Below, one piece after another: positions 1-64,000 of a stretch of DNA of 64,000 bases. A program made the translations under genes and the position numbers. Below the pieces are notes generated by a model. That model was not told the DNA's origin and did not search any database. It worked only from the letters and a program-made list of their open reading frames with translations. This stretch comes from Nitrospira sp. (GTDB taxonomy: Bacteria; Nitrospirota; Nitrospiria; Nitrospirales; Nitrospiraceae): contig JARFXR010000001.1 of the NCBI GenBank assembly GCA_029194535.1, positions 62,001 through 126,000 on the forward strand. The letters are read 5' to 3'. The first letter of the stretch is position 1. Each line of letters starts with the position of its first letter.

Positions 1-245
1 TCCGTGAGGCGATGGAACACGAATGGTTCAGGCCGGAAGGCTTCTCAAGCGATCTGACCGCCCGCCAGCGAGAGATCCTGGTGCTCCTGGCCGACGGCCG
101 ATCCACGAAGCTGATCGCCCAAGAGCTGAAGATTTCGATGAAAACCGTGGAATTTCACAAAGCCAACATCACTCGAAAACTCGGGGTGCATACCACGTCC
201 GATCTCATCAAGTTTGCGCTCGCCCAAGGCATCACCACCCTCTAA
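1..245 (+). CDS. LuxR/NarL-type response regulator, C-terminal part
   Basis: This is the DNA-binding end of a response regulator whose receiver domain lies before the window. The reading frame is open back to base 3, so the ATG at 12 is not necessarily the start. The visible protein carries a complete LuxR-type helix-turn-helix: an LTxRQREIL entry, the KLIAQELKIS scanning helix and the MKTVEFHKANI recognition helix. Family knowledge says such proteins bind promoter DNA as dimers after phosphorylation. It ends 82 bp before the stop of a convergent regulator with a closely similar C-terminus, which suggests the two are paralogues. The cognate kinase is not in the window. Confidence 0.85.
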   Translation, partial: REAMEHEWFRPEGFSSDLTARQREILVLLADGRSTKLIAQELKISMKTVEFHKANITRKLGVHTTSDLIKFALAQGITTL

Positions 246-248
246 AGA

Positions 249-324
249 AAGTGCTGAGTGCTGAGTTTCGAGCGCTGAGCACGAGCCGAGAGGCTCAGGA
301 CTGAGCACTCAGGACTCAGCACTT
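249..324. repeat. Heptad-unit inverted repeat, likely bidirectional terminator
   Basis: The 10-bp arms AAGTGCTGAG (249-258) and CTCAGCACTT (315-324) are perfect complements, and the whole interval can be written as consecutive degenerate 7-bp units of the AGTGCTG / CTCAGCA type. It fills the gap between two convergent stop codons and is followed by a T-run, so it could terminate both genes. Similar unit sequences recur near 18.9, 19.0 and 52.2 kb. Confidence 0.6.
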
Positions 325-326
325 TT

Positions 327-992
327 TCAGTGAATCGAGGTCAGCCCCGCCGCGATGGCATATTTTGTCAACTCCGCCGCAGTCCGCAAGCGCAACTCCT
401 TCATGATCCTGGTCTTGTGAAACTCGACCGTCTTCACCGATACGTTGAGGATGGAGGCGATTTCCTTGGTCGCTTTTCCTTCCGCCACAAGCTGCAAGAC
501 CTCCCGCTGACGTGAACTTAGGGTCGGCGCGAAGGCCCGATCCGCATCGACAGACGTCGCCGCAGAGGACTTGTTGACCGCCTGGTCGACCAGACTCTGC
601 GCCACCATCGGCGACACGAACGTCCGTCCCTTAATGACCTCGCGAATCGCCTGGACCAATTCCGATCCGACGGATTGTTTGAGCACATAGCCGGACGCGC
701 CCACTCGAAACGCCTGTGTGACGAAGTTTTGCTCCGAATGCATGGTGAGCACGATGATCTTGAGATCCGGCTGGTGTTTCTTGAGTTGGACCGACGCGTC
801 CAGGCCGTTCAACAACGGCAACGAAATGTCGACCACCACGATGTCCGGCTGCAGCCTCGCAGCCTCCGCGACGAGCGCGCGTCCGTCTGCGACGATGCCG
901 ACCAATTGGAATTCCGGCTCGAGCAGCTTCTGAATTCCTTCGGCGACCAACACGTGATCGTCGGCCAAGAGGATGCGATAGGTATCCGCCAT
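327..992 (-). CDS. NarL/FixJ-family response regulator
   Basis: This 221-residue protein has an N-terminal receiver (ILLADDH, phosphoacceptor Asp in VVVDIS, LTMHSE, then YVLKQS with the conserved Lys) and a C-terminal LuxR helix-turn-helix (LSSRQREVLQLVAEG, KTVEFHKTRIM). I take the ATG at 992, which places the receiver at the N-terminus; an open frame to 1142 adds 50 residues with no domain. It should be a cytoplasmic transcription factor activated by a histidine kinase, but no kinase is adjacent. It converges on a second LuxR-type gene. Two palindromes at 1201-1246 in its upstream region are possible binding sites. Confidence 0.9.
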   Translation of the reverse strand: MADTYRILLADDHVLVAEGIQKLLEPEFQLVGIVADGRALVAEAARLQPDIVVVDISLPLLNGLDASVQLKKHQPDLKIIVLTMHSEQNFVTQAFRVGASGYVLKQSVGSELVQAIREVIKGRTFVSPMVAQSLVDQAVNKSSAATSVDADRAFAPTLSSRQREVLQLVAEGKATKEIASILNVSVKTVEFHKTRIMKELRLRTAAELTKYAIAAGLTSIH

Positions 993-1200
993 GATAGCCT
1001 CGCTGCGACAGGGTGGAATCGATCTGCCGGATATGGAAGAAGTGTACCGAGAGTCACTGGTGCGACTCAAGGACCTCGCGAAAGCCCCTGTCGTGGACCG
1101 GCAAACGGCACTAGGGACGCCCCGGAAGCCTGGATGAAACACCCTCGATCACCGACCGGTTTCTCCGAAGGCCCGATCGCCCCGAACGATCCCTGCCGCC

Positions 1201-1246
1201 GGGACAGGTTGTCCGTTGTATCGACCAGCCGGGACAACTTGTCTCC
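1201..1246. promoter_or_regulatory. Two spaced palindromes, candidate operators
   Basis: GGGACAGGTTGTCC (1201-1214) contains GGACA-N3-TGTCC, and GGGACAACTTGTCTCC (1231-1246) contains GACAA-C-TTGTC. The two start exactly 30 bp apart, roughly three helical turns, which suits two dimers on one DNA face. They lie in the 557-bp divergent region between the regulator gene ending its upstream side at 992 and the Pal gene at 1550. I see no other coding or RNA feature in that region. The bound protein is unknown. Confidence 0.4.
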
Positions 1247-1549
1247 TGCGAGCACCCCACTGGTCCATGTCGGGCCCAAATGCTCGACTCGGCGAACTTA
1301 CTTGATGGTAACGGGCCAGCTTGCCATGAGAAACACGGATATGTGTCATTTCCGTGGAGGCGGGAATCCAGTCAAGGCCTTCTGCTCAGCATGAAATCGT
1401 GATCGAAGAGGAGATGCCCGCCTTCTTGAGCATGACACAGGAGGAAACCGACCCCCTGCCCTCTTGATGAGGGTTTTGCCAAGCCGTCCCGTATCATGCT
1501 ATTAGGTACGATTCGAGCAAGATCCTTTCCCTTCATCTATGGGTGAACG

Positions 1550-2245
1550 ATGCTGAATCAATCATGGACACTGAAGCTTGCTCTGGCATGTCTGTGCATG
1601 GGCGCACTCGGCGCGACGGTCGGGTGCGCCAAGCGCGCCCTCTCTTCCGCCGGCGAACAACAATCGCCGGCCGCCAAAGCAGCTCCGGTCGAGACCATCG
1701 TGCCGGAGAAGATCGTGACCTTCCCCGACCACCAGCCGGCTCCGGCCCCGCCTCATGCCGTCGGCGGTTCCTCGGTCGCCGCGGCGGGCGGTGAACAGTC
1801 TCCCCTCGATTCAGGACCGCACCAGGCCGCCGCACAGACGGCTCCCGATTCACACCCGCCCCAGGCCGCCCCAACGCCGGAATCGCCGGCGAGCGCCGCG
1901 GCATTGGAGACCGAGCCAGTCCTGACCGACATCTTTTTCGACTTGGATCGCTATACGATCAGAGCCGACGCCCGTTCCGTGCTGGAGACGAACGCGCTGG
2001 TCATCAACAATCTTTCGGGTAAATCCGTCGTGATCGAAGGACATTGCGATGAACGCGGAACGCAGGCCTACAATCTTGTCCTGGGGGAAAAGCGGGCCAA
2101 GTCGACCAAACATTACCTCGAAGATCTCGGCATACCGGCGGCGAAGTTGAAGATCATCAGTTACGGGGAGATACGCCCGTTGTGTGATCAACACGAAGAA
2201 CGCTGCTGGCAAAAAAACCGCCGCGCGCATTTCACCGTGCAATGA
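1550..2245 (+). CDS. OmpA/Pal-type peptidoglycan-binding lipoprotein
   Basis: A 231-residue envelope protein. Residues 1-26 form a signal sequence ending in TVGC, a plausible lipobox; residues 27-120 are a Pro/Ala-rich linker; residues from about 125 form an OmpA C-terminal domain with IFFDLDRYTIR, GHCDERGTQAYN and the closing NRRAHF. In this family the domain binds diaminopimelate in peptidoglycan and tethers the outer membrane to the wall. The Asp/Arg peptidoglycan-binding positions of the GHCDERG and NRR segments are present. The stop codon overlaps the next start (ATGA). No tol genes are nearby, so a direct Tol-Pal role is not supported by context. Confidence 0.85.
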   Translation: MLNQSWTLKLALACLCMGALGATVGCAKRALSSAGEQQSPAAKAAPVETIVPEKIVTFPDHQPAPAPPHAVGGSSVAAAGGEQSPLDSGPHQAAAQTAPDSHPPQAAPTPESPASAAALETEPVLTDIFFDLDRYTIRADARSVLETNALVINNLSGKSVVIEGHCDERGTQAYNLVLGEKRAKSTKHYLEDLGIPAAKLKIISYGEIRPLCDQHEERCWQKNRRAHFTVQ

Positions 2246-2598
2246 TCCATCCCAGAAATCAGAAGGGCGGGGTGTCTGGCCCGACGCGGGCCGAGGTCCG
2301 GCTTCCGGCCGGGGTTGTCAATCGACCGCGCTCCGGAAGGCTGAGGCGCAGCGCCCTGGCGGCGGTCCTATGTCTCTGTCTCTGCATTATGATCCAGCTG
2401 CTCGGGGTCGCCGGCACGTGGCTGATCCAGGCGCCGTCCTCCGAGCTCCTGGGCACGTCGATCTTGGAAGGATTTCCCATCCCGACGACCGCTGTACAGC
2501 CTCCACCCGTCGCCGCCATCGTGGCGGCTCAGGACACCTTGTCGTCCTTGCATCTGCCTGTACTCACGCTCACGCTGTTTCATCCTCCGCTTCGCTGA
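2242..2598 (+). CDS. Hypothetical single-span membrane protein
   Basis: An open frame of 118 codons starting in the ATGA overlap with the Pal-like gene, which suggests translational coupling. It encodes a basic N-terminus, one hydrophobic stretch at about residues 38-62 (Ala/Leu/Cys-rich) and a proline-rich tail. I recognise no family. Codon use is similar to neighbours, but nothing independent proves expression. Confidence 0.45.
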   Translation: MIHPRNQKGGVSGPTRAEVRLPAGVVNRPRSGRLRRSALAAVLCLCLCIMIQLLGVAGTWLIQAPSSELLGTSILEGFPIPTTAVQPPPVAAIVAAQDTLSSLHLPVLTLTLFHPPLR

Positions 2599-2691
2599 CC
2601 CAGGGAGACACGCGCAAGCGAGCCGTCCCGAGGGAAACGACCCGCATCCGCCGGACCAGGTTAACGCAACACACGAGAGGGAGCATTGACC

Positions 2692-3111
2692 ATGATATGG
2701 GCACGTGTCGGTCTTCTCATCCTGATCGCGAGCTGTACGCTCCAAGCCTGCGGGCATTCCCCGATGTCGGACAGCCGGGGGGCCGTCCGGACAATCCGCA
2801 TTTCGGACATCGTGAAGCCCTCGACCGTCTATGCCCGCTCCGGCGAGGAGATCCGTTGGGAGAATCTTCGGGCCACCCCGGTGCGAATCGGGTTTCTCCA
2901 CGGGAGGCTGCTTGAAGAATTGGGGTGCAAGAAGGGCGTGAGTTCGTTCCTCGGAGAAGTCAGCGACACCATCACGATCGGGCCGGGAGAATCGGCCAGC
3001 CTCTGTCCGCTGCGATCCGGGACCCTGCAGTTCAACGTGTGGTTCGATGCGGACAACCCGCGAGGCGAGATCAGCCCGACCGCGACCATCCACGTCGAAG
3101 CCCGCAAATGA
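2692..3111 (+). CDS. Small lipoprotein with cupredoxin-like fold, no obvious copper site
   Basis: A 139-residue exported protein. I use the ATG at 2692, with a GAGAGGGAG ribosome-binding site; a TTG two codons earlier is possible. The signal sequence offers two lipobox-like cysteines (IASC and LQAC). The mature part has the beta-rich pattern of cupredoxin-like domains (IRISDIVKPSTVYARSGEEIRWEN, ending in TIHVEA), but the His-Cys-His-Met ligand set is absent; two Cys (in LGCKKG and LCPLR) may form a disulfide. Function unknown. It sits between the envelope genes and the trehalose locus. Confidence 0.65.
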   Translation: MIWARVGLLILIASCTLQACGHSPMSDSRGAVRTIRISDIVKPSTVYARSGEEIRWENLRATPVRIGFLHGRLLEELGCKKGVSSFLGEVSDTITIGPGESASLCPLRSGTLQFNVWFDADNPRGEISPTATIHVEARK

Positions 3112-3151
3112 AGGACCCGTGCCAGCTCTTTGGCTCCATCACTCAGCACCT

Positions 3152-4936
3152 TCACAGCACGTCGCTCCACGGGGGGCTGACGGCAAAGGTGGCGTTGATC
3201 ATGCCTACATGAGAATAGGCTTGAGGAAAGTTCCCCGACTGGATGTTCACCCCCGGCATGAAGTGTTCCGAGAACAGCCCGACGTGATTGGCGGCGGCTT
3301 GCACGCGATCCAGAATGCTTCGCGCCTCGGCAAGCCGGCCCAGGCGGGCCAGAGCTTGCGCGATCCAAAAGGAGCAGATCACGAACGCGGACTCCGGTTT
3401 TCCGAAATCGTCCTTGCGAACGTACCGGTAAAAAAACCCTGTCTCCGTACCGTCGCGCTTCATGGCCAGGTCGTCGACGATGTGCAGGACGGTCGACTCG
3501 CATAGGTGGCGATCCGGATAGCCCAAGATGGCGAGTTGCGAGAGGGCCGCATCGTGGCTAGAATCAGTCGGACCGTTCCGAAGCGCTCCCTCCTGCACGC
3601 CCTTGAGCAAGGCCTGGGCCGCCTGAAGCCGGGCGGCGGTCAAATCTAACGGAATCGAACGGAGGTGCCCCGCTTGCTGAATACGCTCGAGACGTTCCAG
3701 CCCGGCCCAGCAGAGCAGGTTCGTGAAGGAATGCTCCTGCCAGCCGCCGCGGATTTCCCACAAGCCCGCGTCCCGCTGGCCGATGCCGCGGACGCACAGG
3801 TGCGCCAGGTGACCCAGGAGGCCGTCCAGATCCTTGGTGCGCAGATCGAAAAACCGTTCATCGAAGAAAATCGGCGTGAAGGTCAGGATCATCTCTCCGT
3901 AGGCATCGTTTTGAATCTGGTCGGCGGCCTGATTGTGACTGCGGACCGGAGTGCTCCCACGGTAGCCGGCCCAGTTGGCATGCTCGATCTCGGGAAGCGG
4001 GAGCCCCTGGCTGAGGGTATAGACGGGCCTCAATCGGTCGCGGGAATGTTCATGGGTATGGGCGATGTTGAGGAGAAAGTTCAGGAAGGCTTCCATCTCC
4101 TCGAAGTGCCCCAGATTGTTGAACGCGGTCAGGGCGAAGTAGGCGTCCCGAAGCCAGCAATAGCGATAGTCCCAATTGCGGGGACCGCCCGCTTCTTCCG
4201 GCAGACTGGTCGTCATGGCGGCAAGAATGGCGCCCGTATCCTCGAAGCAATGGAGCTTCAAGGCCAAGGCGGAGCGGATGACCGCCTGTTGGTGGAGCAG
4301 CGGAACGGAGCAATGCTTGACCCACGTCCGCCAGTAGCGGGCCGTTTGCTCGAGGAAGTCATGGGTGACCTTGATGAGATCGTCCTCGATGCCCAACCCC
4401 CAGGTCAGGCCGAAATAGAATTTGCGCGTCAGCGCAACCGGAATCTCGTCGCAGAGATAGGTCAGCGGCATGTTGGTCAGCAACCGAAGGGATTCCCCGC
4501 GGATGTCGTAGCGGAGGTGATTGTTCCCTCTCACGGGAGGCACGGGGGCCTTGTCCCACCCGGACACCGGTTGACAACTGACCCGGATGGCCGGCGTGCC
4601 GTGAAGCGGTTCGACCAGCCTGAACAGCGCCGCCGGACGGTAGATACGGCCGTACTGCTCGAAGCGCGGGCAAAAATCGGTGATTTGAAACGCGTCGCCG
4701 TTGGCGCTGGTGACCGTCGTGATCAGGATGTTGGTATTCGGCAGATACTGTTGGCTCGTGGTGGGTTCCTTGGCCCCGGCCGGGCTCATGATCGAGAAAT
4801 GACCCCCGTCAGGATCGAGGAGCCGGCCGAAGATCGGAGGGCTGTCGGGACGGGGCGCGCACATCCATTCCACGGCGCCCGCGACGCTGATCAGCGCGGA
4901 GGTCTGGCAATTGCCGATGAGACCGTAGGGGTACAC
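3152..4936 (-). CDS. GH15 family glycosidase (glucoamylase or trehalase-type)
   Basis: A 594-residue protein beginning at GTG 4936. Residues 1 to about 220 match the N-terminal beta-sandwich of GH15 proteins (MYPYGLIGNCQTSALIS); the (alpha/alpha)6 barrel follows, with RNWDYRYCWLRDAYFAL, the WEIRGGWQEHSFTN segment carrying the predicted catalytic acid, and GNFPQAYSHVGMINA near the end. GH15 enzymes hydrolyse alpha-glucosidic bonds by inversion; actinobacterial members with this architecture are trehalases. Its position, divergent from otsA-otsB with only 49 bp between starts, favours a role in trehalose turnover, although glucoamylase activity cannot be excluded. No signal peptide is seen, so it is probably cytoplasmic. 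Confidence 0.9.
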   Translation of the reverse strand: MYPYGLIGNCQTSALISVAGAVEWMCAPRPDSPPIFGRLLDPDGGHFSIMSPAGAKEPTTSQQYLPNTNILITTVTSANGDAFQITDFCPRFEQYGRIYRPAALFRLVEPLHGTPAIRVSCQPVSGWDKAPVPPVRGNNHLRYDIRGESLRLLTNMPLTYLCDEIPVALTRKFYFGLTWGLGIEDDLIKVTHDFLEQTARYWRTWVKHCSVPLLHQQAVIRSALALKLHCFEDTGAILAAMTTSLPEEAGGPRNWDYRYCWLRDAYFALTAFNNLGHFEEMEAFLNFLLNIAHTHEHSRDRLRPVYTLSQGLPLPEIEHANWAGYRGSTPVRSHNQAADQIQNDAYGEMILTFTPIFFDERFFDLRTKDLDGLLGHLAHLCVRGIGQRDAGLWEIRGGWQEHSFTNLLCWAGLERLERIQQAGHLRSIPLDLTAARLQAAQALLKGVQEGALRNGPTDSSHDAALSQLAILGYPDRHLCESTVLHIVDDLAMKRDGTETGFFYRYVRKDDFGKPESAFVICSFWIAQALARLGRLAEARSILDRVQAAANHVGLFSEHFMPGVNIQSGNFPQAYSHVGMINATFAVSPPWSDVL

Positions 4937-4985
4937 CCTCCCACCATAGGCGATTTCCCGACCGAAGTAAACGAGAGGTGAATGT

Positions 4986-7235
4986 ATGCGCTTATCCTTG
5001 CGATTTCTTTTTCCCCTCGCCCTCGTGCTGGCCGGTCTGGCTTATGCGGTCATTCCCCTGGTCGACAGCCTGACCTTGAAATGGTTCGTGCGGGATCTGG
5101 AAATCCGATCCCAACTCATCGGTCGCATGGTCGAAGCCCCGCTGGCGGATCTCCTGGCCTCCGACTCCAAGACCAAACTGTTGAACTATCTGCACCGCAT
5201 CATCCAGGACGAGCGACTCTTCGCCGTCGGTTTCTGCGACCGGGACAACCGTCTGGCCTATAAGACCCTGACGTATCCCGATTCGATTCCCTGCGACGGT
5301 CCCGGGACGATCAAGGCGGAACAGACCGCCATGCTGCGGCTGCCTCACGGCGCGGTCCACGTGTCCGCCGTAGGCATCGAAGCCAGCGGGCGGCAGATAG
5401 GCCGCTTGATGCTCGTGCACGACATGAGCTGGGTGCAACGACGCAGCACCGACACGAAGTGGTACCTCTTCTATCTGTTCGCGGTCATCGGCGCGGTGAT
5501 CTCGCTGGTGACGGTGCTTGTCGCACATTTGAGCTGGCGCGGATGGGTGGCGGGCGTTCAATCCATGCTGCAGGGCGAAGGCCTGGTCGCCCTCATCAAG
5601 AACCAGAGTCACCATTCCGAACTGCAGCCGGTGGCTCAGGATCTTCGTGCATTGATCAATGATCTCGAAGCCGACAAGCGCATGCGCGACGAAAGTCAGA
5701 TGAGCTGGACCCCGGCTACACTGAAGGCCATCCTCCACGATCATCTGGCCGGCGACGAGGTGCTGATCGTGTCGAACCGCCAGCCGTACATTCACATGTG
5801 GAATGGGCCGCACATGGAAGTTCAGGTTCCCGCCAGCGGCGTCGTGACCGCTCTGGAGCCCGTGATGCGCGCCTGTTCGGGCGTCTGGATCGCGCATGGT
5901 AGTGGAACCGCGGATCGAGAAGTGGTCGACGCCCGCGCCCACGTGCGGGTGCCTCCGGAGCATCCGGCCTATGAGATCCGGCGCATCTGGCTGTCGCCGG
6001 AAGAAGAAGACGGATACTACTATGGGTTCGCCAACGAAGGCCTGTGGCCCCTCTGCCACCTCGCCCATGTGCGCCCCGTCTTCCGTACCTCGGATTGGGA
6101 ACGGTACAAGGAAATCAACGAGCGCTTCGCGATGGCGGTGCTGGAAGAGGCCAAGACCGACAATCCGGTGGTGCTCGTGCAGGACTACCATCTCGCCTTG
6201 GTCCCGAAGATCGTGCGCGATCATCTGCCCCATGCGACCATCATCACCTTCTGGCATATTCCCTGGCCGAATCCCGAGCGCTACGCGATCTGTCCCTGGC
6301 ACCGTGAAATTCTCGAAGGCCTGCTCGGCAGCAGCATTCTGGGATTCCACACGCGCTTCCATTGCAGCAACTTCATCAATACGGTCGACCGCTCCCTGGA
6401 GGCCAGAATCGACTGGGACAGCTCCACGATTTCCCACGGCGGCAAGCTGACCACCGTCAAGCAGTACCCTATCTCGATCGCTTGGCCGACTCGGGGACAG
6501 CCGGAGCAGCCCTCGGTCCCAAGCTGCCGAACGCACATCCGAGCCATCAACGGCCTGTCCCACAGCCATCGCCTGGGGGTCGGGGTCGAGCGCCTGGATT
6601 ACACCAAAGGCATTCTGGAGCGGTTTCTCGCCATCGAACGGCTGTTGGAGCTGGAACCCGAATGGATCGGTTCGTTCTCGTTCGTGCAGATCGCGGCGCC
6701 CAGCCGGTCCAAGATCGACGAGTACCGGCAGCTCACGGAGCAGGTCGTCGCCACGGCGGAGCGCATCAACCATCGGTTCGGACGGGAAGATTATCGTCCA
6801 ATCCACTTGCGGATCGAGCACCATGACCCGGAGGAAGTCACGACCTACTACCGGGGCGCCGACTTCTGCATCGTCAGCAGCCTGCACGACGGCATGAATC
6901 TCGTCGCCAAGGAATTCGTGGCGGCGCGTGATGATGAGGAAGGCGTCTTGATCCTCAGTCAATTCACGGGCGCCGCGACGGAGCTGCCGGACGCGCTGGT
7001 GGTGAATCCCTACAACATCGATCAATGCGCCGCGGCGTTGCATGTCGCGTTGAAGATGCCGCCGGTCGAACAGCGCGCGCGGATGCGCAGCATGCGCGGG
7101 ATTGTCCAGGAGTTCAACGTCTATCGCTGGGCGGGCCGGATGCTGATGGACGCCGCCCGCATGCGACAGCGCGCCCGCGTCGCCCGCCAAACGGGTGCGC
7201 GCGACATCCGCACCAGCACCAGAGGCCAAGCATGA
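4986..7235 (+). CDS. otsA: Trehalose-6-phosphate synthase with N-terminal membrane/sensor-like extension
   Basis: Transfers glucose from a nucleotide sugar to glucose-6-phosphate, the first step of trehalose synthesis. At 749 residues it is about 250 longer than E. coli OtsA. The GT20 domain occupies about residues 245-735, with QDYHLALVPKI, ITFWHIPWPNPE, ERLDYTKGILERF and the HDGMNLVAKEFVAAR phosphate-binding segment. The extra N-terminus has a transmembrane helix at about 5-27, a soluble region of about 130 residues, a second helix near 160-182 and a short HAMP-like segment, so the enzyme is predicted to be inner-membrane anchored with a periplasmic domain. The stop overlaps the otsB start (ATGA). 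Confidence 0.93.
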   Translation: MRLSLRFLFPLALVLAGLAYAVIPLVDSLTLKWFVRDLEIRSQLIGRMVEAPLADLLASDSKTKLLNYLHRIIQDERLFAVGFCDRDNRLAYKTLTYPDSIPCDGPGTIKAEQTAMLRLPHGAVHVSAVGIEASGRQIGRLMLVHDMSWVQRRSTDTKWYLFYLFAVIGAVISLVTVLVAHLSWRGWVAGVQSMLQGEGLVALIKNQSHHSELQPVAQDLRALINDLEADKRMRDESQMSWTPATLKAILHDHLAGDEVLIVSNRQPYIHMWNGPHMEVQVPASGVVTALEPVMRACSGVWIAHGSGTADREVVDARAHVRVPPEHPAYEIRRIWLSPEEEDGYYYGFANEGLWPLCHLAHVRPVFRTSDWERYKEINERFAMAVLEEAKTDNPVVLVQDYHLALVPKIVRDHLPHATIITFWHIPWPNPERYAICPWHREILEGLLGSSILGFHTRFHCSNFINTVDRSLEARIDWDSSTISHGGKLTTVKQYPISIAWPTRGQPEQPSVPSCRTHIRAINGLSHSHRLGVGVERLDYTKGILERFLAIERLLELEPEWIGSFSFVQIAAPSRSKIDEYRQLTEQVVATAERINHRFGREDYRPIHLRIEHHDPEEVTTYYRGADFCIVSSLHDGMNLVAKEFVAARDDEEGVLILSQFTGAATELPDALVVNPYNIDQCAAALHVALKMPPVEQRARMRSMRGIVQEFNVYRWAGRMLMDAARMRQRARVARQTGARDIRTSTRGQA

Positions 7236-8053
7236 TCCATCTGCTGTCGGAGCAGGGACGACGTGCGCTCGGCGGCCTGGCGGCCCGGCCGCTTCTGTAT
7301 GCATTCGATTTCGACGGTACGCTCGCTCCCATCTCGCCCGACCGGGACGGCGTCACCCTACCGCTCGGAACGGGCGGACAGCTCACGGAACTGGCCAAGC
7401 GCGCGGCCTGCGCGATCATCTCCGGGCGGGCGTTGGCCGATCTGACGCCGCGCGTGAACGGTTCGGTTCCGCACCTGATCGGCAACCACGGCATCGAGGG
7501 CCCGCTGTCGAGTCGGGAGACCCTCCGGCTGGCGGAGGACGTCTGCGAGCGATGGCGGCGCCAGATCGCGAACGGACCGTCCCGCTCGATGGCGGCAGCG
7601 GGCGCCGAGATCGAGGACAAGCGCTACACGCTCACCATCCACTTTCGCCGCGCGCTCGACGCCGCCGCCGCCAGCGCTCAGGTGCTCCAAATCCTCAACC
7701 GATTGACACCCGCGCCTGTCCTGATCATGGGCAAGCAGTCGGTCAACGTCCTGCCTCACGGCCAGGCCGGCAAGGGATCCGCGGCCTCGGCGTTGATGAC
7801 GCATCTCCGTCGTGACGGTCTCTTCTACATCGGGGACGACGAAACGGACGAATCGGTGTTCTCGCTGACCGAGGGTCTGGTCATGGGAGTGCGTGTCGGG
7901 CGGGAGGCCGGCTCACGCGCGCGCTACTACCTGGATCATCAAGGCGAAGTGGCGGACATGCTCATGCTGCTGATCCGTGGCCTGGACCTCTCGACGGCTT
8001 CGCGCGAGGCCGGCCATGCGCCTCATGTTCACAAGCGATCTCACGGCTCGTGA
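7232..8053 (+). CDS. otsB: Trehalose-6-phosphate phosphatase
   Basis: A 273-residue HAD-superfamily phosphatase that removes phosphate from trehalose-6-phosphate. Motif I is FDFDGTLAPI (nucleophile and general-acid Asp), motif II is the CAIISGR segment, and motif IV is YIGDDETDESVF; the conserved GNHGIEG loop typical of OtsB is also present. I use the ATG at 7232 in the four-base overlap with otsA; a longer in-frame ORF upstream is only a shadow of otsA. Coupled translation with otsA supports a complete two-step pathway. Confidence 0.93.
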   Translation: MIHLLSEQGRRALGGLAARPLLYAFDFDGTLAPISPDRDGVTLPLGTGGQLTELAKRAACAIISGRALADLTPRVNGSVPHLIGNHGIEGPLSSRETLRLAEDVCERWRRQIANGPSRSMAAAGAEIEDKRYTLTIHFRRALDAAAASAQVLQILNRLTPAPVLIMGKQSVNVLPHGQAGKGSAASALMTHLRRDGLFYIGDDETDESVFSLTEGLVMGVRVGREAGSRARYYLDHQGEVADMLMLLIRGLDLSTASREAGHAPHVHKRSHGS

Positions 8054-8301
8054 TCCGGCACCTCCACGATTGCCGTCCGGCCTCGTTCCTCTGCCCGCGC
8101 TTCGACGATGGGCCCTGCTCTTGCGCCGAGATCGAACCGCATCGACCGAGGGGCCGCTCGGGCCTTGATTTGACGCCTGGCGAGGCGCGGGAGCGGGGCG
8201 GGCTGTTGCAAAAGGCGACGGCAGCACTTACCCTCTCGGGTATGAGGCGGCGCGCCGGCGCGGCGACCTATCCGATTCGATCGAAAAGGGACGACTCATG
8301 A
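8050..8301 (+). CDS. Doubtful 83-codon ORF between otsB and the NtrC-type gene
   Basis: A GTG-initiated frame overlaps the otsB stop by four bases (GTGA) and its own TGA overlaps the next gene's ATG by four bases (ATGA). That double coupling geometry is the only argument for it. The product is Arg/Cys-rich with no recognisable domain or signal. If it is not translated, these 244 bp are simply an untranslated gap. Confidence 0.25.
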   Translation: MIRHLHDCRPASFLCPRFDDGPCSCAEIEPHRPRGRSGLDLTPGEARERGGLLQKATAALTLSGMRRRAGAATYPIRSKRDDS

Positions 8302-9695
8302 CGGAAGAGTGGGGAGCCGTCCTCGTCGTGGACGACGACGAGGACTTGCGAGAGACGATTTCCGACCTGTTGAAGGACCGTGGACATCACGTCACGACGG
8401 CCGGCGGCGGCTCAGAGGCCTTGGGGAGATTGAAGGAGGCCGATTACGTCGCGGTGCTGACCGATCTCCGTATGAAAGGCGTGGAGGGCCTGGAACTCCT
8501 GGTCGAGATCAAGCGTCTCTATCCGGACATCGGGGTGGTCTTGATGACGGCGTTCGGATCGGTGGAAACGGCGGTCGAGGCGATGAAGTACGGGGCGAGC
8601 GATTACCTCACCAAACCGGTGAAGAAGGACGAGCTGCTTCGTGTGATCGAACGGGTGATCCGCGAGGCCTCTCTGCGACGGGAAGTCGGCCGGCTCCGGA
8701 AAGAGGTGCACAAGGAATATAGTTTTCATCAGATCCTGGGTAGGAGCAAACCCATGCTGGCCCTCTTCGACCTGATCAAACGGGTCGCGGACAGCCCGAC
8801 CAACATCCTGATCACCGGAGAAAGCGGCACCGGGAAGGAACTCGTCGCAAAAGCCATTCACTATAACAGCGACCGGAAGGAGTCGTCTTTCGTGCCGGTC
8901 AATTGTGCCGCGATTCCGGATCAATTATTGGAGAGCGAGCTGTTCGGCCATGTCCGCGGCGCGTTCACCGACGCCAAGATGGACAAACGGGGGTTGTTCG
9001 AGGAGGCACAGAGGGGGACGATCTTCCTGGACGAAATCAGCGAGCTCCCGTTGATGCTGCAGGCCAAGCTGCTCCGGGCCATCCAGGAAAAGGAGATCCG
9101 GAGAGTCGGCGCCACAAGGCCGGTCGATGTCGACGTGCGCGTGATCGCGGCGACCAATCTGAACCTCACGGAAGAGGTGAAGGCCAAGCGGTTCCGCGAC
9201 GACTTATACTATCGCTTGAATGTCATCGAGTTGAAGCTGCCTCCCCTCCGGGAGCGGCGGGAAGACATCCCCTTGCTGGTTGAGGCCTTTCTGAACAAGT
9301 GCGGCGAGGCGCGCTGTATGCGCGTCAAAGGGGTGGGGGAATCCGCGTTGGCCATGTTGATCGATTATGACTGGCCGGGCAACGTCCGAGAACTGGAGAA
9401 TGTGATCGAACGGGCGGTGACCTTGAGTCGAGGCGACAAGATCCTGCCGGACGACCTGCCTGCGGCGATTCAGGGATCGCGCGGCGACCGCCGCGTCCTC
9501 GATGAGGCGGCCGAAAAAACCCTGCCGCTGCACGAGGTTGAAAAAGAATATATCCGGAAGATCCTGGAAAAGACGGGGGGCAACAAGTATCGGGCCGCGC
9601 TCCTGCTGGGCATCGACCGCAAGACCCTCTACCGCAAGCTCGACGAAATTGAGGGGACGGGGCAGGCGGCGGAATCGGCGCAATCGGATGGGTGA
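8298..9695 (+). CDS. NtrC-family sigma54-dependent response regulator
   Basis: A 465-residue regulator. Residues 1-120 form a receiver (VVDDDEDLRE, phospho-Asp in AVLTDLRMKG, conserved Lys in LTKPVKKDE); about 140-380 form the sigma54-activating AAA+ domain with Walker [16 protein letters not shown] and Walker B TIFLDEISEL; a Fis-type helix-turn-helix ends the protein (NKYRAALLLGIDRKTLYRKL). The sigma54-contact loop reads GAFTDA rather than GAFTGA. The histidine kinase that begins 28 bp downstream is the likely partner. Together they should activate sigma54 promoters, possibly those found later in this window. Confidence 0.92.
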   Translation: MTEEWGAVLVVDDDEDLRETISDLLKDRGHHVTTAGGGSEALGRLKEADYVAVLTDLRMKGVEGLELLVEIKRLYPDIGVVLMTAFGSVETAVEAMKYGASDYLTKPVKKDELLRVIERVIREASLRREVGRLRKEVHKEYSFHQILGRSKPMLALFDLIKRVADSPTNILITGESGTGKELVAKAIHYNSDRKESSFVPVNCAAIPDQLLESELFGHVRGAFTDAKMDKRGLFEEAQRGTIFLDEISELPLMLQAKLLRAIQEKEIRRVGATRPVDVDVRVIAATNLNLTEEVKAKRFRDDLYYRLNVIELKLPPLRERREDIPLLVEAFLNKCGEARCMRVKGVGESALAMLIDYDWPGNVRELENVIERAVTLSRGDKILPDDLPAAIQGSRGDRRVLDEAAEKTLPLHEVEKEYIRKILEKTGGNKYRAALLLGIDRKTLYRKLDEIEGTGQAAESAQSDG

Positions 9696-9723
9696 GACCC
9701 GGGCTCAGGCCTGAATCGATCAG

Positions 9724-11292
9724 ATGAACGACGCGACCAGCGCATTATTCCACCCCATGCCCCTGACCTTGCCCGTCCTCCTGACCTTCGGGATTTTCCT
9801 CGCGGACATCCTGGCGCCCACCGGCATCGCCGTCTCCGTACTCTACGTCCTCCCGCTGCTTCTGACCTTCTTCTCGCACCGCGAGGGTGCGCCGCTCGTC
9901 GTCTGCACCGCCGCGACGGCGCTGCTCTGGGCGGACTTGGCGTTCAGTCCCGAAGGCGCGCCAGCGTACGCCATGGTGAACCGCGGCTTGGGCACCGGCG
10001 TGCTCTGGTTGATCGCGTGGCTCTTGATCCGCCACAAGCGCGCGCAATCCTCGCTTGAGACGACGGAAGCCGGACGCCACCAAGCCCTGGAGGCCTTGAA
10101 GGCCGAACGTACGGATGCGCAAGGGCTGCTGACGGCCGCGCAAGAAGCGCGGGCCTATGCGGAGACGGCCGCAATGGGCGCGGTGGCCGGACGGCGAGAA
10201 GCGGAAGAGCGCTACCTGATCACGGAACTCCGGCTGGAGGGCATCATTCAATCGGCGATGGACGCCATCCTGACGGTGGACGACCGGCAGCGTGTGGTCA
10301 TGTTCAACCGTGCGGCCGAGCTGATGTTCGGCTGCCCGCAGGCGGACGCGCTGGAACAGCCGCTCGACCGCTTTATCCCCGCCCGCTTCCGCGAGGCGCA
10401 CCGGCATCATATCGAAAACTTCGGGCGGTCGGGCGTGACGGCGCGCAAGATGGGCGCGCTCGGCGCCGTCACGGGCCTCAGGGCCGACGGGGAGGAGTTT
10501 CCGGTCGAAGCCTCGATCTCGCAAATCGCGGTCGAGGGCAAGCGATTCTACACGGTGATTCTCCGCGATCTCACCGAGCGACGACGCATGGAAGAGCAGC
10601 TCCGGCGGACCGAACGGATCGCCGAGCTCGGCACCCTCGCGTCCGGCATGGCGCACGAGATCGGCACGCCCATGAATGTCATTCTTGGCCGCGCGGAATA
10701 TCTGATGGATCGCGTCCGAGAAGAATCGGTCAAGAAAGGCCTGCAGACGATCATCGTCCAAGTCGAACGCATCACCAGAGTCATGAACCAGCTCCTGGCC
10801 TTCACCCGCCGGAAGCCGCCCATGCGTGGTCCGGTCGACCTGAAGACGGTCGTGGGGAACGCCGTCGAGATGTTTCACGAACGACTGACGCAAAGCCGGA
10901 CCAGGCTTGAGCTGGATCTCGTCCCGATCTGTCCCGCCGTCTCAGCCGATGCCGACCAGATCAGCCAGGTCCTGATCAATCTCATCATGAACGCGCTCCA
11001 CGCAATGCCGGAGGAAGGCACCTTGCGGATCCGGCTTGAGCCCCGAACCGACTCGGTGGCGCTGTCGGTCACCGATACCGGCCAGGGCATACCGTCCGAC
11101 ATCCTCGGCCGGGTGTTCGAGCCGTTCTTCACGACGAAGGAGTTCGGAAAAGGCACCGGCCTCGGCCTCACGGTCGTAAAGGGCATCATCGACGAGCATC
11201 AGGGGTCCATCGCGGTACAGAGTGCGCCGGGCAAGGGGACCACGTTCACGATTCTGTTACCGACGCATCGTGAAGGCTCAGGTTCAGGTTGA
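9724..11292 (+). CDS. PAS-domain sensor histidine kinase
   Basis: A 522-residue membrane kinase. The N-terminus has about four hydrophobic helices (roughly residues 15-110), then a coiled-coil stretch, a PAS domain at about 170-285 (ILTVDDRQRVVMFNRAAELMFG), the dimerisation/phosphoacceptor helix with MAHEIGTPMNVI (His at about 309), and a HATPase domain with the N box VLINLIMNALHAM and G boxes DTGQGIP and GTGLGLTVVKG. The order kinase after NtrC-type regulator and before a stand-alone receiver indicates a multi-component relay. The signal is unknown. Confidence 0.92.
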   Translation: MNDATSALFHPMPLTLPVLLTFGIFLADILAPTGIAVSVLYVLPLLLTFFSHREGAPLVVCTAATALLWADLAFSPEGAPAYAMVNRGLGTGVLWLIAWLLIRHKRAQSSLETTEAGRHQALEALKAERTDAQGLLTAAQEARAYAETAAMGAVAGRREAEERYLITELRLEGIIQSAMDAILTVDDRQRVVMFNRAAELMFGCPQADALEQPLDRFIPARFREAHRHHIENFGRSGVTARKMGALGAVTGLRADGEEFPVEASISQIAVEGKRFYTVILRDLTERRRMEEQLRRTERIAELGTLASGMAHEIGTPMNVILGRAEYLMDRVREESVKKGLQTIIVQVERITRVMNQLLAFTRRKPPMRGPVDLKTVVGNAVEMFHERLTQSRTRLELDLVPICPAVSADADQISQVLINLIMNALHAMPEEGTLRIRLEPRTDSVALSVTDTGQGIPSDILGRVFEPFFTTKEFGKGTGLGLTVVKGIIDEHQGSIAVQSAPGKGTTFTILLPTHREGSGSG

Positions 11293-11488
11293 GAGGCTCT
11301 GGGGCATCTCGCAACAGCGTTCGATGCTCCCCTGTCGTCTTTCTCGCCAGTCGTCCTGCCCCTCCTCCGTCGCGGAGGATGAGGCACCGGAAAATCGCGA
11401 CCTTCGCATGCGGTCTCACGGCGGCACGTGCCTTGCTCGTCCAGGTCTTCGTCTAGGACCGGCCTTGCGAACCGAAAAGGAGACGATC

Positions 11489-11932
11489 GTGCTTCACCGC
11501 CGTACCGAAGTTGTACTGATCGTGGAAGATGACCGAGAGATGCGCAGTCTGCTGTGCGACGAGTTCTGGAGCGCCGGCTACCAGCTTCGGGAGGCACGAG
11601 ACGGAGACGAGGCTTTTCAGGCCGTCCTGCAGGCCGTGCCGGACCTCATCCTCACCGATCTCCGCATGCCGGCCGGAGGAGCGGAATACATCAGCCGCCT
11701 GCGGACCGTGGCGCCCGCCTGCCCCATCGTCGTCATGACCGCCTTCGGTGACCCGGCTGTCAAGGCCGCAGTGCTCGACGCGGGAGCCACAGTCTACTTC
11801 GACAAGCCGGTCAGAGTCGGGGAGCTGAAAATCTGCGTCCAGCAGCTGTTGCTCAAGCCGGGCGAATCACGCCCCGAGACCACTCCCCAGTCGCCCCCTG
11901 AGCGAACATGGACCACCAAAAATATCACATAG
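11489..11932 (+). CDS. Single-domain response regulator (receiver only)
   Basis: A 147-residue protein starting at GTG 11489, seven bases after an AAAAGGAG ribosome-binding site. The longer in-frame ORF overlaps the kinase and has no domain upstream. The receiver is complete: VEDDREM acidic pocket, ILTDLRMP with the phosphorylated Asp, VVMTAF, and YFDKPV with the Lys. There is no output domain; about 25 polar residues follow. It may act as a phosphate sink or a relay between the kinase upstream and the enhancer-binding protein that starts 25 bp downstream. Confidence 0.85.
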   Translation: MLHRRTEVVLIVEDDREMRSLLCDEFWSAGYQLREARDGDEAFQAVLQAVPDLILTDLRMPAGGAEYISRLRTVAPACPIVVMTAFGDPAVKAAVLDAGATVYFDKPVRVGELKICVQQLLLKPGESRPETTPQSPPERTWTTKNIT

Positions 11933-11956
11933 AAGAGGAAGAGAGGGACAACCGAG

Positions 11957-13324
11957 ATGGCCGGATCTCCGCAAGACGCGACCCGTGACTCCGCTGTCGC
12001 CGACCTTGTTCTGAACGCCCGCATCGAAGCGATTAAGTTGCTCGCCGGAGGGCTGACCGATCGGGTGGCCGTTATGGACAGTCATTTCAACGTGATCTAT
12101 GCCAACGACGCAGCTTGGTCGACGGCCACAGGAGAAGGTCGGCATGGCGCAAAGTGTTATGAAGCCTTCGCCCGCCGGAGCGAGCCCTGCGAAGCCTGTC
12201 CGGCCTTCAACGAGATCGAGACGCGGAATGTTTCGACGACTTGCGCCCCCGCCGAGTACAACACCCCTTGCGGAGTGCGTCAATTCTTTCCCCTCGTCTC
12301 GAGCCGTGGAGAGACGACGTCCATGCTCGTGTTGTTCAGGCACGAACCGGCTCGTGAGGCGCCGATCCAGGGATCCGGACCCCTGCCCCCCCGGAATTCC
12401 CTGTGCGGCCTGGTCGGGCGCAGCCCCGCGATGCAGGAACTATTCGATATGATCGCGCTGGTGGCGGACAGCTCCGCCCCCGTGCTCCTCCAAGGGGAAA
12501 GCGGGACCGGCAAGGAATTGGTCGCGCGAACCATTCACGAATTGAGCGAGCGTCGGACCCGACCCTTCGTCGTCGTCGATTGCGGATCCTTACCCGAGAC
12601 CCTGCTGGAAAGTGAGTTGTATGGACACGTCCGCGGGGCCTTCACGGGCGCCGCTGCGAACAAGCGAGGGTTGTTCGAATCGGCCGACGGCGGGACCATC
12701 TTTCTCGACGAAATCGGCGACACCACGCCGACGTTTCAGGCGAAACTGCTTCGCGTCCTTCAGGAAGGCGAAATCAGACCGGTGGGGGGCACCGAGCGAA
12801 TCAAGATCCACGCGCGGGTCATATCGGCCACGAACAAGGACCTCGCCGAACTCGTCAAGACCAAGGGTTTCCGGCAAGACCTTTATTACCGATTGGCCGT
12901 CTTGCCCTTGTTCCTGCCGCCGTTGCGCGACCGCCGCGAGGACATCCCTCTGCTGATCAAACGGTTCCTCGCAGCGGCCTGCGAACGACACCGCCAGCAG
13001 CCGCGCACGATATCCCCCGAGGTCCTGCAGGCGCTGAGCGAGGCGGCCTGGCCGGGCAATGTGCGCGAGCTGCAGCACTACATCGAGCGCGCGGTCGTCA
13101 CCACCGCCGGCCCTTCTTTGACCTGCGCCGACATCGTCGCCATGGGATCCGGTTCGGCGCACGATCTCCGATCCGTATCACGCCAGGCCATGAAGGAGGC
13201 TGAGAAAGCGCGCATCGTCCAGGCTCTGGCGCAGGCCGGCGGCAATCGAGTCAAAGCCGCCAGGTTGCTCAAGATCAGCCGTGCCAGCCTGTATACCAAA
13301 CTGCGCAGCTATCAGATCGAGTAG
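11957..13324 (+). CDS. Sigma54 enhancer-binding protein with Cys-rich PAS domain
   Basis: A 455-residue transcription activator without a receiver. Residues about 25-130 form a PAS-like domain holding a cysteine cluster ([24 protein letters not shown]), which could bind a metal or sense redox state. The AAA+ domain has Walker [16 protein letters not shown], an intact GAFTGA loop and Walker [11 protein letters not shown] Fis-type DNA-binding helix closes the protein ([20 protein letters not shown]). Family members remodel sigma54-RNA polymerase. It lies directly upstream of the giant multicopper oxidase gene, whose upstream region has palindromes and a -24/-12 promoter, so it is the obvious candidate regulator. 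Confidence 0.93.
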
Positions 13325-13400
13325 ATCAGGCTATCTGTTGCTGCTTCATCATCATTCGTTCCATTAGTTCCATCGGCATCCACGAACGCTGAGCGAATCC

Positions 13401-13477
13401 GAGACTCCGGTCGGAGTCTCGACTCACCCTGTCCCGTTGCATGCGGCGATCGGCCTTCGAATGCGGCACGGCCGATC
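13401..13477. promoter_or_regulatory. Pair of perfect inverted repeats downstream of the activator gene
   Basis: GAGACTCC (13401-13408) faces GGAGTCTC (13413-13420) across a four-base loop, and GATCGGCC (13448-13455) faces GGCCGATC (13470-13477) across 14 bases. Neither is followed by a T-run, so intrinsic termination is doubtful. They may be transcript-end structures of the activator gene or additional protein-binding sites of the oxidase control region. Confidence 0.35.
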
Positions 13478-13519
13478 TCACGACCTCCTGTCCCATTGTG
13501 CGTCAATTTGTTCGGAAAT

Positions 13520-13593
13520 CTGTCCAACAGATTGGACAGCGTAACGCGCTGATTTTCCTCGACCCGCCTAAAACCTTCATGAAACTGTCCAAG
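13520..13593 (+). promoter_or_regulatory. Candidate upstream activator sequences for the sigma54 promoter
   Basis: CTGTCCAA-CAGA-TTGGACAG (13520-13539) is a perfect palindrome, and a half-site CTGTCCAAG recurs at 13585-13593. A second palindrome, AATCTGT-CCA-ACAGATT, overlaps the first. They lie about 105-180 bp upstream of a -24/-12 promoter, the usual position for enhancer sites of sigma54 activators. Confidence 0.5.
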
Positions 13594-13698
13594 TCGCTGG
13601 AACGTACGCCAAGCTCGGTGCCTTCACCGCTCCGAACCGAAAGACATAAGCCCTTTATCTGGCCGGATATTCTTGTTCCGCATCGGCGGCCGCACATC

Positions 13699-13712
13699 GG
13701 CACGGCTATTGC
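13699..13712 (+). promoter_or_regulatory. Sigma54 (-24/-12) promoter of the multicopper oxidase gene
   Basis: CGGCACGGCTATTGCGC has GG (13699-13700), exactly ten bases, then GC (13711-13712), and matches the extended consensus TGGCAC-N5-TTGC at all but the first base. Transcription would start near 13724 and leave a leader of about 225 nt. The only downstream gene on this strand is the oxidase. Confidence 0.65.
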
Positions 13713-13726
13713 GCTAGGTGACGAGC

Positions 13727-13848
13727 GCTGGTGAAGGTCTGGGTGATTAGGACCGGCCTCCGAATAACCCTCCCTTCGTAAGAAGGAAGCCTTCACCAGC
13801 TCTTAACCCTCCAAAGGAATGACGGCCGGAAGTCAGTCGGAGGCCGGT
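13727..13848 (+). promoter_or_regulatory. Structured 5' leader of the multicopper oxidase mRNA
   Basis: GCTGGTGAAGG (13727-13737) pairs perfectly with CCTTCACCAGC (13790-13800). Inside that loop, CCTTC-GTAA-GAAGG (13773-13786) is a hairpin with a GNRA-type tetraloop. ACCGGCCTCCGA (13752-13763) is perfectly complementary to TCGGAGGCCGGT (13837-13848); this pairing crosses the first stem, so the two either exclude each other or form a pseudoknot. TAACCCTCC is directly repeated (13765-13773 and 13804-13812). I do not recognise a known riboswitch class here. Confidence 0.45.
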
Positions 13849-13948
13849 TCTCTTTCGACAAGGAACCAGGGAGAGCACGTTGAAGACTCAACAGCCAGTG
13901 TGTTTCAACCAGCCGCCCACAGTGGCGGGCACAACAGGGGGAGGCCGT

Positions 13949-16900
13949 ATGTCTCATCATAAACCACAACGTAGGCGGAAGCGCACGAGTGCCGCTTTCA
14001 TGCTGCAAAGTGCGCTGCTCGCCGGAAGCCTGCTGGCGGCACCATGGCCGTCGGTTGCGGGAGATGCAGGCTCGCACGATGGCCATGCCACCCAAGTGGC
14101 GTTGCCCGGATGGACCCAACAGCTGAAAGGCCAGACGGTCGTGGAGGACACGATCGAAGGACGGCCGGAACGATCGGAGAAGATGGAGCTCCAGCACCAT
14201 CGCCTGATGCGCCGGCTCGAAGAGCAGGCCCAGAAGGACGCGCAGGCGCAACAAACCTCCGGCGCGTTCAACAACATGTCCATGATGCACCAGTACATGG
14301 GCCAGGACGGCAGCAGCTTCCTGCTCATGACGGATTCGGGCAAGGGCGAGCCGGTCCTCTCATCGGGAGGCAAGTGTCCGGCCAACGCGCCGACGAAGAC
14401 CTATGACGTGTCGATGATCAACATCGAAATCACGTTGAACCGCTGGCTCGACTACTACCCCGGCTACATGTATGTCCTGAGCGAGGACCTCGAGAAGGCC
14501 CGCGCAGAGGAAGCCAAGAATAAGGCGGCCCGCGAAAAAGACGGCTATGACCCGGGCGCCGTCAGCACCGGATTGCAAGGCGACGTGATTCAACCGCTGG
14601 TCCTCCGCGCCAACCAAGGCGACTGCGTCAAGATGACGCTGCGCAACCAGATGGAGAGCGAGGACGGCAGCCTGTTCATCCAGGCCTCCAGTATGATCGT
14701 CAGCGCGACCGGCAAGCCGGCCACGACCACGAATCCCGAGTCGATCGTGGCGCCGGGCAAAGCCCAGGAGTTTGAATGGTATATCCATCCGCACATGCAG
14801 GAAGGCGTACGGCAATTCCATTCGTACAGCCATGACCGTGAATTGACCGTGTTGGGCCTCTTTGGAGCCTTTATCGTCGAGCCGAAGGGCTCCAAGTACT
14901 TCGATTCACTGGGTACGGGCCCGGACAAGCCGGTCAGGACCGGCTGGCAGGTCAATATCGACAACGGGACCGGGCCGGATTTCCGCGAGTTCGTGCTCTT
15001 CTACCACGAGATCGGCGACGAAGCCTTCCGCCCGTTGAACAAGAAGGGCGACTTCCTCCCCCAACGCGATCCGCTTACGGATGCCTACCGTCCGGGCGGC
15101 CGCGCGATCAACTATCGCAGCGAGCCGTTCGGAATCGATCAGATGCACCTGCAGCATGAATATTTCGGCTTCGAAGACGAATCGATGGCCTATAGCGCCT
15201 ACACCTTCGGCGATACGCCCACCACGATCGCCCGCGGTTATCTGGGCGAACCAGTCAAATGGCGGCTGGTCCACGGCGGTTCCGAGGTGTTCCACTCGCA
15301 TCATCCGCACAGCGGATCGATCCGCTGGCAGCGGAGCCCGGGAACAGAGCCCAACAATCTATGGGCCATGGGTCAGGACGGGCCGGTGAAATATCCCGTC
15401 GTCCGGACCAAGTCGGACCGCGTGGACGTCGAGGTCATCGGGCCGTCTGAGGCGTTGGACCTGGAACCGGAATGCGGCGGCGGCGGCTGCCAGCACTTGG
15501 CAGGCGAGTTCCTCTATCATTGCCACGTCGCCCATCATTATGTGGCGGGCATGTGGGGCTATGGCCGCTTCTACAACACGTTGCAGGTCGGGTCGGCCCA
15601 TACCGACACGATGCCGGATCTACAAGAACTGCCGGACCGGAAGGGTCGCATTAAGCAGGGCGTCTCGTCCGACAAACTGATCGGGACCACCCTCGATTGG
15701 TTCGGCAAGACGTTCAAGATCGTCGACAAGAGCCAGAAGACCAACTGGAAGTCCGATCCGGTCATCGTGAACATCAAGGATTGGGTCGAGATGTTCGTGC
15801 CGGCGCAAGGGCAACCGGGTCACACGAACGACGAAAAGGGCCAAATCCTGTCCTATGACTCGACGGTGTGGGACTGGAAGTGGGACGGCAACATCGCGCG
15901 CGGCGAACGCGAGAGCACCGCGCAAAATCCTAAGTATCAGTGGGCCGCGAAGTGGGATGACGGCACCAGACCCGCGATCCTGTTCGATCCGACGACGGGG
16001 AAGCTGGCCTGGCCGCTCTTCAAGCCGCACTTCGGCAAACGCGTGCCGTTCTCGGCGAACCACAGCGGCGCGCCCTGGCTGGAGCCGATCCACCAGGATG
16101 CGAACGGCGAACGGACCTCCGAGCCGGCCAAGCCGGGCGAGCAGGGCCGTTGGAGTCTCTGTCCCGACAACGCCAATCAGAAGTTCTACAACATTCACTT
16201 TGCCCGGATGCCGATCACCTTGGCAAAGAAGCAGGGCAAAGAGCCGGCCATCGTGGACAAGGACGGCCTCATCTACGTGCTGCACGAAGAAGAGCGTCTG
16301 ATCCGAGCCAACGACGACCTCAAACTTCCCGCGGTCATTCGCGCGAACGTGTATGACTGCGTGGACCTGGTGCTCACCAGCGAGTGGGACGACGACGACT
16401 ACACCAACTTCCAGTCGTCCAAGATCAACATCCATCCCCACTTCTTCCAGTTCGACACGGGGAACTCGGATGGCGTGATCTCCGGATTCGAATATGAGAT
16501 GTCCGTGCGCCCGTTCACCATGTTCGGGAAGAAGACGAAGCACGGGCTGCCGGCGCCGATGGTCGCCAAGCTTGTCGGAGGGGCCAAGGCGGGAGCCACC
16601 AGCATCAAGATCCAGATGGCTCCTGGCGCCACGGCGTTCCATGTGAACACCGAAGTTATGGTCGGTATGGATTGCCTGGAGAACGGCAACGACGCGACCG
16701 CCTCGCTGCCGCGCGATAAGAGCTGCTCCGAGGTCGCCCGCATCAAGGACATCAAAGGCGATCAGGTGACGTTCTTCAAACCGCTGAAGCACAACCACCC
16801 GGCCAACGATCTCGTGTCGCCGGAGTTTGTCCGCTATCGGTGGTGGGTGGACGTCGATATGGGAACCGTGTTCTGGCATGACCACGCGTTCGGCGCGACG

Positions 16901-18880
16901 ACCTGGCCGCACGGCGGGTTCGGCGTGACGCTGGTCGAGCCGTTCGGGTCGACCTATCACGATCCGAAGAACGGCAAACTCGTCTACAGCGGTCCGATCG
17001 CAGACATCCACAGCAACGAGCCGATCGGCGCCGGTGTCAGCGGCAGCTTCCGTGAATTGATGGTATCCATCCACGACACGGTGCCGCACACGGTCAACAT
17101 CATCGAAGCCGGGAATCCTCCCGGACAGCCGGTGGAGGTGGCGCTCGAGGCGGGCAAGACGGTGTCGTTCCAGATGCCGGAGAAGATTCTGAACGCGCCG
17201 AACAAGTACATCAACGGCGGCACGCACACGACCGGCAGCGGGTTCAACTTCCGCGCGGAACCGTTTGCGCAACGCCTCTCGAACAATCCGGATACGTCCA
17301 AGCTGTTCAGCAGTGCGATCCATGGAGATCCTGATACCCCGTTGTTGCGGGCGTACACAGGCGACACCATGGTGTTCCGTCTGCTGCACCAGCTGATGAA
17401 CGAGTCGCACGTCTGGACGATCTCCGGCCATACCTTCCTCACGGAACGGTACGCGGCGGACGCCAATCGGAAGAACTCGATTCACGTCGGGATCGCCGAG
17501 CGGTATGACCTCGTGACCAAGGCGGGAGGATTCCAGGGCATGCCGGGCGACTACATCCACTTCAACGGCCGAAGCTCCCACTTCGCCGAAGGCGGATGGG
17601 GGATCGTGCGTGTCCTCGATAAGGAAACGGCGGATCTCAAGCCGCTGCCGAAGGGGACCAACCCCCTCGGAATTCCCGCGACTCCGAGTTCCGTCTGCCC
17701 GGCCGACGCTCCCGTGAAGAGCTTCAACGTCGTGGCGTTGGATCGCCCGATGAAGCTCAACCAGAAGGCGCCGGACGTGATCGAGGTGGATTTCGAACGG
17801 AAGATTGAAATGACCATGCCGGAAGGCAAGATCTTCGCGCTCGAAGAGGAAGCGACGACGGTGGCCAGCGGGACGACCCCGCATCCGCTGACGCTGCGCG
17901 CCAACCTGGGCGATTGTATCAAGGTGAGTCTGAAGAACAAGATGAAGGCCAGCCGGGCGTCCTTCTTCGCTCCTGGATTGGCCTTCGATCCGAAAGACAG
18001 CCAAGGCTTGAACGTCGGCAACAACGGCGGCGATCAGACCATCGGCCCAGGCGAGAGCCGTGCCTATACCTACTACGCGCATCCTGCCAACAAGGAGACG
18101 ACGTCGCTGGTATGGGACGGCGGCAACGTCGTCGTCAATCCGCGCAACGGATTGTACGGGGCCATCATCGTCGGTCCGAAAGGATCGCTGTACCGCGACC
18201 CTGTCACCGGTGCCGACCTGTCACAGAAAAACTCCTGGAGGGCCGACGTCATCGTCGACGCCAGCCTGCCGGAGAACGTGGGCAAGCGGAACTATCGTGA
18301 TGTCGCCCTCTACTTCCAGGACGAGGACAACATCATCGGAACCGCCTTCATGCCCTACGTGCAGAACGTGGCGGGGTTGACGTCGGTGAACTACCGTGCC
18401 GAACCGTACAAGTTCCGTGAAGAACAGGGCTGCTCGCTGGGCAAGATCTTCCAGCCCTGCGTCGTGGACAAGCCCGAAGATCCGGCCACGCCTCTGATCG
18501 AGGCGCACGCCGGCGACCCGATCCGAATTCACGTGATCGGGGCCAACAGCGAGCAGAACGGGATGTTCGGGGTCGAAGGCCATGAATGGCCGATCGAGCC
18601 CTACATGCCGGGCGCCGACATGATCAGCGTGGTGGAGTATGCCGGTTCCGAGACTCTCGATGTCTTCATCCGCGGCGGGGCGGGCGGACCGTATCGCCTG
18701 GCCGGAGACTTCGTGTGGTCGAACAATCGGCTGCCCTACACGCAATCAGGGCAATGGGGCTATCTCCGGGTGTTGCCGGTCGGCGACTCACGGATTCAGC
18801 CGCTGGGCGCCGTCGGCATGGGAGCCAAGCGGGCTGATGCCGCGCCGCAGCCTCAGGCTGTTCCGACCGCTTTGCGGTAG
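13949..18880 (+). CDS. Giant multi-cupredoxin multicopper oxidase, MofA/MnxG-like
   Basis: A 1643-residue secreted oxidase. I use the ATG at 13949 behind AGGGGGAGG; a TTG at 13880 is less likely. Residues 1 to about 40 are a signal peptide. Copper motifs in order: HPH 280-282 with HSYSH 291-295; HSHHPH 449-454 (HxxHxH type); HCHVAHHYVAGM 524-535 with the type-1 Cys, His and Met; HPH 829-831; HDH 977-979. Later cupredoxin domains keep isolated histidines (H1154, H1161, H1545). The length is close to Leptothrix MofA, a putative manganese oxidase; substrates in this family are inferred, so Mn(II), Fe(II) or Cu(I) are all possible. A sigma54 promoter and activator precede it; a terminator follows. 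Confidence 0.88.
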   Translation: MSHHKPQRRRKRTSAAFMLQSALLAGSLLAAPWPSVAGDAGSHDGHATQVALPGWTQQLKGQTVVEDTIEGRPERSEKMELQHHRLMRRLEEQAQKDAQAQQTSGAFNNMSMMHQYMGQDGSSFLLMTDSGKGEPVLSSGGKCPANAPTKTYDVSMINIEITLNRWLDYYPGYMYVLSEDLEKARAEEAKNKAAREKDGYDPGAVSTGLQGDVIQPLVLRANQGDCVKMTLRNQMESEDGSLFIQASSMIVSATGKPATTTNPESIVAPGKAQEFEWYIHPHMQEGVRQFHSYSHDRELTVLGLFGAFIVEPKGSKYFDSLGTGPDKPVRTGWQVNIDNGTGPDFREFVLFYHEIGDEAFRPLNKKGDFLPQRDPLTDAYRPGGRAINYRSEPFGIDQMHLQHEYFGFEDESMAYSAYTFGDTPTTIARGYLGEPVKWRLVHGGSEVFHSHHPHSGSIRWQRSPGTEPNNLWAMGQDGPVKYPVVRTKSDRVDVEVIGPSEALDLEPECGGGGCQHLAGEFLYHCHVAHHYVAGMWGYGRFYNTLQVGSAHTDTMPDLQELPDRKGRIKQGVSSDKLIGTTLDWFGKTFKIVDKSQKTNWKSDPVIVNIKDWVEMFVPAQGQPGHTNDEKGQILSYDSTVWDWKWDGNIARGERESTAQNPKYQWAAKWDDGTRPAILFDPTTGKLAWPLFKPHFGKRVPFSANHSGAPWLEPIHQDANGERTSEPAKPGEQGRWSLCPDNANQKFYNIHFARMPITLAKKQGKEPAIVDKDGLIYVLHEEERLIRANDDLKLPAVIRANVYDCVDLVLTSEWDDDDYTNFQSSKINIHPHFFQFDTGNSDGVISGFEYEMSVRPFTMFGKKTKHGLPAPMVAKLVGGAKAGATSIKIQMAPGATAFHVNTEVMVGMDCLENGNDATASLPRDKSCSEVARIKDIKGDQVTFFKPLKHNHPANDLVSPEFVRYRWWVDVDMGTVFWHDHAFGATTWPHGGFGVTLVEPFGSTYHDPKNGKLVYSGPIADIHSNEPIGAGVSGSFRELMVSIHDTVPHTVNIIEAGNPPGQPVEVALEAGKTVSFQMPEKILNAPNKYINGGTHTTGSGFNFRAEPFAQRLSNNPDTSKLFSSAIHGDPDTPLLRAYTGDTMVFRLLHQLMNESHVWTISGHTFLTERYAADANRKNSIHVGIAERYDLVTKAGGFQGMPGDYIHFNGRSSHFAEGGWGIVRVLDKETADLKPLPKGTNPLGIPATPSSVCPADAPVKSFNVVALDRPMKLNQKAPDVIEVDFERKIEMTMPEGKIFALEEEATTVASGTTPHPLTLRANLGDCIKVSLKNKMKASRASFFAPGLAFDPKDSQGLNVGNNGGDQTIGPGESRAYTYYAHPANKETTSLVWDGGNVVVNPRNGLYGAIIVGPKGSLYRDPVTGADLSQKNSWRADVIVDASLPENVGKRNYRDVALYFQDEDNIIGTAFMPYVQNVAGLTSVNYRAEPYKFREEQGCSLGKIFQPCVVDKPEDPATPLIEAHAGDPIRIHVIGANSEQNGMFGVEGHEWPIEPYMPGADMISVVEYAGSETLDVFIRGGAGGPYRLAGDFVWSNNRLPYTQSGQWGYLRVLPVGDSRIQPLGAVGMGAKRADAAPQPQAVPTALR

Positions 18881-18900
18881 AACAGTAAGGACCAGGGTGT

Positions 18901-18937
18901 GAGGACTGGGGGCTAAGAGCATTCGACCTCAGTCCTC
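18901..18937. repeat. Short heptad-type inverted repeat after the oxidase gene
   Basis: GAGGACTG (18901-18908) and CAGTCCTC (18930-18937) are perfect complements, embedded in degenerate 7-bp units such as GTCCTCA, GCACTGA and TCACTCA that continue to about 18952. It is the same family as the element at 249-324. Confidence 0.5.
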
Positions 18938-18956
18938 AGCACTGATCACTCAACAA

Positions 18957-18996
18957 GGGGGGGAGCTGCGCCGACGGTGTAGCTCCCCTGTTCTTT
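18957..18996 (+). terminator. Intrinsic terminator of the multicopper oxidase gene
   Basis: GGGGAGCT (18960-18967) pairs with AGCTCCCC (18981-18988) across 13 bases and is followed by TGTTCTTT. The flanking AACA and TGTT can extend the stem. It lies 77 bp after the oxidase stop, so the downstream copper-accessory gene probably has its own promoter or receives only read-through. Confidence 0.7.
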
Positions 18997-19000
18997 AAGA

Positions 19001-19072
19001 AGTCCTGAGTGCTGGGTGCTGAGCCTCAAGTTGGACAATGCAAGTTTTCGAACTTCACTACTCAGCGCTGGT
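19001..19072. repeat. Heptad-unit repeat upstream of the copper accessory gene
   Basis: The interval reads as degenerate heptads (GTCCTGA GTGCTGG GTGCTGA GCCTCAA and, inverted, CTACTCA GCGCTGG). It belongs to the AGTGCTGAG family seen at 249, 18901 and 52183. It lies just upstream of the ribosome-binding site of the next gene. Confidence 0.45.
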
Positions 19073-19094
19073 TTGAGAAGGGGAGGCCGGAGTT

Positions 19095-20027
19095 ATGCGC
19101 ATGAAACACAGTATCGCGATGGCGATGATGGTCGCTTGCCTGAGCGGCACAGCCTTCGCCTATCAAGAAATCACGGTTGCAGAAGGCGGCACGGTGACCG
19201 GGACCGTGACACTCGAGGGGAATGTTCCCAAGCCGAAGGGGTACAACCTCACGACGTTGCCTGACCCGTTCTATTGCGGGCGCATTTCCGACGGGCAGGG
19301 CTGGCGCATCCTGCAACCGTTTCAGGTCGGGCCGATCGGCGAGTTCCGTGAGGTGGTGGTCTATTTGGAGGGGATCGACAAAGGCAAGCCGTTCGAGGAC
19401 AGGGGGCTGCCGCAAATCGAGGCGAAAGACTGCCTCTTCAATCCGTTCACGACCGTCGTGCGAGACGATCAGACGGTGACGGTCGTCAACATGGATCCGG
19501 TCATGCACGACATTCAGGCGTACGAGACTTCCCACCTGGGCCCGCGCGTCCTGTTCAACGTGCCGCTGCCGATGAACCCGCAACACCCGCGCAACTTCAA
19601 GGATCGGAGCGATGCCGCCTTGTACCACAAACACATGGCCGGGGCGCCGATGAAGCAATTGGTCAATCTCAGCAAGGGCCGCCGGATCTTCGTCATGCAA
19701 TGCGGCTTTCACGCCTACATGGAGAGCTGGGGGCTCGCCGTGACGAATCCGTACTTCGCTAAGACAGACGAGCAAGGTCGCTTCACCATGACTGATGTGC
19801 CGCCCGGCACCTATAAGGTGGTCGTCTGGCATCCCTACATTCGAAGCGCGATTGAGCAAACGGTGACCATCGACCCGAAGTCGACGACGGAAATCCGTAT
19901 CGCGGTCCCGGCTCCCACGGGGCGTTTGTACGCGAACGAGGTACTGGATCATGCGTACGTCCGTTACAACGTCACAGAGGACACCCAGAAAGAAATCGAG
20001 CCGATGGTCGAGAAGCAGGACCGCTGA
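19095..20027 (+). CDS. Secreted protein with type-1-copper-like site and carboxypeptidase-regulatory-like domain
   Basis: A 310-residue exported protein with a signal peptide cleaved near TAFA-YQE. The first two-thirds look cupredoxin-like: His138 (VMHDIQAY) and Cys203-x2-His206-x2-Met209 (CGFHAYM) give a plausible His-Cys-His-Met blue-copper set. The remainder (DEQGRFTMTDVPPGTYKVVVWHP) is the beta-sandwich of carboxypeptidase-regulatory-like domains. It may pass electrons to or from the multicopper oxidase or deliver copper; that is inferred from position. It precedes two SUMF1-type genes on the same strand. Confidence 0.75.
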   Translation: MRMKHSIAMAMMVACLSGTAFAYQEITVAEGGTVTGTVTLEGNVPKPKGYNLTTLPDPFYCGRISDGQGWRILQPFQVGPIGEFREVVVYLEGIDKGKPFEDRGLPQIEAKDCLFNPFTTVVRDDQTVTVVNMDPVMHDIQAYETSHLGPRVLFNVPLPMNPQHPRNFKDRSDAALYHKHMAGAPMKQLVNLSKGRRIFVMQCGFHAYMESWGLAVTNPYFAKTDEQGRFTMTDVPPGTYKVVVWHPYIRSAIEQTVTIDPKSTTEIRIAVPAPTGRLYANEVLDHAYVRYNVTEDTQKEIEPMVEKQDR

Positions 20028-20069
20028 AGAGGGGATGGACGCATAGAGGAGCAAACGGGGTAGCGGGAT

Positions 20070-21014
20070 ATGGGGGTAACGGGACAAAGGAGTGAATGGA
20101 GACTGGCGGTCGCGCTCTTGATTTGCCTCTGCGCGCCTGCGGCACCAGCCGAGGCCGATCACGAATCGTCGAAGCAACCGCCGCTCTGGACGCCGCTTGA
20201 CGGACCAGAGCGGCTCGCCGCGATGGACACGCCGGGAGGCATGGTCGAGGTGCCGGCCGGCTGGTTCCTCATGGGTAGCGATCCGAAGCTCGACCGAGCG
20301 GCAGGACCGCAGGAACTGCCTCAGCGCTCGGTGTTTCTCGACCGATTCGAGATCGATCGTTACGAGATATCGAACGTGGACTACCTGCGGTTCGTCCTGG
20401 CCATGGGAGCGGATTGGCCGCAGTTCTGGCGCGAGAGTCCCTTCCCGGAAAAGGCCGCTCTTCACCCCGTTATCAATGTGAGTTGGAATGACGCCGATGC
20501 CTACTGCCGGTGGGCGGGCAAGCGGCTGCCCACGGAAGCAGAGTGGGAAAAAGCGGCGAGGGGCGAAGACGGGCGAGTATTCCCGTGGGGGAATGAGCCT
20601 GCCGGCTGGCTCAAGAGCAACATCGCGCATCCCGGTTCCAAACGTGGATTCAAGTACCCTCCGCTCGCGAACGTAAATCGCTATGACCGAGGCGTGAGCC
20701 CTTATGGCGTGCATCAGATGGCGGGAAACGTCAGCGAGTGGGTGGCTGATTGGTTCGATCCGGAGTACTACCAGCGTGACGAGAACAAGAATCCGCCCGG
20801 GCCGCGGCATGGAGCCGACAAGGTGTTTCGCGGCGGGTCATGGAACGAGGATCCTGAAGTCGCCCGTTCGGCCGGACGGAATGCCGGCGCGCCCGATCGC
20901 CGGAGTTATCTCACCGGATTCCGCTGCGCGCGATCAGAGACGAGGGTGAACGGTCATTGGTCAATGGTGAAAGGCGGAGAATCGAATCAACACATTGATT
21001 CCACCCACCATTGA
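20070..21014 (+). CDS. Exported SUMF1/formylglycine-generating-enzyme-fold protein
   Basis: A 314-residue protein with a signal peptide (ALLICLCAPAAPAEA) and a full SUMF1 fold: VPAGWFLMGSD, HPVINVSWNDADAYCRWAGKRLPTEAEWEKAARGEDG, FPWGNE, GVHQMAGNVSEWVADW, FRGGSW and GFRCARS. True formylglycine-generating enzymes carry a catalytic cysteine shortly after the GGS motif; here that stretch reads GGSWNEDPEVA with no Cys, so sulfatase activation is unlikely. The last 20 or so residues (after GFRCARSE) are encoded by an inverted-repeat element. A second SUMF1 gene follows; both may be structural partners of the copper oxidase. Confidence 0.85.
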   Translation: MGVTGQRSEWRLAVALLICLCAPAAPAEADHESSKQPPLWTPLDGPERLAAMDTPGGMVEVPAGWFLMGSDPKLDRAAGPQELPQRSVFLDRFEIDRYEISNVDYLRFVLAMGADWPQFWRESPFPEKAALHPVINVSWNDADAYCRWAGKRLPTEAEWEKAARGEDGRVFPWGNEPAGWLKSNIAHPGSKRGFKYPPLANVNRYDRGVSPYGVHQMAGNVSEWVADWFDPEYYQRDENKNPPGPRHGADKVFRGGSWNEDPEVARSAGRNAGAPDRRSYLTGFRCARSETRVNGHWSMVKGGESNQHIDSTHH

Positions 21015-21022
21015 CCATTCAC
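20953..21022. repeat. Heptad inverted repeat forming the 3' end of the first SUMF1 gene
   Basis: Arms GTCATTGGTCAATGGTG (20953-20969) and CACCATTGACCATTCAC (21006-21022) match at 15 of 17 positions. The sequence runs as 7-bp units (GGTCATT GGTCAAT GGTGAAA ... CCATTGA CCATTCA), and an inner AATCA/TGATT pair adds a second stem. The left arm and loop are translated as the gene's tail and the stop codon falls in the right arm. Confidence 0.7.
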
Positions 21023-21055
21023 TATAGGACATCGCAACAACAAGGAGGCCGTATC

Positions 21056-22045
21056 GTGAAACGAGATATCCTAGAGAGCCGGCGGACATTGGACTGGACG
21101 ATCACTGCGTGCCTGATTGTTGCCGCCCTGATTGGTCTGACGCGCATTGCCTGGGGATTGGACACGCAAGACATCACGATCGAGTGGACCGAGCAGGGCA
21201 AACAGATCGCCTCAGACCGGGTGGCGAACTGGAAAACGAAGGACGAGATGATGCTGGTCCCGGCCGGAGAGTTTCTGATGGGCAGCGACAAGAAGTTCGA
21301 CCGGGTCGCATACCGGTCGGAGCTTCCGCAGCGGCGGGTGTACCTGGATTCGTTCGAAATCGGCAAGTACGAAGTGACGGCGCTGGAGTATCTCGCGTTC
21401 GTCCTCGCCACCGGCCGCCCGCCGCAACTGGATTGGCGCTATGACGGCGGGAATTTCCAGGAGGCGATGGCGCATCACCCCATCATGCACGTCACCTGGT
21501 ACGATGCGGATGCCTACTGCCGCTGGGCCGGGAAGCGCCTGCCCACTGAAGCCGAATGGGAAAAGGCCGCCCGAGGCGAAGACGGCCGGATCAATCCCTG
21601 GGGTAATCAACCGGCCGGGTTGAGCCGCGTGAACTTCGGCCGTACAGGCCTGTCCGGGCCTGTGAGGGATCGTCCGGAGAGGCTGCTGCTCTATCCGCCG
21701 ATTATTTCGGTCGACAAGTACGAGAACGGCGTGAGCCCGTACGGCGCGTATCAGATGTTGGGGAACGTCTCGGAATGGGTGGCGGATTGGTACGACAAGG
21801 ATTACTACGCCACCGCGCCCGACCGGAATCCCACAGGTCCGATGACCGGGACCCAGAAGGCGTTCCGCGGCGGGGGCTGGATGGACAGCACCACGACGAT
21901 GCGGGCGGCCATGCGCAACGGGACCGATCCGAACACCAAGATCAACTGGATGGGTTTCCGCTGTGCGAAATCGGTGGAAACGTCAAACGTCAATCGACAA
22001 TCGTCCATCGAATCGGACGACCGGATGGCGCGTCTCCGCGAATGA
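21056..22045 (+). CDS. Second SUMF1-fold protein, membrane-anchored or exported
   Basis: A 329-residue paralogue of the preceding protein. The start is GTG 21056, seven bases after AAGGAGG; a TTG at 21011 lies inside the repeat and lacks a site. A basic N-terminus and hydrophobic helix (TITACLIVAALIGLTRIAWG) target it to the membrane or periplasm. SUMF1 hallmarks are complete (VPAGEFLMGSD, YCRWAGKRLPTEAEWEKAARGEDG, GNVSEWVADW, FRGGGW, GFRCAKS), again without a catalytic Cys after the GGG motif. The C-terminal tail after GFRCAKS comes from a different heptad repeat than in the first copy. Likely co-transcribed with its neighbour. Confidence 0.85.
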   Translation: MKRDILESRRTLDWTITACLIVAALIGLTRIAWGLDTQDITIEWTEQGKQIASDRVANWKTKDEMMLVPAGEFLMGSDKKFDRVAYRSELPQRRVYLDSFEIGKYEVTALEYLAFVLATGRPPQLDWRYDGGNFQEAMAHHPIMHVTWYDADAYCRWAGKRLPTEAEWEKAARGEDGRINPWGNQPAGLSRVNFGRTGLSGPVRDRPERLLLYPPIISVDKYENGVSPYGAYQMLGNVSEWVADWYDKDYYATAPDRNPTGPMTGTQKAFRGGGWMDSTTTMRAAMRNGTDPNTKINWMGFRCAKSVETSNVNRQSSIESDDRMARLRE

Positions 22046-22061
22046 CGACTGACGTATGACG
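21981..22061. repeat. Heptad inverted repeat forming the 3' end of the second SUMF1 gene
   Basis: The 21-base arms at 21981-22001 (starting CGTCAAACGTC) and 22041-22061 (ending CTGACGTATGACG) are complementary at 17 of 21 positions. The units (AACGTCA, ATCGACA, ATGACGA, CTGACGT) are again seven bases long but differ in sequence from the CCATTGA and CTCAGCA types. The gene's stop codon lies in the right arm. Confidence 0.65.
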
Positions 22062-22181
22062 GGAACTCCATCGTGAATTACTTATTCACCACGCTGATGT
22101 CTCGGGCCGGCGTGCGCATGTCAGCGCATCGCTCGAAGGAAGGGCCGTGCTCCTCGACGACAACCGAAGAGGAGAGACATC

Positions 22182-22877
22182 ATGCAGATTCATCGGAGGA
22201 AGAGCAGCCGGACCATTGGAGCGTGGCTTGTCGGAATTGCAATCGCCGCGGGAGTCGTTGTCTGTGGTGCCTCGCAGGCTTCTGCTGAGGAAGAGACGAC
22301 GAGGACAGGCAACAGGGTTTTTTTCCGCGGGGGATTCGCAGCGCTGAACAGCAGTCGGGGAGGGGAGCTGTTTACAAACGTCCATGGACTCGCCGGCGGC
22401 CCATCCAATGACGACAGCACCGGCTATTATATCGGCGCTGGAACCGACTTGATGCTGACGCGAGACGCCTGGGGCTTGGCGGACAAAGTCGGCATCCTTG
22501 GCGAAATCGGCATGGAGTACAATCGCTTTAGCTCACAAACCGTCGCGAACTCCGATACGGCGTTGACCGGCGCTCCTTTTTACAAAACCCAGGTCACCAT
22601 GCTGACGATCGACGTGGCGCCGAAGATAAAATTCCGACAGGGGACCGACTTCCAGCCTTGGCTCATCCCGGTCGGCCTGGACTTTCACGTGATCAGCCCA
22701 CCTTCAAATCAAACGAACTATCTCGACATCGGGGCGCAGTTCGGAGTCGGCGGTGAAGTCCGCGTGTGGAAAGAATTATGGCTCGGGGTGGACGGTCGAT
22801 ACCATTTGGCATCAGGCGCGACAAATACCGTCAACAACTATGGAACCGTGGGCGCCTACGTAGGCATCGGCTTTTAA
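22182..22877 (+). CDS. Outer-membrane beta-barrel protein
   Basis: A 231-residue protein with a signal peptide ending ASQASA-EEE and alternating amphipathic strands (VFFRGGFAAL, YYIGAGTDLML, WLGVDGRYHLA), ending in Phe after YVGIGF, the usual C-terminal signature for barrel insertion. Its size suits an 8-10 strand OmpW/OmpA-like barrel. The ligand is unknown. It follows the oxidase-SUMF1 cluster and could anchor or feed it, but nothing in the sequence proves this. Confidence 0.75.
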   Translation: MQIHRRKSSRTIGAWLVGIAIAAGVVVCGASQASAEEETTRTGNRVFFRGGFAALNSSRGGELFTNVHGLAGGPSNDDSTGYYIGAGTDLMLTRDAWGLADKVGILGEIGMEYNRFSSQTVANSDTALTGAPFYKTQVTMLTIDVAPKIKFRQGTDFQPWLIPVGLDFHVISPPSNQTNYLDIGAQFGVGGEVRVWKELWLGVDGRYHLASGATNTVNNYGTVGAYVGIGF

Positions 22878-22998
22878 TAGGACACCGATAAAGTCCGCGA
22901 GCGGCGTTCTCCCATCGCTCAGAGCCTAACGACAGAGACAGGCAACGGTAACGCATCCGCACGAGGGCGGGACGGTGACCTCCATCCCACCTTGTTGA

Positions 22999-23142
22999 TT
23001 CCCTGGGTCGCCGTCCGTTCTCTTCAACAGCGTCGCCGGCCTCTCATTGACCGGCGGCACGCTGCTTCTCTCCTTCATCCTCGCTCCAACGGTCAGGAAG
23101 GACTTCGTCCCCGGAACGCCGACTCCGTCGGCGCGGGCGTGA
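22999..23142 (+). pseudogene. Possible membrane-protein remnant in a 422-bp gap
   Basis: Between the barrel gene and the next cytochrome one 48-codon frame without a start codon reads like protein (SVAGLSLTGGTLLLSFILAP, one hydrophobic helix, then RKDF). I do not recognise the family. The rest of the 22878-23299 gap shows nothing else I can support. Confidence 0.25.
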
Positions 23143-23299
23143 TCTCTCCTGTCCCTTTCTGCAACAGCCGTGGAGCGCGACTTGGGGCAGGGCTCCCCTT
23201 GTCTCCGATCTCAGGTACGAAACCGCCCAGATTTTCCGGCGCAAGCGTCCGGCTGCGGGCTCTCAATTTGCGGTTTCTTCCTTGCACTCTCGGGCTTCC

Positions 23300-23782
23300 A
23301 TGAGAGGGAAGGTCTGTGTTATCGCGATGCTGCTGTGGGTGGTCACGCTCGGCGCCGCCGGATGGGTGTTCGTCAAGGGCTGGACGGTACCGGGTGTCGA
23401 CGGCCGCACGGAAATCCTGCTCGCTCCCGCAGAGCGCGATCAAATCCTCGGGGAAATGCGCCATCTCCTGAAGGCCGTGGACGGCATCCTCAGAAGCCTC
23501 GGGGAGCCGCAGCCGGACCTGCCGGCCGCAGAGCAAGCGGCGAGGGCGGCGGGGATGGCAATGGCGGCGGACGTCAATCCGGCGATCATGGCCAAACTTC
23601 CCCTGCCGTTCAAACAAATGGGCATGTCGATCCACGGAGACATGGATGCGCTGGCGGATGCGATCGTCGAGAAGGAAAGTTCTCAGCAGATCCTGCGGCG
23701 CCTGTCGAGCATGACCGCCCGCTGCACGACCTGCCATGACCTGTATCGACTGAGCGCCGATCAATTGTCGCGCCCTCGGTAG
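23300..23782 (+). CDS. Membrane-anchored c-type cytochrome, C-terminal haem
   Basis: A 160-residue protein starting at ATG 23300. Residues 5-27 form a signal anchor; the rest is predicted helical, with a single CTTCH haem-binding motif about 18 residues before the end. That C-terminal placement resembles cytochrome c-prime-type four-helix proteins rather than class I cytochromes, though the fold is inferred only. It may accept electrons from the periplasmic oxidation modules on either side. Confidence 0.7.
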   Translation: MRGKVCVIAMLLWVVTLGAAGWVFVKGWTVPGVDGRTEILLAPAERDQILGEMRHLLKAVDGILRSLGEPQPDLPAAEQAARAAGMAMAADVNPAIMAKLPLPFKQMGMSIHGDMDALADAIVEKESSQQILRRLSSMTARCTTCHDLYRLSADQLSRPR

Positions 23783-23864
23783 CGATCGGCTGACAGCGCG
23801 AACGCGAGAATCGGATGCCATCACGCGCTCCTCGCACCCATCCATGGACGAATCCTTTTGACGG

Positions 23865-24468
23865 GTGAATGCTCAGAATACGCATGTTGAGAATTTCGTC
23901 CGAGAACGCGTGCCATCGGCGGCCCGGTGGCACGAAGCGGCGGGACAAAGAGGCGCTACGGCTCGGATTGCGATTATCGGAGCAGCAATCGGAGGACTGC
24001 CTGCGGCCTTTGAGGCCCGGGCGATGCTGGACAACAAGCACACGGTGACGGTGCTTTCGAACGTGGACTCGTCTCACTTCGTCTCGTCGGATCCCTGGGT
24101 AGCGGTGGGATGGCGCAAACGCACCGACATCAGTTTCGCGTTGAGGCCGGTACTGGAAAAGAAAAGGATCACATTCGTCCACGCCCCAGTGGATCGGTTC
24201 GAACCGGAGGAGAATCGGGTCATCACCTCACATGGGGAAGTGCCGTACGACTATCCGATCATCGAGACCGGACCCAAGCTGAATTTCGAGGCGGTGCCGG
24301 GGCTCGGCCCGAGCGGTTACACCCAATCGGTCTGCACCGTGGATCATGCGGAGCAGGCCTGTGGAGCCTATCAGCGTTTCCTCAAGGGCCCGGGGTGTGC
24401 GCGAACCGTTCTTGGAGAAGGCGATTGTCAAAACGTTCGGCACCGGAAAGCTGGAGCGTCAAGAGTAG
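23865..24468 (+). pseudogene. Sulfide:quinone oxidoreductase remnant with large internal deletion
   Basis: The first 175 or so codons give the FAD-binding N-terminus of an SQR-like flavoprotein (IAIIGAAIGGLPAAFEAR, VLSNVDSSHFVSSDPWVAVGW). At about 24390 the frame jumps: after FLKGPG the following codons in another frame read VREPFLEKAIVKTFGTGKLERQE and stop at 24468, which is the extreme C-terminus of the same family. About 200 central residues, including the second FAD-binding segment and a redox Cys, are missing. The first glycine motif is also altered (GAAIGG instead of GAGIGG). The locus cannot make a working enzyme. Confidence 0.8.
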
Positions 24469-24504
24469 ACGCACGAGGCGAGCCGTGACGCAAGGGACAC
24501 TGAC

Positions 24505-25299
24505 GTGATCGGCCAGGTGGTCTTGCCAATCGCAGTCGGTCTGCCGATCGGCCTTCAGCTCGGAGCCACCGGCACCGGCGGCGCGCTCCTGGCCGTGCCG
24601 GCGCTGGTGTACCTAGCAGGCGTTCCGGCCAAGGAGGCTGCCGCCATGTCGCTCGTGATCGTGGCCGCCTCCGCATGGTTCGGCATGTGGGATTACAGCC
24701 GGCTCGGTCTCGTGCGACCCAAGGCCGCCGTGGCTTTTTCCGGAACCGGCAGCATCGGCTCTTGGCTGGGGGCCGACGGGCATCAACTTGTCCAGGGGGA
24801 GGTGCTGCTCATCGGGTTTGGGATCATGCTACTGCTGGCCAGGTACCTGACGCACCGGCACAGTCGCACCGCCCAGGCAGAGTCTGACATGAGTTGTGCT
24901 GCCCGATTTTCGAGGGCTTGTTGGCTCAAGCTGGCGGCTCTCGGCCTGGCGGTGGGCCTGTTGAACGGGTTCTTCGGCGTGGGTGGAGGTTTCCTGATCG
25001 TGCCGGCGTTGACCCTCTTCGCCGGCTTCGCCGCGCGCGAGGCTGTGGGCACGTCGCTCTGTGTCATCGCGATCATTTCCCTGGGCGGACTGGCCCGGCA
25101 TCTGGAAACCGGCGTCCTTCATGGCCCCCTACTTCCGCTCGTGCTGCTCGGGAGCGCGGCCGGCATGCTTCTGGGCGCGCGACTCGGCCAGATCGTTTCG
25201 CCCCCGACGATGGGTCGAGTGACCGCCTCCATCACAGTCGTCACCGCGGTCACCCTGATCGCGGTCAACACCGCCAAGATTCTTCGGCTGTCACAATGA
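24505..25299 (+). CDS. TauE/SafE-family membrane permease
   Basis: A 264-residue polytopic protein (about eight hydrophobic helices) starting at GTG 24505. Duplicated TauE/SafE signatures are visible: GATGTGGALLAVPALVYL in the N-terminal half and GFFGVGGGFLIVPALTLF in the C-terminal half. Members move sulfite, sulfonates or other organic anions across the inner membrane. It follows the broken SQR gene by 36 bp and appears intact, so it probably belonged to a sulfur-oxidation operon and may now export sulfite or an unrelated anion. Confidence 0.85.
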   Translation: MIGQVVLPIAVGLPIGLQLGATGTGGALLAVPALVYLAGVPAKEAAAMSLVIVAASAWFGMWDYSRLGLVRPKAAVAFSGTGSIGSWLGADGHQLVQGEVLLIGFGIMLLLARYLTHRHSRTAQAESDMSCAARFSRACWLKLAALGLAVGLLNGFFGVGGGFLIVPALTLFAGFAAREAVGTSLCVIAIISLGGLARHLETGVLHGPLLPLVLLGSAAGMLLGARLGQIVSPPTMGRVTASITVVTAVTLIAVNTAKILRLSQ

Positions 25300-25467
25300 A
25301 CCTCCCATCGGCCTTCCGTGAAGGACACCGGTCGATGCCGTCCCGGAGAGGCGGCAGGCTATGGACATCACAACGGTCGAAACAATCAGGTGATTTCTCC
25401 CGCTTTCCGCCCTGAATCTTTCGAGCCGTTCCTGGCCTCACATCAGCAGAAGGAAAGGAGAGTCCTG

Positions 25468-25656
25468 ATGAAGCTGAATGAATTGTTGCGGTTGATTGCC
25501 GGTGTCTTCGTCCTGCTCGCGATATTCCTGGGCGCCACGGTGCATCCTTCTTGGAATTACTTTGCCGTATTCGTGGCCCTCAACCTCATCCAATCGGCTT
25601 TCAGCGGCTGGTGTCCGATGATGGCCTTGTTGCGCAAATTCGGCGTGCAGGAATAA
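25468..25656 (+). CDS. DUF2892 (YgaP-like) small membrane protein
   Basis: A 62-residue protein starting at ATG 25468 behind AAGGAAAGGAGAG. It has two hydrophobic helices and the family pattern LNELLRLIAGVFVL ... FAVFVALNLIQSAFSGWCPMMALLRKFG, including the WCPM motif. DUF2892 domains often accompany rhodanese or sulfur-transfer genes, in line with the neighbouring SQR and TauE genes. No enzymatic role is known to me. Confidence 0.85.
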   Translation: MKLNELLRLIAGVFVLLAIFLGATVHPSWNYFAVFVALNLIQSAFSGWCPMMALLRKFGVQE

Positions 25657-25692
25657 GACGTTCGCCGATCAGGAGCGAGGAGGAGACGGAGC

Positions 25693-26108
25693 GTGAGACC
25701 GTGGCTGATCGTGCTGATGCTGCTCGCAGGGTGCGACTCCAAGGACGATCCGGCCCCTTCCGTCGTATCGGCGGCTCCACAAGAGGTGATTCAGTCCGCG
25801 GTGGTGGACATCAAGACCGCCCAGGTTCCCGTCCGAGTGGAGGTCACCGGACAGGTTCAGCCGACGTTCCAGGCCACGTTGGCGAGCCGTATTCAGGGGA
25901 CGATCGACCGGTTGCTCGTGCGGGAGGGGACGCAGGTGTCAAAGGGTCAGATCCTGATTCAGCTGGACAATCGCGACGTGAAGGCCGATCTGGCGCGCGC
26001 CACGGCGGAAGAGGAGAATGCCAGGGGACACCTGCACCGCATGCAATCTCTGCTGAAAGATCAAGCCGTCTCACGGCAGGAAATGGAAAACGCGGCCCGC
26101 GCCCAGTT
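25693..26108 (+). pseudogene. RND efflux periplasmic adaptor, C-terminally deleted
   Basis: The GTG start at 25693 follows AGGAGGAGACGG. A lipoprotein signal (LMLLAGCDS) and the N-terminal biotinyl-lipoyl-like and hairpin segments of a membrane-fusion protein are clear (VEVTGQVQPTFQATLASRIQ, QILIQLDNRDVKADLARA). Homology stops near 26100 after QEMENAARAQF, where sequence of an RND pump begins in another frame. The beta-barrel and membrane-proximal domains are missing, so the product would not dock a pump. Confidence 0.8.
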
Positions 26109-28469
26109 TCGGGACGAGATACCCGTCACGAGGAGCGCTTCACGGAGGAAGAGCCCGCCGTGTCGGTGGCCATCGCCAAACAGGCCGGCATCAATGCCGT
26201 CACGGTGGCGCACGACGTGATCCGCAAAGTTGAAGAGATGAAGGGCCTGACGATCCCGGCTGATGTACGCGTCACCGTCACGCGCGACTACGGAGAGACC
26301 GCGCAGGAGAAGGCCAACGAACTCCTGTGGCATCTGCTCATTGCCGTCGTCGCGGTCGTGGCCTTTCTCGGTGTCGCGCTCGGACCGCGCCCCGCGCTCG
26401 TGGTCTCGATCGCGATTCCCCTCACGCTGGCGCTGACCCTTTTCACCTCCATGCTGATCGGGTACACGATCAACCGCGTCACGCTGTTCGCGCTGATTTT
26501 TTCCATCGGCATTCTGGTGGACGACGCCATTGTGGTGGTTGAGAACACCTACCGGCATCTGACGTTGCGGCTCAGGTCCCATCGCGATGCCTCCATCCAT
26601 GCCGTCGACGAAGTCGGGAATCCGACCATCCTCGCAACCTTCACGGTCATCGCGGCGCTGCTTCCGATGGCCTTCGTGTCAGGCCTGATGGGGCCCTATA
26701 TGCGTCCGATTCCCGTGAACGCCTCGATTGCGATGTTCTTTTCGCTCCTGGTGGCGTTCGTAGTCATTCCCTGGTTCTGCCAGACCTGTTACCGACCCGG
26801 CGCCGCAGTCTCGGGGGTCGATCACGAGAGGAACGAACAGAGCCTCACCGCGCGCCTGTACCGCCGCCTAGTTTCGCCGCTCTTGACGCACCCGATCCTG
26901 GCGTTCGTGTTCCTCGGGGGGGTTGCCGCGTTGCTCATCGGGTCCTGCCTGCTCTTCTATACGCATCACGTGGTCGTCAAGATGTTACCGTTCGACAACA
27001 AGAGCGAGGTCCAGCTGGTCATCGATATGCCGGAAGGGACCACGCTGGAGGAATCGGCCCGCGTGACGAAGGCTCTCTCGGAGTATGTGCGCACGATTCC
27101 GGAGGTGCGTGACTATCAGGCCTATATCGGCACGGCATCGCCGTTCAATTTCAACGGCCTGGTCCGCCACTATTATCTGCGGGAGCAGCCGCACGAGGCC
27201 GATATTCAGATCAACCTGATGGCGAAGGATCAACGCGCCGCGCAGAGTCACGAGGTCGCCCGGCGGATGCGGCCTCACGTACAGGAGATCGCCCGCCGCT
27301 ACGGCGCCAATGTGAAGATCGTGGAAGTGCCTCCGGGGCCGCCGGTGTTATCGGTGCTGGTGGCCGAAGTCTACGGTCCTGATTACGGCCGGCAGCTCGC
27401 CGTCGCGCGGGAGATCCGCGGGGTGATGGAATCCACCCCCGGCGTCGTGGACGTGGACGATGTTATCGAGGCGGAGCAGGCGAAATACCTCTTCACGGTG
27501 GACCGAGCGAAGGCGGCGCTCGCGGGGATTCCGTCGGAGGACATCGTCAACACGCTGCGCATGGCGTTGGAGGGGACGAACGTCGGCTTGGTCCATATTC
27601 CACGGGAGAAGAGTCCCGTGCAGATCATGTTGCGATTGCCGCTCACGGCGCGGACCGGGCTTGAGCATATCGGGGAGATCGCATTGCGGACGAAGACCGG
27701 CGGCCTTGTGCCGCTGTCCGAACTGCTCGTGGTCGAGCACACCATCCAGGAGCAGGCGATCTACCACAAGAATCAGAAGCCGGTGGTCTACGTCGTCGCC
27801 GACGTGGGAGGTCCCGGCGCCGAGCAGGCGGAGAGTCCGGTGTACGGCGTCCAGGGTGTCGGGAAGAAACTGGAAGGCTATCAACCGGCCGAGGGTTATC
27901 AGATCGAGCAGTACTACGCCAGCCAGCCCTGGTCGGAGGATAAGATCGCGATCAAGTGGGACGGGGAGTGGCACATCACGTATGAAACGTTCCGCGACAT
28001 GGGGATCGCCTTTGCCGTGGCGCTGCTGCTGATCTATCTGCTCATCGTCGGTCAGTTTCAGTCCTTCCTCACCCCGGTGATCATTATGGCGCCGATCCCG
28101 CTCACGCTGATCGGCATTCTGCCGGGGCATTGGCTGACCGGCTCGTATTTTACGGCAACGTCAATGATCGGATTCATCGCGCTGGCCGGTATCATCGTCA
28201 GGAACTCCATCCTACTGGTGGATTTCATTCAACTCCAGGAAGAGGCGCGGATTCCGCTGTTCGAGGCCGTGATCAAAGCCGGCGCGATCCGCACCAGGCC
28301 GATCCTCTTGACGGCCGCCGCCCTGATGGTCGGCGCCTTCGTCATTATTCTGGACCCGATCTTCCAGGGGCTGGCCGTCTCGTTGTTGTTCAGCGTCGGC
28401 GCTTCTACCCTGCTGACGCTCGTCGTCATTCCCGTGTTGTACTTTCACATGAGCGGACGTCGGAGGTGA
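26109..28469 (+). pseudogene. RND efflux pump (AcrB/HAE-type), N-terminally deleted
   Basis: About 785 codons remain of a pump normally 1000-1050 long. The first transmembrane helix and most of the first porter lobe (about 290 residues) are gone; the sequence enters at ERFTEEEPAVSVAIAKQAG. The rest looks intact, with the proton-relay aspartates in GILVDDAIVVVEN, later helices (MIGFIALAGIIVRNSILLVDFIQ) and a normal C-terminus. The frame is open back to 25551, but that upstream translation is a shadow of the adaptor gene. A single deletion joining adaptor to pump explains both remnants. Confidence 0.8.
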
Positions 28470-28623
28470 GGCACGAAGGGCACGGGAGACCACGGCGCCC
28501 CTCGCGCCCCGATCTTGTGTTACAGTTCCGGCGGCAATCTGTCATGCGCGCCACTCGACGCCGAATGCGAACAGGAAAGGGCCGTCCGGCATCGCGCCGC
28601 ATGATCATCGGCCGCTCTTGTCC

Positions 28624-29727
28624 ATGAAGATCACGCGAACGTCTTTGCCTCTCGCACTCGGCGCAGTCATTCTGGGACTGTCGGGATACGTGCTGGCCCG
28701 TTTCATCGGATCCCCCGGCCTGCCCGAGGGACTGATTCAGGCGAACGGCCGCATCGAGGGTGACCACATCACGGTGGCCAGTAAGTTTCCCGGCCGCATC
28801 GTCGAGCTGGCCGCCCGAGAAGGTGCGAAGGTGGTCAAGGGGGCCGTCCTCATCCGGCTGGATGATGCACAGACGAAGACCAAGGTCGACCAGGCGGCCA
28901 GGCTGGTCGACACGATCTCCGCGCAGGTGGAGGCTGCCCATACGCAGCTTGCCGTGCTGAATCTGGACGTGCCCCTCAGCATAGAAGCCGCATCGGCCAA
29001 AGTGGCCAGCGCGAATGCGGCCGTGCAGAAGGCCCGCGCGGTGGAATATGAAGCGCGTCGCGACGTAGCGCGGATGCGCGCGCTCATCCGCGAGCAGGCG
29101 GTCTCGGAGCAGCAGCTGGACCAGGCCGAAGCCCGATGGAAAGTTTCGGCTACCGAGATCTCTGTCGCCAAGGCCGCCCTCGACCAGGCCGCCAAGGAAT
29201 TGGGGCAGGCCGAATTGGGTTGGCAGCGGATTCGATCAAAGGAAGCCGAGGTGTCGGCGCTGGAACGGCAGCGGGATCAAGCGGACGCGGCGTTCGCTGA
29301 AGCACAGAGCGTCCTGCAGGACCTCACCATCGTCGCTCCCGCCGACGGAACGGTCACCACACGAATGGTCGACGTCGGTGAAGTGGTGGTCAGCGGCACG
29401 CCGCTCCTCGAGCTGGTCGATCTCGATCGACTCTATCTGCAGGTCTACGTCCCGGAAGTACAGATCGGGAAAGTCCATCTCGATTTGCCTGCCCGCATCT
29501 ATACGGACGCCTTTCCGGATCAGCCGTTCGAGGCGACCGTGCGGTACATCGCCTCCAAAGCCGAATTCACTCCCAAGGAAATCCAAACGCCCGACGAGCG
29601 GGTCAAGCTGATCTATGCCGTCCGCCTCTATCTGAAAAACAATCCGGCACATCGTCTGACGCCCGGCCTGCCGGCCGACGCCGTGATTCGCTGGAACGAC
29701 GGCGCGGCATGGGCGCGGCCCCGGTAG
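28624..29727 (+). CDS. HlyD/EmrA-family membrane-fusion protein
   Basis: A 367-residue periplasmic adaptor anchored by an N-terminal helix (PLALGAVILGLSGYVLA). It has the two half-lipoyl motifs (GRIEGDHITVASKFPGRIVEL and TIVAPADGTVTTRMVDVGEVV) separated by a long coiled-coil hairpin (residues about 85-220), then a beta-barrel. I use the ATG at 28624; the TTG two codons earlier is weaker. It heads an operon with a fused ABC ATPase and two ABC-2 permeases, the YhiI-YhiH-YhhJ/YbhGFSR type of exporter. Confidence 0.88.
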   Translation: MKITRTSLPLALGAVILGLSGYVLARFIGSPGLPEGLIQANGRIEGDHITVASKFPGRIVELAAREGAKVVKGAVLIRLDDAQTKTKVDQAARLVDTISAQVEAAHTQLAVLNLDVPLSIEAASAKVASANAAVQKARAVEYEARRDVARMRALIREQAVSEQQLDQAEARWKVSATEISVAKAALDQAAKELGQAELGWQRIRSKEAEVSALERQRDQADAAFAEAQSVLQDLTIVAPADGTVTTRMVDVGEVVVSGTPLLELVDLDRLYLQVYVPEVQIGKVHLDLPARIYTDAFPDQPFEATVRYIASKAEFTPKEIQTPDERVKLIYAVRLYLKNNPAHRLTPGLPADAVIRWNDGAAWARPR

Positions 29728-29773
29728 GCGGACCGCGCCGATCTCCGGAGGTAACGACGCTTGCAGGCGCCCA

Positions 29774-31765
29774 GTGAAAGATCCCATCATGAGCCATGAT
29801 GTTCCGGTCGTCCGCGTCTCCGGACTCGTCAAGCGCTATAAGCGGCACGAGGCCGTCAGCGGCGTGGATCTGACGGTCAAGCCAGGCGAAATTTACGGCC
29901 TGATCGGGCCCGACGGCGCAGGGAAGAGCAGTCTAATGAAGGCCATCGCCGGCGTGCTGTCCTATGAGGAAGGCCGTATCGAGGTCTTCGGCATGCTGGT
30001 GGATTCCGAGCGGACCGCCGAAGCGGTGAAGCCGCGTCTTGGCTTTCTCCCGCAGGGCTTGGGATTGAACCTGTATCCGGAACTGACGGTCGAAGAGAAT
30101 ATCGACTTCTTCGCGCGACTACGGCTGGTCCCGGAAGAACGGCTGAGGGAAGACAAAGCCCGCTTGCTGGCCATGACACGGCTGGACCCGTTCCGTGAGC
30201 GGGTGACGAAACACCTCTCGGGCGGGATGAAGCAGAAGCTCGCCTTGATTTGTACGTTGATTCACCAGCCGGCCCTGGCCATTCTGGACGAGCCCACGAC
30301 GGGAGTGGACCCTGTTTCCCGACGGGATTTCTGGACCATCCTCACCGAATGGTTGGACGCCAAGGGTATGACCGCGCTCGTGTCCACCGCCTACATGGAT
30401 GAAGCAGTCCGGTTTCACCGTCTTTCGTTCATGTCCAAAGGACTGGTCTTGGCGGCAGGCAGTCCGTCTGAGATTCGCGCTCTGGCCCAAGGTCTGGTGG
30501 TGACATTCGAAACGAGCCATCAAACTGAGGCGGTCGAGCGGCTCAAGACGCGTTACGTCCAGGTCGAAACCCTTGGACCGTCCATCCACGTCTTCAGTCC
30601 CGAAAGGAACGCCGACTTGGCGCTCGCGGGGATCCGGGCCACGTTGGACGGACTGCCAGTCGATCATGCCCATACGGATGATCCGGAATTAGAAGACGTG
30701 GTGGTGTCACTGCTGCTGCAGGAACGCCAGGGCCGCCCCGCCATCCGTGCCGAGACGGGCACGTCCCGGGTCGACGGCGCACGCGCTCGCTTCGAGGGTC
30801 CGGCCGTCGAAGCTCGAGATCTCATCCGAGATTTCGGCGACTTTCGGGCGGTGCATCGGGTGAGTTTTTCTGTGAAGCCCGGAGATATTTTCGGCCTGCT
30901 GGGCGCGAACGGCGCCGGGAAGACCACCGTCATCAAAATGTTGACGGGCATCCTGCCTCTCACGGCAGGTGAAGGGTGGGTGGCCGGTGCCGATATGCGT
31001 CAGGCGGGCGGGGCAATCAAGGAACGCATCGGCTATATGTCCCAAGCGTTCTCCCTCTATTTGGATTTGACGGTCGTCGAAAACATCCAGCTGTTCGCCG
31101 GCATTTACGGGTTGTCCCGTCAGCAGACGCGACAACGGATGGCCTGGATCATCAACATGGCGGGACTCACAGGCTACGAGACCGATCGAACGGGAAAACT
31201 GCCGATGGGCGTGCGCCAACGGCTGGCTCTGGGATGTGCCCTGGTCCACCGGCCGCGCGTGTTGTTTCTGGATGAACCGACGTCCGGCGTCGATCCGATC
31301 GGGCGCAGACGGTTTTGGGAGATTCTTTCGCAGCTGGTCCGCGAGGAGAGCGTGGCGATTCTCGTGACGACCCATTATATGAGCGAAGCGGAACATTGCG
31401 GCCGGCTCGGACTCATGCACGCGGGACGCCTGGTAGCGGAAGGCTCGCCTGCAGATTTGAAGCGGGAACTCGTCCGAGAGATGGGGCTGCTGCTCGAAAT
31501 CACGACCGACCAGCCGGCCCGTGCGCTGGCACAGCTGGCGAACCGCGGCATGATCCATGCCGCTCTGTCGGGAACGGCCATCCATCTCTTGTCACAGGAC
31601 CCGACTCGGGATGAAGCCCGGATTCGAGCCGTGCTGTCCGATTGCGGCATCTCCGTGGAGGGCGCACGGACGAGACAGCCGAGCCTCGAAGATGTGTTCG
31701 TGTCCCGCGTCCGCGCCTTGGAACACCAGGCGCCGGAGACGCTGTCGGCTCGACGCGGCTCGTAA
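29774..31765 (+). CDS. ABC exporter ATPase with two fused nucleotide-binding domains
   Basis: A 663-residue tandem ATPase. NBD1 (about 15-310) has Walker A GPDGAGKSS, signature LSGGMKQK and Walker B LAILDEPTTGVDP; NBD2 (about 345-640) has GANGAGKTT, a degenerate signature LPMGVRQ and VLFLDEPTSGVDP. The GTG at 29774 or ATG at 29789 could be the start; the ribosome-binding site GGAGGTAA is 20-35 bases away, so neither is compelling. It should energise the two permeases that follow. The altered second signature suggests one composite ATP site may be weak. Confidence 0.9.
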   Translation: MKDPIMSHDVPVVRVSGLVKRYKRHEAVSGVDLTVKPGEIYGLIGPDGAGKSSLMKAIAGVLSYEEGRIEVFGMLVDSERTAEAVKPRLGFLPQGLGLNLYPELTVEENIDFFARLRLVPEERLREDKARLLAMTRLDPFRERVTKHLSGGMKQKLALICTLIHQPALAILDEPTTGVDPVSRRDFWTILTEWLDAKGMTALVSTAYMDEAVRFHRLSFMSKGLVLAAGSPSEIRALAQGLVVTFETSHQTEAVERLKTRYVQVETLGPSIHVFSPERNADLALAGIRATLDGLPVDHAHTDDPELEDVVVSLLLQERQGRPAIRAETGTSRVDGARARFEGPAVEARDLIRDFGDFRAVHRVSFSVKPGDIFGLLGANGAGKTTVIKMLTGILPLTAGEGWVAGADMRQAGGAIKERIGYMSQAFSLYLDLTVVENIQLFAGIYGLSRQQTRQRMAWIINMAGLTGYETDRTGKLPMGVRQRLALGCALVHRPRVLFLDEPTSGVDPIGRRRFWEILSQLVREESVAILVTTHYMSEAEHCGRLGLMHAGRLVAEGSPADLKRELVREMGLLLEITTDQPARALAQLANRGMIHAALSGTAIHLLSQDPTRDEARIRAVLSDCGISVEGARTRQPSLEDVFVSRVRALEHQAPETLSARRGS

Positions 31766-31782
31766 ACCCCAGGCCTCGACTC

Positions 31783-32937
31783 ATGAATCTTCGACGCATC
31801 ACAGCGGTGGCGCTCAAGGAATGGAAGGAGACGACCAGGGATCGGCTGTTCCTGGGTCTGGCCTTTCTCCTGCCCGCGCTCTGGCTGACGGTGTTCGGGT
31901 ACGGTCTTGTGATGGACGTCGAACACATTCCGTTCGCCGTGATCGATCACGACCAAACCCAGATGAGCCGGGACTACGTCTATCGGTTCATGCAGTCTCG
32001 CTATTTTTCCTATCGCGGCCACGCGGCGGACCTACGGGACCTCGACCGGCTGCTGACCGAAACGAAGATCCGGACGGCGCTCATCGTGCCGGAACGGTTT
32101 CAGGAACAACTCTCGGGAGGAGAAGCGGTGTCGGTCCAAATCCTTCTCGACGGCACCTTCCCGCTGCAGACCGATATCGCGAAAGGCTATATCATCGCCA
32201 TCAACCAGGCGTTCGCCGAGAACCTGGTCAGCGCCTATGTCAGCCGCACCCGGGGGGTATCGCGCGAGGAAGCCGGGCGGGCGGTGCGGCCCGTCGCCAT
32301 GGAGGTGCGGTATCTCTACAATGAAGAAGTCCGAAGCAGTTGGTCGATGGTGCCGGCGCTCGTCATGTTTACCCTGATGCTCGCCTCGCCGCTCCTGACC
32401 GCCTTGGGCCTCGTGCGCGAGAAGGAAACCGGCTCGATCTACAACATTTACAGCTCTACCGTGAGCCGAGCCGAGTTCCTCGCCGGGAAGTTGCTCCCCT
32501 ACATCGCCGTCTCCCTGCTCAACGTCGGCATGCTCTGGCTGATGGCCGTCCTGCTGTTTGATGTCCCGTTCAAGGGCAGCTTCCTGTTTTTCTATTCGGC
32601 CTCCGTCTTCTTCATCCTCTGCACCACCGGAATCGGCCTGTTGATTTCGCTGTTGGTCCAGACCCAAATGGCCGCGCTGATCATCACGATGGTCCTGGCG
32701 ATACTGCCCACCATCCTGTTCTCCGGTTTGCTGGTGCCCGTGGCTTCACTGAGCCGAGGAGCTCGGTTTCAAGCCCATCTTTTCCCCGGCATGTATTACA
32801 CCGACATCGTGCGCGGAAGTTTTCTTAAGGGAGTCGGCTTGGACGTCTTGTGGCCCGACGTGGCGGCGCTGGCGATCTTTGCAGCCGCACTTTGGCTCAT
32901 CACCTATCGGCTGTTCACCAAGCGGCCAAAAGCCTGA
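31783..32937 (+). CDS. ABC-2 type permease, first of a pair
   Basis: A 384-residue membrane protein: one N-terminal helix, a large periplasmic domain (about residues 50-170), then five hydrophobic helices in the C-terminal half, the usual ABC-2 layout. The conserved ALGLVREKETGS motif after the first core helix is present. The ATG at 31783 is 17 bp after the ATPase stop. It pairs with the next permease to form the transmembrane channel of the exporter; the substrate is unknown. Confidence 0.88.
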   Translation: MNLRRITAVALKEWKETTRDRLFLGLAFLLPALWLTVFGYGLVMDVEHIPFAVIDHDQTQMSRDYVYRFMQSRYFSYRGHAADLRDLDRLLTETKIRTALIVPERFQEQLSGGEAVSVQILLDGTFPLQTDIAKGYIIAINQAFAENLVSAYVSRTRGVSREEAGRAVRPVAMEVRYLYNEEVRSSWSMVPALVMFTLMLASPLLTALGLVREKETGSIYNIYSSTVSRAEFLAGKLLPYIAVSLLNVGMLWLMAVLLFDVPFKGSFLFFYSASVFFILCTTGIGLLISLLVQTQMAALIITMVLAILPTILFSGLLVPVASLSRGARFQAHLFPGMYYTDIVRGSFLKGVGLDVLWPDVAALAIFAAALWLITYRLFTKRPKA

Positions 32938-32945
32938 CGGGAAGC

Positions 32946-34103
32946 ATGACGATGGACGGACACCGCGCGGTCAGATGGTGGCGCCGTCTTGCCGCCATGA
33001 CCCAAAAGGAAGTGTGGCAACTGGGACGGGATCTCCCGCTCCTTCTGTTCCTGCTCTACTCGTTTTCCCTCTCCGTCTATGTCAGCGGCGTCGGACTCAC
33101 CATGCAACTGCGGAACGCCGACCTGCTGGTGCATGACGCGGATCACAGCGTGTCGTCGCGCGAGCTCATCCACCGCTTTCAGCCGCCCTACTTTCGCTTC
33201 AAGGGCGAAATCGACGACCCGCGCGATGGGCGTCGGCGCATGGATGAAGGTACGGCCATGGTCGTGTTGGACATTCCGCCCCGGTTTCATGAGGCTCTCG
33301 CCGGGCGGGAAGCCACGGCCGTCCAACTGCTGGTGGATACGACCAATGCGCCACAGGGCCTGTCGGCCGCCGGCTACGCGGCACAAATCGTGAGTCGCTT
33401 CGGCGCCGAAGTCGGGCTCGCGTCCGTCGGTCTTGGCCCGACGCAGTCCGCCATGCCCATGGTCGTGAGCGCTCATCGCGTGTGGTTCAACCCCAACCAG
33501 GACGAGACGTGGTTCCAATCGATCTCCCATCTGCTGCGCACCATCACGATTTTCGCCGTGCTGCTGCCGGCTGCGGCGTTGGTCCGCGAAAAAGAGCGGG
33601 GCACCATCGAACAACTCCTCGTCTCTCCGCTCTCCCCAGTGCAGATCATGCTGTCCAAAGTCCTGGCGATGACGGCCGTCATCCTGCTTTGCGCTTTCAT
33701 CGCGGTGTACGGCGTTCTGCAGCCGCTGTTTCACGTGCCAATGAAGGGGCCGGCCTGGCTGTTCTTTCTGCTGACGGGCCTGTACGTGTTCACCACCTCG
33801 GGCTTGGGTCTGGTGGCGGCCACGGTGACGAGAAACCAGGCGCAGGTGGGCATGATCACGCTGTTCCTCGTGGGTCCGATGCTGTTGCTGTCCGGCATCA
33901 CGACCCCCTATGAATCCATGCCCAAGTGGGTGCAAACGGTCATGGGGATTTCGCCGCTTCGGTACTACATCGACATCACGTACGGCGTCCTCTTGAAGGG
34001 CGCCGGACTCGACATGCTCTGGAAGTCCGTGGGGACCATGGCGCTGTTGGGCGGGGGACTGTTCGCCTTCGGGATGTGGCGGTTCCGGCGGCAATTCGAA
34101 TAG
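32946..34103 (+). CDS. ABC-2 type permease, second of a pair
   Basis: A 385-residue paralogue of the preceding permease, starting eight bases after its stop (ATG 32946, or ATG 32952). Same topology, with an ALVREKERGTIEQLLVSPLSP core motif and a C-terminal ISPLRYYIDITYGVLLKG segment. It closes the HlyD-ATPase-permease-permease operon. Confidence 0.88.
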   Translation: MTMDGHRAVRWWRRLAAMTQKEVWQLGRDLPLLLFLLYSFSLSVYVSGVGLTMQLRNADLLVHDADHSVSSRELIHRFQPPYFRFKGEIDDPRDGRRRMDEGTAMVVLDIPPRFHEALAGREATAVQLLVDTTNAPQGLSAAGYAAQIVSRFGAEVGLASVGLGPTQSAMPMVVSAHRVWFNPNQDETWFQSISHLLRTITIFAVLLPAAALVREKERGTIEQLLVSPLSPVQIMLSKVLAMTAVILLCAFIAVYGVLQPLFHVPMKGPAWLFFLLTGLYVFTTSGLGLVAATVTRNQAQVGMITLFLVGPMLLLSGITTPYESMPKWVQTVMGISPLRYYIDITYGVLLKGAGLDMLWKSVGTMALLGGGLFAFGMWRFRRQFE

Positions 34104-34245
34104 TCTTTCGACGGAACCCCGGAGGCGGTTGACGGAACCCACGGCCGTGTCGCGTGGAGGATCGCGATTGCAATCGCGCCGGCCGTCCGTCTTATACTCA
34201 TCTCCTGAGCTTCGCACCCAGGGATCGCTCGCGAACAACCGGATA

Positions 34246-34259
34246 GGCACCGGCCGTGC
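34246..34259 (+). promoter_or_regulatory. Possible sigma54 promoter or palindromic operator before ftsH
   Basis: GGCACCGGCCGTGCC (34246-34260) has GG-N10-GC spacing and GGCAC/TGC elements, but it is also a perfect GGCAC/GTGCC palindrome. A start near 34271 would leave only about 15 nt of leader. I cannot tell which reading is right. Confidence 0.3.
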
Positions 34260-34285
34260 CGGAGTCGCTCTCCAAGGAGCTCCAC

Positions 34286-36112
34286 ATGAACAGAAAAGTC
34301 TCGTTTTCCATTTGGTACGTCTTTCTCGCGATCTGGGCCGTCATTCTCCTGCACGATTTTATTTCGACGCTGAACAAGATCGAAGAGATTCCCTACAGCC
34401 GGTTCAAGACGCTGGTCGCCGAGAACAACGTCACCGAAGTCGCCGTCAGCGCCCAAACCATCACCGGCAAGTTGAAACCGGTGGGAGAGACCAAGGGAGA
34501 ATCGAAAGAAGCGGCAAGGGAGCCGCAGCTCTTCACGACCATCCGGATCGAGGATCCCGACTTGGTGCGGGACCTCAGCGGACACGGGGTCACGGTCACC
34601 GGAGTCATCGAGTCCACGTTTCTGCGTGACCTCCTCTCGTGGATCTTGCCCGCGCTCGTGTTCGTCGGCATCTGGTTCTTCTTCATCCAACGGCTAGGCC
34701 AGGCACAGGGCGGCTTCATGAGGGTGGGGCAGTCGAAGGCCAAGATCTACATGGAGAAGGACATCAAAGTAACGTTCGCCGACGTGGCCGGTGTGGACGA
34801 GGCCAAGGAAGAACTGCGGGAAGTCGTGGAATTCCTCAAGACGCCGGAGAAGTTCACCAAGCTCGGCGGCAAGATTCCGAAAGGTATCTTGTTGGTTGGT
34901 CCACCCGGCACGGGCAAGACCTTGCTGGCCCGGGCCGTCGCAGGCGAGTCCGGCGTGCCGTTTTTCAGTATCAGCGGCTCGGAATTCGTCGAGATGTTCG
35001 TGGGGGTCGGGGCGGCCCGCGTGCGCGACCTCTTCGAGCAGGCCAAGAGCAAGGCGCCCTGCATCATCTTCATCGACGAGTTGGACGCCCTCGGCAAGGC
35101 GAGGGGAATGGGGCCGATGGCGCACGAGGAGCGCGAACAGACGCTCAACCAACTGCTGGTCGAGATGGACGGCTTCGACCCGCGCATCGGCGTCATCCTC
35201 ATGGCCGCCACCAATCGTCCGGAAATTCTCGATCCCGCGCTGCTCCGAGCCGGACGATTCGACCGGCACGTCCTCGTGGACCGGCCGGACAAGAACGGCC
35301 GGCTCGCCATTCTCAAGGTCCACGCGCGGTCGGTTGCGCTGGGACCGGACGCCGACCTCGGAATCATCGCCGGCATGACACCGGGGTTTTCCGGCGCAGA
35401 CCTCGCCAACGTAATCAACGAATCCGCCCTCCTGGCCGTCCGGCGGGGGAAAGACCGCGTCGGGAGCGAAGAATTGCAGGAAGCCGTCGAGCGTGTGATC
35501 GCAGGCCTGGAGAAGAAAAACCGCGTCCTGAACAAGATGGAGAAGGAACGGGTCGCCTATCATGAAACGGGACATGCGTTGGTCGCGCTGTCCATCCCGG
35601 GATCCGATCAGGTACAGAAGATCTCGATTATTCCTCGCGGAATCTCCGCGCTCGGCTATACCCTCCAACTCCCGACCGAGGACCGCTTCCTCATGGCCAA
35701 GTCTGAATTGGAGAACAAGATCGCGGTTCTCCTCGGCGGTCGGACCGCCGAGGAGTTGATTTTCGGCGAGGCCTCCACCGGCGCGCAGAACGATCTGTTG
35801 AAGGCAACCGACATCGCAAAAAGCATGGTGAAGGCCTACGGCATGAGCGAGAAGATCGGCACAGTGACCCTCGAACAGGAGCGGCAGCCTCAATTCATGC
35901 AGATCCAGAGTCCTGCCGAAAAGGGCGACTATTCGGAAGAAACCGCCAGGGAAATTGATTGCGAAGTCCGGCGGATTATTGATGGAGAGTATGAGCGGGT
36001 GAAACGGCTTCTCGCCGAGAAAAAGGCTGCCCTGGAAGAAGGGGCCAAGCTTCTGCTGGAGCGGGAGGTCATCACCGGAGAGCAATTGAAAGCCATCATG
36101 GACAATCGGTAA
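34286..36112 (+). CDS. ftsH: Membrane ATP-dependent zinc metalloprotease
   Basis: A 608-residue FtsH. I use the ATG at 34286, six bases after AAGGAG. Two transmembrane helices (about 8-28 and 115-135) flank a small periplasmic domain; the AAA domain has [27 protein letters not shown] and the second-region-of-homology arginines; the protease domain has HETGH, the zinc-binding motif. It degrades misfolded membrane proteins and some regulators as a hexamer. The C-terminus is short, as in many non-proteobacterial homologues. No operon partner is evident. Confidence 0.95.
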
Positions 36113-36366
36113 ACGCGCCGCGGATTCCGCAGCGTACCGATGAGCTGGCACACCTCCGTTTGAGCCCGCGATCAATCAGTCTCAGCCGAGCCAAGACGGA
36201 AGCACAGGGGATGGCGTCCTCGAACCGGCCGGTGCGAGGCGCGCTCGGTCCTTGAGGATCGCTCGGGAATCACGTATGGTCTCGACGCGAATCTCTGAAC
36301 GTGAGCCGGCACGGCGGCGGCAACCGTTGACGACCTGTCATGGCTCCAATGCGTAACTGATTGCTG

Positions 36367-36855
36367 ATGTCCGTTCTGTCGTTGACTCTCATCTCCCTGC
36401 ACATCGGCGCCGCCGTAACATGGATCGGCGGCATGCTGTTCCTGTCGTTGGTCCTGGCACCGCTGTTGCGGCAGGCCGACGACCCGTCCTCCGTCAAGGT
36501 CTTGTTCGGCGCGGCCGCCCGCCGCTTTCGCCTCGTCGTCCGACTGGCGATCGTCGTCCTGATCGGGACCGGTCCGCTGCTGCTGGAAGCCAGAGGGCTC
36601 TCCATCACGGAGCCGTCCTCGTGGCCGATCGTTCTCTGGGTGAAGCTGACGCTCGTCGGCCTGCTCCTTCTGTTCACACTGTTGCATGACCTCCTCGTCG
36701 GCCCGCGCGTCCTTCGCATCGGCTCGCAACCGACTGCAGCCTGGACGGCGCAGGATCGGTTCTTGCTGAGCGCATCCAGGCTGGTTCCGCGTCTTGCCCT
36801 CCTGACCGCGCTCGCGGTGCTGGTCGCCGCCGCCCTCTTGGCCCGCAGCAGCTAG
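36367..36855 (+). CDS. CopD-like four-helix membrane protein
   Basis: A 162-residue protein with four predicted transmembrane helices and conserved His residues in the first (LHIGAAVTWIGGMLFLSLVLAP) and third (FTLLHDLLVGPRV). The pattern resembles the CopD/DUF4149-type copper-resistance or haem-handling membrane family. I chose ATG 36367 over TTG 36361. Its stop overlaps the convergent CcdA gene by four bases. Copper import is only a family-level guess. Confidence 0.65.
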   Translation: MSVLSLTLISLHIGAAVTWIGGMLFLSLVLAPLLRQADDPSSVKVLFGAAARRFRLVVRLAIVVLIGTGPLLLEARGLSITEPSSWPIVLWVKLTLVGLLLLFTLLHDLLVGPRVLRIGSQPTAAWTAQDRFLLSASRLVPRLALLTALAVLVAAALLARSS

Positions 36856-37616
36856 CCCGGCGGGCCGTCCTCCAGATCCACCGCCACGCCGATCCCGTAC
36901 CGTTCGAAGAAGGCGGTCACGTTCGAGAAGGCATCGGCGTACAGCACCCCTCCGAGCACGATGAGGACAATGCCGCTTGCTTTCGACAGCAGGCTTGCCC
37001 AGGGTCCCGCCTGCTTCAGATAGGCGAGACAACGGTCCAATCCTAGCGCCGCCGCCAGCAGCGGCAACCCCAGTCCCAGCGCGTAGAAGGCCAGCAACGT
37101 CACACCGTCGGCCAGGGTGTCGGCCGTGGCGGCATACAGCAGCAGGGTGCCGAGAATCGGACCGACACAGGGTGTCCAACCCGCGGCGAACGTGGCGCCG
37201 ATCAACCATGACCCCAGAAAACCGACCGGAGGGCGGCGCAGATGGACACGTTTCTCCACCATGAGGAACCCGAGCCGCACGAGCCCCGTCACTTGCAGGC
37301 CGAACAGGATCATGATCACCGCGCCGATCTTTCTGATGAGGGCTTGATAGTCGGCCAGGAGCTGCCCGAGGAAGCTGGCCGACGCTCCGAACGCGATGAA
37401 GATCGCCGAGAATCCGCCGATGAAGCAAAGCGCATTGCCGAGGATCGTCCTGCGCCGGATCCGGCGCTCGAGCGGGGCTGACAGTTGATCCAGCGACAGT
37501 CCGGTGATCACCATGACATAGGAGGGCACGAGGGGAAGGATGCAGGGCGAAACGAACGAAACCAAGCCCGCGAGAAAGGCCGTCAGCAAGGACGTATGTG
37601 GCAGAGTCTCCAGCAT
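36852..37616 (-). CDS. ccdA: CcdA-type thiol-disulfide transmembrane protein
   Basis: A 254-residue protein with six or seven hydrophobic helices. CcdA/DsbD-beta hallmarks are present: SPCILPLVPSY (first redox Cys) and the GWTPCVGPILG segment (second redox Cys). It passes electrons from cytoplasmic thioredoxin to periplasmic thioredoxin-like proteins for cytochrome c maturation. The next gene on this strand's upstream side, at 37682-38204, is a TlpA-type thioredoxin that is now frameshifted, which leaves this CcdA without its adjacent partner. Confidence 0.9.
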   Translation of the reverse strand: MLETLPHTSLLTAFLAGLVSFVSPCILPLVPSYVMVITGLSLDQLSAPLERRIRRRTILGNALCFIGGFSAIFIAFGASASFLGQLLADYQALIRKIGAVIMILFGLQVTGLVRLGFLMVEKRVHLRRPPVGFLGSWLIGATFAAGWTPCVGPILGTLLLYAATADTLADGVTLLAFYALGLGLPLLAAALGLDRCLAYLKQAGPWASLLSKASGIVLIVLGGVLYADAFSNVTAFFERYGIGVAVDLEDGPPG

Positions 37617-37681
37617 GGCGACGGTTCCGGTTTCAGTACGCGGCGGAAGAGAGTCTGCTCTCCCGCCGTCGAGGGGTCACG

Positions 37682-38204
37682 TCATCCTTTGAGCGTCGAG
37701 AGAAACTCGCGAAACTGAGGGTTCTGGAGTATCCCGCCTCCACGGTGGACCAACACAATGTCGCCACGGACATCCAGCAACACGTAGGTCGGCGTAGCGT
37801 TGACCTTGAAGGCCTGAGCCGTCCAACGGTCTTCATCGTAGGCCGTCGGAAAGACGAAGGTGGCGGGACGTTCTTTCACGAAGGCTTCGACGTGGCTCCT
37901 CGTGTCGGCAAACCCGATCGACACGACCCGGAGAGCGTTCGGCTTGTCCCGCTCGTAAAACGTCGCGAGGGCCGGTAGTTCACGCTGACATACCTTGCAC
38001 CAGGGAGCCCAGAAAACCAGTAGCGCCGGCTGTACCTCTGAGTGAGGCGTGGCTGTAGGCCTCTCCCGACAGAGTCACCAGTTCGAAGGCCGGCGCGGCG
38101 CTCGACGCCGCGTCGGCGGCCGGCGCCCCCGTTCCGACACCGAATCCCGCCGGGACGGCCAGCACGATCACGAGACCAAGCATGGCTGCGGTGACGCGAG
38201 ACAT
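37682..38204 (-). pseudogene. TlpA/ResA-type periplasmic thioredoxin with a frameshift
   Basis: Two overlapping frames together make one thioredoxin-fold protein. Frame one (from ATG 38204) encodes a signal peptide and SGEAYSHASLRG; near 38040 it runs into a premature stop. The other frame continues as ALLVFWAPWCKVCQRELPALATFYERD, with the CxxC active site, then NATPTYVLLDVRG and a normal end at 37682. One extra base in the ACAGCCGGCG stretch would explain it. It is either a true frameshift or a sequencing error. An AGGAGG site precedes the start. Confidence 0.75.
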
Positions 38205-38222
38205 GATTGCGGTCCTCCTTTG

Positions 38223-38432
38223 TTAGCCCACATTATTCATGACGGTTCGTGACGAAATCGCCAAGACGCCAAGCGAGATGGGCGCGCGGAGCGCCGAGGC
38301 ATACTTGAAACAGTATGTTGAGGTCGCGAGGCGCGAGCCTGCCCGCCAGCATGCGTTCGAGGCCGCATGCTGGCTAGTCGCAGCGGCGTATCGGCGGTTG
38401 CAGTAGAAGCGCTCATGAATAATGTGGGTTAA
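38223..38432. mobile_element. 210-bp MITE-like element with 20-bp terminal inverted repeats
   Basis: TTAGCCCACATTATTCATGA (38223-38242) is the inverse of TCATGAATAATGTGGGTTAA (38413-38432) except for one base. It has no ORF. Inside are further stems: CATACT/AGTATG and GCCAGCATGCG/CGCATGCTGGC. Its right end supplies the TAA stop of the dsrE-like gene. It separates that gene from the thioredoxin pseudogene and could also act as a terminator. Confidence 0.75.
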
Positions 38433-38902
38433 GGCTTGATGTACAGGTAGCCTTCTTTTTGAAGATCCGCGATCCGTTTGACGGCAACCGGGTGCAACGT
38501 CGCGACAAATCCTTTCGCCAAGTTGTCGATCGTCTTCCCGAAGGCCTTCATGGACACCTGGCACATCTCAGCCTTGGCGCCCTTTTCGATGATTTGGCCG
38601 AACCGCTTCGTCATCTCGGCATCCATGTTGTCCTTCTCGAACAGCTCGAGCGCGGGGCCGTGGACGACCAGCTCCACATCGATCTTGTCCGGGCCTCCTT
38701 CCGCATCGATGTGTTTGTTGATGAGCGCCAGTGCGTATTTCGCGACCTCCGGATCCTTCCCGTCGACGTGGTACAGCACCTTGACCCTTTCATTGGGAAC
38801 TCCATCCGCGGCGTGAGACGGATTCGACCAGCCCGCCAGAATGCCGATGGCAAACAGCGTCAGCGCGAGTCCCGGTACCTGCATGATCGATGGCATCTTC
38901 AT
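38429..38902 (-). CDS. Exported DsrE-family protein
   Basis: A 157-residue protein from ATG 38902, behind an AGGAGG site. A signal peptide (ALTLFAIGILAGWSNPSHA) precedes a DsrE/DsrF-like domain (VKVLYHVDGKDPEVAKYALALINKHI, VELVVHGPALELF) with a single Cys in EMCQVSMKAFG, at the position used for sulfur transfer in this superfamily. It probably handles sulfane sulfur in the periplasm. The stop codon lies in the terminal repeat of a MITE, so the native C-terminus may have changed slightly. A perfect palindrome lies 105 bp upstream. Confidence 0.82.
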   Translation of the reverse strand: MKMPSIMQVPGLALTLFAIGILAGWSNPSHAADGVPNERVKVLYHVDGKDPEVAKYALALINKHIDAEGGPDKIDVELVVHGPALELFEKDNMDAEMTKRFGQIIEKGAKAEMCQVSMKAFGKTIDNLAKGFVATLHPVAVKRIADLQKEGYLYIKP

Positions 38903-39008
38903 GGGTTCCTCCTTGTGATGAACGGCCTGTTGCAAGGCTTCTGAGCACAGCCTATCCATTCAACGGCCGGACCGGCAGAGGAGAGATCCCCGGCGCTGCC
39001 GCCTTTTC

Positions 39009-39028
39009 TTCCCCTACCGATAGGGGAA
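39009..39028. promoter_or_regulatory. Perfect 20-bp palindrome, candidate NarL-type regulator site
   Basis: TTCCCCTA-CCGA-TAGGGGAA has eight-base arms and a four-base centre. It sits upstream of the exported DsrE gene and only 8 bp beyond the 3' end of a NarL-type regulator gene. The TACC..TAGGG core is similar to heptamer pairs bound by NarL-like proteins. A looser relative, CACCCTAGGGGTAG, is at 57781-57794 upstream of another receiver gene. Confidence 0.5.
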
Positions 39029-39035
39029 AACGCCT

Positions 39036-39698
39036 CTATTTGTTGGGAAGTCGCTGGGTGAAGTATCTCGCCGCCTGCGTGCGGCGCGTGACGTGGAGCT
39101 TCTGGAAGATATGACCGAGATAGTTGCCGACCGTCTTGTCGCTCAGCGAAAGCGAGGCGGCGATTTCCTTGTTGGTCAGCCCTTCGGCCACCAGCGCCAA
39201 GACCCGCTGCTCCTGGGGCGAGAGGGGATCCCGCTGGTCTGCGGCGGTCCCGCCCGTCATCGTTTGCACATGGGCCAGCACCCGCTGCGTCGCGCCGCGA
39301 TCCAGAATCGATTGACCGCCGGCCACCATCTTCACCGCATTGATCAGGTGATCGCCGCTGACCTCCTTGAGGAGAAATCCACCGGCTCCGGCCAAGATCG
39401 TCGCCAGCACTGCGTTGTCGTCCGCAAAGGAGGTCAAAAACAGCACGGCGATGTCCGGCTGCGCCGCGCGGATCGATCGGCAGGCTTCGATTCCGCTGCC
39501 GTCCGGCAGGCGTACATCCATCAGCGCGATATCCGGTTTGAGCCGCAGGGCCTCAGTGACCGCGCCGGCCACGGTACCCGCTTCTCCGACGACATCGAAT
39601 CCTCCGGCTTCGGTAAACAGCGTGCGCAGGCCGATGCGCAACACCTCATGGTCGTCCACCAGCAACAGCCGGATCGTCTTGGCCTCAGGCCGACGCAT
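39036..39698 (-). CDS. NarL/FixJ-family response regulator
   Basis: A 220-residue regulator from ATG 39698; a longer frame to 39857 lies in the kinase gene. The receiver has LLVDDHEVLR, IALMDVRLPDG with the phospho-Asp, and FLLKEVSG with the Lys; the LuxR-type output domain follows (LSPQEQRVLALVAEGLTNKEIAASLSLSDKTV). Its start overlaps the end of the kinase gene by 14 bp, so they form one operon. Context of stress, cytochrome and sulfur genes suggests control of a low-oxygen or oxidative stress response. Confidence 0.92.
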   Translation of the reverse strand: MRRPEAKTIRLLLVDDHEVLRIGLRTLFTEAGGFDVVGEAGTVAGAVTEALRLKPDIALMDVRLPDGSGIEACRSIRAAQPDIAVLFLTSFADDNAVLATILAGAGGFLLKEVSGDHLINAVKMVAGGQSILDRGATQRVLAHVQTMTGGTAADQRDPLSPQEQRVLALVAEGLTNKEIAASLSLSDKTVGNYLGHIFQKLHVTRRTQAARYFTQRLPNK

Positions 39699-41139
39699 GC
39701 GACGCCTCGTGATCAGGCAGATCGAAAATGATGCGCGTCCCGCGATCCGGCTCAGAGAGGATATCGAACCTTCCTTTGAGCGCCCTGGCGCGGGCCGCCA
39801 TATTCTTGAGCCCGTGCCCCTGGTTAGGGGAAGCCGACGGCCGGCATCCCGTTCCATTGTCTTCCACGATCAGACGCACGTGGCCCGCATCCATGCAAAG
39901 CGACACCATGCCGGTTGTGGCTCCGGAGTGCCGCAGACTGTTGCTCACGGCCTCCCGGGCGACTGCCAACAGATGCGCCGCCTGTTCGGGGGTGACCAAG
40001 TCGGCCGCGGCCGGATCGATCGCCAACCGGAAGAGCGGATGCGCCGGGCCCGCCATACTCCGTACCAAGGAACCGAATGCGGTTTCCAACTCGCGTCCGT
40101 TGAGGATCGGCTGCTCCAGTCCGACCAGATACCCTCTCAAGTCGCGGATGACGAGTGTGAGATCGGCGATGGCTGATCCCAACAGGCCGACGACGTCGCC
40201 GGCGCGCTCCGTCACGAACCGCTGGCACCGTTCGAGACTCAAGGTGACCGCATAGAGCGATTGGATGATGCCGTCATGAAGATTCTGGGCGATCCGTTCC
40301 CGATCCTCGAGACTGCGCCGGAGGTCTTGATCACTTTCCCGCAGCGCTCGCTGGACCAACGTCGTATGTTCCAAAGACCGGTTCAGATCCGAGATCGTGC
40401 GGAGGTAGCCGCGCCCCACCTCCCCTAATACGAGCAGATACGCAGCCAGGCGCAGGCCGTGCCAGAACCACCAGCGGCCGTCCCACGGAATCGAGTACAT
40501 GAACATCAGTTCCGCCATCCCGAACAGACCCGCCAGGGAGGCCAGTACCAGATCCGCTCTGTCGGCCGATTGCCGATAATCCCACAGCAATCGCGCCGAA
40601 GCCGCGAGAAAGAAGAGACAGGCGAAACTTTGCGGCGCCACCGCCGTCGGGGTAAATTCCCCGTTCCGAATCATTTCGGGAATCCGATCGGGATACGCAA
40701 TCGTCAATATCCCGAAGAGCGTTGCGCCGGCCGTGATGCCCCAGGGCAGCCAGGCTCGTCCCGACTCGTCGTGATCGGGCCGACGACGACCGAGCATCAC
40801 GAATCCCGCGCTGCCGATCAGACTGGCCATGTTCCGCAGTACGACGAATCCGTCGCCCGGCTGCGCCGCCGCGTGAAACAACTCCAGGATGCCCATGCCG
40901 AGGAACCCCGCCGCCGGAGCACGCAACCGACGACCGGCACGTTCATCGTGCTTCTGCAGCAGCATGACCGCCATGGCGATGGAGGCCAGTCCGCCGAGCG
41001 CTTCCATGGTCGAGTGGAGCGGCATCTGATGCCAGCGCCACTCGGGCCATTCGGCCTGCAACACTCCGGTCAGTACGAAGAGACAGAGAAATGAACCGAC
41101 GAGCGCGAGCGCCAGAAGGAGTGGCGAGGTGGTCCGCAT
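39685..41139 (-). CDS. Membrane sensor histidine kinase, HisKA_3 type
   Basis: A 484-residue kinase. I use the ATG at 41139; GTG and TTG codons 7 and 12 bases upstream are alternatives. About seven hydrophobic helices fill residues 5-255, then a short coiled coil leads to the phosphoacceptor segment ERIAQNLHDGIIQSLYAVTLSLE and a HATPase domain with EAVSNSLRHSGA, DNGTGC and GHGLKNMAARA. HisKA_3 kinases pair with NarL-type regulators, such as the one overlapping its 3' end. The integral-membrane sensor has no family I can name. Confidence 0.9.
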   Translation of the reverse strand: MRTTSPLLLALALVGSFLCLFVLTGVLQAEWPEWRWHQMPLHSTMEALGGLASIAMAVMLLQKHDERAGRRLRAPAAGFLGMGILELFHAAAQPGDGFVVLRNMASLIGSAGFVMLGRRRPDHDESGRAWLPWGITAGATLFGILTIAYPDRIPEMIRNGEFTPTAVAPQSFACLFFLAASARLLWDYRQSADRADLVLASLAGLFGMAELMFMYSIPWDGRWWFWHGLRLAAYLLVLGEVGRGYLRTISDLNRSLEHTTLVQRALRESDQDLRRSLEDRERIAQNLHDGIIQSLYAVTLSLERCQRFVTERAGDVVGLLGSAIADLTLVIRDLRGYLVGLEQPILNGRELETAFGSLVRSMAGPAHPLFRLAIDPAAADLVTPEQAAHLLAVAREAVSNSLRHSGATTGMVSLCMDAGHVRLIVEDNGTGCRPSASPNQGHGLKNMAARARALKGRFDILSEPDRGTRIIFDLPDHEASHASA

Positions 41140-41368
41140 CCTGCTCACCAAGCAACGTCGATGACCGGCATGCCATAGTAGCGAATCTCACGGACGTTAA
41201 TAAACACCTCCCATTCCAATCAATCTCCCACAGGCAGAGCCGGGCGGCGGCTCAGTCCATGAGCAATTGCCTATTCCCTACACGATTCCTATGATGATAA
41301 GAGAATCGGACCTGTACAGGATCTCCGGCAAGGACCGGTCATAGCGGCACAGTCACGGACCTCTCAAC

Positions 41369-42601
41369 ATGCCACAATCGACGCGCGGCTCCGGCCCCTT
41401 CCTACTCACCGTCAACGGAGGCTCCTCCAGTCTCAGGGCCGCCTTGTTTCGAAGCGAGAACCCTCCGGTCCCGACGGTACGTTGCTTGGTCAGCCGGATC
41501 GGATTACCGGACAGCGGGATGGTGATCACTCCCGCCGCGACCGGGGAGTCGGAGCACCGAACGGTCGCCGTGCCCGATCATGCAACCGGTGCAGAATTGC
41601 TCATGCAATGGCTGGAGCAGACCGTCGGCCTCACCCATCTACACGCCGTCGGCCATCGGGTCGTCCATGGCGGCTTGACCTACAGCCGGCCCGAACGTGT
41701 GACGCCGGGCATGCTGGCGGAGTTGCGGCGGATCAGCCCGTACGACCCGGAGCACCTGCCGTCGGAAATCTCCTTGATTGAAACCATCGGCCGACAATGT
41801 CCGCACCTCACCCAGGTGGCCTGTTTCGACACGGCGTTCCATCACGGCCTGCCCCGCGTGGCGTCCCTGTTGCCCATCCCGCGCCGCTATGCCGCGCAGG
41901 GGCTGCGCCGATACGGATTTCACGGCCTGTCCTGCGCTTTTCTGATGCGAGAGGTGGCTCGGATCGGGAAAGCCGGAGAAGCCGACGGCCGAGTCATACT
42001 AGCCCATCTCGGCAACGGAGCCAGCCTGACGGCGGTGCATCGGGGCAGGAGCGTGGAGACCACCATGGGGTTTACACCGACCTCGGGTCTGCCGATGAGC
42101 CGACGCTCGGGCGACCTGGACCCCGGAATCGTTGCCTACCTGGCTCGAACGGAAGGCATGGACGTGGAACGGTTCCACCGGATGGTCAACAGAGAATCCG
42201 GCCTGCTCGGCCTGTCCGAATTGAGTCCGGACATGCGCGACTTGCTGGCGCAGGAAACCGGCGATCCCAGAGCCGCCGAAGCGGTCGCGCTGTTCTGTTA
42301 CCATGCCAAGAAGGGAATCGGAGCCCTGGCCGCGACATTGGGCGGATTGGACACCCTGGTCTTCAGCGGCGGCATCGGCGAACATGCGGGACCGGTTCGC
42401 GCGCGGATCTGCGAGGGCATGGAGTTCTTGGGGATCACGATCGATCCGCAGCGGAACCGCGCCGGCAAACCGGTGCTGTCGAGGCCGGACGGGCAGGTGA
42501 CCGTTCGACTGATTCCCACCGACGAGGAGAGTGAGATTGCCCGGTCGGTCTACGAACTGCTGGGCGGCGATTCACCGGGAAATTGCGCGGCATCCCGATG
42601 A
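41369..42601 (+). CDS. ackA: Acetate kinase
   Basis: A 410-residue enzyme of the ASKHA fold that interconverts acetyl phosphate and acetate with ADP/ATP. Visible signatures are VNGGSSSLRAALF (phosphate 1), HRVVHGG, FDTAFHH, RYGFHGLSCAFL, HLGNGASLTAVHRGRSVETTMGFTPTSGLPMSRRSGDLDPG and FSGGIGEHAG. No phosphotransacetylase gene is adjacent. In several bacteria such an isolated ackA sits with universal stress protein, Hsp20 and phosphoribosyltransferase genes in low-oxygen survival clusters, as in this region. Confidence 0.93.
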   Translation: MPQSTRGSGPFLLTVNGGSSSLRAALFRSENPPVPTVRCLVSRIGLPDSGMVITPAATGESEHRTVAVPDHATGAELLMQWLEQTVGLTHLHAVGHRVVHGGLTYSRPERVTPGMLAELRRISPYDPEHLPSEISLIETIGRQCPHLTQVACFDTAFHHGLPRVASLLPIPRRYAAQGLRRYGFHGLSCAFLMREVARIGKAGEADGRVILAHLGNGASLTAVHRGRSVETTMGFTPTSGLPMSRRSGDLDPGIVAYLARTEGMDVERFHRMVNRESGLLGLSELSPDMRDLLAQETGDPRAAEAVALFCYHAKKGIGALAATLGGLDTLVFSGGIGEHAGPVRARICEGMEFLGITIDPQRNRAGKPVLSRPDGQVTVRLIPTDEESEIARSVYELLGGDSPGNCAASR

Positions 42602-42707
42602 TCGGCGGCTGTGGCATCTTGCACCGGCGCCGCTCGCGAGCTTGGGGAATTTGACCCCACTGACTTTCCATCATCCTGAAACTACCCCACGAGTTCATCC
42701 TCCTCCT

Positions 42708-42721
42708 GGCACGACCGTCGC
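42708..42721 (+). promoter_or_regulatory. Sigma54-type promoter upstream of the DUF2892 gene
   Basis: CTGGCACGACCGTCGCAC carries GG (42708-42709), ten bases, then GC (42720-42721), with a full TGGCACG -24 block and T.GCA at -12. A start near 42733 gives a leader of about 60 nt before ATG 42794. OsmC and sulfite oxidase genes may be read from it too. Confidence 0.55.
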
Positions 42722-42793
42722 ACATGCCGACAGGATGAATCCTTCTGTTGCAGAGCGTCTCAGACTCAACAGGACATCACAAGGAGGTGCGAG

Positions 42794-43012
42794 ATGCCGT
42801 GCAATCTGGGAAAGGTCGAACGGTCCATCCGTCTTCTGATCGGCATTCTGCTGTTGGGAATCGGAGCCTTCGCCGGCTTGTCGCCGGTGGCGACGGGCGT
42901 CACGCTTGTCGCGGGCACCATCGCCTTGGTGACGGGAGCGATCAGCTTCTGCCCGCTGTGGGCACTGCTGGGTCTCAACACCTGTGCCGCTCATCCGGCG
43001 GCCAAGCGCTAG
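42794..43012 (+). CDS. DUF2892 small membrane protein
   Basis: A 72-residue protein of the same family as the one at 25468: MPCNLGKVERSIRLLIGILLLG, two hydrophobic helices and the FCPLWALLGLNTC motif. An AAGGAGG site lies just upstream. Cys residues at both ends may bind sulfur or metal. It heads a run with OsmC and a sulfite oxidase, matching the habit of this family to occur near sulfur genes. Confidence 0.85.
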   Translation: MPCNLGKVERSIRLLIGILLLGIGAFAGLSPVATGVTLVAGTIALVTGAISFCPLWALLGLNTCAAHPAAKR

Positions 43013-43063
43013 GGGAGCGGCCGCCTGCTCGCAACGGAGCACAAACGCGGCGCCATTCAGATC

Positions 43064-43480
43064 ATGAAACTACGCGCGACCTATCAGCGAGGCCTACAGT
43101 ACGAGATCACCAGCGGCCGTCATCATGTCGTGACGGATCAACCGGTGGCGGACGGAGGGGAGGACGCCGGCATGAGCCCGGTGGAGCTGTTCGTCGGATC
43201 CATGGCTGCTTGTGTCGCCTATTTTGTCGGACGATTCTGTGCGCGGCACGGGATTCCGCGAGAAGGATTGACGATCGAGGCCGAATGGGCGACGGACGAG
43301 AGACCGCACCGTGTCGGACGGATTGGGCTGTCTGTGCATCTCCCGCATCCCGTTCCGCCTGAATTGAAGGAGCGACTCCTCAAGACAGCGCATGGCTGCA
43401 CGGTGCATCAGTCGGTCGTGGTCACGCCCAAGCTCGACATCGAATTGATCCAATCAGGCCCCGGCGAGGCGAATGCATGA
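43064..43480 (+). CDS. OsmC/Ohr-family peroxide-detoxifying protein
   Basis: A 138-residue protein. The OsmC fold is indicated by SPVELFVGSMAACVAYFVGRFCARHG and LKTAHGCTVHQSV, which supply the two reactive cysteines (in MAACV and HGCTV) that reduce organic peroxides. Its stop overlaps the next start (ATGA), so it is translationally coupled with the sulfite oxidase gene. It is probably cytoplasmic. Confidence 0.88.
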   Translation: MKLRATYQRGLQYEITSGRHHVVTDQPVADGGEDAGMSPVELFVGSMAACVAYFVGRFCARHGIPREGLTIEAEWATDERPHRVGRIGLSVHLPHPVPPELKERLLKTAHGCTVHQSVVVTPKLDIELIQSGPGEANA

Positions 43481-44682
43481 GCGCCGGCGGAGCGGCGAGG
43501 ATCATCTCGCGTCGAACCTGGTTGACGCGGCTGCTGGGCGGCATCGGCGCGGCAGGGCTTCTGGCCGGCGGACGACTCGCAGCCGCGCCGACCGGCGAGG
43601 ATGGCGACGTCCCCAGAGATACCGGACCGCTCACGATCCGCGTGGGCCGGCCGTACGACGCCGAAACCCCGGCTCGCGAGTTCGTGTCCTTCCTCACGCC
43701 GAATCATCGATTCTTCGTTCGGAGCCACTTCGGTCCTCCTCCGCCGGAGGCCGTCGGCGAAGCCGGCTGGAGACTCCGCATCGCCGGCTTGGTCGAACAA
43801 TCCCGAGAACTGACTCTCCGCGACGTCAAGCGCCTGGAGGCCGTGACCGTCACCGCGGTGCTGCAGTGCAGCGGCAACGGCCGCGCGTTCCACAGGCCGC
43901 GCGTCGCCGGCGTGCAGTGGGAACGTGGAGCGGTCGGCAACGCCCAATGGACCGGTGTGCGACTGCGCGATGTGCTCCGGTTGGTCGGGATCCGTGAGGA
44001 CGCGCGCCACGTACAATTCCAAGGTGCGGACCGACCGGCGCTCGCAACGGTGCCGCTGTTCACGCGAAGCATTCCGTTGGAGAAAGCGCTTCATCCAGAC
44101 ACGATTCTCGCGTACGAGATGAACGGGCGTCCGCTGCCGCTCCTGCATGGGGCGCCGCTTCGGGTCATCACGCCGGGCTGGATGGCGGACGCCTCTACGA
44201 AATGGCTGACCGACATCACCCTGCGGTCCGAGGAATCGGACGGTTATTACATGCAGACGGCCTATCGTCTCCCGCTCGATCCGCTTGAACCGGGAGCAGT
44301 GGCGGACGGCCGCCGGACCAGACCGGTGGAAGCGATGGTGGTGAAGTCGCTGATCGCCACGCCGGCAGAAGGCGCCACGGTGCCCTTGGCGCCGGTCATG
44401 ATTCAGGGCGTGGCTTGGAGCGGGGAATCGAGGGTTCTCGCAGTGGACCTCTCCCTTGACGAAGGGAAGAGCTGGCAGCCGGCCCGGTTTATCGGAGAAG
44501 AGCAGCCGTACGCCTGGCGACAATGGCAATTGGCTTGGACCCCACGCAGCGCCGGCCCCGTTTCGATTCTGTGTCGAGCGACGGACGATGTGGGGGCCGT
44601 GCAGCCGGCTACGTCGCCCTGGAACCCGGGCGGATTTCTCTGGAACGGCTGGGACCGCGTGACCGTGACGGTCGGGGACTGA
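43477..44682 (+). CDS. Periplasmic sulfite oxidase-family molybdoenzyme
   Basis: A 401-residue Tat substrate (SRRTWLTRLLGG twin-arginine signal). The oxidoreductase molybdopterin-binding domain includes VTAVLQCSGNGRAF, whose Cys (about residue 131) should bind molybdenum, and PLPLLHGAPLRVITPGW; a C-terminal Mo-co dimerisation domain ends the protein (VAWSGESRVLAVDLSLDEGKSWQPA). This matches SorA-type sulfite dehydrogenases that oxidise sulfite to sulfate and pass electrons to cytochrome c. Two cytochrome genes follow, which fits that role. Confidence 0.9.
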   Translation: MSAGGAARIISRRTWLTRLLGGIGAAGLLAGGRLAAAPTGEDGDVPRDTGPLTIRVGRPYDAETPAREFVSFLTPNHRFFVRSHFGPPPPEAVGEAGWRLRIAGLVEQSRELTLRDVKRLEAVTVTAVLQCSGNGRAFHRPRVAGVQWERGAVGNAQWTGVRLRDVLRLVGIREDARHVQFQGADRPALATVPLFTRSIPLEKALHPDTILAYEMNGRPLPLLHGAPLRVITPGWMADASTKWLTDITLRSEESDGYYMQTAYRLPLDPLEPGAVADGRRTRPVEAMVVKSLIATPAEGATVPLAPVMIQGVAWSGESRVLAVDLSLDEGKSWQPARFIGEEQPYAWRQWQLAWTPRSAGPVSILCRATDDVGAVQPATSPWNPGGFLWNGWDRVTVTVGD

Positions 44683-44810
44683 CACCCTTCTTCGCATCGG
44701 CCTGCCCGCCGCATGGCTTCGGCAGGCGGATGAGGGGACTGGCTCCGCCGTCGGCGGCGGTGCCTGTCCCGGTCACAATCAGGCGTGCGGTGGAAAACTG
44801 GTGAAGGAGA

Positions 44811-44914
44811 GGGGTCAGGAACCATTTGCACGAAGCGCGGGGTCTGGTCCCATTCTCCGCGCTTCGCGTGGGACCTGAGCCCTTCTCCAAGGGCGACACA
44901 TGGTTCCTGACCCC
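44811..44914. repeat. REP/MITE-like nested palindrome, 104 bp
   Basis: GGGGTCAGGAACCAT (44811-44825) and ATGGTTCCTGACCCC (44900-44914) are perfect 15-bp inverted repeats. Inside, CGAAGCGCGG (44831-44840) pairs with CCGCGCTTCG (44857-44866) and GGTCCCA (44846-44852) with TGGGACC (44869-44875). GGGGTCAGG ends are typical of REP elements mobilised by Y1 (RAYT) transposases; none is encoded here. It ends 14 bp before the cytochrome start. Confidence 0.7.
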
Positions 44915-44928
44915 CTGTGAGGCGAGAT

Positions 44929-45543
44929 ATGCGGGCCATCTCCGGCATCGTGATCATCGGCAGCCTGTTGTCCGTCGTCTTGACGACGGCCGCGCAGGAA
45001 GACGACAGCCATTCGATCGCCGTCGCCCTGGCCCCGCGGGCGGAAGGCCTGATCGTCGCCCGCTGCACCGTCTGCCATAGCGAGGAGCTGATCGCGCAAC
45101 AGCGGCTCCCGCGCGAGCGATGGGAAGCGATCGTTGAAAAGATGACGCGATGGGGTGCCCAGGTCTCGCAGGATGAGGCGGACCTGCTCGTGCGCTATCT
45201 CTCGGCCCGGTACCATCCACGGGCTCCCGAACGGCTTGCGCCGATTGAGCTGGGTACTGCGGAGCCGCTGGTCCCGGAGACACAGGCCGACGGCCCGCTG
45301 ATCGGCGTGGCGCAACGAGGCGCCGGGATCTTTGAGCACAACTGCCAGGCCTGCCACGGAGCCGGCGCCGAGGGCGGCATGGGACCGAAGCTGGCGGGCA
45401 ATCCCATCCTCAAGTATGAGGACCTCTTCTGGGAGACGGTCCTGCACGGTCGCGGGCCGATGCCGGCCTGGGGCTCGGTGCTCAGCCAGCAGGACATCGC
45501 GGACGTTCATGCGTGGTTGTCGGCAAGGGAAACATCTCGGTGA
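44929..45543 (+). CDS. Dihaem cytochrome c, SorB-like partner
   Basis: A 204-residue exported cytochrome from ATG 44929. Signal peptide at residues 1-22, then two CxxCH haem motifs: CTVCHSEE in the first domain and CQACHGAG in the second, each followed by a distal Met (EKMTRWG and MPAWGS). It probably accepts electrons from the upstream sulfite oxidase and passes them to the tetrahaem protein or terminal oxidase. A REP-like element sits between it and the molybdoenzyme gene. Confidence 0.87.
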   Translation: MRAISGIVIIGSLLSVVLTTAAQEDDSHSIAVALAPRAEGLIVARCTVCHSEELIAQQRLPRERWEAIVEKMTRWGAQVSQDEADLLVRYLSARYHPRAPERLAPIELGTAEPLVPETQADGPLIGVAQRGAGIFEHNCQACHGAGAEGGMGPKLAGNPILKYEDLFWETVLHGRGPMPAWGSVLSQQDIADVHAWLSARETSR

Positions 45544-45572
45544 AGGTTGCTTAATCGAAAGGGGGTTGGAAG

Positions 45573-46979
45573 ATGCGCGCGGCACGCGGGCTGGTCATCG
45601 GTGGTGCGTTACTCGTTCTGGCAGGTGTGATGTCGACGCCGAAGTTGCTCTTCGGAAGCGATCACCAGCGCGCCAAGGAGTTGCTCGAGCAGGCCTGCGT
45701 CGGATGCCATCGGCTGCAAGGTACGGCCGAGTCGCGCTTCAATCTCAGGGCGCCGGATCTGATTTGGGCCGGCAGCAAGTATCAGCGCCCCTGGCTGATC
45801 CGCTGGCTCACCGGGAAAGAAGCGCCGCTCTATACGAAGGGTTATCGCTGGGATCTCAGCGAAGGCGCGATGAAGCACCCGGTCGTCAGCGAGGCCGACG
45901 CGAACGCCATCGCCGAGTATTTCGAGCAGAACAACAAAGATCCGCGGGTGAACGTCGGCGCCTTCGACGTGTCGAAGGTGAGCAAATTCGATGTGACGTT
46001 CGGCGGGATGGCCTATAAGGCACATGCCTGCCTGGGCTGCCATACGATCGAAGAGAACGGGACGCTCATCGGCGGACCGCAGAGCATCGCGCTTCAGAAC
46101 GCCGGCCAGCGCTACAACCTGGACTGGCTCTATCGTTTCGGACAGAATCCGCAGGACTTCATCGTCCATACCGGGGAATTTCTCGCCGACGCGACCGATC
46201 CGCAACTCCGGGCGGTGATCGGGTATCTTGCCGCGCAGGGGGTCAAGGACTTCACCTACTACGAGCCCTGGACGAGTCAGGAGTTCGCCCATGCGAGCGT
46301 CGATCGCGGCACACGACTCTACAAGGAGTATTGCGCCCAGTGCCACGGGTTCACGGGGAAGGGCGACGGTCCTGCCGCTTCAGGACTGCAACCGAAGCCG
46401 GCAATCCATGCCAACATCCCGTTCGAGAAACTGCCGATGGATTATCTCTATAACGTGATCAATCACGGCGGCGCAGCCATGGGAAAGTCCCCCAGCATGC
46501 CCTATTGGAATCTGACGATCGGCCAGCAGGGCGTGGCCGATGTGATCGCCTACTTGAAGGCGACGTTCAGAGGGGCGCCGGCCATGGCGAATGTGCCGAG
46601 CGGAGACCAGGGCGACGCCTGCATGCAACCTCGAAAGACCGCCAAGGCGCCGGACGGCTTCCTCTCAATGACGAATCCGCTTCCCGCCTCAACCGGAACA
46701 ATCCATGCCGGCAAGACGCTGTTCCTCAAGACCGCACAGCCTGTCGCCTGCGTCATGTGCCATGGCGAGCTGGGGGATGGGAAGGGGTTCATGGGCGCCG
46801 CGCTCGTGCCGCCGCCGCGCAACTTCACATGCGGCCCGATGATGAAGGACATACCGGACGGTCAGCTGTTCTGGATCATCAAGAACGGCTCGCCCGGGAC
46901 CGGCATGATGTCGTTCGCGGCATTGCCGGACGATCAGGTCTGGCAACTGATTCATTACATCAGAACGCTCGCTCGATAG
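45573..46979 (+). CDS. Tetrahaem cytochrome c
   Basis: A 468-residue exported protein with four CxxCH motifs: CVGCH (about residue 40), CLGCH (155), CAQCH (258) and CVMCH (393). Each lies in a class I-like domain with a downstream Met (for example GMMSFAALPDDQVWQLIHYI at the end). It starts 29 bp after the dihaem gene. A tandem-domain cytochrome of this size beside a sulfite oxidase may act as an electron conduit; the acceptor is unknown. Confidence 0.87.
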   Translation: MRAARGLVIGGALLVLAGVMSTPKLLFGSDHQRAKELLEQACVGCHRLQGTAESRFNLRAPDLIWAGSKYQRPWLIRWLTGKEAPLYTKGYRWDLSEGAMKHPVVSEADANAIAEYFEQNNKDPRVNVGAFDVSKVSKFDVTFGGMAYKAHACLGCHTIEENGTLIGGPQSIALQNAGQRYNLDWLYRFGQNPQDFIVHTGEFLADATDPQLRAVIGYLAAQGVKDFTYYEPWTSQEFAHASVDRGTRLYKEYCAQCHGFTGKGDGPAASGLQPKPAIHANIPFEKLPMDYLYNVINHGGAAMGKSPSMPYWNLTIGQQGVADVIAYLKATFRGAPAMANVPSGDQGDACMQPRKTAKAPDGFLSMTNPLPASTGTIHAGKTLFLKTAQPVACVMCHGELGDGKGFMGAALVPPPRNFTCGPMMKDIPDGQLFWIIKNGSPGTGMMSFAALPDDQVWQLIHYIRTLAR

Positions 46980-46998
46980 GAACGACAAGGAAGAATGC

Positions 46999-47264
46999 AT
47001 GGCGAGTTTCATTATTTCAGGCAGCCGGGGAACGGACGACCCGACAATGCAACGCTTCCCTTCACGGCGGCAAAGACGGCGAGTGCGCGGGGGCATGACG
47101 TGGTGCTCTGGCTCTGGAACGAAGCCGAACGAAGCTTTTCGGGCAGCCGTGGACGGGGCATGATGGGCCATGGCCGGTGCATGGGAGATCCCGGGAGCGG
47201 GATGAGCGGCAGGGAGCATCAAGATTCGATGGGCGGCTGCGAGGGTGAAGGCTGCAATCGCTGA
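46999..47264 (+). pseudogene. Small DsrE-type protein, frameshifted and truncated
   Basis: From ATG 46999 the frame reads MASFIISGSRGTDDPTM, then a missing base near 47048 moves it to ATLPFTAAKTASARGHDVVLWLWNEA, a recognisable DsrE/F-like start. After that the sequence departs from the family and becomes Met/His/Cys/Gly-rich (MMGHGRCMGDPGSGMSG) up to a stop at 47264. That tail could be metal-binding or a remnant of another gene. A 220-bp gap to the peroxidase gene follows, in which I see nothing. Confidence 0.55.
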
Positions 47265-47485
47265 TCACGTGATACCTGCTGCACGACGAGGGTCGCGCGT
47301 TCTCCCACATTCAATTTCATCTCGGCTCGCCCTACCTAACGGCATGGCGCAGTAAGACCGCCCATGATACCGTATTGACCCCGAGGACGGCCTGCCGCCG
47401 ACTTGTTGGGCATGAGGTCGGCGAGGCCCGATCGAGAGGTCTCAGGCGTCGCAGTAGGGAAGCTCACCGGAACGAGGGAGGAAAC

Positions 47486-48559
47486 ATGCTGACCGGAAGA
47501 AGAGTTCTTGTTGCCACGATCGGCTGGCTCACAGCCGGCTTGTTGATCGGCGCGGCGATCGGTTCAAGCAGGGTGCAGGCACAATCGCCGGCAACGGCCG
47601 GAACGGTTATCGTGGACGGTATCACCGTGCCGGACATCGGGCCGATGCCCACCGTTGTGCCGATTCCGGCCACCAACCTGAGTTACAAGGCCAAGGTGGA
47701 CCTCGGCAAGCAGCTCTACTTCGACGGCCGGCTCTCGAAGAATAATGCCGTTTCCTGCGCCTTCTGCCACAACCCGATGACGGGATTTGCCGATCCCCGC
47801 CAGACCTCGATCGGAGTCGGCGGAGGCGTGGGAGGGCGGCAGGCGCCGACCGTGTACAACACGGGACACAATCCGCTCCAGTTCTGGGACGGTCGCGCCG
47901 GGTCGCTTGAGGAACAGGCCATCGGACCGATCGCCAACCCTGTTGAAATGGCGGAGACCCATGAGAACGTGGTGAAGAAGCTCGGCAAGATCACGGGCTA
48001 CCGAGAGCAGTTTCGGGCGGTCTTCGGAACAGAGGTCAATCTGCAGGGAATCGCCGAAGCGATTGCCGCGTATGAGCGGACGATCGTGTCCACGAACTCG
48101 GCGTTCGACAAATACGTGCTGGGGGATAGCACGGCGATGGATGAATCGGCTGTCCGGGGGATGGCGCTGTTCAAAGGGAAGGCGCGTTGCGTGCTCTGTC
48201 ATCACGGCCCGAACTTCACGGACAATGAGTTCCATAACCTGGGCGTGGCCCAGGTCGGGCCGATGAAAGAGGATTTAGGGCGCTTCTACGTCACCCGGCA
48301 GGAGAAGGACAAGGGGGCGTTCAAGACTCCGACGCTTCGGAGCGTTACCGAGACGGCGCCCTACATGCATGACGGCGTCTTCAAGACGCTTGAAGAGGTG
48401 GTGGATTTTCTCGATCAGGGCGGCGGGCAGAATCCGCACCTGAGCCCCATGCTGACGCCGCTCGCTCTGACTCCACAGGAGAAGGCCGACCTGGTCACGT
48501 TTTTGAAAGCGCTGACCGGTGAGCCCATCAAGTTCGACATGCCGAAGTTGCCGAAGTGA
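47486..48559 (+). CDS. Dihaem cytochrome c peroxidase (MauG/CcpA family)
   Basis: A 357-residue periplasmic enzyme from ATG 47486, behind GAGGGAGG. Signal peptide to about residue 35; haem motifs CAFCH and CVLCHHG; family motifs LGKQLYFDGRLSKNNAVSCAFCHNP, FWDGRAGSLEEQA, AFKTPTLRSVTETAPYMHDGVF. It reduces hydrogen peroxide to water with electrons from small cytochromes. Its place among stress and cytochrome genes suggests defence against peroxide at low oxygen. Confidence 0.93.
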   Translation: MLTGRRVLVATIGWLTAGLLIGAAIGSSRVQAQSPATAGTVIVDGITVPDIGPMPTVVPIPATNLSYKAKVDLGKQLYFDGRLSKNNAVSCAFCHNPMTGFADPRQTSIGVGGGVGGRQAPTVYNTGHNPLQFWDGRAGSLEEQAIGPIANPVEMAETHENVVKKLGKITGYREQFRAVFGTEVNLQGIAEAIAAYERTIVSTNSAFDKYVLGDSTAMDESAVRGMALFKGKARCVLCHHGPNFTDNEFHNLGVAQVGPMKEDLGRFYVTRQEKDKGAFKTPTLRSVTETAPYMHDGVFKTLEEVVDFLDQGGGQNPHLSPMLTPLALTPQEKADLVTFLKALTGEPIKFDMPKLPK

Positions 48560-48710
48560 CGAGATCTGAAGCGGATCCTGCTCTCATTCAACAATGTGCC
48601 GAAGGCCTGCGTGGCCTGCCAGCTCGAATACACGGTAGAATGGTCGGGACAGGACTCTGTAACAAGGATTGGCGCCTTCATCTGAGAGAAGGCAAGTGGG
48701 AGAGAAGAAC

Positions 48711-49196
48711 ATGACGGATGCAAGGACCATCAGTTCATACTTCGAGGACGATCACGACCGCTTGGACGAATTGTTCAAGTCGTTTCAGACCCTCAAACGG
48801 TCGAACTTCGACAAAGCGAAAGACGCGTTTACACAGTTCAGGTTCGGACTGCAGCGACACATTGAGTGGGAAGAGGAGCTCCTCTTCCCGCTCTGGGAAG
48901 AGAAGACGGGCATGTACGAGAGCGGGCCGACGGTGGTGATGCGGACCGAGCACCGCCGGATTGCTGAACAGCTGGAAGCGATTCACGACAAGGTGGAAGC
49001 GCAGAACTCCGACAGCGATGCAGAGGAACAAGCTCTGTTGGGGCTCCTCGCCGCGCACAACATGAAAGAAGAACGCGTGCTCTATCCATCCATCGATGGA
49101 GTAACCACGCCGGAGGAGCGGGCGGTGGTCCATCGGAAGATGGAGGAGATGCTGCAGGTAGCCGACATTTTGGCCAGGGGTAACACACCGCCCTGA
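48711..49196 (+). CDS. Hemerythrin-like di-iron protein
   Basis: A 161-residue four-helix protein from ATG 48711. Metal ligands are placed as in hemerythrin HHE domains: FEDDHDRLDELF, QRHIEWEEELLFPLWE, TEHRRIAEQLE and HNMKEERVLYPSID. It may bind oxygen, nitric oxide or iron. It has no signal peptide. It stands alone between the peroxidase and CYTH-CHAD genes; the 150-bp space before it shows no clear promoter. Confidence 0.9.
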   Translation: MTDARTISSYFEDDHDRLDELFKSFQTLKRSNFDKAKDAFTQFRFGLQRHIEWEEELLFPLWEEKTGMYESGPTVVMRTEHRRIAEQLEAIHDKVEAQNSDSDAEEQALLGLLAAHNMKEERVLYPSIDGVTTPEERAVVHRKMEEMLQVADILARGNTPP

Positions 49197-49234
49197 AGCA
49201 GGCCAGAAAACTCGGTGTTCGGAGTCTTTCGCAC

Positions 49235-50680
49235 ATGACCCCCGTCATGAAACACACGTTGGAGCGAGAAACCAAGCTCGGCGTGGAGAGGGGGTTTCGT
49301 TTGCCGGATCTGCCCGGCGAACCCATCAAGCCCCGGACGTTTACCTCGACCTATTTCGATACCGAAGATCACCGGCTTGCACGAAGCGGGATCACGCTCC
49401 GCTATCGCACAGAAGCGCGAGCGGGAGTCTGGCAGTTGAAGCTCCCCCGGAACGGCAGCCGTTTGGAATTGGAGTTCGCGGGCAAACTCACCGCTCCTCC
49501 CGCTTCGCTGACCGAGATCCTCCTCGCTCACACCCGTAGCCGGCCGCTCAGGCCTCTCGCCAGACTCCGCACGAAGCGGACCGGGGTTCGGGTCTCTGGA
49601 GACGACGGTCCCTTGGCTGAGGTCGTCATGGATGACGTCGCCTCGCTGGATGGCCGGCGCGTCACACATCGTCTGTACGAGCTGGAAATCGAGCTCCTCA
49701 ACGGCTCGGAGAAGGATCTCGCGCGAATCGAGAACAGGCTTCGCGAGGCCGGCGCGCGCGACGGGGACCCGCGGCCGAAGTTCTTCCGGATCCTGGGATG
49801 GCCGCCATCCCCGATCAGCCGAACCCCTTCAGGCCCCGAGCCGATCGAGCAGGTAAAAGCCCTCCTGCGCGGAGAAACGTCCAGACTGCTCTTGCACGAT
49901 CCCGGCACGCGTCTCGGCAGCGACCCGGAGGACCTTCACCAAATGCGGGTGTCGGCCAGGCGGCTTCGAGCCTACCTCCGCGCGGCAGCTCCAATGCTCA
50001 ATCCTGAATGGGCTGAGGCCCTCAGGACCGAACTCGCCTGGCTGGGTCGCATGCTTGGGCCGGTGCGCGACCTCGATGTCCTCTTGAGCTATCTCAACGC
50101 CGAACGCGCCGCGTTTCGTCATCCGGAACGGCGGGCGCTTCAGCCGGTGATCGATGAATTGCAACGCGAACGAACGGAAGCGCGCGATCTGCTGATGCAG
50201 GCGCTCGAAAGCGACCGCTATCTTGCACTGCTCGATCGATTGGAAGCCGCGGCTCAATTTCCAGTGGTCACAGGAGACACGGTCTCGCTGCTCGAGATCG
50301 CTCACGCGGAGTACCGGACACTTCGCCGCGCCGTGCGTAAAGGCGGCTCCGAGGCGAGCGACAAAGCGCTGCACAAGATCCGCATCAAAGGCAAACGGGC
50401 ACGGTACGCGACTGAACTGGCGGAGGCCTCTCTCGGTAAACCGGCCACGCGAGTCATCCGTCAGATCCGAGCCCTTCAGGACCTGCTGGGAGAACACCAG
50501 GATGCCGTGGTCTGCGAGCAACGATTTCGCAAGCTGCTCCGGCGTTCCCGAGGGAAGCTCACCGCCGTCTCCCTGGGCCGCCTCATCGAACGTCAGTGTG
50601 AGCGTCGCCGTGAGATGAGAGCGTCGTTGCCTGCCGTCTGGTCCAAGCTGGAGCGGCGCGCGGCCAAGCTCTGGCGGTGA
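49235..50680 (+). CDS. CYTH-CHAD domain protein
   Basis: A 481-residue protein with an N-terminal CYTH (triphosphate tunnel) domain, identified by ERETK (the ExExK metal-triphosphate motif) and alternating charged strands to about residue 190, and a C-terminal CHAD helical domain with conserved histidines (LHQMRVSARRLRAYLRAA, LHKIRIKGKRARYATEL). CYTH domains hydrolyse or bind triphosphates; CHAD domains bind polyphosphate. A role in polyphosphate storage or stress is likely. ATG 49235 or 49247 may be the start. Confidence 0.9.
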   Translation: MTPVMKHTLERETKLGVERGFRLPDLPGEPIKPRTFTSTYFDTEDHRLARSGITLRYRTEARAGVWQLKLPRNGSRLELEFAGKLTAPPASLTEILLAHTRSRPLRPLARLRTKRTGVRVSGDDGPLAEVVMDDVASLDGRRVTHRLYELEIELLNGSEKDLARIENRLREAGARDGDPRPKFFRILGWPPSPISRTPSGPEPIEQVKALLRGETSRLLLHDPGTRLGSDPEDLHQMRVSARRLRAYLRAAAPMLNPEWAEALRTELAWLGRMLGPVRDLDVLLSYLNAERAAFRHPERRALQPVIDELQRERTEARDLLMQALESDRYLALLDRLEAAAQFPVVTGDTVSLLEIAHAEYRTLRRAVRKGGSEASDKALHKIRIKGKRARYATELAEASLGKPATRVIRQIRALQDLLGEHQDAVVCEQRFRKLLRRSRGKLTAVSLGRLIERQCERRREMRASLPAVWSKLERRAAKLWR

Positions 50681-50928
50681 AGGACGTTTCTGGAGACACG
50701 GCGATCACGGCGCGATCGATGGGACGACGATCGCTTCGGCGGGCCGGACGATCTTGAGTCTGCGAGTCCCGTCGGGTTTGGAGCCCTTCGAGCCGCCGCG
50801 AGCCGATAGACCGTTTGTCGCGCGAGGCCCCGATGACGGCAACGGTCTGTGAGTGAGTGACGGTCTTCAACGACTCGATTGCCGCGCGACGACGAGACAC
50901 AGCATTGACCGGCACCACCGGGTAGCGT

Positions 50929-51291
50929 CTAACTTACCGTATCAAACGGGGCGACCGAACGGATGTACGACAGGACATCCAGCATCTGTTGATCCTTCAG
51001 TTTGCCTCGGAAGGAGTGCATCGGCGTGAACAGCACGCCGTTCGATATCGTGACGAGCAGCTCCCAATCCGACTTGTTGCGGATCGCGGGGGCAAGGAAA
51101 TTCGTGGGCTTGACGATGAGATCTCCGCTGTCCGGACCGTTTCCGTCCAGCTTCTCTCCATGACAACGGAGGCAATGTTGTTTGAAAATGGATTCGCCTT
51201 CCTGAGGGTTCCCGCGGACGGTTTGGGCTGATACGCCCAAGGCCGCGGCGAACACGATCGTAAGTCCGATGACAAGGCCTGTGACGTTCAT
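50929..51291 (-). CDS. Monohaem cytochrome c
   Basis: A 120-residue class I cytochrome with a signal peptide (LTIVFAAALGVSAQ), haem motif CLRCHGEK and axial Met in FTPMHSFRGKL. It starts 10 bp after the end of the universal stress protein gene on the same strand, so the two are probably co-transcribed. The 248 bp beyond it (50681-50928) hold no gene I can support. Confidence 0.9.
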   Translation of the reverse strand: MNVTGLVIGLTIVFAAALGVSAQTVRGNPQEGESIFKQHCLRCHGEKLDGNGPDSGDLIVKPTNFLAPAIRNKSDWELLVTISNGVLFTPMHSFRGKLKDQQMLDVLSYIRSVAPFDTVS

Positions 51292-51301
51292 GTTCCTCCT
51301 T

Positions 51302-52159
51302 TCAATGAATGACGAGGACGGGACCGGCTACCCGATGCACGATGGAATGCGACACGCTTCCGAGGAGAAACCGGTCTACGCCATGACGCTGGTGAGAGGC
51401 CACGACGACGAGGTCCATATCCTTCGCTTGCTCCGCCACCGTAGCGGCTGCTTCACCGGTCGCCACTCTGGTCGTGACTCTGTACGCGGGAGGCGACAAG
51501 GATGCGGCGACATTGCTCACCAAGTCCTCGGCATAGCCCTGCGCCGCCGTCGCCCACGATTCAATGCCCGCCGCCGTGAACAGCCCACCGGTCTTCAGCG
51601 GCACCACGACGCTGAGGACGCAGAGTTCGACCGGATTGATGAACGGGTGACATCGCAACCATTGGACGAGGCGCTCGGCATCGTCCTTCCCTTCCACCGC
51701 CGCCAGCACACGCCGCGCCGGCCTGGCCTCACCCCGGACGACCAGCGTCGGACAGGTCGCATGCATCAACACTCGATGAGACACGCTGCCCAGCACCGCC
51801 TCCGCCACCCGGCCCTTGCCGCGCGCGCCGACCGCAATCAGATCGGGTTGCCTGGTCTTCGCTTCTTCAAGAATCAGGCGGGCGGGGTTGCCGATCTCGT
51901 TCACTCGCTTGATCGCGGCAGCGCCGGCCGGCAGCAATTGCTCCGTCCGATCCAAAACCTGCCTCCCCGCGTCGGCCAGCGCGCGGCGAAATTCTTCGTA
52001 CCCCTGCACGTTGGCGATCTGGGCGAGCGCCGGATATTCGAAGATGCCCATTTCGATGCCGTGAACCAGGATCACCTCCGTCGGGCGATAGAGCTGCAAC
52101 ACTTGCTTCACCGCGGTGAATGCCTCCTCCGACCAGTCTACTCCCATCACGATTTTCAT
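51302..52159 (-). CDS. Tandem universal stress protein
   Basis: A 285-residue protein made of two Usp domains. Domain 1 (MKIVMGVDWSEEAF to GARGKGRVAEAVLGSVSHRVLMHATCPTLVV) and domain 2 (to VVASHQRHGVDRFLLGSVSHSIVHRVAGPVLVI) both retain the ATP-binding G-x2-G-x9-G-S pattern or close to it. Such proteins support survival under hypoxia, starvation or oxidative stress. It precedes the monohaem cytochrome gene. Confidence 0.92.
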   Translation of the reverse strand: MKIVMGVDWSEEAFTAVKQVLQLYRPTEVILVHGIEMGIFEYPALAQIANVQGYEEFRRALADAGRQVLDRTEQLLPAGAAAIKRVNEIGNPARLILEEAKTRQPDLIAVGARGKGRVAEAVLGSVSHRVLMHATCPTLVVRGEARPARRVLAAVEGKDDAERLVQWLRCHPFINPVELCVLSVVVPLKTGGLFTAAGIESWATAAQGYAEDLVSNVAASLSPPAYRVTTRVATGEAAATVAEQAKDMDLVVVASHQRHGVDRFLLGSVSHSIVHRVAGPVLVIH

Positions 52160-52182
52160 CGGACAATCCTTGTCGCTCCAGT

Positions 52183-52219
52183 AGTGCTCAGCGCCGAGTC
52201 TGAGTGCTGAGTTTCAGAC
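52183..52219. repeat. Degenerate heptad repeat upstream of the universal stress protein gene
   Basis: AGTGCTCAGCGCCGAGTC and TGAGTGCTGAGTTTCAGAC repeat AGTGCTGAG-type 7-bp units like those at 249, 18901 and 19001. It lies 24-60 bp upstream of the stress protein start, between that gene and the phosphoribosyltransferase gene. Confidence 0.45.
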
Positions 52220-52292
52220 AAACGGAGAGGTCCGGCAACGTCCTCATCCTGATCTCCATGACAGGGCATGCTACAGGGCGTTGCTGTTCAAC

Positions 52293-52970
52293 TCAACCGT
52301 GAAGACGACGCCCTTTCATCCGATCACGATGCGACGCATCCGCCGAATTGAGGTACTTCACGACCTCGTCGTCCGACACCTGGGCAAACTCGATATAGTG
52401 TTCTCCGACGGACCAGAAAGGCTCCGGCATCGCGAGCACCACCAGGTCATCCACCAGCGGCTTGGCTTTCTCGATGGTTTCCATGGGACCCACCGGGATG
52501 GCAGCGACCAACAGGCGCGGCGATTCATTGCGGATGGCCGCCACCGAGGCGAAAAACGTCGCGCCGGTGGCGACGCCGTCGTCAACCAGAATCACGCATC
52601 GATCCTTCAGCAACGCTGAATGCCGGCCACGCCGGTAGAGCCCCTGCCGCCTGCGGATCTCTTCGCGCTGAATTTGCACGAGGCCTTCGACCTCCTGATA
52701 GGACAAACGGAACTCGCCCACGGCATCGGGATTCAAATAGACATTTCCCGTTTCGCTGATGGCGCCTAGGGCGTACTCGGGATTCTCGGGCAGTCCGATC
52801 TTGCGCGTCACGAACACGTCGAGAGGAAGATGGAGTTCCAGGCTCAGTTGATAGCCGACCGGCACGCCGCCGCGGGGCAGCGCGAGGACCAGGCCGTCCG
52901 GCTCATCGCGATACTGCTGCAGCTTTCCCGCTAACCGTCGACCCGCTTCTTCACGATTTCGGAAAATCAC
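52293..52970 (-). CDS. Phosphoribosyltransferase-family protein
   Basis: A 225-residue protein with the PRPP-binding loop VILVDDGVATGATFFASV and the family start FRNREEAGRRLAGKL, LVLALPRGGVPVGYQLS. I choose GTG 52970, where the conserved domain begins; GTG 53042 adds 24 residues but overlaps a small membrane-protein gene. Substrate unknown. Such genes accompany Hsp20, universal stress protein and ackA in stress clusters. A broken paralogue lies at 56356-56877. Confidence 0.85.
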   Translation of the reverse strand: MIFRNREEAGRRLAGKLQQYRDEPDGLVLALPRGGVPVGYQLSLELHLPLDVFVTRKIGLPENPEYALGAISETGNVYLNPDAVGEFRLSYQEVEGLVQIQREEIRRRQGLYRRGRHSALLKDRCVILVDDGVATGATFFASVAAIRNESPRLLVAAIPVGPMETIEKAKPLVDDLVVLAMPEPFWSVGEHYIEFAQVSDDEVVKYLNSADASHRDRMKGRRLHG

Positions 52971-53013
52971 AAGCCACTCGGCTTTCCCGACACGGCGTCG
53001 ATCAGACGGACGC

Positions 53014-53169
53014 TCACATCTTTCCGCTGAGGACTCCGACACCGATCACGAACATCGCCGACAATACGACAATGGCGACCAGCCACCACAGACGCCGATG
53101 CGTTGTGCCGGACGTATCATGCCAGTGAATCTCCCATGGAACGTCGAGATAATGCGGATGGCGAAACAT
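53014..53169 (-). CDS. 51-residue single-span membrane protein
   Basis: The reverse strand from ATG 53169 encodes MFRHPHYLDVPWEIHWHD, a Thr/Arg-rich turn, one transmembrane helix (LWWLVAIVVLSAMFVIGVGV) and a TGA at 53014. A GAGGGAGG ribosome-binding site precedes it. The His/Trp-rich cytoplasmic or periplasmic head is unusual. It lies 38 bp after hsp20 and just before the phosphoribosyltransferase gene, so the three probably share a transcript. Confidence 0.65.
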   Translation of the reverse strand: MFRHPHYLDVPWEIHWHDTSGTTHRRLWWLVAIVVLSAMFVIGVGVLSGKM

Positions 53170-53207
53170 GCTGCCCTCCCTCGTCTTGATCCCGGCCTCT
53201 CGGAGCC

Positions 53208-53681
53208 TCAGACAATCTTGACCTCCACAGCTCTTGACTTGGCTTTTTCGGACTTGGGCAAATGCACCTTGAGGAGGCCGTCCTTGTATTCGGCGGCAAT
53301 CTTGGATCCATCGGCATCCTCGGGCAGGGTGAAGCTTCGCACGAAGCTTCCGTACGACCGCTCGACCCGGTGATACTTCTTTCCCTTCTCTTCTTTCTCA
53401 TGCTCTCGCTCGCCGGAAATGGACAGCACGTCGTCGTGAATTTTGATCCTGATGTCTTCTTTTTTCATTTCGGGGATTTCAGCCTTGACGACGTACTCGT
53501 TTTCATCCTCTGTGATGTCCACCATCGGCGACCATTCGGCCACCGTAATCGCTTCCTCCTTTTCGACATTGGGCATTCCGATGGCGCGTCCGACCACGCC
53601 AGAAAGACGCTTTTCCATTTCCTCAAGACCTCTCAGCGGACTCCACCGTGCGATCGGTTCCCATCTCGTTAGACCCGCCAT
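53208..53681 (-). CDS. Small heat-shock protein Hsp20
   Basis: A 157-residue chaperone from ATG 53681, behind an AGGAGG site. The alpha-crystallin domain spans about residues 50-145 (PMVDITEDENEYVVKAEIPEMKKEDIRIKIHDDVLSISGE, then the conserved FVRSFTLPEDAD and ending KSRAVEVKI). It holds unfolding proteins in oligomers without ATP. A sigma54-type promoter lies about 180 bp upstream. Confidence 0.93.
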   Translation of the reverse strand: MAGLTRWEPIARWSPLRGLEEMEKRLSGVVGRAIGMPNVEKEEAITVAEWSPMVDITEDENEYVVKAEIPEMKKEDIRIKIHDDVLSISGEREHEKEEKGKKYHRVERSYGSFVRSFTLPEDADGSKIAAEYKDGLLKVHLPKSEKAKSRAVEVKIV

Positions 53682-53854
53682 GGCATATCCTCCTTTCTTC
53701 GTTCTTCGAGCCCTACTGCACCTGTGCACCTGATCTGCTCCCCATCACAGCCGAGTGACTGCTCCATAATCTCCGACAGACACTGACGGATATCCCCGTG
53801 GGTTTCCATGCGGGGTTCCCCTAGACAAACGTGCGGGGCTGTATAGCTGCGGGT

Positions 53855-53868
53855 GCATCTGTAGTGCC
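53855..53868 (-). promoter_or_regulatory. Sigma54-type promoter upstream of hsp20
   Basis: On the reverse strand TGGCACTACAGATGCACC has GG at 53868-53867, ten bases, then GC at 53856-53855; TGGCAC is complete and TGCA fits the -12 box. The start would be near 53843, with a 160-nt leader. The 678-bp stretch 53682-54359 otherwise holds only short ORFs without recognisable content. Confidence 0.5.
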
Positions 53869-54359
53869 ACACGCAAGTTCTGCCCTGCAAGATGGGCAAC
53901 CCTCGAAGATTCAATCAGTTTGAGAGGTTGCTTGCAGACCACTGGCCGGGAAACTGTAGCATTACAGGAGAGATGGGCTCAGCCTACTGTGGAGTCTCTC
54001 ACCAGAATAAGGGTTGAACACCTTCTGTCCGATCGACCAGGCATCGCTGATGAAAGCGATGCGGAGGCGTTCCAGAGCGGAGGGGGGCCGAACCAGGTGG
54101 CGCAGGAAGGACGGCGTGGAAGTTCGAATCTGTTGCAGAACTCCTCATGCCTGAAAAAGCAAAAGTGGCAACATGCGACAACCGACGGCCTTGAACGCAC
54201 TACCCTCCGTTCAAGCCCTGCGTTGTGCGTACGCGTCGGCAGCAACCCAGCGTCACAAGTACATCCAAGATCTGCAGTCGTGGATCGTTGATTGGAGAGC
54301 GCTCCTTCTTGCTCCCGCGCTCCTCAGCCGATCTTGTAAGTCCATGCGGTGAGTATTGA

Positions 54360-54563
54360 CTACTGATCGAGCACGAATGTGACCTTTAAGTCCACCCGAA
54401 ACAATGAAACCTTATTGTTTTCGACGACGACGTGCTGTTCCTTTACCCATGCGCCTTTGATGTTATGGATCGTGTTCGACGCTCGAGCAATACCGCTCTG
54501 AATGGCGTCCTCAAAACTCTTCGACGATTCGCAACTGATCTCTATAATCTTGGCAATGGACAT
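54360..54563 (-). CDS. Dodecin flavin-binding protein
   Basis: A 67-residue protein from ATG 54563, behind GAAAGGAGT; the longer frame upstream to 54845 has no meaning. Dodecin features: MSIAKIIEISCESSKSFEDAI, ASNTIHNIKGAWVKEQHV (including the aromatic flavin-stacking position) and RVDLKVTFVLD. Dodecins form hollow dodecamers that store or quench free flavins or coenzyme A. It has its own sigma54-type promoter. Confidence 0.93.
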   Translation of the reverse strand: MSIAKIIEISCESSKSFEDAIQSGIARASNTIHNIKGAWVKEQHVVVENNKVSLFRVDLKVTFVLDQ

Positions 54564-54630
54564 GGTATTGACTCCTTTCAGCCGGAGTGTCGTGAACGCC
54601 TCCTGCTCTTCGACACCGTATAGGCAGGCA

Positions 54631-54644
54631 GCAAGGTACGTGCC
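54631..54644 (-). promoter_or_regulatory. Sigma54 promoter of the dodecin gene
   Basis: On the reverse strand CGGCACGTACCTTGCTG gives GG at 54644-54643, ten bases, then GC at 54632-54631, and matches TGGCACG-N4-TTGCT at every consensus base but the first. A start near 54619 leaves a 56-nt leader. It is one of the best matches in the window. Confidence 0.65.
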
Positions 54645-54869
54645 GAACTGTTCACAGAAGACCTTCTGCCGCGCCAATCGCTCACCCCGCCGGGGAGGAG
54701 TCGCTCTGAACGGAGGCGTCCGCCGGCGTTGAGGTACGGTGCAAGGCGATCCTCTCGTTGACAGGATTGTTGGCAAGTCCCGCCGTCTTATTGTTGGAAC
54801 GGACCCGAACGAATATACGTCGGGGGCAGCGCCCAGATGCTTCATTCAAGGCAATATTGACAGGAGTGT

Positions 54870-54883
54870 GGCATTGGGAGTGC
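54870..54883 (+). promoter_or_regulatory. Possible sigma54 promoter of trxC
   Basis: TGTGGCATTGGGAGTGCATT has GG (54870-54871), ten bases and GC (54882-54883), with TGGCAt and aTGCA-like boxes. ATG 54921 is 38 bases on. A TTGACA hexamer at 54858-54863 offers a sigma70 alternative, but its -10 box would be poor. Confidence 0.4.
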
Positions 54884-54920
54884 ATTGGAAGTGTCTCGAG
54901 AGACACGCGTGTGCCGCTCG

Positions 54921-55355
54921 ATGAACGAAACGATTCACATCCCCTGTCCCCATTGTCGAAGTGTCAACCGTGTCCCGACCACACGGCTGGCCCACCGGCC
55001 CAACTGCGGCTCGTGTCATGCGCCGCTATTTACCGGCCATCCGATCAGGCTGACGGCAGAGGACTTCGATCTCCATGCGTCGCGCTCCGACGTTCCGCTG
55101 GTCGTGGACTTCTGGGCACCCTGGTGCGGTCCATGCCTCACGATGGCGCCCGCTTTCGAACGGGCGGCCACGACATTGGAGCCTCAGATTCGGCTGGCCA
55201 AGGTCAACACGGAGGAGGAACGAGATCTTGCGACCAGGTTCCGCGTCGTCAGCATTCCGACGCTGATGGCATTCCGCGGAGGCCGAGAACTGGCACGGCA
55301 ACCAGGCGCCTTGGGAGCGCAGGACATCGTGCGCTGGGTGCGGGCAAATGTGTAA
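54921..55355 (+). CDS. trxC: Thioredoxin-2 with N-terminal zinc finger
   Basis: A 144-residue cytoplasmic reductase from ATG 54921. Two CxxC pairs at the N-terminus (CPHC, CGSC) form the zinc-binding module of Trx2-type proteins; the thioredoxin domain has the WAPWCGPC active site and the cis-proline loop VVSIPTL. Trx2 is linked to oxidative stress because the zinc finger senses oxidation. The neighbouring dodecin gene is divergent. Confidence 0.93.
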   Translation: MNETIHIPCPHCRSVNRVPTTRLAHRPNCGSCHAPLFTGHPIRLTAEDFDLHASRSDVPLVVDFWAPWCGPCLTMAPAFERAATTLEPQIRLAKVNTEEERDLATRFRVVSIPTLMAFRGGRELARQPGALGAQDIVRWVRANV

Positions 55356-55465
55356 GACCGAGGGGGCTCGACGCAACGACCGTTACAGGAACAGCGCAAC
55401 ATCTGCGACGAGGCAGCTCTTACAAACAGAACGGCTGCCATGCTCTCGCCTGACGGAGGGATCTC

Positions 55466-55920
55466 ATGACGCGGAAGGAAGCGGGAAACACCGTGATCGA
55501 TCGATTGGCGCACCGCTTGCACCGGGCCAATATGTGGATTCGACTGCTCCTGTTGGGCGCAACGGTCCTCTGCCTCGTTCCGGTTCAAGCCGCTTCCGGA
55601 GAGTCCACAGGCAAACAGCGGGATCATGTGGAGGCTGGAAGGGCGGTGTTCAACGGAAAGGGAGCTTGCTCCTACTGCCACGGAAAGGACGGACGGCGAG
55701 ACAAGCTCCCGCGCATCGAGCCGATACCGCCGCTCTTATCGAGCGGCTCAATCCGGCGCCGGCTGAGCTGCGCAATCCCAAAGCGCTCCGGCTGAGGACG
55801 GACCGAGAGCGAGCCAAGGCCATCAGAAAAGCCCACCCTGGAACAGGTATGTTCCCGGACACGACGATAACCGATCAGGAACTTGCCGATACGTTGGCCT
55901 TCCTGGCGCTGCTCCGGTAG
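55466..55920 (+). pseudogene. Cytochrome c with a frameshift
   Basis: From ATG 55466 the first frame gives a signal anchor and the haem motif CSYCHGKDGRRDKLPRI. Just after 55720 the homologous protein continues in the -1 frame as ADTAALIERLNPAPAELRNPKALRL, with axial-Met candidate in HPGTGMFPDT, and ends at 55920 (ADTLAFLALLR). One missing base between 55720 and 55735 explains it. The intact first frame ends early at 55795. It may be a pseudogene or a sequencing error. Confidence 0.7.
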
Positions 55921-55985
55921 GAAAGCGCCGCAACATCCCGGTGATCGGCTTGAGTCGGAACATGCAGGAGAGGACGATCGCGAGC

Positions 55986-56372
55986 ATGTCGATTCATCGC
56001 ATCCGGAGAGCCTTCATCCTATCGCTGAGCTTCATGGCGACGGCCATCGTCCTGCACGGCAACGTCTCGCCGGCGAACGACGGCAGCCATCAAGATGGCG
56101 ACAGGCACCCTTTGGCCGGGACCGTCTCAGACTCTTCCGCCGGAGACGCCCCTCGGGGAAAGGAGCTGTACGATGCCAGTTGCGTCGTATGCCACGGCCC
56201 GAGAGCGGAGGGGAACATTGGTCCTCGTTTGGCGGGCAATCCCCTGCTGTCGAACGAGCAGGTCTTCCGAAAGATCGTGCACGAGGGACGGCATATGATG
56301 CCGCCGTTGAAGGGTTCGATCACTGATCGGCAACTGGCCGATATTCTGGCCTGGCTCAGGACGCTTCCATAG
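55986..56372 (+). CDS. Monohaem cytochrome c
   Basis: A 128-residue exported cytochrome from ATG 55986 (ATG 55962 is an alternative). After a signal peptide (ILSLSFMATAIVLHG) come GKELYDASCVVCHGPRAEGNIGPRLAGNPLL with the haem motif and MMPPLKGSITDRQLADILAWL with the axial Met. Its 3' end overlaps the convergent phosphoribosyltransferase pseudogene by 17 bp. Confidence 0.87.
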   Translation: MSIHRIRRAFILSLSFMATAIVLHGNVSPANDGSHQDGDRHPLAGTVSDSSAGDAPRGKELYDASCVVCHGPRAEGNIGPRLAGNPLLSNEQVFRKIVHEGRHMMPPLKGSITDRQLADILAWLRTLP

Positions 56373-56877
56373 CCGCCGTCGCCGACGTCTCCACCGGACC
56401 GAGCGGTAGCGCAGCAACGAGTCGCCTTGGTGCCTGGGCGCGAAGCGCCTCCACGGCCGACAGAAACGTCGCCCCTGCGGCGATCCCGTCGTCCACGAGC
56501 ACGACCGGCCGCCCGTTGAGATCCATGAGACGACGGCCCTCCCGGTACAGCCGTTGGCGTCGGAGGAGTTCGGCTTTCTTTTCCACCGCCAGAGCCTCGA
56601 CCGCTTCCGGCAGCGATCCACCATCACCGGCATTCAGAGGGTTCACATAGAGATTGCCCACCTCGGTGATCGCGCCCAGCGCAGATTCGGGATTCACCGG
56701 CGAACCGTGTTTCCAGGCGATGAAGACATCGAGCGGAAAGTGAAGCACAAGGCTCAGCCGCTACCCCACCACCACGCCGTCGCGGGGCAGCGCCAAGACC
56801 AAGCCATCAGGGCTGTCTCGATAGGCGAGAAGCCGCTGGGCAAGACGGCATCCGGCCTCGTCACGGTCGCGAAACAT
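56356..56877 (-). pseudogene. Phosphoribosyltransferase with an in-frame stop and lost C-terminus
   Basis: From ATG 56877 the frame encodes [21 protein letters not shown] and [13 protein letters not shown], then TAG at 56763-56761 where the intact paralogue at 52293-52970 has Tyr (VPVGYQLS). The same frame goes on with LHFPLDVFIAWKHGSPVNPE and an intact PRPP loop VVLVDDGIAAGATFLSAV, but stops about 40 residues before the paralogue does. Both the nonsense codon and the truncation argue that it is dead. Confidence 0.8.
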
Positions 56878-57100
56878 CCTCACCATCATCTGCCGAGGAG
56901 AGTCCCTTCGTACTCATCCACGGCATGGGTGCCTCCCTGCGTCCCCGCTTCGCGGAAACGGTACAGACCGTTGCTTGTGTTTCGCCGGAACGAACCTTGA
57001 GGGCGGCGACACCGAGCCAGGGGCGCCGATCGGCTTGCTTGTGTGATTCGTCCGAGCCGAAGTGAAGACGGACGGCTCGGAGTCGGCGTGACGAAGCGAC

Positions 57101-57694
57101 TCAGAAGCGTGGAGGAGGGGACGTCCCGGGAACAGGGGCTCGGACGGCTGCCTGGCTCCCGTCCTCGAAACGGGCCGACGCGCTACTTCCGAGTACCCGA
57201 GCTTTCTCACGCGGGCGGCAATAGTGGAACATCGCATACACGATGGTCCTAAACAGCATGTCCACCGCATCCTGCTTTCGGACGAAGGCTGCGGCGCCGG
57301 CGGCGATCATCGAGTTGTAGATGTGGGGAGTATAGTCCGCCGACAGGCCCAGAATCACCACATGCGGCATCGATTGCTTGAGGCGACGCGTGGTTTCCAC
57401 CCCGTTCGGAGAGGCCAGGTTGACATCCATCAGCACCAGATCGACCTTGTGAAGGACCGCCTGGTTGATGGCGCTCTCCCCGTCGGAGGCGTCCGCGACG
57501 ACTTCGATGAGATCCCCGCACGGTTCCAGGATGATCCGCATCATCTCGCGAATCGCCGCATGACCGTCCACGATCAACACCCGCCAGCGGAGCGCGGGCT
57601 GTGGTCTTACGACACTTGCAGCCGTGGACTCCCGCTCCCGCAGCCGATCCGCCAAAAACGACAACGCTTGATCATCCCGCGGCGACGCGTACAT
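57101..57694 (-). CDS. Receiver-domain protein without DNA-binding domain
   Basis: A 197-residue protein. A receiver spans about residues 37-155 (VLIVDGHAAIRE, VLMDVNLASPNG with the phospho-Asp, AFVRKQDAV with the Lys). The first acidic pair reads DG instead of DD, so one Mg-binding side chain is missing. The C-terminal 40 residues are low complexity, with no helix-turn-helix. It looks like a NarL-type regulator that has lost its output domain. A palindrome-like CACCCTAGGGGTAG lies about 90 bp upstream. Confidence 0.75.
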   Translation of the reverse strand: MYASPRDDQALSFLADRLRERESTAASVVRPQPALRWRVLIVDGHAAIREMMRIILEPCGDLIEVVADASDGESAINQAVLHKVDLVLMDVNLASPNGVETTRRLKQSMPHVVILGLSADYTPHIYNSMIAAGAAAFVRKQDAVDMLFRTIVYAMFHYCRPREKARVLGSSASARFEDGSQAAVRAPVPGTSPPPRF

Positions 57695-58076
57695 GGTATT
57701 TCCCTCCTGATCACGCAGACCATGCCCTAGCCCGGCTCTCTACGCATAGCGCGTCGAATAGGACGGAGTAACTAGGAAACACCCTAGGGGTAGCCACGGG
57801 GGCATCCGCAATCGGCAGGCTGGGCGGGCTCGTCACCATCCAGACCGCGCAGACCACGCTGTTTCGTGCCGGGCGGCGACACCATCCGTGGCCTCACTGT
57901 CCGAACAGACCGGCGTATATGGGGCCATTAGGGACAGGGCCCTCTGAATAGGTTGAGCGTTCACGCCGGACCGTGAGCGGTTCGCCTTGAGAAGAGCCTA
58001 GCAGTGTGTTGACATACTGCGTGATGACCTCGGAAATGGAGTCGTGTCTGGGGTCACGGACGCCATCCGCATGCCC

Positions 58077-58270
58077 TGCAGGCTGTTCAGAAAGGCCGTC
58101 CTTCCCCACCCACCCACCCCGACGCGCCAAGACGCGTCGGTTTCCCTGAAGGCCGCGACGAGGTTCACGCCGCGCGGAATAAGGCGCGGCACGTTTGTGA
58201 ACGCCCGCGAGATGGTGAGGCGGCAGTGTCCCGCGGGAACGCCGCTGACGGACTTTGTCAACAGCCTGCA
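58077..58270. mobile_element. 194-bp MITE-like element with 24-bp imperfect terminal repeats
   Basis: TGCAGGCTGTTCAGAAAGG at the left end (from 58077) is the inverse of the right end, CTTTGTCAACAGCCTGCA (to 58270), with three mismatches in 24 bp. The ends carry GGCCGTC/GACGGAC. No credible ORF is inside. It occupies part of the 818-bp gap 57695-58512; the remainder shows nothing I can name. The layout resembles repeats I associate with Nitrospira genomes. Confidence 0.6.
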
Positions 58271-58512
58271 CGTAAGTGTTACTACCCGCACGAACGATCG
58301 ACACGTCTGTTGGCAGGTGTCTTGGCGTCAGATAGCGAATGTGACGAGGAACAACGCGTGCCGCGATGGACTGGTGTCAATCACCCACGCCCAAATTGAT
58401 GCACTTGCCTCATTGTGCAGGAGTCTATGCATGATTAATCTAAAAGCGCAGATGCGAATCACGCCCGGGTTCGTGAGAGACCGGGATGCAAGGAAGGAGG
58501 AAGGAAACGACG

Positions 58513-59016
58513 ATGTGGCTCAAAGAGAGGGGGTGCGCCATGAGATGGATGAGGCGTGTTCCGCTGTCCGCCATGTGCCGCTCTATGGCCTTGGTGCTCG
58601 GTTTGCTGGGAGGCGGGGAGTCGGTTGCGAGCGACGCGGCCACAGCAAGACAGGAACCGACGGAACTGACGATCCAGGTCACCATCAAGAAAATGGAATT
58701 CCATGTCTCCGGCTATGGGCGAGAAGGGAATCCGACCGCCATCGTGGTCCGCAACGAGGATGGGGTGACCCACGGGTTCTACTCCCCCTTGTTCAAGGAC
58801 ACTTCGGTTCGTCTTGAAGGCGATGGGTACCAGGTGACGGGGAAAGATGGCCCGGTGTTCCGGGTAGACCCAGGGAAGACGATGACGCTCCACTTCACAA
58901 AGGGGTCAGCGAACGCTCCACTTACGATGATGAGTCCGCTCATGCGTCATGTCATCTGGTGCGACATGCACCCGGAGGTGAAAGGGGAACTGTTCGTCAT
59001 CGAGCGTCGAGGCTAG
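58513..59016 (+). CDS. Secreted cupredoxin-like protein
   Basis: A 167-residue exported protein from ATG 58513 behind AAGGAGGAAGG (ATG 58540 is possible). The mature domain has cupredoxin-like strands (LTIQVTIKKMEFHVSG, PTAIVVRNEDGVTHGF) and ligand candidates His in THGF and Cys-x2-His in WCDMHPEVKGEL. No Met follows at the usual blue-copper distance; Glu two residues after the His might take its place. A paralogue follows at 59141. Function is unknown; it may be a periplasmic electron carrier. Confidence 0.75.
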   Translation: MWLKERGCAMRWMRRVPLSAMCRSMALVLGLLGGGESVASDAATARQEPTELTIQVTIKKMEFHVSGYGREGNPTAIVVRNEDGVTHGFYSPLFKDTSVRLEGDGYQVTGKDGPVFRVDPGKTMTLHFTKGSANAPLTMMSPLMRHVIWCDMHPEVKGELFVIERRG

Positions 59017-59140
59017 TAAGCGAGCCGATGCGCCAGAAGAAAGGAGGTCAATGGCGTGACGGGGGCATGAACTGACAAGCAGTAGGTAGCGGGATTCAGA
59101 GGACACGAGGCGGTGAATGTTCGAACCAAGGAGGTCAATC

Positions 59141-59632
59141 ATGCAGATCCGAGGGCATACAATCGGCTTGCTCGCTGTTCCCATCATCGCGGCAGCATTG
59201 ATGCTGGTGGGAACAGGCACGGCCTATGCGCAAGCTAAGGGGATGGGGGCGCCACCATCGAAGGTGGAGATCACCATCAAGGACCGGACCCATGGGTATG
59301 ACACCGTGGGGTTCACCATGCCGTCGCAGGACACCACGATTGTGGTTCGGAACATGGACAGCGTGACTCACGGATTCGCCGCGAAGCTGTTCAAGGAAGT
59401 ATCGGTTCGGATGGAGGGTGACGGAGTTTTGGTGGAAGGGAGAAACATCAAGGCCTACCACGTGGATCCGGGAAAGACGATGGTGCTCCACTTCTCCACG
59501 ATGGCCTCGAAGAATGATCCGGCGACGGGGATCGCGGAAAGTGCACGATACGCCATCTGGTGTGACATTCACCCCGAGGTCAGAGGGGAGTTGTATGTCG
59601 TCGAGACCAAGGGCGAGGTCGGCGGCGGATGA
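59141..59632 (+). CDS. Secreted cupredoxin-like protein, paralogue
   Basis: A 163-residue exported protein from ATG 59141 behind AAGGAGG. The signal peptide ends near AYAQA. It repeats the pattern of the preceding gene: VEITIKDRTHGY, TTIVVRNMDSVTHGFAAKLFKEVSVRMEGDG, HVDPGKTMVLHF and WCDIHPEVRGELYVVE. The same His and Cys-x2-His positions are conserved and again there is no Met axial ligand. The pair arose by tandem duplication. Confidence 0.75.
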   Translation: MQIRGHTIGLLAVPIIAAALMLVGTGTAYAQAKGMGAPPSKVEITIKDRTHGYDTVGFTMPSQDTTIVVRNMDSVTHGFAAKLFKEVSVRMEGDGVLVEGRNIKAYHVDPGKTMVLHFSTMASKNDPATGIAESARYAIWCDIHPEVRGELYVVETKGEVGGG

Positions 59633-59695
59633 CGGGTTGATGAATCCCGAGCCGGAAGGTCTCGCAGTAGGGCGCGTAGGAGGCTAGATGATGTC

Positions 59696-59788
59696 GTGAT
59701 CGTGTGGGCGGCGGCCGCAGCCCTGTTCAGCGCTCCGGCGCTCTGGAGCCCGATCGGGGCTGCGGAGTTCGACCGGAGCGGGTCCTGA
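59696..59788 (+). other. 30-codon signal-peptide-like ORF in a 685-bp gap
   Basis: GTG 59696 follows GTAGGAGG and opens VIVWAAAAALFSAPALWSP, like a signal peptide, but stops after 30 codons. It may be the head of a deleted secreted-protein gene. The rest of 59633-60317 contains no gene that I can support. Confidence 0.2.
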
Positions 59789-60317
59789 TGTGAAGCATCA
59801 TAAACAGTGGCGCGAGAAGACCGTGTTGACGGCAACTTAGATAGTCGCTCCATCTTGAGGCAATTCGCGCCATCACTTCTTCCGGCATTGGCCTGAAACA
59901 CCCCACCACCCGCTCCCGACGAGATCGAGTCAACTACCGGTGCCATTCGGTCTCCAGCATATCAATGGGTTCCGTTGGAACTGCGAGGAACGACATAGGC
60001 ACTTTCCATGCGAGTGCTGTCGTTGTGGGAACGGGCATAGGCGTGGCGGCGACCAGACCAGCGGGTATTGAGCCAGCGCGGAGAGACCGCCCTTATGCCT
60101 GTGATCGATCCGGTGGGCTCGTGGCGCCGGACTGGACCAACGAAGGAGTTGGCCGTGTGGGTGCCAGGCGCTGTGTGATCTGCGGGGCGCGGGTGGATCC
60201 GAGGATTGTGAACAAGAGGGATGAGCAGTCTGACAAGCGAGTCCGTGTCGGCAATGCCGACGGGTGCGCGGGGTTCGGACGCAATTGTGTCACATATTCT
60301 GAACCGAGGTCAGGACC

Positions 60318-61517
60318 ATGAAGGGAGACGTGAAGGCCGCCGCCCCTGAGGCGACGGCGATCCCAGAGGCTATCCAGCATGAATTTTCTCCCGGCCTCGC
60401 CGGTGTGCCGGCAGCCAAGTCCTCCATCAGCTTTGTAAACGGCCAGACGGGTCCGCTGGAATATCGCGGGATCCGGATTGAGGAGCTGGCTAAGCACAGT
60501 TCCTTTCTGGAGACGACCTACCTGTTGCTCTACGATCAACTGCCGGGACAGACTGAACTAGACCGGTTCACGGTCGATGTGACACAGCATCGGCGCATCA
60601 AGTATCAAATCAGTGATCTGATCAAATGTCTCCCCGAGCACGGGCACCCGATGGATGCCCTGCAAGCCGCAGTCGCAGCCCTCGGGATGTTCTACCCGGC
60701 GAGACAGGTATTAGATCCCCAAGTGCAATACTGGTCGACCATCCGACTGATCGCGAAGGTTCCCACGATCGTAGCCGCATACTACCGACTTCGACGCGGC
60801 GATGAGCAGATTCCGCCCCGCGATGATTTGGACCATGCCGGCAACTTCTTGTACATGCTGACGGAGAAAGTGCCCGACCCTATGATCGCGAAGGTGCTGG
60901 ACACCTGCCTCATTCTCCATGCCGAGCACACGATGAATGCCTCCAGCTTCAGTGGCTTGGTGACCGCCTCCACGCTGGCGGATCCCTACACGGTCGTCTC
61001 TTCGGCGATCGGGACCCTGAAAGGACCTCTCCACGGCGGAGCGACCCTGGAAACCATAGAAATGTTGGAGGAGATCGGATCGGTGGACAACGTCCGGCCA
61101 TACATCCAGAAGAGGCTGGCCGCGAAGCAGAAACTCATGGGATTCGGGCATCGGATCTACAAGATAAAAGATCCGAGAGCCGTCATCCTGCAAGAGTTAG
61201 CCCACCGGCTCTTTGCACACTATGGACATTCTCGGCTGTATGAGGTGGCAGAGGAAGTTGAGCGGGTCGGAGAAGAGCTATTAGCAGGCAAAGGAATCCA
61301 CGCCAACGTGGATTTCTACTCCGGCGTGCTCTACGCAACGATGGGTCTCGATGAAGACTTTTTCCCGTGCCTATTTGCGATGGCGCGCGTGAGCGGCTGG
61401 TTGGCTCACTGGCTGGAACAGCTCAAGGACAATAAGCTCTTCCGACCGGATCAGATCTATGACGGACAGCACGGCCGAGCCTATGTTCCCATTGGTCGCC
61501 GGCTGGGAGGAGCATAG
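60318..61517 (+). CDS. Citrate synthase
   Basis: A 399-residue enzyme that condenses acetyl-CoA and oxaloacetate. Motifs: GPLEYRGIRIEELAKHSSFLETTYLLLYD at the start, HAEHTMNASSFSG (active-site His), LKGPLHGGA, MGFGHRIYKIKDPRA (active-site His) and NVDFYSGVLY (active-site Asp). Length fits the shorter bacterial form. It is not flanked by other TCA genes, so it may be an extra copy or a citrate/2-methylcitrate synthase; substrate cannot be told apart here. Confidence 0.93.
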   Translation: MKGDVKAAAPEATAIPEAIQHEFSPGLAGVPAAKSSISFVNGQTGPLEYRGIRIEELAKHSSFLETTYLLLYDQLPGQTELDRFTVDVTQHRRIKYQISDLIKCLPEHGHPMDALQAAVAALGMFYPARQVLDPQVQYWSTIRLIAKVPTIVAAYYRLRRGDEQIPPRDDLDHAGNFLYMLTEKVPDPMIAKVLDTCLILHAEHTMNASSFSGLVTASTLADPYTVVSSAIGTLKGPLHGGATLETIEMLEEIGSVDNVRPYIQKRLAAKQKLMGFGHRIYKIKDPRAVILQELAHRLFAHYGHSRLYEVAEEVERVGEELLAGKGIHANVDFYSGVLYATMGLDEDFFPCLFAMARVSGWLAHWLEQLKDNKLFRPDQIYDGQHGRAYVPIGRRLGGA

Positions 61518-61815
61518 CGAGATTATGGCAGCTCTCACGATCGCGTGACCACGGTGAGACGAAGCGACAGACTGTTAGGAAAAATGGACATTGGATGTGT
61601 GACCGTTGCAAGAACGTAGTCCTGGCAGAAGCTGTGGCGAAGAGGCGACAGATCGTGAAAGAGGGGGGTGGGCCTTCCGGGCCGTAGGGACGTAGGGTCC
61701 GGCGGTCGGAGCCTTGCAACGATGGTGACGGTGGCGACTCATGAGGTGAACAGGCCGGCTCGTGTGGGCGAATCTCGTGATGCCGCACCGCACGGCCCAG
61801 GCGACATCGGATTGA

Positions 61816-62130
61816 GACTTTCCGTCATCCATCTCTCAGGCAGCCGCCGGGTTGCTGAAAGGGGCAGGCCGCAATCTGCAGAAGCTCGTGCAAGACCTGA
61901 CCGGCCGCAACCTCATCAGGCCGCTGACGACGCAGGGCCACGTAAGCGACGCTGTTCCGAACCGTGTGATCCATGATGCCCAGACCACGAGCGGAGGAAG
62001 CGGGAGTCCGATCTTCAACAGCCAAGGAGAACTCATTGCCGTCCACTCGTCCATCATGACGCGGTTCGGCGCAGTAGGTTCCGGCGTGCCGATCGCCAGG
62101 GTGGTCGAATTATTTCACTCGGAAAGTTGA
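61816..62130 (+). pseudogene. Trypsin-like serine protease, C-terminal fragment
   Basis: The frame is open from 61816 to 62130 (TTG 61852 is the only start codon available). It encodes ITPL-like RPLTTQGHVSDAVPNRV, the catalytic-Ser region TTSGGSGSPIFNSQGELIAVHS and a final strand VGSGVPIARVVELF. The His and Asp of the catalytic triad and the whole first barrel are absent. The 298 bp before it, after the citrate synthase gene, hold no other trace of the gene that I can see. Confidence 0.65.
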
Positions 62131-62152
62131 GTTGTCGAAGAGGGAAGCAGCC

Positions 62153-62551
62153 ATGTCTGAGCCGTCGGATCAGAAGTCCCCGGAGATTCTCATCCAGATC
62201 CAAGCTGCCGAGCAGAAAGTGGAAAACATGCTGCGCGCGGCTCAGCAAGACGCGGCTGCCATTCTCGACAAGGCTCGGGCTCAGGCTGAAACCCTGTTAC
62301 GCGGGACACGTCGCCGCCTTGAGGAGAGGAAGAAAGCGGTCGAGGCCGCCGGCACGGCGGAGGCAGAACGTGAGGCTGAGCAACTGCTCACGAATGCACG
62401 GGCAAAGGCTGGCGATCTCAAGGGCAGGTGCATGCGCAGGATGGATGAGGCGGTCGGCCTGGTGCTCAAGCGGATTCTGCCATCTCCTCTAATCAGTGAT
62501 TCGCAATCAGCCGTCGGCAGAAATCAAAACGCGCTGAAAGCTGACGGCTGA
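62153..62551 (+). CDS. A/V-type ATPase peripheral-stalk subunit H/G-like protein
   Basis: A 132-residue, strongly charged, Ala-rich coiled-coil protein from ATG 62153 (ILIQIQAAEQKVENMLRAAQQDAAAILDKARAQAE). This pattern matches archaeal AhaH / bacterial V-type subunit G/H, which pairs with subunit E in the outer stalk. It lies 25 bp before the subunit I gene, in the order common to A/V-type ATPase operons. Confidence 0.75.
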   Translation: MSEPSDQKSPEILIQIQAAEQKVENMLRAAQQDAAAILDKARAQAETLLRGTRRRLEERKKAVEAAGTAEAEREAEQLLTNARAKAGDLKGRCMRRMDEAVGLVLKRILPSPLISDSQSAVGRNQNALKADG

Positions 62552-62575
62552 ATACCGGTCGCCGAGGGCGAATCC

Positions 62576-64000
62576 ATGATTGAGTCAATGGCGAAGGTAC
62601 GATTGGTTGCTCCCCGGACTCTCGTGGACCGTGTGACGTCCACTCTCCAGGAGACCGGCGTCCTACATATCGAGTCTGCTCCGATGGAAGCGGCACGGAT
62701 CCCCTTACGTCCTCAGGTGATGAATGAATCTGTCCGACAACGGCGGGCTGAACTTGAACGATTGCAGGAAGACGTGCGTCGGCTTCTTCTACTCTTGCCT
62801 GATATCTCGTCAAACGAGCGCATCAGTACGGAACAAGCTCGGCATCCGGACCTTACGGAAGGAGCAATCAAGCAGCTTGACCATTCAGTCCGAGAGATCG
62901 CTGCCCGTGTTGACGATCTGTCCGCTCGGCTGAAGGCTTGTGAAGAGGAATTAGCCCTCCTGTCCAAGTATGAAAAGGCCTTGGCGGGATTGGCGCCGTT
63001 CTTACGGTTCATTCAGGAAAGCGAGGAATTGGACCACCTCGGCGTGACGCTCGATGAGCGCGAAGGATCCCCTGATCTCCTGCGTCTCCTGCGAGAAATG
63101 ATGGCCAAGATCACGGACAATGGTTATGAGCTGTTCCACACTAGGATAGACGCACGTTCGTTGGTCGTGCTGCTGGTGTTTTCCAAGGTGCATAGCGCCA
63201 GGGTTCGCAATCTGTTGTGGGAGGAAGGGATCGCCGAACTACGACTGCCGGTGTCCGTCTCAGACAAGCCTTTGGGAGAGGCCGTGCGCATGCTACTTCA
63301 GCAGAAGACGGAGCTCCCTCTGGAGGCGCACCGCTATCGCGGGGAACTGAGAGAGGTCGCACTCCAGCGGCGCCAGGAATTAGCGGAATACCACGACGCC
63401 ATTGTGCGTTGCCTCGAACGAATCGAAGCGAGCCTGTATTTCTATCAAACCGAGATGGCCACCTTGATCTACGGCTGGGTCCCGTGTCGGATGCTCACCG
63501 GCTTACGGCTCAGGATCGGGGACGAATTCGGCGGCAAGGTTGTGTTGGAAGAATGTCCGGTTGCTCCCCAGGAATGGGCGGTTGTCCCGGTGGCACTGCG
63601 CAATCCCGCCTTTCTCCAACCATTTGAAACATTGACCCGAGTCGTGTCCTTGCCGCGATACGGGAGCATCGATCCGACTCCGTACGTGGCGACGTTCTTC
63701 CCCTTGTTTTACGGCGTGATCCTCGGCGATGTCGGCTATGGGTTGCTCCTACTTGTCGCCGCAGCCATGGTCCGACGGCGGTGCCGTTCCCACCCCCTCG
63801 TTCGCGACCTTTCGACGATCTTCCTGTGGGCTTCGGGTTCGGCAATCTTGTTCGGTCTCCTGTTTGGGGAGTTGTTTGGGGAACTGGGCGAGTATGTCGG
63901 TCTGCGTCCGGTCCTGAACCGCATGCAATCGTTCTTGCCTCTTCTCTACATATCCATCGGGATCGGCACGGTGCATGTGGTGTTAGGGCTTGCGCTGGGT
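62576..64000 (+). CDS. A/V-type ATPase subunit I (a), partial
   Basis: At least 475 codons, open to the end of the window. ATG 62576 or 62588 (MAKVRLVAPRTLVDRVTSTLQETGVLHIE) is the start. The N-terminal cytoplasmic part is a long coiled coil; from about residue 365 the membrane part begins with the family motif FFPLFYGVILGDVGYGLLL, followed by FGLLFGELFGELGEYVGL. This subunit forms the half-channels for H+ or Na+ next to the c-ring. Remaining ATPase genes should follow beyond the window. Confidence 0.92.
   Translation, partial: MIESMAKVRLVAPRTLVDRVTSTLQETGVLHIESAPMEAARIPLRPQVMNESVRQRRAELERLQEDVRRLLLLLPDISSNERISTEQARHPDLTEGAIKQLDHSVREIAARVDDLSARLKACEEELALLSKYEKALAGLAPFLRFIQESEELDHLGVTLDEREGSPDLLRLLREMMAKITDNGYELFHTRIDARSLVVLLVFSKVHSARVRNLLWEEGIAELRLPVSVSDKPLGEAVRMLLQQKTELPLEAHRYRGELREVALQRRQELAEYHDAIVRCLERIEASLYFYQTEMATLIYGWVPCRMLTGLRLRIGDEFGGKVVLEECPVAPQEWAVVPVALRNPAFLQPFETLTRVVSLPRYGSIDPTPYVATFFPLFYGVILGDVGYGLLLLVAAAMVRRRCRSHPLVRDLSTIFLWASGSAILFGLLFGELFGELGEYVGLRPVLNRMQSFLPLLYISIGIGTVHVVLGLALG

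Follow-up and report, generated by a model that had tools for sequence, protein, structure and literature searches.

The two adjacent SUMF1-like genes in this stretch of a Nitrospira genome raise the question of whether inverted repeats built of 7-nt units have changed the C-termini of both proteins, and if so, how such repeats arise at the ends of genes. The window, that is, the whole stretch of 64,000 nt that was analyzed, belongs to a genome of 3.98 Mb (G000), the sister species of which in the same genus is represented by G001. The explanation that we consider probable as a whole is that the repeats belong to a general class of short elements at gene 3' ends, referred to here as heptad hairpins, which capture gene ends, consist of arrays generated in place, and exert an effect as RNA between cistrons.

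Two gene ends within heptad hairpins

Gene A (20070..21014, + strand, 314 aa) and gene B (21056..22045, + strand, 329 aa), the latter of which starts with GTG at 21056 preceded by AAGGAGG, both matched the FGE-sulfatase family PF03781 in a profile search, with E values of 7e-58 and 8e-59 and scores of 197 and 200 bits, respectively, against a cut-off of 23. The match ends at GFRCA in each protein (residue 288 in gene A and 305 in gene B). In gene A, a left arm of the TCANNGG type (20953..20969, + strand, 17 nt, GTCATTGGTCAATGGTG), translated as ...GHWSMV..., is followed by a loop (20970..21005, + strand) that codes for the middle of the tail and contains a smaller GAATC/GATTC inverted repeat, and by a right arm of CCATTGA units (21006..21022, + strand, CACCATTGACCATTCAC). 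The unit pair is TCAATGG/CCATTGA, the arms are 88% complementary with a lag-7 self-match of 0.80, and a CCATTGA unit of the right arm contributes the TGA (21012-21014) at which gene A stops. Gene B ends in a different hairpin with the unit pair CGTCAAN/NTTGACG and a lag-7 match of 0.84; its left arm of CGTCAAN units (21981..22003, + strand, 23 nt, CGTCAAACGTCAATCGACAATCG) is translated as ...TSNVNRQS..., its loop (22004..22038, + strand) codes for SIESDDRMARL, and its right arm, CGAATGA CGACTGA CGTATGA (22039..22061, + strand, CGAATGACGACTGACGTATGACG), provides the stop codon TGA at 22043-22045 within the CGAATGA unit. In both genes, the left arm and loop encode the tail, which ends at a TGA of the right arm.

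The arms, lag-7 matches, and domain limits bear out the original prediction that each gene leaves its domain at GFRCA and enters its own inverted repeat of 7-nt units, which encodes the tail and the stop codon. Regarding the units themselves, the period of 7 held, whereas a reading as perfect 7-mers did not, because the heptads are degenerate, typically with approximately five fixed and two variable letters. The RNA of hairpin A folds at -30.6 kcal/mol (z -3.7, 0 of 200 dinucleotide shuffles as good) and that of hairpin B at -35.0 kcal/mol (z -2.3, 5 of 200 shuffles as good). A chance or low-complexity origin of the tails was ruled out by these z-scores together with the specificity for period 7 described below. 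No Rfam family was matched across 12-28 kb of the window, and the structure model of gene B, with a mean pLDDT of 49, was too poor for use. Tryptic peptides predicted from the heptad tails are VNGHWSMVK and GGESNQHIDSTHH for gene A and QSSIESDDR for gene B.

The window contains additional heptad hairpins, of the TGAGTNN kind. One (248..325, unit AGTGCTG), for which no strand was assigned, lies between convergent genes with a fold z of -5.0, and others (18900..19023, + strand) start 19 nt past the stop codon of a gene for a giant multicopper oxidase of 1666 aa. The second of these (AGTGCTG, 18928-19023) carries a terminator-like stem (18959-18989) within its loop. A separate observation concerns the region immediately 3' of gene B, in which a small ORF (22073-22288, + strand) encodes 71 aa of a cysteine-rich product (VNYLFTTLMSRAGVRMSA...CRNCNRRGSRCLWCLAGFC) and overlaps, in another frame, the start of an outer-membrane-protein gene (22182-22877). 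It is present in most of 15 other loci from several genera, with a conserved LM(S/P)RAG motif and a Cys-rich end.

Gene ends and protein loops among relatives

The A-B gene pair was compared among relatives, yielding 55 orthologues of gene A and 59 of gene B. According to the orthologue table, 40 of the 59 gene B orthologues, including that of the sister G001, end in the heptad-free tail (R/Q/K)DAxExAGxKVSxxxx directly followed by the stop codon. The tail SVExSxVNRQSSxE...AR, derived from the CGTCAAN hairpin, is common to G000, G033, G037, and G093 only; since these fall on non-sister branches (G000; G033; G037 with G093), the recombination of gene ends may contribute. TCAGCNN hairpins occupy the end of gene B in G060, G076, G090, and G105. 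At the end of gene A, the tail of the window was found in no other genome among the 55 orthologues, and 14 of these orthologues carry a heptad hairpin in this position, with at least five unit kinds represented: TCANNGG in G000; GGCNAGA-like in G033, G039, and G005; TCAGCNN in G016, G019, G020, G044, G060, and G074; CGTGAAN in G037, G086, and G076; and GGCNATA-like in G004. Several other gene A ends look like decayed hairpin forms, such as those encoding the peptide VKREA in G013 and G014.

The original prediction that the repeats changed both proteins is supported by this comparison because window-like tails occur only where the same hairpin is present, orthologues without it have other tails, and most gene B orthologues stop after a short, different tail free of heptads. 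In the core-domain tree, the close relatives G063, G060, and G076 show three different end states, and the sister G001 has no hairpins. No remnant of the native tail was visible past the hairpin in the DNA alignments examined (G063/G060/G076), so the tail seems to have been replaced rather than split by a clean insertion. As judged from the orthologous sequences, a conserved native tail of gene B has been replaced, and the heptads at corresponding gene ends differ between relatives. Constraint on the heptad-derived tails is weak: pN/pS rises from approximately 0.05-0.08 for the core to 0.22 for the native B tail and 0.37-0.77 for replaced or A tails, and the shared heptad B tail shows 0.51 versus 0.07 for its core. 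A recent presence/absence pair was not found in otherwise identical genomes, and the birth of an element was not observed.

Hairpins are also read within proteins. A P-type ATPase of G000 contains an AGTGCTG hairpin in frame (L031 7544-7638, corresponding to C1:157544-157638), and this loop is a hotspot, the heptads of which differ by species among the 24 family orthologues examined: AGTGCTG in G000 and G042, AGTTCTG in G053, TCAATGG-like in G025, G037, G020, and G011, GGCGAGA-like in G033, and other repeats in some of the 24, with the loop being short and empty in G016 and G038. In our reading, one unit of the translated AGTGCTG-type arrays (G000, G042, and G053) appears to deviate at what would be a TGA codon. 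The inserts of G042 and G053 are equal in length, and heptad position 4 distinguishes 9 of their 10 units, in both arms, which at this single locus points to a concerted change of units, although it could be two independent events. A GGCGAGA-type hairpin is likewise in frame in the linker of pyruvate dehydrogenase E2 (G016, L095 17124-17192), with several orthologues having similar linkers and others none.

Period, position, and spread of the hairpins

In a 464-kb sample of G000, 9 of 38 strong inverted repeats had a period of 7 and one had a period of 6, whereas a shuffled control yielded 6 inverted repeats, none of which was periodic. Under looser limits (864 kb), 23 repeats of period 7 were found versus 6 in shuffles. 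In G002, 47 were found versus 2 (400 kb). Whole-genome pattern counts detected three copies of TCAGCTA in 68 of 116 family genomes and three copies of TCAATGG in 40 of 116, with control patterns at zero; the control for CGTGANN was unclean in several genomes, including G000, G012, and G042, and this pattern was, therefore, used only for G002, G020, and G037. Tandem 7-nt units exceed chance, as they do in heptanucleotide simple sequence repeats, and arrays have an inverted partner in 13 of 15 cases in G000, 43 of 66 in G002, and 7 of 7 in G016. Several kinds of units coexist in each genome. Density reaches 47 hairpins in 400 kb in G002, 75 per Mb in G086, 40 per Mb in G016, and 28 per Mb in G000. 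As an aside, G000 and G002 are dense, and hairpins are nearly absent from G072 and from G001, a congener of the window genome (none and one match, respectively, in 200 kb sampled from each).

Positions were surveyed in 1.66 Mb sampled from five family genomes, in which 85 heptad hairpins remained after GC-rich chance matches had been removed, some high-GC period-7 inverted repeats within genes being due to chance and filtered before the position statistics. A stop codon lies inside 25 of the 85, and 35 begin 0-30 nt past one, and thus 60 (71%) are stop-associated versus 8.7% of random positions; these position counts are approximate because genes other than A and B were called by a simple home-made codon-usage caller. 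Spacers between tandem genes, with a median of 109 nt, hold 67 of 76 hairpins, often just before the next start codon.

The class may extend well beyond the family. An exact-pattern scan for TCAGCNN hairpins in 84,980 species genomes yielded at least 119 stretches, and the record titles of the matches listed cover at least 10 phyla, including Nitrospirota, Planctomycetota, Acidobacteria, Deltaproteobacteria, Myxococcales, Verrucomicrobia, Bacteroidales, Omnitrophota, Chloroflexi, Cyanobacteria, Elusimicrobia, and Armatimonadetes, among others; since most matches are metagenome bins, single taxon labels may be wrong. Among the matches listed, 66 of 118 include a stop codon or start no more than 30 nt from one, as compared with 5.7% for positions drawn at random, with ORFs picked by length only. 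Two contigs titled Klebsiella pneumoniae (L175 and L225) were binned from a metagenome (HRSG-E1-bin-52), and their label is probably wrong.

Origin of the arrays, rival explanations, and precedents

The anatomy of the hairpins, their link to stop codons, and their in-frame copies in permissive protein loops are observed directly. An element consists of two inverted arrays of one degenerate 7-nt unit (approximately five fixed and two variable letters) flanking an unrelated loop, and is located immediately at the 3' end of a gene, in a short spacer between cistrons. On overlap with a gene end, the first arm and loop would be translated into a new C-terminus, and a TGA of the second arm would become the new stop codon. 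The arrays may arise and be homogenized in place, either through the slippage of units and copying between arms or through templated synthesis, with a restricted set of unit types as the source instead of a jumping master element, and would survive where the protein tolerates them, namely, at gene ends, linkers, and loops. Between cistrons, the RNA hairpins probably act on mRNA processing or stability, a role that their position and stability make likely.

These same properties raise the possibility, which we regard as doubtful although tenable, that RNA hairpins acting as 3' stabilizers or attenuators are kept by selection, with period 7 as a by-product and gene overlap as incidental. The stable folds and the 3'-end position in tandem spacers are consistent with this proposal; however, a stem does not need a period of 7, which is specifically enriched, and copies are found within reading frames. 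Moreover, complementarity between arms is 87% at the fixed heptad positions and only 59% at the two most variable positions (71 hairpins), and since arm complementarity was part of hairpin detection, it is this contrast that counts and not the absolute level. In 30 of the 71 hairpins, the two positions with the lowest conservation are neighbors, against one third expected by chance, and the 5+2 pattern is thus typical of some kinds (TGAGTNN, TCAGCNN, and CGTCANN) rather than a rule.

Transposable palindromes (MITEs, REPs, or elements like the Rickettsia palindromic elements) that would enter gene ends and permissive sites as complete in-frame copies represent an unlikely source. The dispersed and patchy distribution among close relatives (28 per Mb in G000 and about none in G001), in-frame copies in a loop and a linker, and recurrent hits at the same sites argue for transposition, which nevertheless predicts shared loops, whereas the similarity of loops between different elements of one genome is no higher than for shuffled loops. 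MITE-like copying was rejected for this reason. The many kinds of units per genome and the absence of a native-tail remnant 3' of the hairpin also argue against transposition. A RAYT/Y1 transposase was rejected as the mover because its counts fail to track hairpin density: PF01797 had no match in G016, a genome with 40 hairpins per Mb, but six in G072, the sample of which is hairpin-free. The reverse transcriptase PF00078 was rejected as the generator because it had no match in seven genomes, hairpin-rich ones included (G000, G002, G016, G020, G037, G053, and G086). Since the loops are unrelated and density does not track the Y1 transposase or reverse transcriptase, we favor generation and homogenization in place over transposition, with roughly even confidence in the former.

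A distinctly unlikely variant is a putative dedicated enzyme or template system, common to many phyla, that builds up one and the same 5+2 heptad outward in both directions from a site, for instance, through the addition of units to each 3' end at a break ahead of joining. If this is true, inverted arrays would continually be made and rewritten at gene ends and provide raw material for new C-termini and loops. Binding sites of a putative global regulator, of the kind postulated for Geobacter metallireducens paired heptads (PMC2700814), are a very unlikely explanation; the fixed letters, the paired inverted arrays, and the several kinds per genome would suit such sites, whereas the hairpins lie at stop codons and inside coding sequences rather than at promoters, divergent spacers hold only 4 of 76, and unit identity varies among relatives at one site. 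Intrinsic transcription terminators, suggested by stem-loops after stop codons, are barely credible and were rejected, because a T-run follows only 3 of 76 hairpins and most hairpins separate tandem genes, in many cases immediately ahead of the following start codon.

In our literature search, no description was found of these heptad sequences or of Nitrospira palindromic or tandem repeats. In terms of effect, the closest precedent is the Rickettsia palindromic elements (Ogata 2000, 2002; reviewed in PMC10969869), which are likewise dispersed palindromes in frame inside or at the ends of unrelated protein genes. In-frame palindromes in host proteins, characteristic of these elements and protein-coding MITEs, were found here in the ATPase, pyruvate dehydrogenase E2, and both SUMF1 tails. 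However, the Rickettsia elements are families of conserved copies of approximately 150 bp, whereas heptad hairpins are of many kinds and have only 7-nt units in common; sharing along the whole element was not found, the loops being like shuffled ones. In terms of anatomy, the closest precedent is the paired heptads of G. metallireducens, which, as is the case for heptad hairpins, are intergenic tandem heptads paired on opposite strands, such as the pair between proB and proA (PMC2700814). These (class 3) are a single kind (consensus MTYCTGA, eight pairs), read as regulator sites with the binding of IHF/HU or another regulator only hypothesized, and, unlike for heptad hairpins, the available part of that report describes no gene-end capture, multiple kinds, or turnover.

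The TAACTGA repeats of Beggiatoaceae, cyanobacteria, and Bacteroidetes come next (PMC4679880) and are also heptads, provide stops in all frames in one orientation, and in some cases overlap ORF 3' ends, as heptad hairpins do; they differ in being direct repeats of one unit, mostly upstream of start codons and hardly ever inverted. The heptanucleotide is also a preferred unit length in cyanobacterial STRR and long simple sequence repeats (Mrazek 2007, cited in PMC4679880), which are described there as direct arrays, with inverted pairing and tail replacement absent from that description; most heptad arrays sampled here, in contrast, have an inverted partner. REP/BIME sequences with RAYT transposases are also high-copy extragenic palindromes with proposed roles in mRNA stability (PMC3733652), but lack heptad periodicity and combine short stems with a tag, either GTAG or CGTC, whereas heptad hairpins show no association with RAYT/Y1 transposase counts, and CGTC occurs within the unit of one heptad kind only. 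As far as these sources extend, none of the precedents joins inverted heptads of many kinds, the turnover of units at the same site, and the replacement of protein ends.

These little-described repeats appear, from orthologue comparisons, to keep rewriting protein ends in Nitrospira-family bacteria. The present locus provides an orthologue-controlled case of a DNA process that would repeatedly replace C-termini and fill loops at the same sites, and this in free-living bacteria, beyond Rickettsia. If the class crosses phyla, as the TCAGCNN scan suggests, many unexplained short tails, loop inserts, and intercistronic hairpins may share one cause, and because densities range so widely among close relatives, comparative genomics offers a tractable route to the generator. 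A minor observation touches on another repeat family: the ATPase loop of G013 (L299) contains a CCCCTCACCCTCCCCTCTCCCCT hairpin of a C-rich family, which is reminiscent of the class 4 repeats (CCYTC) of Geobacter (PMC2700814).
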